Source of the DNA: Deltaproteobacteria bacterium
GTDB taxonomy: Bacteria; Desulfobacterota; Binatia; UTPRO1
DNA: 42,349 nt
Direction: 5' to 3'
Assembly (NCBI GenBank): GCA_020848745.1
Contig: JADLHM010000043.1
Span: 1-42,349 of the forward strand
Shown: positions 1 to 42,349 of the stretch, one piece after another
Numbering within the stretch: the first letter of the stretch is position 1
How the letters are laid out: each line of letters begins with the position of its first letter
Position numbers and translations under genes: made by a program
Notes under the pieces: generated by a model
What the model was told of the DNA's origin: nothing
The model's database searches: none
Seen by the model: only the letters and a program-made list of their open reading frames with translations

Positions 1-2
1 CG

Positions 3-830
3 ACCCTGCTTCGCCGTCATGGCATCCCGCTCGGGAGCGAGGACCCCACCGACGATGCGGTTGCGGAGGAAGATGCCGGGGCACTCGCGGCGCTCGCTGC
101 CGCGAGCGTCACCGGACGGAGCCTCCTCGGCGCGGCGCCCGGGGCGCGTGTCGGGCGGGTCGGACGCACGACGACCGCCCCGCTCGCCAAGGTCGCGTCA
201 CCCTGGCACGCCCGCGCCGCCGAGTTCGATCTCCACGGTGGCCGCACCGTCCGCGCCGAGGACCGCCGCGCCCTCGAAAAACTCTGCCACTATCTCCTCC
301 GTTCGCCGCTGGCCCAGGAGCGCGTCGAGCTCCTCCCCGACGGGCGCGTCGGTCTCACGCTCGCGCATCCCTGGGCCGACGGCACGCGCGCCCTGGTCTT
401 CGGTGGCGTGGAATTCCTGGAAAAACTCGCAGTGCTCATCCCCAAGCCCAGAGTCAATTTATTGATCTATCATGGTATTCTCGGCGCCCGGGCGCGCCAT
501 CGCGCTGCCGCCATCGCGCAGGCGGTCCCGCTGGAGCCCACGCAGCCGACGCCAGCGCCGCCACTCCCCCCGGTGACGGCCGCCACGCCGCCGAGCCGGC
601 CGTCACGTCGCGGATGGCTCTGGGCCGACTTGATGCGCCGGGTTTTCGAGATCGACGTCCTCGCGTGCGATTGTGGCGCCCGGCTCCGCTTCGTGGCCAC
701 CCTCGAAGACCCGGCGGTCGTCCAGCGCATCCTGCGGCACCTCGGTCTCCCGACCGACACGCCGGTCCCCGCGCCTGCTCGCCCACCACCCGCGGTCGGA
801 GACGACCTGGCGTTCGCGTTTCCCGCGTAG
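3..830 (+). CDS. IS91-family transposase, 3' part (5' end outside window)
   Basis: The frame is open from the first bases of the window to a TAG at 830, giving about 275 C-terminal residues. The order of blocks is that of IS91/IS801-like transposases: an EFDLHGG segment, a RALEKLCHYLLRSPLAQER block, a DGRV...HPWADGT block, FLEKLAVLIPKPRVNLLIYHG, then WADLMRRVFEIDVLACDCGAR and an EDPAVVQRILRHLGLP tail. In this family the catalytic HUH and tyrosine motifs lie further upstream, so they are not visible here. The last zinc-ribbon-like cysteine cluster reads CDCGAR rather than the usual CPRCGGR. These elements move by rolling-circle transposition and can carry neighbouring DNA, which fits the fragmented gene content that follows. 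Whether the element is intact cannot be judged from this window. Confidence 0.85.
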   Translation, partial: TLLRRHGIPLGSEDPTDDAVAEEDAGALAALAAASVTGRSLLGAAPGARVGRVGRTTTAPLAKVASPWHARAAEFDLHGGRTVRAEDRRALEKLCHYLLRSPLAQERVELLPDGRVGLTLAHPWADGTRALVFGGVEFLEKLAVLIPKPRVNLLIYHGILGARARHRAAAIAQAVPLEPTQPTPAPPLPPVTAATPPSRPSRRGWLWADLMRRVFEIDVLACDCGARLRFVATLEDPAVVQRILRHLGLPTDTPVPAPARPPPAVGDDLAFAFPA

Positions 831-1111
831 CACCCGCCCGGGTGTCAGCGTGCTCCCCGCGGCAATTTGAGATCGCTTCCAGGCGATCGATGCCGCGGTG
901 TATCTTGACCGAGCCGTTCGCAACATGGGATGTGGGACGGCACCACGGCGGAGCGGCAGCACGTTCCATCCGGGCCGCTAATCCGCCCCGTCGTTGGAGA
1001 ATAGGGGAATAGGGCGAAGTTCGGGAACGGGGCGTAGGTCCGATAATCGCCGATTATGTCGACTCGGCGCTAATAACGACTTCTACCGACTAATAACGAC
1101 TACCAACTACC
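831..1111. other. Gene-free stretch after the IS91 transposase, with short repeats
   Basis: I see no convincing gene here. It holds a 12-bp direct repeat (CTAATAACGACT at 1070-1081 and 1090-1101) and a 7-bp inverted repeat (ATAATCG-C-CGATTAT near 1043-1057). The stretch lies where the 3' end of the IS91 element and the junction to an ISL3 fragment should be, so the repeats may be element-end or junction sequence. Confidence 0.4.
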
Positions 1112-1243
1112 AACGCCGCCGCCGAGGGCCTGAACTCGAAGATCCAGTGGATTCGCTACACCGCACGCGGCTACCGCAACCGCGATAACTTTAAGACCGC
1201 GATCTACTTTCACTGCGGAAAGCTCGACCTCTACCCACACTGA
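1112..1243 (+). pseudogene. ISL3-family transposase, C-terminal remnant
   Basis: A 43-residue frame starting NAAAEGLNSKIQWIRYTARG and ending with YFHCGKLDLYPH and a TGA matches the extreme C-terminus of ISL3/IS204-type transposases (N-A-L-A-E-G-x-N-S-K-I, then the R-G-[YF]-R-N-R-x-N-F motif and the FHCGGLDLYPR-like end). Everything upstream of the N is missing: the preceding bases give no coding match. The fragment has no start codon and cannot be functional. A matching N-terminal ISL3 fragment lies at 8374-8661 on the other strand. Confidence 0.75.
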
Positions 1244-1265
1244 AGCCGGAAGAACCAATATACAA

Positions 1266-1299
1266 TATAATAAGGTGCAATCCCCGTCGGGGACGTTGC
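1266..1299 (+). promoter_or_regulatory. Candidate hicBA promoter -10 and operator dyad
   Basis: A perfect TATAAT lies at 1266-1271, in an AT-rich pocket that is unusual for this DNA, but no good -35 is seen 17 bases upstream. Right after it, at 1277-1299, is a dyad: GCAA, then TCCCCG-T-CGGGGA, then CG and TTGC. HicB-type antitoxins often bind dyads at their own promoters, so this is the likely operator for the pair starting at 1373. The regulatory role is inferred. Confidence 0.45.
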
Positions 1300-1372
1300 C
1301 TCCCATGGCCTGGACGCGGCCTGTACAAGTAGTGGTTGTCGCTCTCGTGGCCACCCTGCTACCGTCGCTCTC

Positions 1373-1582
1373 ATGAAGTTGCCCGTGATCTTGGAACGCG
1401 ACGAGACCGGCATGATCGTCGCGGAGTGCCCGGCGATCCCCGGTTGTGTCAGCCAGGGACAGACCGAGGATGAGGCGATCGCGAACATCCGGGAGGCCAT
1501 CATCGGCTGCCTCGAAGTTCGTGCGGAGCAGGGCATGCCCCTGACGGTCCGCACGGTCGAGGTGGACGTCGCCGTTGCCTGA
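1373..1582 (+). CDS. hicB: HicB-family antitoxin
   Basis: A 69-residue protein with the HicB partial RNase H-like fold. It starts KLPVILERDETGMIVAECPA, followed by IPGCVSQGQTEDEAIANI and a helix REAIIGCLE, which is the standard HicB order. HicB neutralises the HicA mRNA interferase by direct binding. The gene order here is antitoxin first, and the TGA overlaps the start of the next gene by 8 bases, so the two are translationally coupled. It lacks an added C-terminal DNA-binding domain, so any autorepression would need the complex or another factor. ATG start at 1373; no strong Shine-Dalgarno is seen before it. Confidence 0.85.
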   Translation: MKLPVILERDETGMIVAECPAIPGCVSQGQTEDEAIANIREAIIGCLEVRAEQGMPLTVRTVEVDVAVA

Positions 1583-1799
1583 GTTGCCCGTCGTCTCGGG
1601 CCAGGAGGCGCGCCGCGCTTTCGAGCGCCTGGGGTGGACGTTTCGCCGGCAAGTCGGCAGCCACATGATCTTGACCAAGCCCGGCAGCATCGCGTCGCGG
1701 TCGATTCCGAATCATCGCGAGCTGGCGCCTGGGATGCTGCACAAGCTGATCCATCTCGCCGGGGTGAGTTTCGAGGAGTTCCGCGCGGTGCTCGCCTGA
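1575..1799 (+). CDS. hicA: HicA-family mRNA interferase toxin
   Basis: A 74-residue HicA-like protein with a double-stranded-RNA-binding-like fold. The N-terminal LPVVSGQEARRAFERLGW helix is followed by the catalytic-histidine block RRQVGSHMILTK, then SIPNHRELAPGMLHKLI. HicA toxins cleave mRNA, and the histidine of G-S-H is the key residue; it is present here. The best start is TTG at 1575, giving MPELPVVSG as in relatives, overlapping the end of hicB. It appears intact, so the pair could be functional. Confidence 0.85.
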   Translation: MPELPVVSGQEARRAFERLGWTFRRQVGSHMILTKPGSIASRSIPNHRELAPGMLHKLIHLAGVSFEEFRAVLA

Positions 1800-1872
1800 C
1801 CTTCGATTTCCGTCCCCATCTCCCTGGTTCCAATCCCCCTTGTAGTCGGTGTCCGCTGCTACGAAACCCGAT

Positions 1873-2071
1873 ATGGCCTGGCGCGAACGCATCGCCCTCA
1901 GTCAGGCCGAACGTGCTGGTCGGGAAGCCCGTCATCAAGGGCACGCGCATCTCCGTGGAGCTGGTGATCGATCTCCTGGCGCGGGGCTGGACCCCTCAGC
2001 AGATCGTCGAGCAGTACGACCACATCACGCTCGACGACGTGCAGGCATGCCTCGTCTACGCGGCGAGGTAG
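1873..2071 (+). pseudogene. DUF433 antitoxin-like gene with a frameshift
   Basis: An ATG at 1873 opens with MAWRERIALS, the usual start of DUF433 proteins. The rest of the domain (RPNVLVGKPVIKGTRISVEL, then a DLLARGWTPQQI helix, and a YDHITLDDVQACLVYAAR end) is in the next frame. Joining them requires removing one base near 1900-1908. DUF433 proteins are small helix-turn-helix antitoxins, often paired with a DUF5615 PIN-like toxin; none follows here. The 3' end overlaps the convergent zinc-finger gene by 16 bases. A sequencing error cannot be excluded. Confidence 0.7.
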
Positions 2072-2283
2072 TCGCGGACCTCGATCTTCACGCCAGCCTG
2101 GGCCGCCGCATCTGCCGTTCGGAGAATCTGTGAAGTAGTCGCCTCGTCGAGGTATTCCTCGCCACAGTTTTCGCAGACCTCGGCCGGAACGCTGCGGACG
2201 ACGACGGTCGTCTCGCCACGGTCGAGCGAGACCGTGATGCCAGCCCGTCGGGTCCGTCCGTTCTTGCAGATCACGCAGTTCAT
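2056..2283 (-). CDS. YgiT-type zinc finger protein (antitoxin-like)
   Basis: A 75-residue protein. The N-terminal MNCVICKNG and the later EVCENCGEEYLDE form two CxxC knuckles, which define the YgiT/MqsA N-terminal zinc-binding domain. The C-terminal part is a predicted helix, SQILRTADAAAQAGV. In MqsRA-like systems the zinc finger protein binds the toxin. Here it lies directly downstream of a DUF4258 gene with a 4-base overlap, the usual pairing for this family. It lacks the extra HTH domain of full MqsA, so it would not be expected to repress DNA alone. Confidence 0.85.
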   Translation of the reverse strand: MNCVICKNGRTRRAGITVSLDRGETTVVVRSVPAEVCENCGEEYLDEATTSQILRTADAAAQAGVKIEVRDYLAA

Positions 2284-2522
2284 GAGGGTTTCCGTTTCGT
2301 GAAGCCCGCTTCCCAGCGAATCGCGTCGGGCTCGTACACGGTCACGACGATGATCTCCTGGCCGCCGGGGATGTCGGCAGCGACGACGTGGAGCGGCCGA
2401 TCGCCCCGCCAGCCGAGCACGAGTCGGCTCGGGTAGGGAGTGTCGTCGGGGTACTGCTCGATGACCTGTCCGTCGTCGAGTACATGGCGCACGTCCTCGG
2501 GGCTGATCCCCCGCTCGAACAT
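2280..2522 (-). CDS. DUF4258 protein (toxin-like), N-terminus uncertain
   Basis: DUF4258 is a small RelE-like-fold family, commonly paired with YgiT-type zinc fingers. The visible protein is 80 residues: MFERGISPEDVRHVLDDGQ, then a PDDTPYPSRLVLGWRGDRPLHVV strand pair, a VVTVYEPD strand and a WEAGFTKRK tail. The conserved start of the family (a VFRLHAIRR-type segment just before MFERG) is encoded in frame upstream of 2522. I find no ATG, GTG or TTG in frame before it, so either the true start codon has mutated or translation begins inside the domain. The toxin may therefore be inactive. Confidence 0.75.
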   Translation of the reverse strand: MFERGISPEDVRHVLDDGQVIEQYPDDTPYPSRLVLGWRGDRPLHVVAADIPGGQEIIVVTVYEPDAIRWEAGFTKRKPS

Positions 2523-2625
2523 CCGCCTGATCGCGTGGAGGCGAAAGACGAGTCGAGCACCGCTGCCTACCGCAACGACCGTAACGAGTCGATGGTGGCG
2601 GTGTCAACGCAGCGAATGACCATGC

Positions 2626-2902
2626 CTAGATCGCATCGACCGTGGCGCTGTCGTCGTCGTCCTCGTCGTTCGCGAACCCGTTGCCGTGGTCCGAATCGGG
2701 GTCCGGCTCGCCGGCGCCCTGCACCTCCGCAACGTTGGAGCACTAGGTCTGGGATCGCGAACTTCGACAGGGACAGGTCGATCACTGGAGAGGCCGTGGA
2801 ATCGTCATCGTCCTCGGGAAACTCTGATCCGTTGGCGGGCACTGAATCGGTGTCCTCCTGGCCGGCGTTCAGCACCTCGGCCGCGTTGACGAGTGAGCTT
2901 GA
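2626..2902 (-). pseudogene. Decayed DUF11-repeat surface protein fragment
   Basis: Two frames on the minus strand together give the end of a DUF11 (extracellular repeat) protein. The upstream piece has LVNAAEVLNAGQEDTDSVP and then SPVIDLSLSKFAIPDLVL. The downstream piece has NVAEVQGAGEPDPDSDHGNG, an acidic EDDDDSATVDAI end and a TAG at 2626-2628. Between VL and NVAEV the roughly 70-residue core of the second repeat is absent and the frame changes. So this is an internally deleted remnant. Its 5' end stops abruptly where the Lcl fragment on the other strand begins. Confidence 0.65.
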
Positions 2903-3223
2903 CGAATACCCGAGACCGCGGGCCCGGAGGATGAGCCGTCCGGAGCGCCGGCCGAGCTGGAGTCCATCCTGGATCTGAACGCGCCAGGATGCCGCCAGGG
3001 GGCGCCGTGCATCGATCCGATCTTCGGCCCGGTCGGAGACCATCGCGAGGTCGGGGCCGATCCGGTCGATTCGTTCAACTACTGGACGTTGACGACCATC
3101 CAACGGCTCACGAATCGAGCGTGGTCGGTGGACTTCTTTTTCGGCCGCGTCGGGGCCGACAATGCATCGGATGACAGCAAGCACGGATTCAACTACGCGC
3201 GCGCCGTCCGCGGTGGCTGGTGA
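2903..3223 (+). pseudogene. Lcl/DUF1566 domain protein, C-terminal fragment
   Basis: This frame follows an in-frame TGA at 2900-2902 and has no usable start codon. It contains the typical Lcl C-terminal order: an ELESILDL segment, CIDPIFGP, then SFNYWTLTT, AWSVDFFFGRVG and finally YARAVRGGW followed by TGA. Lcl/DUF1566 domains occur in secreted or surface proteins. The conserved WRLPN that normally precedes ELESI is lost. I read it as the 3' remnant of a gene broken at about position 2903. Confidence 0.65.
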
Positions 3224-3282
3224 TCTTCGTCCTCGATCTCGTACCAGCGTCCACGCAATAGAAAAGACCGAGGGCAGCCCGT

Positions 3283-3384
3283 TCACACGTGAAGCCGGAA
3301 ATGCAGCACGTCGCCGTCCTGGACGACGTAATCCTTCCCTTCGACACGGAACACGCCCGCTGCGCGGCAGCCGGCATCGCCCTT
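3283..3384 (-). pseudogene. YchF GTPase, C-terminal (TGS domain) remnant
   Basis: On the minus strand about 30 residues read [20 protein letters not shown], then [10 protein letters not shown] and a TGA at 3283-3285. That is the extreme C-terminus of the universally conserved YchF GTPase, whose TGS domain ends G-K-[DE]-Y-x-V-x-D-G-D-[VI]-x-x-[FV]-x-F-N-V. Nothing of the GTPase lies upstream; the sequence runs straight into the opposite-strand thiolase-like fragment at about 3388. It is a displaced scrap; the intact gene must be elsewhere in the genome. Confidence 0.65.
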
Positions 3385-3387
3385 ATG

Positions 3388-4201
3388 ATCGCCGACCCGT
3401 ATCCGCGGCTCTTCGTGTCGCGCGACCAGGTGAATCAGGGCGCCGCCATCGTGCTCACGACCGTCGGGGTCGCGCGTGAGCTCGGGATTCCCGCGAGCCG
3501 CTTCGTGTATCTCCGCGGCTACGCCAAGGTCGCCGACCGGCCGCTGCTCGATCGCTCCGACCTCGGCGCGTATCCAGCGGCCGAGCTCGCGGGGAGAGCC
3601 GCGCTACGCGCGGCCGGCATCGGCGTCGGCGACGTCGCGTGCTTCGACCTGTACATCTGCTTCCCGGTCGCGGTGTCGAGCGTCTGCGACGCGCTTGCGA
3701 TCGCCGAGGACGATCCGCGTGGGCTCACCGTGACAGGCGGGCTTCCGTATTTCGGCGGCCCTGGCAACGACTACGCGCTGCACGCCGTCGCCAGCATGGT
3801 CGAGCGGGCGCGGCCGGGATCGTTCGGATTCGTCGGCGCGAACGGCGGCATGCTCTCGAAGTACTCCGCCGGCGTGTACGCGTCGTCGGCGGCGCCGTTC
3901 GTGCGCTGCGACAGCGGCCCGCTCCAGGCCGAGCTCGACGCGCGCCCCGCCGTGCCGTTCACGGAGCAGCCGAGGGCGGGCGACCGTCGAGAGCTTCACC
4001 GTCGTCTACGGGAAGGAGGGGCGGCCCGCGACCGGCGTCGTCGTCGCCCGACTCGCGGACGGCGCGCGGTGCACGGCGACGACGAGGAAAGACGACGCCG
4101 AGACGGTGGCGCGCCTCTGCGGCCACGCCGACCCGCTCGGGGCGATCGTCGAGACGAGCCCGGGCGGCGAGGAGCCGAGCCAGTTCGTGTTCGCGTCGTG
4201 A
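3388..4201 (+). pseudogene. Thiolase-like (acetyl-CoA acetyltransferase family) gene, 5'-truncated and frameshifted
   Basis: Homology to the thiolase-like family starts at [18 protein letters not shown] and continues through [16 protein letters not shown], a [16 protein letters not shown] helix, DLYICFPVAVS, LTVTGGLPYFGGPGNDYALH and FGFVGANGGMLSKYSAGVY. At about 3975-3985 the frame changes by one base. The added C-terminal domain (ATVESFTVVYGKEGRPATGV, ending EEPSQFVFAS) then runs to a TGA at 4199-4201. About 200 residues of the N-terminal half are missing. The protein would have had a role in acyl-CoA metabolism. The 3289-3387 stretch in the same frame is antisense to the YchF scrap and is not part of the gene. 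Confidence 0.7.
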
Positions 4202-4348
4202 GCCGCTAGCGGCAAGCTCGACGACGAAAAGCGGGCGGTGGCGTCGGAGACCAGCATGACGGCGATCGCGAATCGGGTTCGCCCGAGGTGCGATGCGACC
4301 GTGAGGGAGGTCGGGTAGCAAGGCTTGCGCGTGACTCGGAGGCGTCTC

Positions 4349-5386
4349 CTACGACTGTCCCGCCTCGAGCGATTCCCAGGCCGTTTCCGCCGTACGCGGA
4401 AGGTGCGCACGCAGCGCTTTCAGGCCCCGACCGAAGAGGCGTCGCGCCGACTTCGGCAATGCATCGACCGCCTCGCCCAAGGCGCCAGGGAATTGCTCGG
4501 TGAGCGCATCGACCAGGACGGCGGCTTGCTGGAGATCCTTACCGGTCTTGGCGCCGGCGGAGCCGCGTAGTTGTGAAACCAAGATCTTGTGGGTCGCGTA
4601 GCGTTCCGCTGCTGGAATGCGCACCTCGGCCACGCCGTGCGCGCTGAGGATGGGGACCATCTGAGAAGGACCGAGCAGGTACGCGAGATACGGGAGACCG
4701 GTCGCGTGCGCTTGGAGCTCGGGCACCGGGATGACCGGGTACTTCTCGTTCTTCGACGGCACGAGCAAGTCGACGCGAAATCGTGACACCCCGCGCTCTT
4801 TGAACGAGACGGCGGGCGCACGGCGATCGAGCTGCGGTACCTCGACGAACTCGACCCCACTCTCGCGAAGCATCCCGAGGAAGCTCGGAACCTCGGGCAG
4901 TGCGAGACGCTCGCCGCGGGCGATGTCGACGTCTTCGGTCGCATAGGCGACGGCACGCACACCGAGGGCATTCAGGAGCGCGCCATACGCATGCGTTCCG
5001 ATGAGGAAGCCGCCGGCTCGGAAGACGCCACGATTGTGCAGGCTCGCGAGCGTGAAGAACGCTTTCTTGTCGACGGTGGCGTAGCCCGAGCGCGCGAGCA
5101 GCCGCACACTCGCGATGGCGGCATTGGCCGACGCGATCTGTAGGCGAAGGTTTTGGACACCGGCCGCCGACTCGGAATCATCGGTTTTCCCGACGTACTG
5201 TTCCCGCCGCGCGCCGCTCGCATCGGAGTAGCGGCGGACCCAGAAACGCGTCCCCTCGGCATTGGTACGTTCGGCAATCGTCCCGGGTGTGCCGAGAAGC
5301 ACCACCGGAGTTTCGGATGCCTGACGCGCGAGCTCGCTGAAGACGAGAAACAACGCGCGTTCGTGCGGTTTGGTCAGATGGAACAT
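4349..5386 (-). CDS. GSU2403-like nucleotidyltransferase-fold protein (NTP_transf_8)
   Basis: A 345-residue protein when started at ATG 5386 (MFHLTKPHERALFLVFSEL). This start has a GGGAGG Shine-Dalgarno six bases upstream; in-frame alternatives are ATG 5425 and TTG 5434. The nucleotidyltransferase core is visible: FLIGTHAYGALLNALGVR with the G-[ST] loop, ATEDVDIARG carrying the D-x-D pair, and FRVDLLVP with a third acidic residue. The C-terminal half is helical (KTGKDLQQAAVLVDALTEQF). The family resembles AbiEii/MNT-type nucleotidyltransferases, but its function is not established. The start region overlaps a four-copy TATCCCAC repeat, so tight control is likely. No partner gene is adjacent. 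Confidence 0.75.
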   Translation of the reverse strand: MFHLTKPHERALFLVFSELARQASETPVVLLGTPGTIAERTNAEGTRFWVRRYSDASGARREQYVGKTDDSESAAGVQNLRLQIASANAAIASVRLLARSGYATVDKKAFFTLASLHNRGVFRAGGFLIGTHAYGALLNALGVRAVAYATEDVDIARGERLALPEVPSFLGMLRESGVEFVEVPQLDRRAPAVSFKERGVSRFRVDLLVPSKNEKYPVIPVPELQAHATGLPYLAYLLGPSQMVPILSAHGVAEVRIPAAERYATHKILVSQLRGSAGAKTGKDLQQAAVLVDALTEQFPGALGEAVDALPKSARRLFGRGLKALRAHLPRTAETAWESLEAGQS

Positions 5387-5455
5387 ATCCCACCTCCCAT
5401 GAGAAGGTGGGATATGTTTTGTCATATCCCACAACGTACGGTCAAGTGGGATACG
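5382..5455. promoter_or_regulatory. Four-copy TATCCCAC operator-like repeat overlapping a start codon
   Basis: A perfect 14-bp inverted repeat (AACATATCCCACCT at 5382-5395 and its complement at 5405-5418, 9-base loop) is followed by a second dyad (CATATCCCAC at 5423-5432, GTGGGATACG at 5446-5455, one mismatch). All four arms share TATCCCAC. On the minus strand the first hairpin contains both the GGGAGG Shine-Dalgarno and the ATG of the nucleotidyltransferase gene. A TTGACC at 5440-5445 could be a -35. It could act as a DNA operator for a repressor or as an RNA hairpin that blocks translation. Confidence 0.65.
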
Positions 5456-5531
5456 TCAGATCCCGCGTCTACCGCTTCGTCCCGAAGAGCCCCGCTGTGG
5501 CGAACGGTGGCAGGGCTGCTGGTGAGCGACG

Positions 5532-6560
5532 TCAGAGCCAGCGCACGCAGCCGCTGGCCACGAACCACGGCGGCGGACTGTCGCCCCGGGACCACGTGCC
5601 GAGGCTCGTGATCGAACCCGTCGAGGTGGTCGCGAAACCCCAATACGTGTGATCGATGCATCCGGAGGGACAATCCCCGGAGCCTTCGTCGAAGACGTAC
5701 GTGTATGTGGTGCCCGCGATGGCGGCGCAGACGTCGCTGTGGTCACCGAAGATACTATTCGGTTCGGCCGAGGTCACGTGCGAGAGGCCCGCATACTCGC
5801 TCGCGAGCAGCGGCGCGTTCATGCGGTGGCTGAACTCCAACACATAGAAGGAAGGAATGCTCGGACTGATCGACGTGAGCCCATAACGCGTGTTCTGACA
5901 AGCCCAGGCGTCGTAGGTGCCGGCGTCGACCATCGCTTTGCCGGCGTCGTCGAACGAGACCAACAGCTCGTTCGCGCGCCAGCTCTCGAAGGCTTCGATT
6001 CCCCTCACCTCCGGATAGGCGCTGCGGATGGCCGCCAAGTCGTCGCGAATACGGGTATATACGTCCGGCGCCGCGACGAACGCTCCCGACGCCTCGAGCG
6101 CGAGCTGCTCCGCCTCGGCCACGGGATAGGGCGAAAGTGCGAGCGCCGCCGCGCTCGCGAGGCCTTCATAACCCTCGCAACCCGAGACCGAGCTGCGGAG
6201 ACACTGCTGAAAGCCGTCCGCCACGTTCGCGGCGCACTCGGCGAGGTCGGGCGCGGTCGCGCATCCCGTGAATCCGGACGTGGCGTCGGCGGCGCAAGCC
6301 GGACACCGCGCTCGACAGGCGCCCACGGCGGCTGTGCAGGCGTCGCGCGATGCTCGCATGATCGCAAAACAGACGGCGGGGTTGTCGGCCGTATCGGCGC
6401 ACGACGTGAACGCCGCCTTCGCGGCACGCACGCAGGCGCCCTCCCTGCCGCAGCTCTGACGGCAGCTCGTGACATGGGGCTCTGCGGCAAGCGCGGGGAG
6501 AGCCGTCAGCCCGACAGCGAAGCCACACGCGACCAATACTGAGCGAATCCGGGAATCCAC
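5532..6560 (-). CDS. Cysteine-rich exported protein of unknown function
   Basis: 342 residues from a GTG at 6560 with an AGGAGG Shine-Dalgarno five bases upstream. A signal peptide (IRSVLVACGFAVGLTALP, cleavage after ALA) leads to a cysteine-rich region of about 110 residues with CRQSCGREGAC, CRARCPAC and several wider-spaced cysteines. The C-terminal part has few cysteines and includes SFYVLEFSHRMNAP and SGDCPSGCIDHTYWG. I do not recognise a family. The protein would be exported and disulfide-rich. It is transcribed toward the nucleotidyltransferase gene at 4349, but the 145-base gap with its operator-like repeat suggests separate control. Confidence 0.65.
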   Translation of the reverse strand: MDSRIRSVLVACGFAVGLTALPALAAEPHVTSCRQSCGREGACVRAAKAAFTSCADTADNPAVCFAIMRASRDACTAAVGACRARCPACAADATSGFTGCATAPDLAECAANVADGFQQCLRSSVSGCEGYEGLASAAALALSPYPVAEAEQLALEASGAFVAAPDVYTRIRDDLAAIRSAYPEVRGIEAFESWRANELLVSFDDAGKAMVDAGTYDAWACQNTRYGLTSISPSIPSFYVLEFSHRMNAPLLASEYAGLSHVTSAEPNSIFGDHSDVCAAIAGTTYTYVFDEGSGDCPSGCIDHTYWGFATTSTGSITSLGTWSRGDSPPPWFVASGCVRWL

Positions 6561-6632
6561 GGCGACCTCCTCATTCGTTGCGCATCGATCGGCACAGTCC
6601 AGGAGACGCGGTTCGTCGAGTCCGGTAATTCT

Positions 6633-6661
6633 TCGTTAGAGGCGACATCCTCGCGAGTCAA
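6633..6661 (-). promoter_or_regulatory. Candidate promoter of the cysteine-rich exported protein
   Basis: On the minus strand TTGACT (6656-6661) is followed by a 17-base spacer and TAACGA (6633-6638). The -35 is close to consensus and the spacing ideal, but the -10 is weak. The gene's GTG lies about 70 bases downstream. Confidence 0.4.
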
Positions 6662-6740
6662 CGAAAAATCGACGGCGGTTCACCGCGGCAGCCGGAGGAC
6701 GTCCCACAACGCGCTCCGGCGCCGCCGTGCCGCGCGTCGG

Positions 6741-7227
6741 TTACTGCACGCGCGGCAGGTAGATGCCCGGTGTCGCGAAGATTCTGCGGTTGTCGTCGCG
6801 GAGCTCGAGCCCGAGGAGCTCGAGCGCCGTGCACCCCGGAGCGCCGGGGCCCCCGGGCAAACCGTGATATTTGGGACGGGTGGCGCCGCAGGCATACTGA
6901 TCAATCCAAACCTGGGCGGCGGCATCTTCTCGAAGGGCTCGGCGCGCATCCTCGCCACGTCTAAAGAAGCTCGTGTGCACGGCGGTCCTGGCGGAAACAG
7001 GGAACGATCCGCCGACGTCGATGGCCCAGCTCACGATCATCGCCAAGACAACGCAGCAGGCGGCGCACTGAGCAGCAGTCTGAGACGCCGGCGTCGCCGA
7101 ACGCGCACTGCAGGCGCTCGATCTCAAAGGAGACGAGCCGATCGTAGGTCGCTGTGGCGACGCCGCAAGGGTCGTCCGCGTCCGCGCCGCTTGCGGGGTC
7201 AGTGCAGACGGGGCAACGTGGTGGCAT
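6741..7227 (-). pseudogene. Small cysteine-containing hypothetical gene split by a frameshift
   Basis: From ATG 7227 a frame reads PPRCPVCTDPASGADAD, then YDRLVSFEIERLQCAFGDAG, with CG-rich third positions. Around 7080 good coding composition shifts to a second frame that continues AQCAACCVVLAMIVSWAIDV, later QVWIDQYACGATRPKYHGLP, and ends GIYLPRVQ with TAA at 6741. Neither half matches a family I know. The continuity of composition across the shift suggests one former gene of about 160 residues. The call rests on codon composition only, and the start is a guess. Confidence 0.35.
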
Positions 7228-7477
7228 GACCCTGCACGTCCTACCGCCCGCACTCCGCCGCCGATCGGATCACGATGCGATCCGCGAGGACATCGCGCCG
7301 TATCGCGGAACCTCGGTAGCCGAGCGATCGGAGATCCTCGAGGCGCTCTGTCGCCTTGCTGCAGAGCAGATCGCAGCACGCGCCGACGGCAGGCGCGTCC
7401 TGCAACACCAGGACCCGAGATTGCCGGCCCACGAGCAGCTCTGGATCCGACTAGTGACCGCCGCCCCGCTGACATGA
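7226..7477 (+). CDS. Small helical protein coupled to a nucleotidyltransferase (putative antitoxin)
   Basis: 83 residues from ATG 7226. The C-terminal two thirds are rich in helix formers: SVAERSEILEALCRLAAEQI, then LPAHEQLWIRLVTAA. The stop overlaps the next start as ATGA, so translation is coupled. Small helical proteins encoded just upstream of MNT/AbiEii-type nucleotidyltransferases often act as antitoxins, so this is a candidate partner. I do not recognise a named family. The start overlaps, head to head, the proposed gene on the other strand at 7227. Confidence 0.55.
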   Translation: MTLHVLPPALRRRSDHDAIREDIAPYRGTSVAERSEILEALCRLAAEQIAARADGRRVLQHQDPRLPAHEQLWIRLVTAAPLT

Positions 7478-8037
7478 CGGTTACATCCGCCCCCGAGTTG
7501 GCGCGCCGTCTCTCGGACGTCCTCGAGGTGGCCGGAGTTCCGCATGCGATCGGCGGCGCATTGGCGCTCGGTGTCTGGGGGTTTCCACGCGCGACGAACG
7601 ACGTCGACCTCGACATCTTCGTTGGACCCGACGAGTTGGCGTCCGTACTGGAGGTCCTGTTGCACGGCGGGTTCACGGTCGACGTCGACGCCGCCCTCGA
7701 AAGCGCCCGAACACGGGGAGACTTCAAGCTCTGGTGGCAGGAGATGCGGATCGACGTATTCGTCGCCAGCCTCCCCTTCTACGACAGCGTCCGTCAGCGC
7801 ATACGGCGAGCGCCGCTCGGCGGCCGTCCGGCGTGGTTTATCTCCCCGGAGGACCTTGCCGTCTTCAAGATGCTGTTCTTCCGGACCAAGGACATCCTAG
7901 ACCTCGAACGCCTGATCGCTTTCATGGGCGCCTCGTTCGATCGGGTGTACGTCAGAGACCGGTTGATCGAGCTCGTGGGTCTCGACGACGAGCGGATCGC
8001 GCGATGGGAGAGGATTCTCGGCGACGTCCGCGAATAG
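7474..8037 (+). CDS. MNT/AbiEii-like nucleotidyltransferase (putative toxin)
   Basis: 187 residues with a nucleotidyltransferase fold. HAIGGALALGVWGFPRATND provides the G-G loop and is followed directly by VDLDIFV with the metal-binding D-x-D. EMRIDVFVASLPFY gives the third acidic residue, and ISPEDLAVFKMLFFRTKDI is the typical C-terminal block. Such enzymes transfer nucleotides to RNA or proteins, and many act as toxins paired with a small upstream protein. All catalytic acids are present. The ATGA overlap with the 83-residue gene supports a two-gene unit. Confidence 0.8.
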   Translation: MTVTSAPELARRLSDVLEVAGVPHAIGGALALGVWGFPRATNDVDLDIFVGPDELASVLEVLLHGGFTVDVDAALESARTRGDFKLWWQEMRIDVFVASLPFYDSVRQRIRRAPLGGRPAWFISPEDLAVFKMLFFRTKDILDLERLIAFMGASFDRVYVRDRLIELVGLDDERIARWERILGDVRE

Positions 8038-8149
8038 TCTATCGACACGGTTCCCCCGCGGGAGAGCCCGACCGCATCGGCGCCCGTAACTTCGGACTAG
8101 AGCCGGCTCTGCACGCGCGGCGGGGAGGCTGGTGGTATCGGTGGCACAG

Positions 8150-8285
8150 GAGGGAGGGATGCGCCAGGGGAGCGAGTGCTTCGGCCAGAAACTCCGCCGC
8201 GCGCAGCGCCACCATGGCTCCCGGCGAGAGCATGGGATCGACGAAGCCGAAGGCGTCGCCGACCGCGACCCAGGTCGATAGGCGT
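8150..8285 (-). pseudogene. FAD-dependent oxidoreductase/halogenase-like fragment
   Basis: About 40 residues on the minus strand read TWVAVGDAFGFVDPMLSPGA, then MVALRAAEFLAEAL. This is the conserved second FAD-binding motif (V-G-D-A-x-G-[FQ]-V-D-P) of tryptophan-halogenase-like and geranylgeranyl-reductase-like flavoproteins. A TAA lies in frame just upstream at about 8287, and the match fades after about 8150. It is a scrap with no N-terminal Rossmann motif. Confidence 0.6.
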
Positions 8286-8373
8286 TTTTAGCGCCGTTTT
8301 CGTCGAAGGTTCGCCGTACGGCGGGTGACACAATCCCCAAAGTCGGACGTTGTCCTGAACTGCTGTTCGTCAC

Positions 8374-8661
8374 AGCCCAGGGTACGGGGCTCTGCAACAC
8401 CCCGTGCGTCGGGCAGTCGATGAGGGGCACGCGCGCATGGAGCCGGGTCTGGAGCTGACACGTGTCGAGGTGCCGCCACTCGCGCTCGCGGTGATCGTAG
8501 ATCGTCTGCGTGCTGTGGCACTCGGGGCGCGTCGCCGGCGCATCGGAGGCGCGCTGCGGCCACACGTGCACCGCGTCCCTGGCGACGTTGAGCTCGACTC
8601 GCTCCACACTCCACGGCGCCGTCAGCCCCAAGATCCTCGCGTAAAACTCGTGGTCCCGCAT
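8374..8661 (-). pseudogene. ISL3-family transposase, N-terminal fragment
   Basis: From ATG 8661 the frame reads MRDHEFYARILGLTAPWSVE, then a conserved block ending YDHREREWRHLDTCQLQTRL and a second block PLIDCPTHGV, closing with VPWA. This is the zinc-finger N-terminal region of ISL3-type transposases, though the first CxxC pair is degraded (RPEC where CPxC is usual). Homology stops at VPWA (8374). The frame stays open further into unrelated sequence. With the C-terminal remnant at 1112-1243 it shows at least two past ISL3 events in this region. Confidence 0.75.
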
Positions 8662-8738
8662 CGTCCGCCTCGGCGCCAGGCTTGACCGCGACGACGAACT
8701 CCGTCCGTCCCGAGTCGGTGACCTCCCGCGGTCGGTCG

Positions 8739-10619
8739 CTACTGTGTCGTCGGACGCACCCAGAGCGTGCAGGGCAGCGGAGGCCGGCAGAAGTCGACAT
8801 CCGATTTGCCCTCCTCCCCGATCGTGTGCGACGCGACGCCGGCGACGTTGGTCGCGATCCAGTGGGCGATCGAGGAGTAGCGCTGGCCGAACGTCGGGTC
8901 GTACGTGACGTCATCCATTTCGAGGAGCGTGAACTCGCCGAGCCTGTAGATGAGCGGGGGCTCCGACGTGTTCTGCGCGATCGGCTCGGTCGCCGCGACC
9001 TGTTCGACCGTGCCGAACGGAGAGCCGAGGGCCGCGAGCGCGAGCCCGGGAATCGGCGGGAAGCTCACCATGTGGCTGTAGCCGAGCGGCGCATGGAGGC
9101 GCGCGAGCGCCTCCGGCGTCAGGATCGACGCAAGCGCGCCGAACCTCCACGACTGCGGGCGGATGAGCATGAAGGTCGCGGTCCGCGGCAGCCTCGCGGC
9201 GAGAGCCCTCCAGGCGGACGTGTCGTCGAGGTCCACGCTCTCGGACTTCGTGCCGAGCAACCCCCACGTGGCTTCGAGGAGCCGGACGAAGGCGTCGCAG
9301 CGCGCCACGCCCGCGCCCTCGAAGCGGACCGGCTCGCTGAGTGCTTCCTCCTCGTGCGTCCCCCCCTCACACTCGAAACGGTGGCGTCCGCCGCGGTCGT
9401 TGGGAAAGCCGAACGCGAGGAGGTCGGAGAGCATCCAGTCGCGGTAGTAGCGGAGCCGCGTGCCCGACTGTAGCGTGCCGGTGCTTGGATTGAGCCGTGT
9501 GCGCGTGAATTCCAGGCTCATGAACGCCGACCAGACCCGCTCGTCGAGCGCGACCGCGCTCGTGGCCCTCACCCCGTCAGGCATGGCAAAGGCGAAGAGC
9601 GACACGAAGGGAATCAGGGTAGACCTCGTCGGACGCGCCGGCGTGACGAAGACGATCTGCGCGGTCTCGCCGGCGTCGAGGCTCGCGCTCTGGTCGTCCC
9701 CATATTCGATGGTGGCGTGCCATTCGACGCGAAGATCGTGGCGTCCATAGACGTCCGGGAAGGTCTCGCGGTTCTCGCCAACGACGAGGGTCGCGACCCA
9801 TTCGTCAGTGAATTGCTCCGTGGCATCGCGAAGCTCGAGATGGAAGGTCTGGTCGCCGATGGTCACGACCCCACCGATCCGCACCGCCGAGACGCCCTCG
9901 GCGGCGAGGGCCGGCGGCACCTTGACGCGCACGCCGTCGAAGATGATGGACTCGCCGCCGACGACGGTCACCGGCCATTTGAGCTCCGTTTTGCCATCGA
10001 GACCCGCGGTACCGCCGGTCTCGCTGGCACAGTCACGCCACTGCCACAGCGGACCGACGGTCTCGCTGTCGCATTGGTCGGGGTGGTAGTCCGCGAGCTC
10101 CTGTTTCGGAACCGGACAGGGCACCCCCTGCTCGCTGCCCTCCTCGCAATCGCGGACGAGCGGCGTCGCTAGCAGGGCGACCGCGTTCACGAGGCGGCCC
10201 GTCGGGTTGATCTCGACCGTGACGGTCACGTGGGTGCCGACGCCGATGCAGACGGTGAGGTCGGCGACCTCGTCCGCGGCGACGACACCGGTGGTCGTGT
10301 TGCTAGGATCGCTGCTGCTGAAGTCGGCCGTCACGCCTGCGAAGACGGCATCGCCGAGCGGGGTGTCGGGAGGGAGGTTCGGATCGAAGCCCGAGATCCT
10401 GGCCGTGATCCGGACCACGTCGCCGGCCTGCACCGGATGGCTCCGCAACAGCTCGGGGCCGCCCTCGCAATCGCCAGCGTTGTCGACGGTCGCGGAAAAG
10501 CTTTCCGTAATCGACGTCGGCGGCGAAAGCGCGGCGGCCGAAGGCGGCGCGCCGAGCAGCGTGCATCCGAGCCCGGCGAGCGCCGCCAGGAGCCGCAGCG
10601 CGTGGCGCGGAGCGGTCAC
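8739..10619 (-). CDS. Large exported protein of unknown function, last gene of the sigma-factor cluster
   Basis: 626 residues from a GTG at 10619, overlapping the previous gene's TGA as GTGA. A clear signal peptide (RLLAALAGLGCTLLG, cleavage near SAAA) is followed by beta-rich sequence with scattered cysteine pairs: NAGDCEGGPELLRSHPVQAG, VRDCEEGSEQGVPCPVP and DFCRPPLPCTLWV at the end. The N-terminal 150 residues look like an Ig-like or cohesin-like beta domain (VVRITARISGFDPN, VTVTVEINPTGRL). I do not recognise a family for the rest. Position in the cluster suggests export to the envelope or surface with the solenoid protein, under the upstream sigma factor. Confidence 0.75.
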   Translation of the reverse strand: MTAPRHALRLLAALAGLGCTLLGAPPSAAALSPPTSITESFSATVDNAGDCEGGPELLRSHPVQAGDVVRITARISGFDPNLPPDTPLGDAVFAGVTADFSSSDPSNTTTGVVAADEVADLTVCIGVGTHVTVTVEINPTGRLVNAVALLATPLVRDCEEGSEQGVPCPVPKQELADYHPDQCDSETVGPLWQWRDCASETGGTAGLDGKTELKWPVTVVGGESIIFDGVRVKVPPALAAEGVSAVRIGGVVTIGDQTFHLELRDATEQFTDEWVATLVVGENRETFPDVYGRHDLRVEWHATIEYGDDQSASLDAGETAQIVFVTPARPTRSTLIPFVSLFAFAMPDGVRATSAVALDERVWSAFMSLEFTRTRLNPSTGTLQSGTRLRYYRDWMLSDLLAFGFPNDRGGRHRFECEGGTHEEEALSEPVRFEGAGVARCDAFVRLLEATWGLLGTKSESVDLDDTSAWRALAARLPRTATFMLIRPQSWRFGALASILTPEALARLHAPLGYSHMVSFPPIPGLALAALGSPFGTVEQVAATEPIAQNTSEPPLIYRLGEFTLLEMDDVTYDPTFGQRYSSIAHWIATNVAGVASHTIGEEGKSDVDFCRPPLPCTLWVRPTTQ

Positions 10620-11821
10620 GGCGTCACCGTGTTGGCGCCGCCGCCGAGGTCGATCTTCTGCTCGCCCCCGAAGACCGGCGCGTTCAGGAAGCGTAGCTCG
10701 TCGTCCCCCGCCCCGGCCGTCACCGCGAGCGACCCGGTAATGGTGCCGGCGTCGACGGTGATCGCGTTGGCGCCGGCGCCGGCCGCGAGCTTCGCCGCGC
10801 CGTTCACCGTCGCGCCCTGAAGCGTCAGGATGTCGGGGCCCTTCTTGGCCCTCACGCCGAGCGGGCCGAGCGTGCTGCCGTTCCGGATCTCGAGCTGGTT
10901 CGCGCCGTCCCCGAGGTCCGCCGTCGCGGCGCCGCCGGCGGTGACGGCGTCGAGGGTCAGCACATCCGCACCCGCGCCGCCCTTGTACGCGAGCTTGCCG
11001 ACGGCCGTCAGCGCCTGCATCGTTACGTCGTTCGTGCCGGCGCCCGTCTTGACCGCGAGGCCCGCGCCGACGGTGGCCGTGTTGACGACGATCCGGTCGT
11101 CGCCCGCGCCGCTCGCGCAGATGAGCCCGCCACCGACGGTGAGCGCGGTCGCGAACGCGGCGTTACCGTCGCCACCGCCGTCGAGTGCCAGCGCCTTCGT
11201 GGTTTCGACGGCGGTCACCATGAGGGTGTCGATGCCGGCGCCGCCCACGATCTTGCCGCTCTCGACCATCGCACCCGCGATCGTGACGAAGTCGTCGCCG
11301 GCGCCGGTATCGATGCCCGCCGCGCGCGCCGCGGTGAGCGCGCCGATCACGACCGCGTCGCTCCCCGCCCCCGCCTTGACGGCGAGCTTGCCGGTGAACG
11401 TGGCCGTGCCGCCGAGAACCGCGTTCGCGCCGGCGCCGAGGTCGATCTTGGCGGCGCCGTCGACAGTCACGCTCGTGAAGCTCACCGCGTCCCCGCCGGC
11501 CCCGCCCTTGTAGGCGAGGGCGCCTGTGACCGTCGTCTCGTCGAGGGCGAGCGCGTTCTCGCCCGCACCGAGATCCGCCTTGACGCCACCGCCGATCGTC
11601 GTCGCCTCGACTATCACGACGTCGGCGCCGGCCGCGCCCTTCGCGACGAGCTTCCCGGGAACCGTCGCCGACCCGAGCGTCGTCCGGTTGCTCCCCGTGC
11701 CGAGCGCGAGCACGAGGTCCTTGGTCACGCCGTCAAAGACGCGCGCGGTCGCGGCGCCGTCGAGCGTCGTCGGTGCGACCGGCGTGACCTCGAGCGTTGG
11801 CGGAAGGTTAGCATCCGACGT
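10616..11821 (-). CDS. 22-residue-repeat solenoid protein; start codon not resolved
   Basis: About 400 residues made almost entirely of some 17 tandem repeats of about 22 residues. Typical units read LAYKGGAGGDAVSFTSVTV and AKIDLGAGANAVLGG. Each carries a G-x-G-x-[DN] turn like RTX half-repeats, followed by alternating hydrophobic residues. This predicts a right-handed beta-helix or solenoid. The TGA overlaps the next gene's GTG. Coding-like sequence (NLPPTLEVTPVAPTTLDG) begins right after the upstream stop at 11823, but the first usable in-frame start is GTG 11728, which would discard it. No signal peptide is visible. Either the 5' end was lost or an unusual start is used. I do not recognise a named family. 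Confidence 0.65.
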   Translation of the reverse strand, partial: TSDANLPPTLEVTPVAPTTLDGAATARVFDGVTKDLVLALGTGSNRTTLGSATVPGKLVAKGAAGADVVIVEATTIGGGVKADLGAGENALALDETTVTGALAYKGGAGGDAVSFTSVTVDGAAKIDLGAGANAVLGGTATFTGKLAVKAGAGSDAVVIGALTAARAAGIDTGAGDDFVTIAGAMVESGKIVGGAGIDTLMVTAVETTKALALDGGGDGNAAFATALTVGGGLICASGAGDDRIVVNTATVGAGLAVKTGAGTNDVTMQALTAVGKLAYKGGAGADVLTLDAVTAGGAATADLGDGANQLEIRNGSTLGPLGVRAKKGPDILTLQGATVNGAAKLAAGAGANAITVDAGTITGSLAVTAGAGDDELRFLNAPVFGGEQKIDLGGGANTVTP

Positions 11822-11822
11822 A

Positions 11823-12155
11823 TCAGTCGCGGCGCTTGCGCCGGTCCTCGGAGCGTCGCCGCAGGTCCTGCCGCTGCGCCGGCGGCATCTCTCGATATTC
11901 CCGGTAGTTCGAGCGCAGGCGCTCCTTCTCCTGCGACGGGAGCTGCTGCCAGCGATCGTAGTTGCGCTCGATCTGGCGCTGCTGGTCGGGCGGCATCTTC
12001 TGGAAGCGCTCGTAGTTGCGGTAGGCCTCGCCGCGCTCTTGCGGCGACATCTCCTGCCAGCTCTGGGCGACGCGCTCACCGCCGCGCGCTGGCGCCGCCA
12101 TCACGACGAGCGCGGCGCACGTGGCCGCGAGCGCGACGGCCGTGCGCGCGCTCAC
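11823..12155 (-). CDS. DUF3106-like small exported protein
   Basis: 110 residues from GTG 12155, overlapping the anti-sigma stop as GTGA. The N-terminal SARTAVALAATCAALVVMAA is a signal peptide. The mature part is a run of Trp/Tyr-spaced helices: SWQEMSPQERGEAYRNYERF, FQKMPPDQQRQIERNYDRWQ, QLPSQEKERLRSNYREYREM, and an Arg-rich end. This periodic [MLP]-P-x-[EQ]-x-[RQ]-x-x-x-x-x-N-Y pattern is the DUF3106 signature. DUF3106 genes commonly follow ECF sigma/anti-sigma genes. Its location suggests a periplasmic role in sensing or modulating the anti-sigma factor, in the manner of the CpxP/RseB class; that role is inferred. Confidence 0.75.
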   Translation of the reverse strand: MSARTAVALAATCAALVVMAAPARGGERVAQSWQEMSPQERGEAYRNYERFQKMPPDQQRQIERNYDRWQQLPSQEKERLRSNYREYREMPPAQRQDLRRRSEDRRKRRD

Positions 12156-12769
12156 CCGGCACCGCCGTCGCCACCCTCGCGCTGCTCGCGCAGCGAGCCG
12201 AGATACTCGAGGGTCTCGAGCCGGCGGACCACCGGGAGCCTCAGGAAGAGCTCGGGATGCTCGCGGAGCTCCGGCGGCAGGTCCTCGAGACGGAGCTGGT
12301 CGACGTCCGCGACCTGCCCGGCGTCGGGGCTCGTGTGCGGCGGCGCCGCCGCCACGGCCACGGGCGCCGCCTTCGCGTCGCGCGGCGGCGCGGCGGCGCT
12401 CCGGTCGCGCGGCGCGGCGGGCGCGGGCGGCGCGGCGGTGAACGAGCGCAGCGCGAGGGTCAAGACCGCGGCGGCCGCGAGCGCGGGCACGATCCAGCGG
12501 AGCGCGCGGGCACCGCCCCGCCGGGCCGCGAGCGGCGTCGGCTCGGCGGCGAGGCGGCGTGCGAAGTCGGTCGCGAAGGCCGGGCCCGGCTCGAGACGCG
12601 GGAGGTCGGCGAGCCACCCCTGGAGCGTCGTCAGGCGCTCCAGCTCGCGCCGGCACGTCGGGCAGCCCGCCAGATGGTCCGCGATGGGACGGCGGGCGGC
12701 GTCGGCGAGCTCGCCGTCGAGATAGGCGACGAGCTCGGGGCTCGTGCGTTCGCAGGCGGAGTCGCTCAC
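12152..12769 (-). CDS. Zinc-finger transmembrane anti-sigma factor
   Basis: 205 residues from GTG 12769. The N-terminal zf-HC2 motif is intact, with H32, C36 and C39 in DHLAGCPTCRREL. A single membrane segment at about residues 92-108 (WIVPALAAAAVLTLAL) is followed by a Pro/Ala-rich periplasmic stretch and a helical C-terminus (LEDLPPELREHPELFLRLPV). In this class the cytoplasmic zinc domain binds and holds the ECF sigma factor until a signal across the membrane releases it. It overlaps the sigma gene upstream and the DUF3106 gene downstream by GTGA, so the three are coupled. Confidence 0.85.
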   Translation of the reverse strand: MSDSACERTSPELVAYLDGELADAARRPIADHLAGCPTCRRELERLTTLQGWLADLPRLEPGPAFATDFARRLAAEPTPLAARRGGARALRWIVPALAAAAVLTLALRSFTAAPPAPAAPRDRSAAAPPRDAKAAPVAVAAAPPHTSPDAGQVADVDQLRLEDLPPELREHPELFLRLPVVRRLETLEYLGSLREQREGGDGGAG

Positions 12770-13374
12770 AGGAACTCGGCCAGCTCCTTTCGCATGGTCG
12801 CGGTCGCGCGGAACACCAGGCTCTTGACGGCGCTCTCCGTGGTTTCGAGCGCCTCGGCGACCTCCAGGTACGACAGGCCGTCGACCCGGCTCATGAGGAG
12901 CGCGGCGCGCTGATTCGGGGGCAACGCCTCGAGCACTTCGTGGATCTTAGCTTCGAGCTGTCGACCGGCCAAGGCGCCGTCCCCGGCGACGGCGGTCGGA
13001 TCGGGGAACGCGATCTCGCTGCGCTTCCGCTCGTCGTCGGGCGTGTGCTCGAGGGGACGGCGCGGATGGCGGTGCTCCGGCCGGCGCACTTCGTTCAGGC
13101 AGGCGTTGGTCGCGATGCGGTAGAGCCAGGTCGTGAACTTCGCCGTCGGCTCGTAGCGGCCGGCGGCCCGATAGAGCTGCAGGAACACGTCCTGCGCGAT
13201 TTCTTCCGCCCGCTGGCGGCTTCCCACGAAATGAAACGCGAAGTTCACGATCGACCGACTGTGCTTGTCGAACAGCTCGCGGAAGGCCTCCGCATCGCCC
13301 GCCCGGACGCGCAACATCCGTTGCACGTCCGGATCGGACGCGGGGTCGGCGAGCGTCACGTCGTCTCGCTTCAA
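12766..13374 (-). CDS. ECF-family RNA polymerase sigma factor
   Basis: About 202 residues from TTG 13374 (LKRDDVTLADP); GTG 13359 is an alternative start and even longer forms are possible. Region 2 is clear: DAEAFRELFDKHSRSIVNFA, then AEEIAQDVFLQLYRAAGRYE and FTTWLYRIATNACLNEVRR. Region 4 follows: LPPNQRAALLMSRVDGLSYL, then EVAEALETTESAVKSLVFRA. The order sigma, anti-sigma, DUF3106 is typical. I could not identify a matching autoregulated promoter with confidence. The divergent neighbour is a histidine kinase at 13539. Confidence 0.9.
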   Translation of the reverse strand: MKRDDVTLADPASDPDVQRMLRVRAGDAEAFRELFDKHSRSIVNFAFHFVGSRQRAEEIAQDVFLQLYRAAGRYEPTAKFTTWLYRIATNACLNEVRRPEHRHPRRPLEHTPDDERKRSEIAFPDPTAVAGDGALAGRQLEAKIHEVLEALPPNQRAALLMSRVDGLSYLEVAEALETTESAVKSLVFRATATMRKELAEFL

Positions 13375-13538
13375 AGCTCGACGTCTCCGCGAGTTGCGCG
13401 ATCGGGGCCGGGCGGCACGGGAACCTCCTATAGAGGATGGCGCCCGCCCACGCACCTGATCGAGAGCCCTGCGGGGGCACGCTGGCACGAGGGGGGCCGA
13501 CTTGGTACAGACTCGGCGGTTCGTCCGGCCACGACCGA

Positions 13539-15121
13539 ATGAGTGCAGAAGGGCACGACGACGCTCTCGACGAGCACCTCCGGCGCATCGAAGGATACAT
13601 GCGGGGGTGCTCGCTGCTGCGTTTCCCGCGCACCCGGAGCTCCCTCCGCGACGAGCTGGCGCGGGTGCTCGACGAGACCATGTCCGACGTCGTAGCGGGC
13701 TGGGTGGCCCACATCGGGCCCGCGTTCGGCATCCCGCAGACGCGCTGGCCCGCGCTCTCGGAGGACATCGAGATCGCCCTCCGGCGCTGGGTGCGGCACA
13801 TCGCCGACCCCGAGGACTGCGGCACCTACGTCTACCTGCGGAGCCACGCGAGCCGGGGCTTCATCTCCAAGTTCCCGCCGTCACGCTTCCTTTCGGGGCA
13901 GATGAAGGCGTTCCAGCTGATGGGAAACGCCGTCCGCCGGCGGTATGCCGACGACCGGCCGCGGCGGGCCGAGCTGCTCGCACTCCTCGCCCAGGAGTTC
14001 GAGGAGCGCCTCCTGCACATCACCGACTTCTTCGTGGAGGCGCGCGAGGAGCAGCTGCGCGAGCAGGAGGCGACGTACCGCCGCTCGATCGACAGCGCTC
14101 CGGCGGCGATCTTCAGGATCGATTGGAACACCGGCGCGGTCCTGGCGGCGAACCACGTCGCCGAGCAGAGCCTGGAGTACGCCTCCGAGGAGCTCCGCGG
14201 CATGACCACGTGGGACCTGCATCCGCCCGACGAGCGCTCGGCGGCGCTCGCCCTCTGGGAGCAGACGCGCGCCGAGGGCAACGCGAATCGCGACGACCTC
14301 CACCACCGCGCCAAGAGCGGCACGATCATCCCGGTCTTCATCAACTCCGGCGTCATCGAGTACGGCGAGCAGCGCTTCATCCAGCAGATCTGCGTCGACA
14401 TGTCGGACCGCCAGCGCCTCGAGGAACAGTTGATCCAGTCGGAGAAGATGGCCGCGATCGGGCAGCTCGCCGCCGGCATCGCTCACGAGATCCGCAATCC
14501 CCTCGCGATCATCATGAACGCGCTCTACGATCTCGCGGAGATCGTCGACAAGAACAACCCCGAAGTGCGCGAGGACCTGCGGATCGCGAAGGAGGAGATG
14601 GATCGCGTGCAGACGATCATCAACAGCCTGCTCGAGTTTTCGCGCGACTCGCGGGCGGTGATCGAGCTCGTCGACGCGAACGATCTCCTTCGCAAGACGC
14701 TGCTCCTGATGAACAAGTACCTCCAGAACAGCGACGTGCGGGTGGTGACGGACTTCGGCGACATCGGACCCTGCGCGGCGAACCAGAACGCGCTCCGCCA
14801 GATCTTCCTGAACCTCATCACCAACGCGGTGCAGGCGATGCCGCACGGCGGGGAGCTCAGCATCCGGACCTCGCTCTCTCCCGACCGGCGGGTGCGGGTC
14901 GAGTTCACCGACACCGGCATCGGCATCCCGTCGGATCAGCTGAGCGACATCTTCAATCCGTTCTTCACGACCAAGTCGCCCGGACAGGGCACGGGCCTCG
15001 GACTCTCGGTGGTCCACTCGGTCGTGCGCCGCTACCACGGCGAGATCAGCGTCCGCAGCACGCCCAACGTGGGCACGACCTTCGTGATCGAGCTGGCGAC
15101 GGGGCGGAGCGAGGCGACGGC

Positions 15122-15125
<4 letters not shown>
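13539..15125 (+). CDS. PAS-domain sensor histidine kinase (NtrB-like)
   Basis: 528 residues starting at ATG 13539 (MSAEGHDDALDEHL). An upstream extension in the same frame is possible but looks non-coding. An N-terminal helical region (about 1-170) precedes a PAS domain (about 180-290: RSIDSAPAAIFRIDWNTGAV). The HisKA box is GIAHEIRNPLAI, with the phosphorylated H316. The ATPase domain has NLITNAVQAMPHGG, DTGIGIPSDQL and the GQGTGLGLSVV lid. No membrane segment is seen, so it is a cytoplasmic sensor. The stop overlaps the start of the sigma-54 regulator gene as ATGA, marking them as a two-component pair. Confidence 0.9.
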
Positions 15126-16522
<1,397 letters not shown>

Positions 16523-16546
16523 CTCAGGGGTGTCACGCTTCGCGAC

Positions 16547-16575
16547 GCCCGGCCCGGACCCCCGTCCGGGCGGGC
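16547..16575 (+). terminator. Hairpin terminator after the two-component pair
   Basis: GCCCG-g-CCCGGAC, a four-C loop, then GTCCGGG-CGGGC form a 12-bp stem with one bulged G. It lies 25 bases after the regulator's stop. No T-run follows, so it would be a non-canonical or Rho-assisted terminator. Confidence 0.5.
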
Positions 16576-16659
16576 TGGTGCGATTGTGGGACCCTGCGCG
16601 CCTTCGGGGCTGTAGCGTCATCCCCGCGCGTGGCATATTTCGTGCTGACCCGATCCCGA

Positions 16660-17040
16660 ATGTCCGGCCTTCCCCCAACCTCGCGCCGCATCCTCGTGGT
16701 CGCGGCCGATGACAACTTCAGCGGCACCATCGGCCGCATCCTCTGCCGCTGCGGCTACATGATCGATCGTGTCGCCTCGGGCGAGGCCGCGATGGAGGCG
16801 CTCGACGATCACGCGTACGATCTCGTGCTGAGTGAGGTCGCCCTGCCCGGAGTGTGCGGGTTGACGGTGCTCTGCAGCGCCCGGCAGCACGGCCGCAGGA
16901 CGCCGTTCGTCCTGCTCGGCATGCCGGAAACCGAGCGGCGTCGCTGGATCGTGAGCGGCGTCGAGGACGTGCACTGCCTGCCCCTCCCGCTCGACGTGGA
17001 TCGGCTCAAGGAGCTGGTCGCGGGATGCCTCGAGACCTGA
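16660..17040 (+). CDS. Stand-alone receiver-domain protein with Asp-to-Glu substitution
   Basis: 126 residues from ATG 16660. The fold is that of a CheY-like receiver: RRILVVAADDNFSGTIGRIL, RVASGEAAMEAL, then YDLVLSEVALPGVCG, and a final PLPLDVDRLKELVAGCLE helix. At the position of the phosphorylated aspartate (residue 59) there is Glu, and the conserved Lys before the last helix is replaced (LPLPLD instead of x-K-P). It therefore cannot be phosphorylated in the usual way and may be locked in one state. It lies behind a kinase/regulator pair but past a hairpin, and overlaps the convergent methyltransferase gene by 35 bases. Confidence 0.75.
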   Translation: MSGLPPTSRRILVVAADDNFSGTIGRILCRCGYMIDRVASGEAAMEALDDHAYDLVLSEVALPGVCGLTVLCSARQHGRRTPFVLLGMPETERRRWIVSGVEDVHCLPLPLDVDRLKELVAGCLET

Positions 17041-17719
17041 CGCCCGGCCGGCGGACCTCGGCGACGCGCACGGCGACGGGGCGCCCCTCCTCCACGGCCC
17101 GCACGTCGACGGCGTGGACGACGAGGCCGCGCGCCGCGAGCGCGGCCCAGAAGCCGCGCGTGTCGGTCCGATACCCGTCGGCGAGGTAGGTGACGCCGGC
17201 GGGCGCCAGGTGGCGCTCGCACACCGCGGCGATCTCCCCCCAGCGCTCGCGATCGTAGGCGACCTCGGCGGCCAGGACGACGTCGAAGCGCCATCCGGGA
17301 TCGAGGCGCATGAAGTCGGCGGTGGCGACGGCGCAGCGGACGCCGTTCGCCGCCGCGCTCGCCGCCGCGAACATGAGCGCTTCGGGGACGGCGTCGACGA
17401 GCGTGACGTCCGCGCCGAGCGCCGCGGCGGTGACGCCGGGGAGCGCGAGGCCGCAGCCGATCTCGAGCACGCGCCGGCCGGCGAGGGGCACGAAGCGCGC
17501 CAGATATCCGGCGAGCACCGACGCGCCCGACCAGAGGTGCGCCCAATAGGGAGGCTCGGCTTCGCCGCGCAGGAGCGCGCCGCGGTCCACGAGGGTCTCG
17601 AGGGCCGGGACCGCGTGCAGGCGCACCCGCCGCACGCCGAGGTCGACGTCGAGCAGGGTCGCGGGACGACCGGCGATCGCGTCCGGCGCCGCCGGGGTGC
17701 AGGGAGAGGTCGCTTCCAC
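17006..17719 (-). CDS. SAM-dependent methyltransferase (small-molecule/lysine type)
   Basis: 237 residues. Before the Rossmann motif comes the typical EAEPPYWAHLWSGASVLAGY segment. Motif I is RRVLEIGCGLALPGVTAAAL, motif II ADVTLVDAVPEALMFA, and a later FDVVLAAEVAYDRERW block corresponds to the substrate-side motif. This pattern belongs to the methyltransferase family that includes nicotinamide- and lysine-type enzymes (PrmA/EEF2KMT-like). The substrate cannot be told from sequence. Its start is 44 bases from the divergent uvrA start, so the two genes probably share a regulatory gap. Confidence 0.8.
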   Translation of the reverse strand: MEATSPCTPAAPDAIAGRPATLLDVDLGVRRVRLHAVPALETLVDRGALLRGEAEPPYWAHLWSGASVLAGYLARFVPLAGRRVLEIGCGLALPGVTAAALGADVTLVDAVPEALMFAAASAAANGVRCAVATADFMRLDPGWRFDVVLAAEVAYDRERWGEIAAVCERHLAPAGVTYLADGYRTDTRGFWAALAARGLVVHAVDVRAVEEGRPVAVRVAEVRRPGVRSRGIPRPAP

Positions 17720-17763
17720 TATAGTGCCCCGTTTCGGCGTCGCGACGGCGCCGTCCGACGACG

Positions 17764-20700
17764 ATGGCCAGCGACCATATCCAGATCCGAGGCGCCCGTC
17801 AGCACAATCTGCGGGGCATCGACGTCGACATTCCGCTGCACCAGCTCACGGTCGTGACGGGGGTGAGCGGCTCCGGCAAGTCCACGCTCGCCTTCGACGT
17901 CCTCTACGCGGAAGGCCAGCGGCGCTACGTGGAGAGCTTCTCGACCTACACGCGGCAGTTCCTCGAGCGCATGGAGAAGCCCGACGTGGACCACGTCGGC
18001 GGCATCCCTCCCGCGGTCGCGATCGACCAGCGGCGGCCGGTGACCACGTCGCGCTCGACCGTGGGCACCGTCACCGAGATCCACGATCACCTGAAGCTGC
18101 TGTTCGCCAAGCTCGGCGTGCTGCAGTGCCGGCGCTGCGGCGCGCGCGTGGAGCGCGCCACGCCGACCGGCGTCTGCGAAACCCTGCTGCGGGAGCGGTC
18201 CGGAGCGGCGGTCTTCCTCGGCTTTCCGTTCCCGCTGCCCGACCTGCCGTGGGGAGAGCTCGTGGCGGCGCTCGCCGGCCAGGGCTTCACCCGCGCCCTC
18301 GTCGACGGCGAGGTCCACGCTCTCGAGACGCTGGCGACTGCGCCGGCGGGCCCGATCGACATCCTCGTGGATCGCCTCGTCTGCAAGCGCGAGTCGCGCG
18401 CCCGGCTCGTCGCCTCGATCGAGCAGGCGCTCGCCTACGGCAAGGGCCGCATGTGGGTCGCGAGCCTCGACAGCAGGAGCCGGCGGGAGTACGGCGCCGC
18501 CCTCGCCTGCCTGCCGTGCGGCATCGTCTATCGCGACCCCACGCCGAACCTCTTCTCCTTCAACAGCCCGCTCGGGGCGTGCGACGACTGCCGCGGCTTC
18601 GGCCGCGTCATCGACCTCGACCTCGACCTCGTGATCCCGGACGCCGGGCGAACGCTCGAGGGCGGCGCCATCAAGCCCTGGACGACGCCCTCGACCAGCG
18701 AGGAGCGCCGCGGGCTCCTCGCGTTCTGTCGCCGCCGCAAGATCCCCGTCGACGTGCCGTTCGTCCACCTCGGGCCCGAGCAGCGCCGCCTCGTGGAGGA
18801 CGGGGACGAGCGCTTCTTCGGGATCCGCGGCTGGTTCCGCTGGCTCGAGCGGAAGACCTACAAGATGCACGTGCGCGTGCTCCTGTCGCGCTATCGCTCG
18901 TACCGGATCTGTCCCGCCTGCGGCGGCAGCCGCGTGAAGCCGGACGCGCTCGATTACCGCGTCGCCGAGCGCTCGATCGCCGATGTGAACCGCATGAACG
19001 TCGAGGAGGCGCTGGCGTTCTTCTCGGGCCTCGCGGTCGATCCCGAGAAGGATCCGGCGGCGGCGCTCGTCGCGGGCGAGATCCGGTCGCGCCTCGGTTA
19101 TCTCCTCGAGGTGGGTCTCGGCTACCTGACGCTCGACCGCCAGTCGCGCACGCTCTCCGGCGGCGAGCTCGAGCGTGTCGATCTCACCACCGCCGTCGGG
19201 TCCTCGCTCGTGAACACGCTCTACGTGCTCGACGAGCCGTCGATCGGCCTGCACCCGCGCGACAGCGCGCGGCTGGTCGGAATCATGCGCAACCTGTGCG
19301 CGCGCAAGAACACGGTGGTCGTCGTCGAGCACGATCCCGAGATCATCATGGCCGCGGATCACGTGATCGACATGGGGCCCGGCGCGGGAACGGCCGGGGG
19401 CGGCATCGTCGCCGCGGGGCCGGTCGCCGCGGTCGCCGCCGACCCGGCGTCGCTCACCGGACGGTACCTGTCGGGGGCGCGCCGCATCCCGACGCCTGTC
19501 CGCCGCAGTCCGCCGAACCGCGCGCTCGCGCTCACGATCCGGAACGCGCGCGCGAACAACCTGCGCGGCATCGACGTCACGATCCCGCTCGCGCGCATGG
19601 TGTGCATCACGGGCGTCTCGGGATCCGGCAAGAGCACGCTCGTCGAGGAGGTGCTGTATCGCGGCCTGCTCCGTCGCCGCGGCCTGCCGACCGCCCCGCC
19701 CGGGCTCTGCGACGGCATCGACGGCGCCGAGAAGATCGCCGAGGTGATCTTCGTCGATCAGGCGCCGATCGGCTCGACGCCACGCGCCAACGCCGCCACG
19801 TACACCAAGATGTTCGACGGCGTCCGCCGGCTCTTCGCCGCGACGGACCAGGCGCGTCTCCTCGGCTTCACCGCCGCCACGTTCTCGTTCAACGTCGAGG
19901 GCGGCCGCTGCGAGACGTGTCGCGGCGACGGCTTCGAGCAGATCGAGATGCAGTTCCTCTCGGACGTGTTGCTGGTCTGCCCGGCCTGCCACGGACGGCG
20001 CTACAACCCCGACGTCCTCGAGGTGCGCTATCGCGAGCGCACGATCGCGGACGTGTTGGGCCTGACGGTCCGCGAGGCGCTCGAGTTCTTCGCGGACCGG
20101 CCCGACATCCTGCAGGCACTCCAGCCGCTCGTGGACGTCGGGCTCGAATACCTCGGCCTCGGCCAGCCGCTGAGCACGCTCTCCGCGGGCGAATCGCAGC
20201 GCATCAAGCTCGCCGCGCACCTCGGGCACGACACCAAGGCGCACACGCTGTTCGTCTTCGACGAGCCGACGACGGGGCTGCACTTCGCCGACATCGAGCG
20301 GCTGCTCGGCGCCTTTGCCAAGCTCACCGAACGCGGCCATTCCCTCCTGATCGTCGAGCACAACGTCGAGGTCATCAAATGCGCCGATCACGTGATCGAC
20401 CTCGGGCCCGAAGGCGGCGACGGCGGCGGCGCGGTGGTCGCCGTCGGGACGCCGGAGGCGGTGGCGCGATGCGCGGCCTCCCACACCGGGCGCTTCCTCG
20501 CGCCCGTGCTCGCGGCCGAGCCGCCGGCGGCGGCGCCGCCGGTCGGCGCGCCACCGCCGGCCGGCCATGACCGCGACACGATCCGCATCGTCGGAGCCCG
20601 CGAGCACAACCTGCGGGACCTGAGCCTCGAGCTGCCGCGCGACCGCATGATCGTCGTGACGGGACTCTCCGGGTCCGGCAAGTCGACGCTCGCCTTCGAC

Positions 20701-23412
20701 GTGGTGTTCGCCGAGGGGCAGCGCCGGTACCTCGAGAGCCTGTCGACGTACGTACGCCAGTTCATGGACGTGCTGCCGCGGCCGGACGTCGACTTCGTCG
20801 CCGGTATCCCGCCGACGATCGCGATCGAGCAGCGCCTGAGCCGCGGCGGTCGGAAGTCGACGGTCGCGACGGTGACGGAGGTGGCGCACTATCTCCGCCT
20901 GTTGTTCGCGAAGGTGGGCGTGCAACACTGCGTCGGCTGCGACCGGTCGATCCGGCCGCTGCCCCGGGGTGAGATCGCGACGCGGCTCGCCGAGCGCGTC
21001 GGCGGCGGGGCGGCGGTCCTTCTCGCGCCCGTCGTGCGCGGGCGCAAGGGGTTCCACCGCGACGTCCTGCGCGCGGCGCGGCGGCTGCGCTACACGCACG
21101 TGCGCGTCGACGGCGCGGTCCTGCCGCTCGACCCGCTGCCCGACCTCGATCGCTACACCGAGCACGACGTCGATGTGCTGGTGGGCCGCGTGCCGGGCGG
21201 ACGCGGCGCCGAGCGCTTCACGGCGCCGGTCGCCGAGGCGCTGCGGCTCGGCGCCGGTGTCGTCGTCGCGCTCGCGGGCGGGCGCGAGCACGTGTTCAGC
21301 GAGCGGTTGTTCTGCGCGCCCTGCGGCCTCGGCTACGAGGTGCTCGACCCCCGGCTCTTCTCGTTCAACAGCCGGCAGGGCGCCTGTCCGGAGTGCCAGG
21401 GGCTCGGAACCCGGATCGAGATCGACGAGGAGGCCGTCGTCGCCGATCCGGCGCGCTCGCTCCGCGACGGTGCCATCCCCGCGCTCGCGGAGCTCGGTCT
21501 CGGGAGCGAGGAGCGACGGCTCCTGCGCGCGGTGCAGGGCGTCGGCATCGCGGTCGACCGCCCCTTCGGGCGGCTGACCGCGCGGCAACGCCGACTCGTG
21601 CTCGAGGGCGACGGCAAGAAGATCGACGGGGTGTTGCCGCTCCTGCGCGCCCACGGCTTCTACGAGGAGAGCGCGGAAGGCGGCGCCGCCGGGGAGGCGA
21701 TCGTCGCCGACGCGATGCGCCCGTACGTCGCGCTCCAGGCCTGTCCGGGATGCGCGGGGACGCGGCTCGTGCCACGGGCACGGGCGGTGCGGGTGCTCGA
21801 CCGGACGTTCCCGGAGCTGACCGCGATGACCGTCGACGAGTGCGCGGTGGCGCTCGGCGAGTGGCGCTTCGGCACGCGCGAAGCGGCGATCGTCCGCGAC
21901 CTGCTCGCCGAGGTGCGCCCGCGGCTCGCGTTCCTCGCGACCGTCGGTCTCGGCTACCTGACCCTCGACCGCAGCGCGGACACCCTGTCCGGCGGCGAGG
22001 CGCAGCGCATCCGCCTCGCGGCCCAGCTCGGCGCGAACCTCCGCGGCGCGTGCTACGTGCTCGACGAGCCGACGATCGGCCTGCACCCGCGCGACAACGC
22101 ACGGCTCCTCGAGTCGCTGCGGACGCTCGTGGAGCGACGTAACACGGTCCTCGTCGTCGAGCACGACGAGGCGACGATCGCGGCCGCCGACCTCGTGGTC
22201 GACCTCGGTCCGGGCGCGGGTCGAGACGGCGGCGCGCTCGTGGCGCTGGGCACGCCCGCCGAGATCGCGGCGGACCCCCGCTCCCTCACCGGGCGCTATC
22301 TCCGCGGGGGCCGCGAGCGCGGTCGGCCGCCTCGCCCGACCGACGGTCCCCGGCTCACGGTTCGGGACGCGACGGCCAACAACTTGAAACACCTGACGGT
22401 GGACGTCCCGCTCGGAGCGTGGACGTGCGTGACCGGGGTTTCGGGCTCCGGCAAGAGCACCCTCGTCAAGGACGTGCTCTACTGCGGCCTGCGCCGGGCG
22501 AAGGGGCTGACCGCGCCGCGTCCCGGGGCGCACCGGGCGATCACCGGCCACGAGGCCATCGAGCGCGTCATCGAGGTCGACCAGAGCCCGATCGGACGCA
22601 CGCCCCGCTCGATCCCGGCCTCGTACGTCGGGTTCTGGGACGAGATCCGTCGCCTCTTCGCGGGGACGGCGGCCGCCCGCGCGCGCGGGTACGCGCCGGG
22701 GCGGTTCTCCTTCAACGTCGCCGACGGTCGGTGCGACGCGTGCGCCGGCCAAGGTCGGATCCGGGTGCAGATGAGCTTCCTCCCCGAGACGTCCGTCGCC
22801 TGCGAGGCGTGCGGTGGCCGGCGGTTCACCGCGGAGACGCTCGCGGTCACCTGGGCCGGACGCTCGATCGCCGACGTGCTCGACGCGACCGTCGAGGAGG
22901 CGGCCGGGATCTTCGCGGCGGTGCCCGTGATCGCGCGGCCGCTCGCGGTCCTGGTCGAGCTCGGGCTCGGGTACCTGACGCTCGGACAGCCGAGCAACAC
23001 GCTGTCCGGGGGGGAAGCGCAGCGGATCAAGCTCGCCTCCGAGCTCGGCCGGAGCGGTGCGGGTCGCACGCTCTTCGTCCTCGACGAGCCCACGACCGGC
23101 CTCCACTTCGCCGACGTCGAACGGCTGATCCACGCCTTCCATCGCCTGGTCGACCAGGGGCACACCCTGGTCGTCGTGGAGCACAACCTCGACGTGCTGC
23201 GTGCCGCCGACCATCTCATCGATCTCGGTCCCGAGGCCGCGGCCAACGGGGGCGAGATCGTCGCGAGCGGCCGTCCAGAAGATCTGGTTGCGCGGCCCGG
23301 GCGATCCCATACGGCCCGGTGGCTCCGACGACCGGCGGGCATGTCGGGTGGATCGCTGCCCTCGTTCGGTACGGCTGTCGAGGTGAGACAATCTGGCGCA
23401 GATTTTTCTTGA
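17764..23412 (+). CDS. uvrA: Dual-size (tandem) UvrA, excinuclease ABC subunit A
   Basis: 1882 residues, about twice normal UvrA, with four ABC modules. Walker A motifs lie near 33, 615, 965 and 1557. Zinc fingers are present in each half (CLPCG...CDDC and CETC...CPAC in the first; CAPCG...CPEC and CDAC...CEAC in the second). Signature motifs differ between halves: the second has two perfect LSGGEAQRI, the first has LSGGELERV (about 464) and LSAGESQRI (about 806). The second half keeps the [10 protein letters not shown] block of the UvrB-binding region, which is diverged in the first ([14 protein letters not shown]). UvrA scans DNA for damage and loads UvrB. Chlamydiae also have a dual-size UvrA. 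The halves join by an Ala/Pro-rich linker near 917-940. Confidence 0.92.
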
Positions 23413-23546
23413 CAGTCCGACGTGAAGAAGGCTACCTCTGCCCGCGGTAGCAGACGGCGGAGTGGTGGTGGCGCCAACCTCGCTCCGCGGAGTCGTCGCG
23501 CCGCTCTGCCGGGTCGTTTCCTTTCAGCACCAACGGGTCATCCATA

Positions 23547-23828
23547 ATGCACGAGATCCACGCCGCATGGGCGGTCGCCGACGCTGCTGTTGCCGATGCT
23601 TCTCCCGAGGTGCTCGAGGAGGAGCCGGTGACGTTCGAATTCGAGGGCTCGTCGGACCACACGATCGCGGAAGCGGTGCGCCGCGCCCTCTCGCACGCGT
23701 CGACGTCGCTTCGGACGCTCGACGGCGCCGGGGTGCTGGTGATTCCCGAGATCGACCGGCGTGCCAACCGTCCGCGTTTCCGGGTCACGCTGCGCGTCTC
23801 GGCGCAGAGCGAGCCGACGCCGAGCTGA
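23547..23828 (+). CDS. Dodecin-like small protein
   Basis: 93 residues. The C-terminal two thirds follow the dodecin pattern: a strand VTFEFEGSSDHTIAEAVRRA with the first helix, then ALSHASTSLRTLDGAGVLVI, and a final strand RFRVTLRVSAQ. Dodecins assemble as dodecamers that store flavins or CoA. Most have a tryptophan after R-x-L-D that stacks on flavin; here it is Gly-Ala, so flavin binding of the usual kind is doubtful. The first 25 residues (Ala/Asp/Glu-rich) are an addition. It lies 134 bases after uvrA; a TTGACA at 23411-23416 may belong to its promoter. Confidence 0.6.
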   Translation: MHEIHAAWAVADAAVADASPEVLEEEPVTFEFEGSSDHTIAEAVRRALSHASTSLRTLDGAGVLVIPEIDRRANRPRFRVTLRVSAQSEPTPS

Positions 23829-23882
23829 CGCGCCGCCACTGGGGGAGCGGGCGGTCAACCTCGCGTGAAGCCGAGGGCCGAG

Positions 23883-23902
23883 TCATCCACAGCTGTGGAT
23901 AA
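23883..23902. repeat. Palindrome made of two inverted DnaA-box-like sites
   Basis: ATCCACAGCTGTGGAT (23885-23900) is a perfect 16-bp palindrome. With flanks it contains TTATCCACA, the DnaA-box consensus, on the minus strand (23894-23902), and TCATCCACA, one mismatch, on the plus strand (23883-23891), two bases apart. It sits between the stops of two convergent genes, where a hairpin terminator is another reading. Confidence 0.5.
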
Positions 23903-23919
23903 CCAGCCCCGGACGCGCG

Positions 23920-24234
23920 CTACTGGCCGGAGATCGGATAGTTCGGCTCGCGCACGCAGTGCGCGCAACGACAGAGCGCCCGGAGTTCGTCGGCCATGAA
24001 GAACGTCTCGTGCTCGTCGGCCCAGGCGATGAAGAGCGTACCGTCGCCGACCGTGCGTACGAGGGCGACCTCGCAGTGCGAGGGTCCGACCTCCGGTGGC
24101 GCGGCGAGGCACGCGTTGCAGGGACAGGCGGTGCGGAGGTGGCGGTGCGGCAGGATGCTGTCGTGCCCGTCGCTCCAGTCGATGCCGACGGCGTATCGTC
24201 CCACCTCTCGAAGCCGCTTGATCGTCGGTGCCAT
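23920..24234 (-). CDS. DUF971 domain protein
   Basis: 104 residues. After PTIKRLREVGRYAVGIDWSD comes the conserved GHDSILPHRHLR and the C-x-C-x-x-C cluster CPCNAC, then TLFIAWADEHETFFMADELR and CRCAHCVREP near the end. DUF971 is the N-terminal-like domain of gamma-butyrobetaine hydroxylase-type proteins, found alone in many bacteria near iron-sulfur or cofactor genes. The two Cys clusters suggest metal binding. Its role is not established. It starts 65 bases from the divergent start of the exported OB-like gene. Confidence 0.8.
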   Translation of the reverse strand: MAPTIKRLREVGRYAVGIDWSDGHDSILPHRHLRTACPCNACLAAPPEVGPSHCEVALVRTVGDGTLFIAWADEHETFFMADELRALCRCAHCVREPNYPISGQ

Positions 24235-24299
24235 GGGCCGGATCTACTATGCGGGCGCGATTCTTGACAGCGCCGAGCCCCGCCGGGAGGATGCAGCGC

Positions 24300-24905
24300 A
24301 TGCGAATCGGCCGACGCGCGCTCTCGGCTGCTGGGCTCGTGCTGCTGGCCGCGAGCGCGGTGCGCGCCGCCGATCCGGACGCACCTGCGGCGGCGGCGTC
24401 TCCCGCGCCTCCGGCGGCCTCGGCACCTGGCATCCTCGTGGCAGGGAGCCGTGCGGGCGACTACGTGGGACGGCAGGTCACGGTCGAGGGCCGGGTCGCC
24501 GCGATCCACGAGTCGCCCCTCGCCACCGTGGTCGCGTTCAGTCCGAACTTCGCGGGGTTCACGGCGACGATCCTGGCCGGCGATCGCGACAAGTTCCCGC
24601 GGGACCTCGAGGCGCGCATCCGTGACCACGTCGTGCGCGTGAGCGGTACCGTTACGGCCTACCGGGGAAAACCGGAGATGGCGCTCCACGATCCCTCACA
24701 GCTCGTGCTCGCGCCGCCGCCCGCGCCGGGGTCGGTCGCCGCCCGTCCGGCAGCGCCGACGGCGACGCCGGACGGGACCGTCGAGGAGCTGCGCCGGGCC
24801 CTCACCCGCGTCGAGTCACGGCTCGACGCGATCGAGAGCCGCCTCGGGACGCTCGAGGAGGCCGGGGCCGGCGACGACGGCGGCGAGCCGGCGCCCGGGC
24901 GCTAG
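24300..24905 (+). CDS. Exported OB-fold-like protein with C-terminal coiled coil
   Basis: 201 residues from ATG 24300, chosen because GGGAGG ends nine bases upstream; ATG 24291 is closer than usual to it. A signal peptide (RRALSAAGLVLLAASAVRA) leads to an Ala/Pro linker and then a beta-rich core (YVGRQVTVEGRVAAIHESPL, then FTATILAGDRDKFP, VVRVSGTVTAYRGKPEMALH). This is the pattern of exported OB-fold domains. A short C-terminal coiled coil (VEELRRALTRVESRLDAIES) follows a second Ala/Pro linker. It probably acts in the periplasm; its ligand is unknown. Confidence 0.7.
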   Translation: MRIGRRALSAAGLVLLAASAVRAADPDAPAAAASPAPPAASAPGILVAGSRAGDYVGRQVTVEGRVAAIHESPLATVVAFSPNFAGFTATILAGDRDKFPRDLEARIRDHVVRVSGTVTAYRGKPEMALHDPSQLVLAPPPAPGSVAARPAAPTATPDGTVEELRRALTRVESRLDAIESRLGTLEEAGAGDDGGEPAPGR

Positions 24906-24911
24906 AAACTT

Positions 24912-25790
24912 CTAGTCCGCCGCGGCGCCGAGGAAGTCGAGGATCAAGGCGTTCACGCGCGCCGGGTCCTCCTGGTGCAGGAAGTGCCCCGTGCCCGGCA
25001 CGATCTCGACACGCAGGCCGCGCGGAAAGTACGCGGCCATGCCCTCGACCAGCTCGGCGCTCATGCAGCCGTCGTCGGCGCCGTGCAGCACGAGCCCGGG
25101 CACCTCGATCGGATCGCTCATCATGCGGTTCTGAAGCGCTGCGAGCGCGGGATCCTGACGGGTCGGATCGAACATGGCGCGGTAGTAGCCGAGCGCGGCC
25201 GAAGCGACGCCCGGCTGTCGGAAGGTTTCCTTGAGCGCCGCCATCTCGGCGGCGGGGAGGCGCCAGCCCGGCGACCAGTCGCGCCAGAGCCGGTCGACGA
25301 ATGCGTAGTCGTCGTGGGCGATCGCGATGTCGGCGAACGGCGTCTGGAAGAAGAACATGTACCAGGATCGGCGCTGCTGGTCGTAGTTGGTCATGAAGGC
25401 CGCCGCGACCTGCGCGCCGTAGGGCACCGCGGCGGTCACGAGCTTTCGCACGCGACCGGGCGCCGCCAACACCGCGCCGTACGCCGCCAGCGCGCCCCAG
25501 TCGTGCCCGAAGACGATCGCGTCCTCGTAGCCGAGCGCTTCGATGAGCGCCACGACGTCCTCGGCGAGCGCGGCCGTCTGGTAGTGGCCGTCGGGCGCCG
25601 CACCCGTCGGGGCGTAGCCGCGCATCGCCGGCGCGACCGCGCGGTAGCCGGCGGCGGCGAGGGCCGGCAGCTGGTGGCGGAACGAGCGCGCGTGATCGGG
25701 AAACCCATGCAGGCAGAGCACGAGGGGCCCCTCCCCCTCCTCCAGCGTGTGGAACGTCATGCCGCGTACCTGTACCGTACCGGTCTTCAT
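24912..25790 (-). CDS. Alpha/beta hydrolase, epoxide-hydrolase-like
   Basis: 292 residues. LVLCLHGFPDHARSFRHQLP has the HGFP oxyanion motif. The nucleophile elbow is VFGHDWGALA with Asp (D97), as in epoxide hydrolases and haloalkane dehalogenases rather than Ser hydrolases. The acid is in VLHGADDGCM and the catalytic His in VPGTGHFLHQEDP. The cap region carries the WYMFFFQTPF and Tyr residues expected of an epoxide hydrolase. It has a strong AGGAGGT Shine-Dalgarno seven bases upstream of ATG 25790. The physiological substrate cannot be predicted. Confidence 0.88.
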   Translation of the reverse strand: MKTGTVQVRGMTFHTLEEGEGPLVLCLHGFPDHARSFRHQLPALAAAGYRAVAPAMRGYAPTGAAPDGHYQTAALAEDVVALIEALGYEDAIVFGHDWGALAAYGAVLAAPGRVRKLVTAAVPYGAQVAAAFMTNYDQQRRSWYMFFFQTPFADIAIAHDDYAFVDRLWRDWSPGWRLPAAEMAALKETFRQPGVASAALGYYRAMFDPTRQDPALAALQNRMMSDPIEVPGLVLHGADDGCMSAELVEGMAAYFPRGLRVEIVPGTGHFLHQEDPARVNALILDFLGAAAD

Positions 25791-25915
25791 CGCCGCACCT
25801 CCTGGTCGCCCCCCGTGATCCCGGCCGCGCCGAGAGAAGTCAATGCGAGCGCGGCTTCCCTTCTAGTGGCGCCGCGGAGCCTCGGATAGAGTCGCGATTT
25901 CGCGGCGCCGCGCTC

Positions 25916-27064
25916 ATGAAGCTCACGATCCTGAACGATCTCCGCGCGGTCGAGCCGGACGCATGGGACGCGCTGGCGGAAGACGCCTCGCCGTTCCTCG
26001 AATGGGCCTGGCTCGCGTCACTCGAGGAAGCGGGGTGCGTAAGCGAACGGACCGGGTGGCTGCCGCAGCACCTGGCGCTCCACGACGACGGCGGACGGCT
26101 CGTCGGAGCGTGCCCGCTCTACGTGAAGGGGCACAGCCAGGGCGAGTTCGTGTTCGACCACGGTTGGGCGCAGGCGGCCGTGCGGGCCGGGATAGGGTAC
26201 TACCCGAAGCTCCTCGTCGCGACGCCGTTCACGCCGGCGACCGGGGCGCGTTTCTTGTCGCACCCCGGCGCCGACCGCGGGCGCGTGGTGCGGACGCTCG
26301 CCACGGCGCTCCGCGACCTCTGCGGCGAGGAGGGGTACTCGTCGGTCCACGTCACCTTCTGCCTGCCCGACGAGGCCGACGCGCTCGAGGCCCTCGGGTA
26401 CGTGCGGCGCGACGGCTACCAGTTCCAGTGGATCAACCCGGGCTGGCGCACGTTCGACGACTACCTCGCGGCGCTCCGCAGCAAGCGCCGCAATCAGGTG
26501 CGTCGCGAGCGCCGCGAGCTGGCGGCGCAGGACGTCGTCATCTCCACGCACGTCGGCGATGCAATCCCCGACGAGCTCTTCGCGCCGATGTTCGACCTGT
26601 ACCGTTCGACCGTCGAGAAGTTCGCGTGGGGGCACCAGTACCTGAACGCGAAGCTCTTCGAGCTCCTGCGGCGGCGTTGGAAGCGGCGGCTCGCGTTCGT
26701 GGTCGCCCGGCGGCGGGGCCGGATCGTCGCCGGAACGTTCAACGTATGGAAGCGCGACGCCTTGTACGGGCGCTACTGGGGAGCCTTCGAGGACGTTCGC
26801 CACCTGCACTTCAACGTCTGCTACTACGCCGCGATCGAGCTGGCGCTGGCGCTCGGCGCGACGCGCTTCGAGCCCGGGGCCGGCGGTGAGTTCAAGCATC
26901 TGCGCGGCTTCGACGCGCGCGCGACGACGAGCATGCACTTCCTCGGCGACCCGCGGCTCGCGGACGCGGTGGGACGCTATCTGGTGGACGAACGGCGGGC
27001 CGTCGCGCGCGAGATCGGGTGGCTCGACGCGCAGACGGCACTGCGCCGCGACGGCCGCGAGTGA
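25916..27064 (+). CDS. FemAB-like acyltransferase (GNAT-fold, PF04339-type)
   Basis: 382 residues. The first half contains WDALAEDASPFLEWAWLASL, ACPLYVKGHSQGEFVFDHGW and KLLVATPFTPATGARFLS, the hallmark order of this family. The second half, with NQVRRERRELA, FDLYRSTVEKFAWGHQYLN, VAGTFNVWKRDALYGRYWGA and FEPGAGGEFKHLRGF, is the second GNAT-like domain. Related proteins act as aminoacyl or acyl transferases on peptidoglycan or secondary metabolites. The function here is not known. It is convergent with clpA, 15 bases apart. Confidence 0.85.
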   Translation: MKLTILNDLRAVEPDAWDALAEDASPFLEWAWLASLEEAGCVSERTGWLPQHLALHDDGGRLVGACPLYVKGHSQGEFVFDHGWAQAAVRAGIGYYPKLLVATPFTPATGARFLSHPGADRGRVVRTLATALRDLCGEEGYSSVHVTFCLPDEADALEALGYVRRDGYQFQWINPGWRTFDDYLAALRSKRRNQVRRERRELAAQDVVISTHVGDAIPDELFAPMFDLYRSTVEKFAWGHQYLNAKLFELLRRRWKRRLAFVVARRRGRIVAGTFNVWKRDALYGRYWGAFEDVRHLHFNVCYYAAIELALALGATRFEPGAGGEFKHLRGFDARATTSMHFLGDPRLADAVGRYLVDERRAVAREIGWLDAQTALRRDGRE

Positions 27065-27079
27065 CCCGAGCGCGGCGGG

Positions 27080-29407
27080 TCAGTCCTCGTCGTGGGCGGC
27101 GTCGTCACCGGCGGTCTCGTCGACGGTGACCCGCGGCGCCTCCTCGGGCGGCGGGGCGTACTCAAAGGCGAGCGCGCCGTCGCCCTCGGCGATCGCGACC
27201 CGGCCGCCGCCTTTCAGGCGTCCGAAGAGGATCTCGTCGGCGAGCACGCGCTTGATCTCCGTCTGAATGAGGCGCGCCATCGGGCGCGCGCCGAACGTCG
27301 GGTCGTACCCCTTCTCCGCCAGCCAGCGGCGCGCCTCCGGCGTCATGTGGACGAAGACGCGTTTCTCGTTCAGCTGGACGTCGAGCTCCATCATGAACTT
27401 GTCGACGACGCGCTCGATCACCGGCATCGGCAGCGCCCCGAAGGAGATGATCGCGTCCAACCGGTTGCGGAACTCGGGGCTGAAGAGCCGCTCGATCGCC
27501 TTGCCGCCCTGATCGGCATTGGAACGCCCACCGAAGCCGATCGCGTTGGCGGCCATCTCGTGGGCGCCGGCGTTGGTCGTCATGATGAGGATGATGTGGC
27601 GGAAGTCGGCCTGCCGTCCGTTGTTGTCGGTGAGGGTCGCATGGTCCATCACCTGCAGGAGGATGCTGAAGAGGTTCGGGTGCGCCTTCTCGATCTCGTC
27701 GAGGAGCAGCACCGCGTGCGGCGTCTTGCGGATCGCGTCGGTGAGGAGCCCGCCCTGGTCGAAGCCGACGTAGCCCGGCGGGGCTCCGATGAGCCGGGAG
27801 ACCGTATGCGCTTCCATGTACTCGCTCATGTCGAAGCGGATGAAGGCGATCCCGAGCGCGGACGCGAGCTGCTTCGCGACCTCGGTCTTGCCGACGCCCG
27901 TCGGCCCCGCGAACAGGAACGACCCGACGGGCTTCTCCGGCTGACCGAGCCCGGCGCGCGAGAGCTTGATCGCCGACACCAGCGAGCCGATGGCCTGGTC
28001 CTGCCCGAAGACGGTGAGCTGCAGGTCGCGCTCGAGCGTCGCGAGGCGGTCACGGTCGGAGGTGGAGACGCTGCGCGGCGGAATGCGGGCGATGGTCGCC
28101 ACGACGTGCTCGATCTCCTTCACCCGCACGGTCTTCTTCCGCTGCGCAACCGGCTGCATCTGCACGATGGCGCCGGCCTCGTCGATCACGTCGATCGCCT
28201 TGTCCGGCAGGTGGCGGTCGTTGATGTGCTTGGCCGAGAGCTCGGCGGCGGCACGGAGCGCGGCCCGCGTGTAGGTGACGCCGTGGTGCTCCTCGTAATG
28301 GGACTTGAGGCCCTTCAGGATCTCATGCGCCTGCTCGGTCGTGGGCTCGGGGATCTCGATCTTCTGGAAGCGGCGCGCCAGGGCGCGGTCGCGCTCGAAG
28401 TGGTTCTTGAAGTCCTGGTAGGTCGTGGCGCCGATGCACCGCAGCTCGCCCGAGGCGAGCACGGGCTTCAGGATGTTGGAGGCGTCGAGCGAGCCGCCGC
28501 TCGTCGCGCCCGCCCCGACCACGGTGTGGATCTCGTCGATGAAGAGGATCGCCCCGGGAATCTTGCGGAGCGCCGCGATCACCGACTTCAGGCGCTGCTC
28601 GAAGTCGCCGCGGAAGCGCGTACCCGCGAGGAGCGCCCCCATGTCGAGGGCGTAGACGCGCGCGGTCTTGAGCGCGTCGGGGACGAGGCCTTCGTGGATC
28701 TGGAGGGCCAGTCCTTCCGCGAGCGCCGTCTTGCCGACCCCGGGCTCGCCCACGAAGACGGGGTTGTTCTTGCGGCGGCGGCAGAGCACGCGGGCCGTCC
28801 GTGCCAGCTCGTCGTCGCGGCCGATCAGCGGATCGATCTTGCCCGCCGCCGCGCGCGCCACGAGATCGACGGCGAAGAGCGCGAGCGGGTCGCGCTTGCG
28901 GCTCGGCGCCTCGGCCTCGTCGTCCTCCTCGTTCTCCGACGGCTCGCCCTCGACGACGTCTCCCTCCTCCGCGATCTTCGAGACGCCGTGCGAGATGTAG
29001 CTCACGACGTCGAGGCGGGTGATGCCCTGCTGATCGAGCAGGTAGGCCGCGTGCGAGTCGGGCTCGCGGAAGATCGCCACCAGCACGTTGCGGCCGAGGA
29101 TCTCGTCCTTGCCCGAGGATTGCACGTGCGCGGCGGCGCGCTGGATCACCCGCTGGAAGCCGATCGTCTGCTCCGGCGAGACGTCGGCGCCGTCCGGCAG
29201 GCGCTGTAGCTTCTCGTCGAAGAAGCGCTCGAGCTCCTGCTTCAGCTCGTCCACGTCGCCGCCGCAATGGCGCACGATCCCGGCCACGTCGGCGTCGTGC
29301 AGCAGGGCGTAGAGCACGTGCTCGATGCAGAGGAATTCGTGCCGCCGCCGGCGCGCTTCGCTGACGGCCAGGGCCAGACTGATCTCGAGCTCTCGACTGA
29401 TGCGCAT
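27080..29407 (-). CDS. clpA: ATP-dependent Clp protease ATP-binding subunit ClpA
   Basis: 775 residues, normal for ClpA. It has an N-terminal double-helical repeat domain (1-145) that binds ClpS, an acidic linker (about 150-165) and two AAA+ modules. The first has Walker A GEPGVGKT (220-227) and ILFIDEIHT; the second has GPTGVGKT (about 505) and [11 protein letters not shown]. The tripeptide loop that docks on ClpP is visible in NAIGFGGRS. It unfolds proteins for ClpP; no clpP is in the window. Its ATG overlaps the clpS stop as TGATG, so they are coupled. Confidence 0.95.
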
Positions 29408-29733
29408 CAGGCCTCGTCCATGCTGCAGCGGAGCGGATATTCGTGCTTGCGCGCCAACGCCTCGACCTGCGCGATGCGGGTCTCGGCGACCTCACGCGTG
29501 TAGACGCCCGCGACCCCCACCCCGCTCTTGTGCACATGCAGCATGATGCGGGTCGCGTCCGACTCCGAATGGTGGAAAACCCCTTGCAGAACGAACACGA
29601 CGAACTCCATCGTCGTGTAGTCGTCGTTGTGCAGGAGCACCTTGTACATGCGCGGCTTCTTGAGCCGCGTCTTGGTGCGCGTCTCGACGGCCGTCCCCTC
29701 GCCGTCGTTCCGCCGGTCCCGCTCGACGCCCAT
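29407..29733 (-). CDS. clpS: ClpS, N-end-rule adaptor of ClpAP
   Basis: 108 residues from ATG 29733. The core is typical: [20 protein letters not shown], then [20 protein letters not shown] and [20 protein letters not shown]. The N-end-rule binding pocket is present: N-D-D, the Met of T-T-M-E-F and the H-x-x-G-x-G motif. ClpS delivers proteins with bulky hydrophobic N-termini to ClpA. The first 40 residues (Arg/Lys/Thr-rich) are the flexible N-terminal extension. The gene lies 98 bases from the divergent metF start. Confidence 0.93.
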
Positions 29734-29831
29734 GGGAGGCACCCTAGCATCCGGCGGGCGTCGAAAAAACGCGGGCGCATCGGATTGCCGCTGGCGCGGG
29801 ATGCCCATCTCTGTAGTAAGCTGGCGGGCCC

Positions 29832-30704
29832 ATGCGCATTCGCGACCTCTTCACGGGCCGCCGGCCGGTCTTCTCCTTCGAGTTCTTCCCTCCCAAGACG
29901 GGCGACGGAGAGCAGAGGCTCGTCGAGACGGTGCAGCGGCTGAAGGACCTCGGCCCGAGCTTCGTCTCGGTCACGAAGACCGGCGGGAAGCCGGCGGAGA
30001 AGACGATCGAGCTGACGGCGCGCCTCAAGCACGAGGTCGGCGTCGAGGCCATGGCGCACATGACGTGTGCGACCGCGGGGCGGCTCGAGATGCGGCGCAT
30101 CTTCGAGCGCATCCGCGACGCCGGCATCGAGAACGTGCTGCCGCTGCGCGGCGACCCGCCCGCCGATCAGCCGGACTTCGTGCGCCCGCCCGACGGGTTC
30201 GCCCACGCCTGCGAGCTCGTCCGCTTTCTCAAGGAGGGCGGCTTCGACTTCTGCCTGGCGGGCGCCGCGTACCCCGAGAAGCATCCCGAGGCGCCGTCCG
30301 CCGAGGTCGATCTGCAGAACCTGAAGACCAAGGTCGACGCCGGGGTCGATCTGCTCATCACGCAGATGTTCTACCGCAACGCCGACTACTTCTCGTTCGT
30401 GAAGCGGGCGCGGGCGAGCGGCATCGACCTGCCGATCGTCGCCGGGATCATGCCCATCACCAACGTCGCCCAGATCGAGCGCATCGCGAAGCTCTCCGGC
30501 GCGGCGATTCCGGCCGACCTGCAGGCCGACCTCGACCGGACGCGCGGCGACGAGGCGGGAGCGCGCGAGGTCGGCATCGCCTACGCCATCCGGCAATGCC
30601 GCGAGCTCCTCGCGCGCGGCGCTCCGGGTATCCACTTCTACACGCTCAACCAATCGCCGGCGACGTCGGCGATCCTGCGCGAGCTCCGCCGCGATCACCC
30701 ATGA
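29832..30704 (+). CDS. metF: Methylenetetrahydrofolate reductase
   Basis: 290 residues, normal for bacterial MetF. Conserved blocks are [20 protein letters not shown] near the start, [21 protein letters not shown] with the folate-site residues, [27 protein letters not shown], and [21 protein letters not shown]. It reduces 5,10-methylene-THF to 5-methyl-THF with FAD and NAD(P)H for methionine synthesis. Start at ATG 29832. Confidence 0.95.
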
Positions 30705-30729
30705 CGGATGCGGATCGCGCCGACCCGGT

Positions 30730-30758
30730 TTGACGCTGTGAAGCGCGGCCACTAGATA
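30730..30758 (+). promoter_or_regulatory. Sigma-70-type promoter of the ketosynthase gene
   Basis: TTGACG (30730-30735), a 17-base spacer and TAGATA (30753-30758) lie seven bases before the ATG at 30766. Both boxes match well for such GC-rich DNA, but the short distance would give an almost leaderless transcript. Confidence 0.5.
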
Positions 30759-30765
30759 CCCCCCG

Positions 30766-32010
30766 ATGTCCACGCCGCGGGTCGTGATCACGGGGATGGG
30801 GGGCGTGACGCCGATCGGTACCGGCATCGACGCCATCTGGGAGAGCGCGTGCGCCGGACGGTCGGGCATCGGACCGATCACGCTCTTCGATGCGTCCGAT
30901 CAGCAGTGTCGGATCGCGGGCGAGGTGCGCGGCTTCGAGGCCGGGCGCTGGATTCCGACGAAGCACTTGAAGCGCATGGACGACTTCGCGCGCTACGCCG
31001 TCGCCTCCTCCGTGATGGCCGTCGAGGACGCGAAGCTCGAGATTACGCCCGACAACTCGCGCCGGATCGGCGTGCTGCTCGGGAACAACGACGGCGGCGG
31101 GCGCACGATCTTTCGCACCGTGGCCGCGTTCCTGGCGAACGGTCCGGGCGCGGTGTCGCCGTTCTACATCACCGCCATCACCAGCAGCATGGGGGCAGCG
31201 CAGGTCGCGATCCGCCTCCAGGTGCGCGGGCCGAACTTCACGATCGGCAACGCCTGCGCGTCGGGGCTGAACGGGATCGGCGAGGCCTGGCGCTACATCC
31301 GCGACCGGACCTGCGACGTGGTGCTCGCGGGAGGCACCGACGCGCTCATCAACGGCACGGAGGTCGCCGGCTTCTCGAACTCGAAGGCGGTCTCCTTCCG
31401 CAACGACGAGCCCGAGAAGGCGAGTCGGCCCTTCGATCGCGATCGCGACGGCTTCGTGCTCTCGGAGGGCGCCGCCGTCGTGGTGGTCGAGTCGCTGGAG
31501 CACGCGCGGGCGCGGGGCGCGCGCATCTACGCCGAGGTCGTGGGCTACGCGACCGGCAGCGAGGCGTTCCACATCGCCGCGCCGCTGCCGGATGGAGTCG
31601 GCGTCGCGGCCTGCATGCAGGCCGCGATCGAGAGCGCCGGCATCGGGCCGGACGCGATCGACTACATCAACGCCCACGCCACTTCCACGCCGCTCGGCGA
31701 CGTGAACGAGACGCAAGGGATCAAGCTCGTGTTCGGGGAGCGCGCGCAGCGCATCCCGGTGAGCGCGACCAAGTCGATGACGGGACACCTGATCGGCGCC
31801 TCGGGCGCGCTCGAGGCGATGATCGCGGCGAAGACCCTCGCGACGGGGATCGTCACGCCGACCATCAACCTCGACCATCCGGATCCCGCGTGCGACCTCG
31901 ACTACGTGCCGCACGAGGCGCGGCGTGCGGACGTGCGGTACGCGCTCAGCAACTCGTTCGGGTTCGGCGGCGCCAACGCGTCGCTGGTGCTGCGACGATG
32001 GGACGGCTGA
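30766..32010 (+). CDS. fabF: Beta-ketoacyl-ACP synthase II (FabF-like)
   Basis: 414 residues with thiolase-fold KAS motifs. RVVITGMGGVTPIGTGIDAI is the start block. The active-site Cys is C164 in GNACASGLNGIG, and the two His lie in YINAHATSTPLGD and MTGHLIGASGALE. The end is NSFGFGGANASLVL. It elongates acyl-ACP chains with malonyl-ACP. The usual T-A-C-A is N-A-C-A here. It may be a specialised KAS: no fatty-acid genes (fabD, fabG, acpP) lie nearby. It overlaps the next gene by 13 bases. Confidence 0.88.
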   Translation: MSTPRVVITGMGGVTPIGTGIDAIWESACAGRSGIGPITLFDASDQQCRIAGEVRGFEAGRWIPTKHLKRMDDFARYAVASSVMAVEDAKLEITPDNSRRIGVLLGNNDGGGRTIFRTVAAFLANGPGAVSPFYITAITSSMGAAQVAIRLQVRGPNFTIGNACASGLNGIGEAWRYIRDRTCDVVLAGGTDALINGTEVAGFSNSKAVSFRNDEPEKASRPFDRDRDGFVLSEGAAVVVVESLEHARARGARIYAEVVGYATGSEAFHIAAPLPDGVGVAACMQAAIESAGIGPDAIDYINAHATSTPLGDVNETQGIKLVFGERAQRIPVSATKSMTGHLIGASGALEAMIAAKTLATGIVTPTINLDHPDPACDLDYVPHEARRADVRYALSNSFGFGGANASLVLRRWDG

Positions 32011-32666
32011 GCGTCGCGCGCGGCCTCCTGCTGGCCGCGGCCGCGGTGACGACGGCCGGCGCCGCGCCGCTGCAGAACGGCGCCTTCACGGCGGCGTCCG
32101 ACGGGATGCCGACGGGCTGGCGACTCGAAGCCTGGGCACGCGATCTCTCCGAGGTCGGGTGGGAGGCGGCGGGGGACGGATCGGGCATCGTCCGGATCGT
32201 GAATCGGGGCCCGAACGACGCCCGGCTCTGTCAGACGATTCCCGTCACTCCCGGGGCCTCGTATCGCGTCTCGGCGCGGGTGAAGACCGAGAGCGTCGGC
32301 CTCGCGACGGCCGGGGCGCTGATCGCGATCGAGCCGCGCATCGCCGATTCCGTCGACGTGAAGGGTACGCAGGACTGGCAACGCGTCGAGGTGAGCGCGC
32401 AGAGCGGCGACCTCGGCAGTTGGGACGTCTGCCTCCGCCTCGGCAGCTACGCGAATCTCAACACCGGGACTGCCTGGTTCGCCGACGTCCGCATCGACGT
32501 GCTCGGGGGCGCGCCCCGGGCGGCCGGTCGCGAGTGGCCGAGCGTCGGGTGGGCGCAGATGCTCGCGACGTTCCGGCGGACCCCGTGGATGCAGACGGCC
32601 CTGCCACTGGTGGCGGGGCTGGTGCTGGCGTTCGGCCTCGGCGTCTTCGGCCGGCGGGCGCGCTGA
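31998..32666 (+). CDS. Membrane-anchored carbohydrate-binding-like exported protein
   Basis: 222 residues from ATG 31998. A signal peptide (RGLLLAAAAVTTAGAAP) is followed by a beta-sandwich pattern NGAFTAASDGMPTGWRLEAW, then YRVSARVKTE and AWFADVRIDVLGG, like CBM4/CenC-type galactose-binding-like domains. The C-terminus is a membrane segment (LPLVAGLVLAFGLGVFG) plus an Arg end. It would sit outside the inner membrane by its C-terminal anchor. Overlap with the ketosynthase gene suggests co-translation; the ligand is unknown. Confidence 0.65.
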   Translation: MGRLSVARGLLLAAAAVTTAGAAPLQNGAFTAASDGMPTGWRLEAWARDLSEVGWEAAGDGSGIVRIVNRGPNDARLCQTIPVTPGASYRVSARVKTESVGLATAGALIAIEPRIADSVDVKGTQDWQRVEVSAQSGDLGSWDVCLRLGSYANLNTGTAWFADVRIDVLGGAPRAAGREWPSVGWAQMLATFRRTPWMQTALPLVAGLVLAFGLGVFGRRAR

Positions 32667-32667
32667 C

Positions 32668-33783
32668 GTGCTGCCGCGCACGAGCCGGGTCGTCGTCCAG
32701 GAAGGACCGCGCCAGCTCGTGCTCCGCGAGCTGCCGATTCCGCCCATCGACGACGACGGCGCGATCCTGCGGATCGAGGCGTGCGGCATCTGCGGGAGCG
32801 ACGTCGAGCAGTACACCGGGACGATTCCGGTGCCGCTGCCGGTGGTGCCCGGACACGAGCCGCTCGGCGTCATCGCGGCGATCGGCGACCGGGCGGCGGA
32901 GCGCTGGGGCGTGGACGTCGGCGATCGCGTCGCGGTGGAGGCGCCGATCCCGTGCAGCCGCTGCCGCACCTGCCTCGCGGGCCGGTACCACCTCTGCCGC
33001 GGACGCGGGACGATGTTCGCGCACGGCTACGTGCGGCTCTCCCACCCGCCGGGACTCTGGGGCGGCTACGCCGACTTCATGTACCTCGATCCCTGCTCGG
33101 TGGTGCACAAGGTGCGCGCGGACATTCCTGCGAGCCTGGCCGTCATGTTCAATCCGCTCGGCGCGGGCTTCCGCTGGGCGGTGGAGATCCCGCGCACGGG
33201 CCCCGGTGACGTCGTCCTGATCCTCGGTCCGGGACAGCGCGGGATCGCCTCGGTCGTCGCCGCCCGCGCCGCCGGCGCCGACACGATCATCGTGACGGGG
33301 CTCGCGCGTGACGGGGCGAAGCTCGCGCTCGCGCGCGAGCTCGGCGCCGACCACGTCATCGACGTCGAGCGCGAGGATGCGGCGCGGCGGGTGCGCGAGC
33401 TCACCAACGGGCACGGCGCCGACGTCGTGCTCGAGGTGTCGTCGTACGCAACCGCGCCCGTCGCCGACGCGCTCCGCTACGTCGCGACCAGCGGCCGCAT
33501 CGTGCTGGCCGGCGTGAAGGGCTTCAAGCCCGTGCCGGATTTCGTGAGCGACTTCGCCGTCGTCAAGGAGGTCACGATCCACGGCGCGTTCGGCGTGACG
33601 GCGCGTGCCTACGACGCGGCGATCCGGCTGATCGAGTCGGGGCGCGTGCCGCTCGCGCGCATGCACACGCACGACTTCGCCCTCGCGGACGCGGAGCGGG
33701 CCATCCGGACGCTCGCCGGCGAGATTCCCGGCGAGAGCAGCATCCACTCCTGTCTCGTTCCGGACGCGCGCCCGCGTTCTTGA
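32668..33783 (+). CDS. Zinc-dependent medium-chain alcohol dehydrogenase family protein
   Basis: 371 residues from GTG 32668, one base after the upstream stop. The catalytic zinc site has C39 in EACGICGSDVEQY and GHEPLGV (H63, E64). The structural zinc site is intact in PCSRCRTCLAGRYHLCRG. The NAD(P) fold is VVLILGPGQRGIASVVAARA, then IVTGLARDGAKLALARELGA. It resembles threonine/sorbitol dehydrogenase-like members. It has an unusual Met/Tyr-rich loop around GYADFMYLD. The substrate is not predictable. Confidence 0.88.
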   Translation: MLPRTSRVVVQEGPRQLVLRELPIPPIDDDGAILRIEACGICGSDVEQYTGTIPVPLPVVPGHEPLGVIAAIGDRAAERWGVDVGDRVAVEAPIPCSRCRTCLAGRYHLCRGRGTMFAHGYVRLSHPPGLWGGYADFMYLDPCSVVHKVRADIPASLAVMFNPLGAGFRWAVEIPRTGPGDVVLILGPGQRGIASVVAARAAGADTIIVTGLARDGAKLALARELGADHVIDVEREDAARRVRELTNGHGADVVLEVSSYATAPVADALRYVATSGRIVLAGVKGFKPVPDFVSDFAVVKEVTIHGAFGVTARAYDAAIRLIESGRVPLARMHTHDFALADAERAIRTLAGEIPGESSIHSCLVPDARPRS

Positions 33784-33814
33784 CTCACCGGCGGACAGAG
33801 GCCACGGTCGCCCC

Positions 33815-36800
33815 GTGCGCTGCGTCAACTGTCAGACCGCGCTGATTCCCGGCAAGCAGTTCTGTCACGCGTGCGGCACCCGCGCGCCGCTCGCGTGCAC
33901 CAACTGCGGCGGCACGATCGACCCGGGGTTCCGCTTCTGCCCGGAGTGCGGAACGCCGGCGCCGGCGGAGGCCGCGGGAGGCGGCCGGCCGAGCGGGGCC
34001 GGCGTCGAGCCGGCGCGCCCGGCGGCGCCGGCCATTCCGGAAACCCTGGCGGCCAAGATCCGCGCGAGCCAGGGCGTGGTCGCGGGCGAGCGCAAGCTCG
34101 TGACCGTGATGTTCTGCGATCTGGTCGGCTCCACGTCGATCGCCGAGCGGCTCGATCCCGAGGAGTTTCGCGATCTCCTCGAGGAGTACATGGCGGTCGT
34201 CTTCCGCGAGGTGTATCGCGTCGAGGGTATCGTCACCCATCTCGCGGGCGACGGAGCGATGGCGGTCTTCGGCGCGCCGGTCGCGCACGAGGACGCGCCC
34301 TATCGCGCCGTCTACTCGGCGCTCGCCATTCGCGACGCGCTGGCGGCGATGAACGCACGCGGGCATGGCGGCTGCGCGATCGATCTCCAGGTGCGCATCG
34401 GCCTCCACACCGGACCGGTCGTGGTCGGCACGGTCGGCAGCGACCTGAAGATGGACTACACGGCGATCGGCGACACCACCAACCTCGCGCAGCGTCTGCA
34501 GTCGGTCGCCGATCCCGGCATGGTGCTGATCTCCGACGCCACGCATCGGCTCGTGCGCGGCTTCTTCGAGGTGATGCCGGCGCGGCGCTTCGCGGTGAAG
34601 GGCAAGCGCGAGCCCGTCGTGGCGCACGAGGTCCGCGGCCTCTCCGCGACGACCACCGCGATCGCCGTCGCCGAGGCGCGCGGCCTGACCCCGCTCGTCG
34701 GACGCATCGAGGAGCTGGCGCAGCTGATCGCGTGCTTCGATCGCCTCGCCGGCGGCTTCCCGCAGGTCGTGACGATCGTGGGCGACGCCGGCAGCGGCAA
34801 GTCGCGGCTGATCTACGAGTTCAAGCAACGGCTTGCCGAGGTGCCGGTCGTGTTCTTCGAGGCGCGCTGCTCGGCGATGACGCAAGCGGTGCCCTACGCG
34901 CCGTGGGTGGCCATGTTGCGCCAGTACTTCGGGATCACGAGCGACGACGGCGAGCACGAGGCGTGCGAGAAGATCTCGGCTCGGCTCGGCGCCAGCGCCG
35001 CCGAGCTCGTGGGGCGCTATCCGTCGCTCTGCCAGGTCATGGACCTCGGCGGCGCCGGAAGCGACGGCGAGTCGTCCGAGGACGAGGCGTCGAAGTACGA
35101 GCACTTCGAGGCCGTCTCGGAGCTCGTCTACAAGGCGAGCGAGCAGGCTCCGGTCGTCGTGATCATCGAGGACGTGCACTGGATCGACGAGCCGGCGCGC
35201 GAGATGCTCGCGTTGGCCGTCGGAACGACGAGGCGCGAGCGCCTCATGATCCTGATGAGCCACCGGCCCGAGCACCAGCCGGGCTGGCGGGTGAAGTCCG
35301 CGTTCACGCAGCTCACGCTCGGCCCGCTCTCCGACGAGGAGACGGTGGAGGTCGTGCGCGGCGTCGCGGGCGGTCCGCTTCCCGGCCGGCTCGAGGGCCT
35401 CATCGTGCAGAAGGCCGAGGGCAACCCTTTCTTCACGGAGGAGATCACCCGCGCCCTCGTCGAGGAGGGCTCCCTGCTGCGCAGCGACGGGCAGGTGCGG
35501 CTCACGCGCCCAGTGGACGAGATCCGCATGCCCGGGACGGTGGAAGAGCTCGTCAGCGCCCGCCTCGACCGGCTGGGGGCGCAGGGAAAGCGCGTCGTCC
35601 AGGTGGCGGCGGTGCTGGGACGACAGTTTCAGCGCGACCAGCTCCGGGAGCTCCTCGTCGACGAGGGCATCGACGTGAACGCCGAGCTCGCCATGCTCGA
35701 GGAGCGCGGCATCATCCACCGCAAGAGCCTGCTCGTCGGCGACGAGTTCCGCTTCGGGGAAAGCCTCATTCAAGAGGTCGCCTACGAGGGCCTCCTCCTG
35801 CGCCAGCGCCGCGAGCTGCACGATCGCATCGGGCGGATGATCGAAGCCATGCCCGGCGATCCCAACGCCGAGCGCTCGGCGCTGCTGGCGCACCACTACA
35901 CGCGCAGCGAGCATCGCGAGAAGGCGATCGAGGCCGTCTTGCGCGCCGCGCGCGACGCCGAGCGGGTCCCGTCGTTCCACGCGGCGGCGCGCTTCTATCG
36001 CAGCGCCTACGACCTCGCCACGGCGGCGCTCGCGGCCGATCCGGACGCCGCGGAGCACAAGCGCGTCGTCGTGGAGGCCGCGCTCGCCGTGCTGCGCATG
36101 AACGTGATCTACGGGATCTTCGACCACGGCGATCCCGAGGAGGCGGCGCGGCGGGGTCGCGAGCTCGCCGAGGAGCTCGGGGACGCGGAGAACCTCGCCG
36201 AGCTCTGCGCCTTGCACGGTCTCATGATCAGCGGCCGGGGCCCGAGCAACTTTCCGGCGGGGCAAGCGCTCATCGAGCAGGCGCTCGGCATCGCGGAGCG
36301 CGCGGGGCTGGAGCTCGCGACCATCCGGATCTCGCGGGCGCTCGCCTGGGACTATCTCTTCGACGGTCGCTTCGCGGACGCCCGCGCGCGGACCGAAGGC
36401 GTCATCGGCGCGCTGGAGCGGGCCACCGTCCCGCTGGAGGGGAAACGGCGCGACATCTACCTCGGGGCGCGCTTCATGCGCGACCGCCTCCATTTCCACG
36501 CCGACGACCTCGAGCGCGGCCTCGCCGCGACCCAGGAGACCTACGCCGCGGCCGTCGCGTATCCGAATCGCACGGTGCAGAGCGGATCCGCCGTCACCCT
36601 CTCCCTCATGTACCTCGCGCGCGGCGAGTACGAGCGGGCGCGCGAATGGGCCGACCGGAGCCTCGAGATCGCACGCGCGATCGGCAGCGTGTCGCACCTG
36701 CGCCTGGCGGCGGCGCTCGGCATCCTCGCGCGGCACGAGCTCGACGAGCCGATCAGCGGCGATCGCCACGTCGAGCTGCTCGAGAATGTCCCGCTCACCG

Positions 36801-37222
36801 GCATCGAGACGCTCAGCTGCCAGACGATCTGCGAGGCGTTGCTCGTGATCGACGAGGCGAAGCGCGCCGAACAGTGCGCCGAGCGTTCGTACAAGAACGC
36901 CGGGGGCCGCCTGCGGGAGCTGAGCTGCACCCTCGCCCTCGGCGACGTGGCCACGCGGCTCGGGCCATCGCGCTGGGCGGACGCGACGCGCTGGTACGCG
37001 CACGCGCATACGCTCGCGGAGGCGATCGGCTCGCGGTCGGGGCTCGCCGCGACGAGCCTGGGTCGCGCCACCCTCGCGCAGGCGATGGGCGACGCGGAGG
37101 GCGCGGCGCGCCACGCCGAGGTCGCCCGCGCCGCCTACGCGGCGCTCGGCTACGCGCGCGACGCCGGGAAAGCGAACCGCATCCTGGCGGAGCTCGGGGC
37201 GGCGAGCCGCGAGACGGCGTAG
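33815..37222 (+). CDS. Class III adenylate/guanylate cyclase fused to AAA ATPase and TPR repeats
   Basis: 1135 residues from GTG 33815. Two N-terminal zinc ribbons (CVNC...CHAC and CTNC...CPEC, residues 3-45) are followed by a cyclase domain (about 92-275). It has metal residues D102 in MFCDLVGSTS and D146 in AGDGAMAVFG, and the transition-state N/R in DTTNLAQRLQ. The Lys that often specifies adenine is not at its usual place (THLAGD). Next comes an AAA-type ATPase with Walker A IVGDAGSGKS (about 325) and VVVIIEDVHWIDEP, then helical TPR-like repeats (FADARARTEGVIGALERAT). Such proteins make cyclic nucleotides in response to signals; input and product are uncertain. Confidence 0.85.
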   Translation: MRCVNCQTALIPGKQFCHACGTRAPLACTNCGGTIDPGFRFCPECGTPAPAEAAGGGRPSGAGVEPARPAAPAIPETLAAKIRASQGVVAGERKLVTVMFCDLVGSTSIAERLDPEEFRDLLEEYMAVVFREVYRVEGIVTHLAGDGAMAVFGAPVAHEDAPYRAVYSALAIRDALAAMNARGHGGCAIDLQVRIGLHTGPVVVGTVGSDLKMDYTAIGDTTNLAQRLQSVADPGMVLISDATHRLVRGFFEVMPARRFAVKGKREPVVAHEVRGLSATTTAIAVAEARGLTPLVGRIEELAQLIACFDRLAGGFPQVVTIVGDAGSGKSRLIYEFKQRLAEVPVVFFEARCSAMTQAVPYAPWVAMLRQYFGITSDDGEHEACEKISARLGASAAELVGRYPSLCQVMDLGGAGSDGESSEDEASKYEHFEAVSELVYKASEQAPVVVIIEDVHWIDEPAREMLALAVGTTRRERLMILMSHRPEHQPGWRVKSAFTQLTLGPLSDEETVEVVRGVAGGPLPGRLEGLIVQKAEGNPFFTEEITRALVEEGSLLRSDGQVRLTRPVDEIRMPGTVEELVSARLDRLGAQGKRVVQVAAVLGRQFQRDQLRELLVDEGIDVNAELAMLEERGIIHRKSLLVGDEFRFGESLIQEVAYEGLLLRQRRELHDRIGRMIEAMPGDPNAERSALLAHHYTRSEHREKAIEAVLRAARDAERVPSFHAAARFYRSAYDLATAALAADPDAAEHKRVVVEAALAVLRMNVIYGIFDHGDPEEAARRGRELAEELGDAENLAELCALHGLMISGRGPSNFPAGQALIEQALGIAERAGLELATIRISRALAWDYLFDGRFADARARTEGVIGALERATVPLEGKRRDIYLGARFMRDRLHFHADDLERGLAATQETYAAAVAYPNRTVQSGSAVTLSLMYLARGEYERAREWADRSLEIARAIGSVSHLRLAAALGILARHELDEPISGDRHVELLENVPLTGIETLSCQTICEALLVIDEAKRAEQCAERSYKNAGGRLRELSCTLALGDVATRLGPSRWADATRWYAHAHTLAEAIGSRSGLAATSLGRATLAQAMGDAEGAARHAEVARAAYAALGYARDAGKANRILAELGAASRETA

Positions 37223-37244
37223 CGCCGCGGCGCCGGCGTCGGCG

Positions 37245-37967
37245 TCATCCCTGGGGCGCCTCCACGAGGTGGCGGGCGAAGAACGCGAGCATGCGCCGCC
37301 AGGAGTCCTCGGCCGCGGCCGCGTCGTAGGCGACCGCCATGAGCGGCCGCGTGAGCGTCGCGAGAAGCGGATGGCCGGCGTCGTTCATGTACGAGTGGCC
37401 GGCGTTTTCGTAGACGACCACGTCGTGTGTGCGGCCGAGCGCGTCGAGGCCGGCGATCAGGCGGCGGCCCTGCGGGGCGAAGATGCGGTCGCGTCCTCCG
37501 TAGCCGCCCACGATCGGGCAGGCGCGGGCCAGCGCCTCCGCGCCGGGGACGTCGCCGTAGAAGACGCCGGCGGCGCCGAGCGGCACGCGCGTCCCGAGCA
37601 GGAGCGCGTAGCCGCCGCCCATGCAGAAGCCGACGACGCCGACGCGCGCGACGTCCTGACGGGCGGCGACCGCGTCGATCGCCGCTTCCAGGACCGCGAC
37701 CGTCGCGCCCTCGCCGGCCCGCAGGTCGCGGGCGGCCCGGACGACGCAACCGAGGTGCCAGCCTCCCGCGAGGAAATCCGGCGCGGCGGCGAGGTAGCCG
37801 TTGGCGGCGAAGCGCCGCGCGATGCGCCGGATGTCGTCGTTCAGCCCGAAGATCTCCGAGAGCACCAACACCGCCGGGCCGCGTTCCCCGCTCGCGCGCG
37901 GGAAGATCTCGAGCGGGATCGTGCGGCCGCCGGCCGTGATCGTGATCCGCTCGACGGCCGCGCTCAC
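37245..37967 (-). CDS. Dienelactone hydrolase family protein
   Basis: 240 residues from GTG 37967, overlapping the lipoprotein stop as GTGA. The fold follows PAVLVLSEIFGLNDDIRRIA, then YLAAAPDFLAGG. The nucleophile is Cys (C115) in VGVVGFCMGGGYALLLG; the acid is in GGYGGRDRIFAPQG and the His in NAGHSYMND. This is the dienelactone-hydrolase triad. The family cleaves lactones in aromatic degradation, but many members act on other esters. No other aromatic-degradation gene is nearby. Confidence 0.9.
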   Translation of the reverse strand: MSAAVERITITAGGRTIPLEIFPRASGERGPAVLVLSEIFGLNDDIRRIARRFAANGYLAAAPDFLAGGWHLGCVVRAARDLRAGEGATVAVLEAAIDAVAARQDVARVGVVGFCMGGGYALLLGTRVPLGAAGVFYGDVPGAEALARACPIVGGYGGRDRIFAPQGRRLIAGLDALGRTHDVVVYENAGHSYMNDAGHPLLATLTRPLMAVAYDAAAAEDSWRRMLAFFARHLVEAPQG

Positions 37968-38410
37968 GACGTGCTCGCCGCGTCGGGCTCCAGCCGCATC
38001 GTCAGCGGGTGCGGGACGTGACGGATCAGGAGGTCGCTCGGATATTTCGCGCCCATCACGGTCGCGACCCGGCTCGCCATCTCCGGCGCTTCGACGGCCC
38101 GCACCCGCCGGTACTCGCGACCGCCGATCCGGACGTCGACGAACGGGGTCGTCGTATTGGCCTGCATGCGGCCGGCCGCCCGCGTGCCGAGCCGGATGTA
38201 GACCTGGTCGTCGACGACGGCGAGCCACACCGTCGACCAGTGCGGCCCCTCGTCGGCGCCGACCGTCAGAAACTCGAGCGTCGAGAGGTCGCGGAAGGCG
38301 ACGGGATCCCAGCGCGGTACGACGGCTTGCGGGCTGCAGCCCGAGACCAGGACCGCGAGGACCGCGGTCAGGATGCCCGAGGCCGCTCGACGCGTCTCGC
38401 TTCTCGCCAT
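37964..38410 (-). CDS. Putative lipoprotein with nitroreductase-like (DUF2255-like) barrel
   Basis: 148 residues. SGILTAVLAVLVSGCSPQA is a lipoprotein signal with the Cys at 25. The mature part reads LSTLEFLTVGADEGPHWSTV, VWLAVVDDQVYIRLG, AGRMQANTTTPFVDVRIGG, then REYRRVRAVEAPEMASRV. The order of strands resembles small split-barrel (F420/FMN-binding, DUF2255-like) proteins, usually cytoplasmic. A lipoprotein version is unusual. It is coupled to the hydrolase gene by GTGA. The family call is tentative. Confidence 0.55.
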   Translation of the reverse strand: MARSETRRAASGILTAVLAVLVSGCSPQAVVPRWDPVAFRDLSTLEFLTVGADEGPHWSTVWLAVVDDQVYIRLGTRAAGRMQANTTTPFVDVRIGGREYRRVRAVEAPEMASRVATVMGAKYPSDLLIRHVPHPLTMRLEPDAASTS

Positions 38411-38437
38411 GGCGCTTCCTCCGCGCTCACCGCCGGA

Positions 38438-39460
38438 TCAGGACGCGGGCTTCGCGGCGGCCGCCGCCAGCTCCTCGTCGATGATCTCCTTGAACTTCTC
38501 GAACGGCTGCGCGCCGGAGAGCGCGCGCCCGTTGATGAAGAACGCGGGCGTGCCGTTGACCCCCGCCATCACGCCGTCGGCGAGGTCCTTGTCGATCGCG
38601 GCGCTGTAGGGCTTCTTCGCGTAGCACTCGTCGAACTTCGCCGTATCGAGACCGAGATCCTTGGCGTACTGCTTCAGGTTGTCGTCGCCGAGCGCGCTCT
38701 GGTTGGCGAAGAGCTTCTTGTTGTACTCCCAGAACTTCCCCTGGGCGTTGGCGCAGGCCGCCGCTTCCGCCGCCGGCCGCGCGCGCTCGTGGAACGGCAG
38801 AGGGTAGTCGCGAAACACGACGCGGACCTTGTCGCCGTACGTGTCGACGACCTTCTGCACGGAGTCCTCGCCGCGCTTGCAGAACGGGCACTGATAGTCG
38901 GAGAACTCGACGATCGTGACCGGGGCCTTGGCGCCGCCGCGCTCGGGGCGGCCGGCCGTCGCGACCTCGACCGTCGGCGCCCTCAGCTTGTCGACGGTCT
39001 TGTACTTCGCCTTCAGCTCCTGGATGAACGCGAGCCGGCGCGCCTGGCCCTTCTCGGCTTTCAGGTACTCGACGATCTGCGGCTTCACCTGCTCGAGCGT
39101 CTGTCCCTGCAGGTCCTCCTTGTTGTCGTCGTAGAGCTTCTGGATCTCGGCGTCGCTCGGCGCCGGCACCTTCTTCGCGACCTCGTCCTCCTCCAGCTGC
39201 GCGGGCGTGACCTTGCGCGCCGCGGCTTCGAGCGTGAAGAGCTCCTGCGCGATCGCCTCGTCGAGACCCTCGCGCAGGATCTCGTACTTCTGGGCCTCGA
39301 TCTCGATGAGCTTGGGCTTCACCTGCGCCTCGATCTCGGCGCGCGTGAAGCTCTTCGTCCCGACCGTCGCCAGGACGTCGTCGGCCGCGGCGATCCGCGG
39401 CGTCGTTCCGATCATCACACCGGCCAGGAGCGCACCCCCGGCCATCGTCAATCTTCGCAT
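38438..39460 (-). CDS. DsbA-like thioredoxin-fold protein with SurA-like N-terminal region
   Basis: 340 residues from ATG 39460. A signal peptide (1-26) is followed by a helical SurA/PpiD-type segment (about 28-155: VGTKSFTRAEIEAQVKPKLI, DAEIQKLYDDNKEDL, EQVKPQIVEYL). Then comes a DsbA-like thioredoxin domain (about 160-335): VEFSDYQCPFCKRGEDS (C191/C194), a helical insert and the cis-Pro loop NGTPAFFING. CPFC is a known oxidising/isomerising DsbA/DsbG-type site. The fusion couples a chaperone-like clamp to disulfide chemistry in the periplasm. Confidence 0.85.
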   Translation of the reverse strand: MRRLTMAGGALLAGVMIGTTPRIAAADDVLATVGTKSFTRAEIEAQVKPKLIEIEAQKYEILREGLDEAIAQELFTLEAAARKVTPAQLEEDEVAKKVPAPSDAEIQKLYDDNKEDLQGQTLEQVKPQIVEYLKAEKGQARRLAFIQELKAKYKTVDKLRAPTVEVATAGRPERGGAKAPVTIVEFSDYQCPFCKRGEDSVQKVVDTYGDKVRVVFRDYPLPFHERARPAAEAAACANAQGKFWEYNKKLFANQSALGDDNLKQYAKDLGLDTAKFDECYAKKPYSAAIDKDLADGVMAGVNGTPAFFINGRALSGAQPFEKFKEIIDEELAAAAAKPAS

Positions 39461-39509
39461 GCCTGTCCTCCTTGGGGCCCGTTCGGCGGACGCGCCGCGG
39501 GCATTCGGG

Positions 39510-40106
39510 TCACATGTCCCGCCGGCCGTCCAGCGCCCGACCGAGGGTCACGACGTCGGCGTACTCGACGTCGCCGCCCATCGGGATGCCGTGCGCGATG
39601 CGGGTGACGCGCACGCCGAGGGGCTTGATGAGCCGGGCGAGGTAGAGCGCGGTCGCCTCGCCCTCGACGGTGGGATTGGTCGCGAGAATCACCTCGCGCA
39701 CGGTATCGCCGCGCAGGCGTTGCAGCAGGCCGCCGATCTGGAGGTCCTCCGGCCCGACCCCGTCGAGCGGGGACAGCGCGCCCTGCAACACGTGGTAGCG
39801 CCCGCGGAAGCCGCGGGAGCGCTCGATCGCGATCAGGTCCGCGGGCTCCTCGACGACGCAGATCACGTCGGCGGCGCGCTCGCCGTTGGCGCAGATGGGG
39901 CACGGGTCGGTCTCCGTGAGCCCGTGACAGGTCTGACAGAGCCGCGTCTGCTCCTTCAGCGCTTTGAGGGCCTCGGCGAGGCCGTCAGCGAGGCCGCGGT
40001 CGGCGCGCAGGAGGTGGAAGGCGAGCCGCGCCGCGGTCTTCTCGCCGATGCCCGGGAGCTTCGAGAGCTGCTGGATCAGCCGGGTCATCGAGGGGGTGTA
40101 GGCCAT
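39510..40106 (-). CDS. recR: Recombination mediator RecR
   Basis: 198 residues, normal length. HhH motif in LSKLPGIGEKTAARLAFHLL; zinc finger CQTCHGLTETDPCPIC; Toprim domain with VVEEPADLIAIER, the LQGALSPLDGVGPEDL loop, and VILATNPTVEGEATALYLAR. The final HGIPMGGDVEYADVVTLGRA is typical. RecR works with RecO/RecF to load RecA at gaps. It is the last gene of the dnaX-ybaB-recR cluster. Confidence 0.95.
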   Translation of the reverse strand: MAYTPSMTRLIQQLSKLPGIGEKTAARLAFHLLRADRGLADGLAEALKALKEQTRLCQTCHGLTETDPCPICANGERAADVICVVEEPADLIAIERSRGFRGRYHVLQGALSPLDGVGPEDLQIGGLLQRLRGDTVREVILATNPTVEGEATALYLARLIKPLGVRVTRIAHGIPMGGDVEYADVVTLGRALDGRRDM

Positions 40107-40118
40107 GCGGGCGTCGCC

Positions 40119-40433
40119 TCAGCCGAGCCCGGGGATCTTGAGGCCGCCGGTCACCTTCGTCATCTCCTCGGCGACCATCCGCTGGGCGTTGCGGAGGCCC
40201 TCGTTCACCGCCGCGAGGACGAGATCCTGCACGAGCTCGACGTCCTCCTTCAGCACGGCGGGGTCGATCGTGATCGCGAGCAGCTCGTGCTTGCCGTTGA
40301 CCTTCACCTTGACCATCCCGCCGCCCGCTGCGGCCTCGACGGTCCGGCGGGCGACGTCCTCCTGGACCTGGGCGAGGCGCTCCTGGAGCTGCTGCGCCTG
40401 CTTCATGATGTTCCCGATGTCTCCGAAGCTCAT
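40119..40433 (-). CDS. ybaB: YbaB/EbfC nucleoid-associated protein
   Basis: 104 residues from ATG 40433, overlapping the dnaX stop as ATGA. The order is FGDIGNIMKQAQQLQERLAQ, then VEAAAGGGMVKVKVNGKHEL, ITIDPAVLKEDVELVQDLVL and AAVNEGLRNAQRMVAEEM. This family forms dimers that bind DNA. Its place between dnaX and recR is the usual one. Confidence 0.95.
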   Translation of the reverse strand: MSFGDIGNIMKQAQQLQERLAQVQEDVARRTVEAAAGGGMVKVKVNGKHELLAITIDPAVLKEDVELVQDLVLAAVNEGLRNAQRMVAEEMTKVTGGLKIPGLG

Positions 40434-42169
40434 GTCTTCCCTCCGCGGCCGCGCGGCCGCACCTCGGTGATCTCGCCGCCGAGGATGTCGACCGCGGCTC
40501 GGACGCTCGTGCTGCGCTCCGCGCGCTCGCTGATCTCGCGCCGCCGCGCGTCCTCGGCGGCCATGCGCATCGCGATCTCCTCGGCGGGGGGTTTGGCGAC
40601 GCTCACGAGGATGCGCCGCGCACCGCCGTAGGCCCGGAACGCGATCTCCTGCAGCGCCGCTGCGCTGTCGGGATCCTTGAGCGCCCGCATCGCGAGGTCG
40701 TTCTCGACCCCGATGTGCAGGGTGTCGCCGGTCTCCTCGAGGAGGCGGCTCCCGGCGAGATACACCTTCAGGCTGATCTTGCTCTGCGCCGCGGCGAGGA
40801 AGCCATCCCATCCCTTGCCGCCGTTCCCCGCCGGGTCCGCGGCGGGCGGCGCCGCGGCCGCGCTTGGCGGTCGCGGCGGCGGCGCGGGACGCGGCGGGCT
40901 CGCCGCCGACGCCGCATCGGCGCGTGGAGACGGGCCGGCGCCCGGTGCCGGCGGCCGCGCGGGGCTCGGCGCCGCGGCCGGCGCGCCGCTCGCGGGACGC
41001 GGGCCGCCCCCGGGGGCGCCCCCGCCGAGACGACGTTCCATCGCCTCGAGGCGCGCGAGCAGCTGATCGAGCGGCGCGGCGTCGGGCATGGTCGCCATCT
41101 TCACCAGCGTCATCTCGAGCATGACTGCGGGCAGGATCGAGCGCCGGATCTCGTCCGCGCCGACCTGGGCCATACGGAAGAGCCGCTGCAGGTCGTCGCT
41201 CGACCGCAGCGTCGCCTGCCGCATCGTCTCCTCGACCTCGGCGTCGGGGAGATCGGTCAGCATGCCCGCGTCGGCGAAGAGCGCCGCGACCGTGAGGTTG
41301 CGCAGCTGCCGGACGAGGTCGCGGCAGAATTGTCCGACCTCGTAGCCGTAGCGGTGCAGCTCCTCGACCGCCTGCAGGCACGTCGCCGGGTCGCGCGCGA
41401 GGATCGCCTCGGTCGTCCGGTGCAGCACCGAGCGGTCGGCGACCCCGAGCGCGGCGCGCACCTCCGCCTCGCCGATGGTCTTCCCGGCGAAGACGATCAC
41501 CTGATCGAGCAGGGATTGCGCGTCGCGCATGCTGCCGTCGGCCTCGCGGGCGAGCGCGAAGAGCGCGGCGTCGCTGGTCTCGATCTTCTCGTCGGCGGCG
41601 ATCTGCTTGAGGCGCGCGAGCAGCTCGGGCATCGGAATGCGCTTGAACTCGTAGCGCTGGCAGCGCGACACGACGGTCGGCGGCAGGCGGTTCACCTCGG
41701 TCGTCGCGAAGATGAACTTCACGTGCTCGGGCGGCTCCTCCAGCGTCTTCAGGAGCGCGTTGAAGGCCGCGGTCGAGAGCATGTGGACTTCGTCGATGAT
41801 GTAGATCTTGAAGCGCCCGGAGGCGGGCCGGTAGCGCACCGCCTCGTTCAGATCGCGGATGTTGTCGACGCCGGTGTTCGAGGCGCCGTCGATCTCGGCC
41901 ACGTCGAGCGCGCTTCCGGCGGCGATGTCGGCGCAGCTCCCGCACGTGCCGCAGGGCTCGGCGGTCGGCCCCCGCTCGCAGTTCAGCGCGCGGGCGAGGA
42001 GGCGCGCGATCGTCGTCTTGCCGACGCCGCGCGGGCCCGAGAAGAGAAAGGCGTGGGCGATCCGGCCCTGCGTGATGGCGTTCCTGAGCGTGGTCGTGAC
42101 GTGATCCTGGCCCACCACGTCTTCGAATCGTTGCGGCCGCCACTTCCGGGCCAGTACCAAGTACGCCAT
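40430..42169 (-). CDS. dnaX: DNA polymerase III gamma/tau subunit
   Basis: 579 residues. Start LARKWRPQRFEDVVGQDHV; Walker A FSGPRGVGKTTIARL; zinc residues in ALNCERGPTAEPCGTCGSC; YIIDEVHMLSTAAFNALLKT with Walker B; the SRC motif VVSRCQRYEFK. A long Ala/Pro linker (about 390-455) leads to a tau-like C-terminal domain (ISLKVYLAGSRLLEETGDTL). It loads the beta clamp and organises the replisome. A GAGGA Shine-Dalgarno precedes ATG 42169. Confidence 0.95.
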   Translation of the reverse strand: MAYLVLARKWRPQRFEDVVGQDHVTTTLRNAITQGRIAHAFLFSGPRGVGKTTIARLLARALNCERGPTAEPCGTCGSCADIAAGSALDVAEIDGASNTGVDNIRDLNEAVRYRPASGRFKIYIIDEVHMLSTAAFNALLKTLEEPPEHVKFIFATTEVNRLPPTVVSRCQRYEFKRIPMPELLARLKQIAADEKIETSDAALFALAREADGSMRDAQSLLDQVIVFAGKTIGEAEVRAALGVADRSVLHRTTEAILARDPATCLQAVEELHRYGYEVGQFCRDLVRQLRNLTVAALFADAGMLTDLPDAEVEETMRQATLRSSDDLQRLFRMAQVGADEIRRSILPAVMLEMTLVKMATMPDAAPLDQLLARLEAMERRLGGGAPGGGPRPASGAPAAAPSPARPPAPGAGPSPRADAASAASPPRPAPPPRPPSAAAAPPAADPAGNGGKGWDGFLAAAQSKISLKVYLAGSRLLEETGDTLHIGVENDLAMRALKDPDSAAALQEIAFRAYGGARRILVSVAKPPAEEIAMRMAAEDARRREISERAERSTSVRAAVDILGGEITEVRPRGRGGKT

Positions 42170-42242
42170 CGCCGTGTCCTCGAAGAGGGTTCGCGGGTCT
42201 CCACCATCGCGGGTCGGTTGCAGGCGACGGTCGTCCGCTCGA

Positions 42243-42347
42243 GGTGGCAGCTAGGCGCCCCCGCGGCACAGAAAGGGAGTCGGTACCGCTGCTTCCTTTC
42301 GGACCTGACGGAGTTCGCGACGCTTTCTTGCGCGGGACCTAGCCACC
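42243..42347 (-). ncRNA. ffs: Bacterial small SRP RNA (4.5S)
   Basis: The minus strand carries the universal domain IV core CGTCAGGTCCGAAAGGAAGC followed by AGCGGTACCGA. The tetraloop is GAAA rather than the common GGAA. The outer ends pair (GGTGGCTAGG at the 5' end with CCTAGCTGCCACC at the 3' end), so the roughly 105-nt RNA seems complete at the window edge. It is the RNA of the signal recognition particle. SRP RNA genes often precede dnaX, as here (73 bases upstream). The exact ends are estimated from the helix. Confidence 0.9.
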
Positions 42348-42349
42348 AC

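Follow-up and report, generated by a model that had tools for sequence, protein, structure and literature searches.

A 20-bp palindrome at positions 23883–23902 of the window (the whole stretch of 42,349 nucleotides analyzed here, contig C43 of the genome G000), TCATCCACAGCTGTGGATAA, is read here, with a probability of about 0.6, as a putative DnaA-binding operator of the dnaA-promoter type that stands alone in this species. It consists of two inverted DnaA boxes, TCATCCACA-GC-TGTGGATAA, each with at most one mismatch to the consensus TTATCCACA: the first (23883–23891, forward strand) differs from it at one position, and the second (23894–23902, reverse strand) is a perfect copy, one of five in the genome. 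The boxes turn their CACA ends toward each other across a 2-bp spacer, and the consensus box and facing one-mismatch copy described in the original prediction were both located within these 20 bases. Its placement of the palindrome between convergent genes is likewise borne out, the pair lying in a 91-bp gap between the 3' ends of two ORFs. One encodes a dodecin-like protein of 93 amino acids (23547–23828, forward strand; Pfam PF07311, E 4.9e-5), and the other, which served as a syntenic marker, encodes a GBBH-like_N domain protein of 104 amino acids (23920–24234, reverse strand, ending at 23920; Pfam PF06155, E 7e-16). To the left of the dodecin-like ORF lies a gene for a UvrA-like protein of 1,882 amino acids with two tandem UvrA units (17764–23412, forward strand), identified by Pfam UvrA domains, in two stretches each, and by synteny. 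To the right of the pair there is only a short gap (23903–23919), in which an orphan gene of about 88 codons, present in two related genera, is absent.

The palindrome had been described as rare by chance, which stands for the inverted pair but not for its component boxes. Under a simple base-composition model, an inverted pair with a 2-bp spacing is expected about 7e-7 times per window and about 8e-5 times per genome. Counted genome-wide, the palindrome is single-copy: the pair is the sole TCCACANNTGTGGA in its own genome (4.88 Mb, 155 contigs), and even with up to three mismatches the pattern occurs in one place, the reversed control pattern in none. Single boxes with no more than one mismatch number two in the window, against a mean of 0.78 in shuffled sequences, 19 of 100 of which contain two or more; perfect single boxes number five in the whole genome and three for the reversed control, that is, without enrichment. 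The window also contains a perfect 24-bp palindrome, TCGCGGCCTGCATGCAGGCCGCGA, at 31604–31627 within a long ORF (30766–32010), and an inverted repeat with 10-bp arms, GTGGGATATGTTTTGTCATATCCCAC, at 5407–5432 in the first codons of a reverse-strand ORF (4349–5434).

Across the class, which is probably Binatia, the pair is associated with dnaA. The strict pattern TCCACANNTGTGGA was found at 78 sites in 73 of 148 class genomes, with one site each in 70 of the 73, and the reversed control pattern in three of the 148. For at least 56 of these 78, the position is immediately upstream of dnaA (1085–1243 bases before the DnaA C-terminal domain), which suggests that the class-wide pair before dnaA is a dnaA operator. 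Among the dnaA genes listed, 22 of the 78 strict sites had no match; four of these are the site of the window's family, two (in G042 and G044) have a dnaA-like gene by a separate search, and 16 are others. A looser search allowing up to three mismatches gave a match in 29 of 58 genomes, the window's own included, and tblastn placed dnaA next to the site, 28–86 bp away, at 22 of 28 representative loci of relatives. The six loci without dnaA are L019, L026, L011, which looks like a match inside coding sequence, and L032, L033, and L034, which are the family site itself. The strict pair is missing from 75 of the 148 class genomes, including five of five in f11, seven of seven in f15, and six of seven in f4; the dnaA operator is thus widespread in the class, not general.

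A search of GTDB genomes for exact TYATCCACAGCTGTGGATAA, which is the 20-mer allowing T or C as its second base, returned 114 stretches, 66 of them with dnaA. The middle of the site is 34–318 bp before dnaA in 53 of the 66, further upstream in three, and 1.6–5.2 kb away on the other side of dnaA in ten. For the 48 stretches without dnaA in the fetched piece, a crude ORF scan placed the site between divergent ORFs in 12, between convergent ORFs in eight, between tandem ORFs in 12, inside an ORF in nine, and at an edge in seven. Weaker traces precede some further dnaA genes: the three dnaA genes of G024, and dnaA2 in G000 and G003, each have upstream a best match over 18 positions with 4–6 mismatches and a runner-up with at least 8. 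In all of these it is a degraded inverted pair, with four mismatches of 18 for dnaA2 of G000 and G003. The 400 bp before dnaA1 of the same two genomes contain no such inverted pair. DnaA-like proteins number two to four per genome in f8 (G012, G017, G024, G031, G037, G044, and G051) and one or two in the window's family. With a degraded pair before each of the three in G024, several dnaA copies may share one control.

Within the window's family, conservation takes a different form from that elsewhere in the class, where the pair is mostly upstream of dnaA. TCCACANNTGTGGA occurs exactly once in four of the six family genomes (G000, G001, G004, and G005), always in the gap between the dodecin-like and GBBH-like_N genes, and the strict pattern is absent from dnaA in these four. 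The surroundings are shared: all six genomes have uvrA, dodecin, GBBH-like_N, a small OB-like ORF, alpha/beta hydrolase, FemAB-like, and clpA in this order, with two exceptions, G003, whose contig does not include uvrA, and G002, in which the OB-like ORF has no match. The GBBH-like_N protein was matched in all five family relatives, and the UvrA-like ORF over nearly its full length in G001, G002, G004, and G005. No TCCACANNTGTGGA was found anywhere in G002 or G003. At the family site, G003 has TTATCCACAGCTGTCGACAA, with one core change (TGTCGA); in G002 the dodecin-like and GBBH-like_N ORFs nearly touch, and both gap and site are deleted. The site is therefore dispensable in the window's genus, where it is kept in two of the three species examined (G000 and G001).

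Where the pair is kept, its core is far more similar between genomes than its surroundings. In eight cross-genus comparisons the 14-bp core is 86–100% identical, against 23–42% for the ungapped flanks (60 bases upstream and 40 downstream), and the core of G000 and G001 is identical to that of G005. Between G000 and G001, 19 consecutive bases over the pair, TCCACAGCTGTGGATAACC, are identical, while the same ungapped flanks show 62% identity upstream and 35% downstream. Beyond the core the outer arms drift, with CAATCCACAACTGTGGAAGA in G004 and a decayed outer arm (CCG) in G001; given this drift and the core change in G003, the affinity of the site for DnaA may be low in some species.

In the two related genera the pair is followed by a small gene. 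In G003, G004, and G005, 14–25 bp separate the pair from the start of an ORF of about 88 amino acids (start codons were chosen manually), so that the pair lies just upstream of a start codon in these three genomes; it does not in G000 or G001, and the gene itself is missing from G000, G001, and G002. Compared with the first member, the other two encoded proteins show 56% and 59% identity. Among the 148 class genomes, convincing matches were found in these three only: six genomes gave matches at E ≤0.01, and besides the three family genes these comprised three partial matches (E 5.7e-4 to 7.7e-3), which were set aside. The two members scanned belong to no Pfam family, the best matches in NCBIfam, PHROG, and PDB are weak (E 0.027, 0.22, and 0.014, respectively), and viral contigs contain no relative. 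A derivation of the gene from dnaA was rejected, the profile comparison giving a probability of 0.2%. A tree built from three proteins, without an outgroup, left loss and gain of the gene undecided. In ClpA trees, for which seven of eight outgroup genomes were used (G010 was left out, having a stop inside the match), G003 is outermost, with weak node support (0.549 in one tree, 62 in the other); this position weakly suggests that the orphan gene was lost in the window's genus rather than gained in the other two.

The palindrome does not lie at the likely origin of replication, judging from the position of dnaA, which is on other contigs, and from GC skew. The genome has two dnaA genes, on contigs C12 and C148. 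On C12, cumulative GC skew reaches its minimum of −739 in the 56–60 kb bin, where dnaA1 lies, then rises for about 40 kb, is about zero by 96 kb, and drops again; the window contig has only a weak skew turn near 16–24 kb (−68 to +152). With the strong turn at dnaA1, the window site was rejected as an origin. The ORFs after dnaA1 resemble dnaN and gyrB, and the gap after dnaA1 contains a TCATCCACA box together with the run TACTACTACTAG, which resembles a DnaA-trio. The 9-mer of the mismatched arm in the window pair thus recurs as a box of the likely origin. The two DnaA paralogues of this genome contain the motif segments DHSTVIHA and DHTTVLHA, which bear only indirectly on whether DnaA binds the pair. 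Elsewhere in the genome, two perfect TTATCCACA boxes lie 214 bp apart at C46:58071–58293, in an AT-richer gap beside a tRNA-Arg gene, and its flanks and one TGTGGATAA are also found in G003 (C48) and G004 (C57); this region was rejected as a second candidate origin, the skew falling steadily through it. In the single-contig genome G021, dnaA is closely followed by a likely origin with eight perfect DnaA boxes, of which four are spaced 11 bp apart (L066, 11024–11189).

That the palindrome is a DnaA site is, on these comparisons, well supported by inference, since dnaA directly follows the pair at no fewer than 56 of the 78 class sites and its TCATCCACA arm recurs after dnaA1. The palindrome would bind two DnaA molecules head to head and would belong to the same type of site as the inverted pair found about 30–90 bp before dnaA in many class genomes; in the window's family, the strict pair has its place between the dodecin-like and GBBH-like_N genes rather than at dnaA. 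In the two genera in which it just precedes the orphan gene, DnaA probably binds the promoter region, and bound DnaA probably represses or times the gene, which would then be tied to replication initiation. The window's genus lacks the gene but retains the pair, which would be either a relic operator or a lone DnaA-binding site. A simple scan of window positions 23000–25000 detected no sigma-70-like promoter. The sequence of the pair, its single copy, the synteny, the association with dnaA in the class, and where the gene is present or absent are observed; DnaA binding, regulation, and gene loss, as opposed to later gain, are what we infer from these sequences.

Such an operator has precedents. 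DnaA of Escherichia coli represses dnaA through a box at the dnaA promoter, and direct autoregulation is reported to occur in several other bacteria (PMC5835720, PMC8203912). The dnaA autoregulatory operators of E. coli, Bacillus subtilis, and others share with the present site the consensus DnaA boxes, with the class pair the position directly before dnaA, and with the three relatives that have the orphan gene the short distance to the start codon. They differ in that the family pair precedes an unrelated gene and, in the window's species, no gene at all; the pair is not directly upstream of dnaA in the window's genome. E. coli DnaA is reported to prefer box pairs 2–3 bp apart (PMC11317965), and with its two boxes 2 bp apart the window pair is, by analogy, probably bound by two DnaA molecules. 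The site prediction reported there combined tandem boxes, whereas those in the window are inverted.

Two other accounts of the pair are possible, each about a quarter as probable as the operator reading. One is a control site resembling DARS or datA, at which DnaA molecules bound head to head would exchange or hydrolyze their nucleotide and set the timing of initiation independently of any gene. The window site is isolated, lying between convergent genes at a distance from the likely origin, and E. coli K-12 has, in the bioD-uvrB gap that we take to be the location of DARS1, the arrangement TTATCCACT-ATTCC-TGTGGATAA, which is close to the window pair in form, with CACA ends facing, but has a gap of 5 bp rather than 2. 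Head-to-head boxes are given as characteristic of DARS (PMC10380432), and a three-box core is described for DARS1 and DARS2 (PMC4585315). The window boxes match that core in being head to head, with facing CACA ends, outside the origin; they depart from it in being a single pair with a 2-bp gap, and no third box with up to two mismatches was found in the stretches searched, 180 bp long in G000 and 210 bp in G001. The absence of the site from G002, and the fact that elsewhere in the class the pair is mainly a feature of dnaA promoters, also weigh against a DARS-like role. The other account, equally tentative, is a pure relic: an operator that outlasted its gene, no longer has a role, and has not yet been erased. 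It fits the absence of the orphan gene from all three genomes of the genus, the loss of the whole gap in G002, and the decayed outer arm in G001, but it is harder to reconcile with the 19 identical bases over the pair in G000 and G001, amid flanks of 62% and 35% identity, and with a core identical to that of G005.

The remaining alternatives are less probable. Titration of DnaA, raised in the original prediction, would make the site a sink that lowers free DnaA, as in Bacillus. The DnaA-binding regions of B. subtilis are, like the window site, intergenic, and a strong one lies where gcp and ydiF converge, downstream of both, but 10 sites are listed for that region (PMC4447404), against the two boxes of the window's single pair. 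With no more than five perfect boxes genome-wide, titration is conceivable but weak for a lone pair, and since the family comparison points rather to an operator, we think it improbable. The second suggestion of that prediction, a stem for termination, fared worse. The flanks in G000 extend the hairpin, with predicted energies of −17.1 and −24.5 kcal/mol on the two strands, as might be expected of a bidirectional terminator serving the convergent genes, but no terminator-like match was found in window positions 23000–25000 and no T run follows the stem. The extended stem, considered also as an RNA hairpin, is not kept in relatives: the three outer pairs of the palindrome are unpaired in three to four of five family sequences, with neither compensatory change nor covariation. 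Together with the lack of another copy in the genome and the position of the pair in relatives, mostly before dnaA and not at gene ends, this makes a terminator highly unlikely. Least probable of all, to the point of being negligible, is a chance palindrome: single boxes are common enough in shuffled sequences, but the expectation for the pair is about 8e-5 per genome and the pair recurs at this location in three genera.

Operators made of DnaA boxes are in themselves well known. In the papers searched, the exact letters of three versions of the palindrome returned nothing, and a search for Binatota together with DnaA returned nothing on DnaA; both the class-wide single-copy pair and the way it has been displaced to an orphan gene appear to be new. 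One may speculate further, with little confidence, that a dnaA operator became uncoupled from dnaA and was re-sited at a constant place in the chromosome, beside uvrA, as a single-copy, head-to-head DnaA switch, which would first have controlled a family-specific small protein possibly acting on replication initiation and then, once the gene was lost, have become a stand-alone DARS-like element. For the class, a single inverted pair of DnaA boxes, present in roughly half the genomes and usually before dnaA, is a clear signature. The orphan gene, with its operator that looks to be of the dnaA type, is a candidate lineage-specific replication factor, and the window's species offers what may be a natural example of an operator that persisted after its gene was lost.
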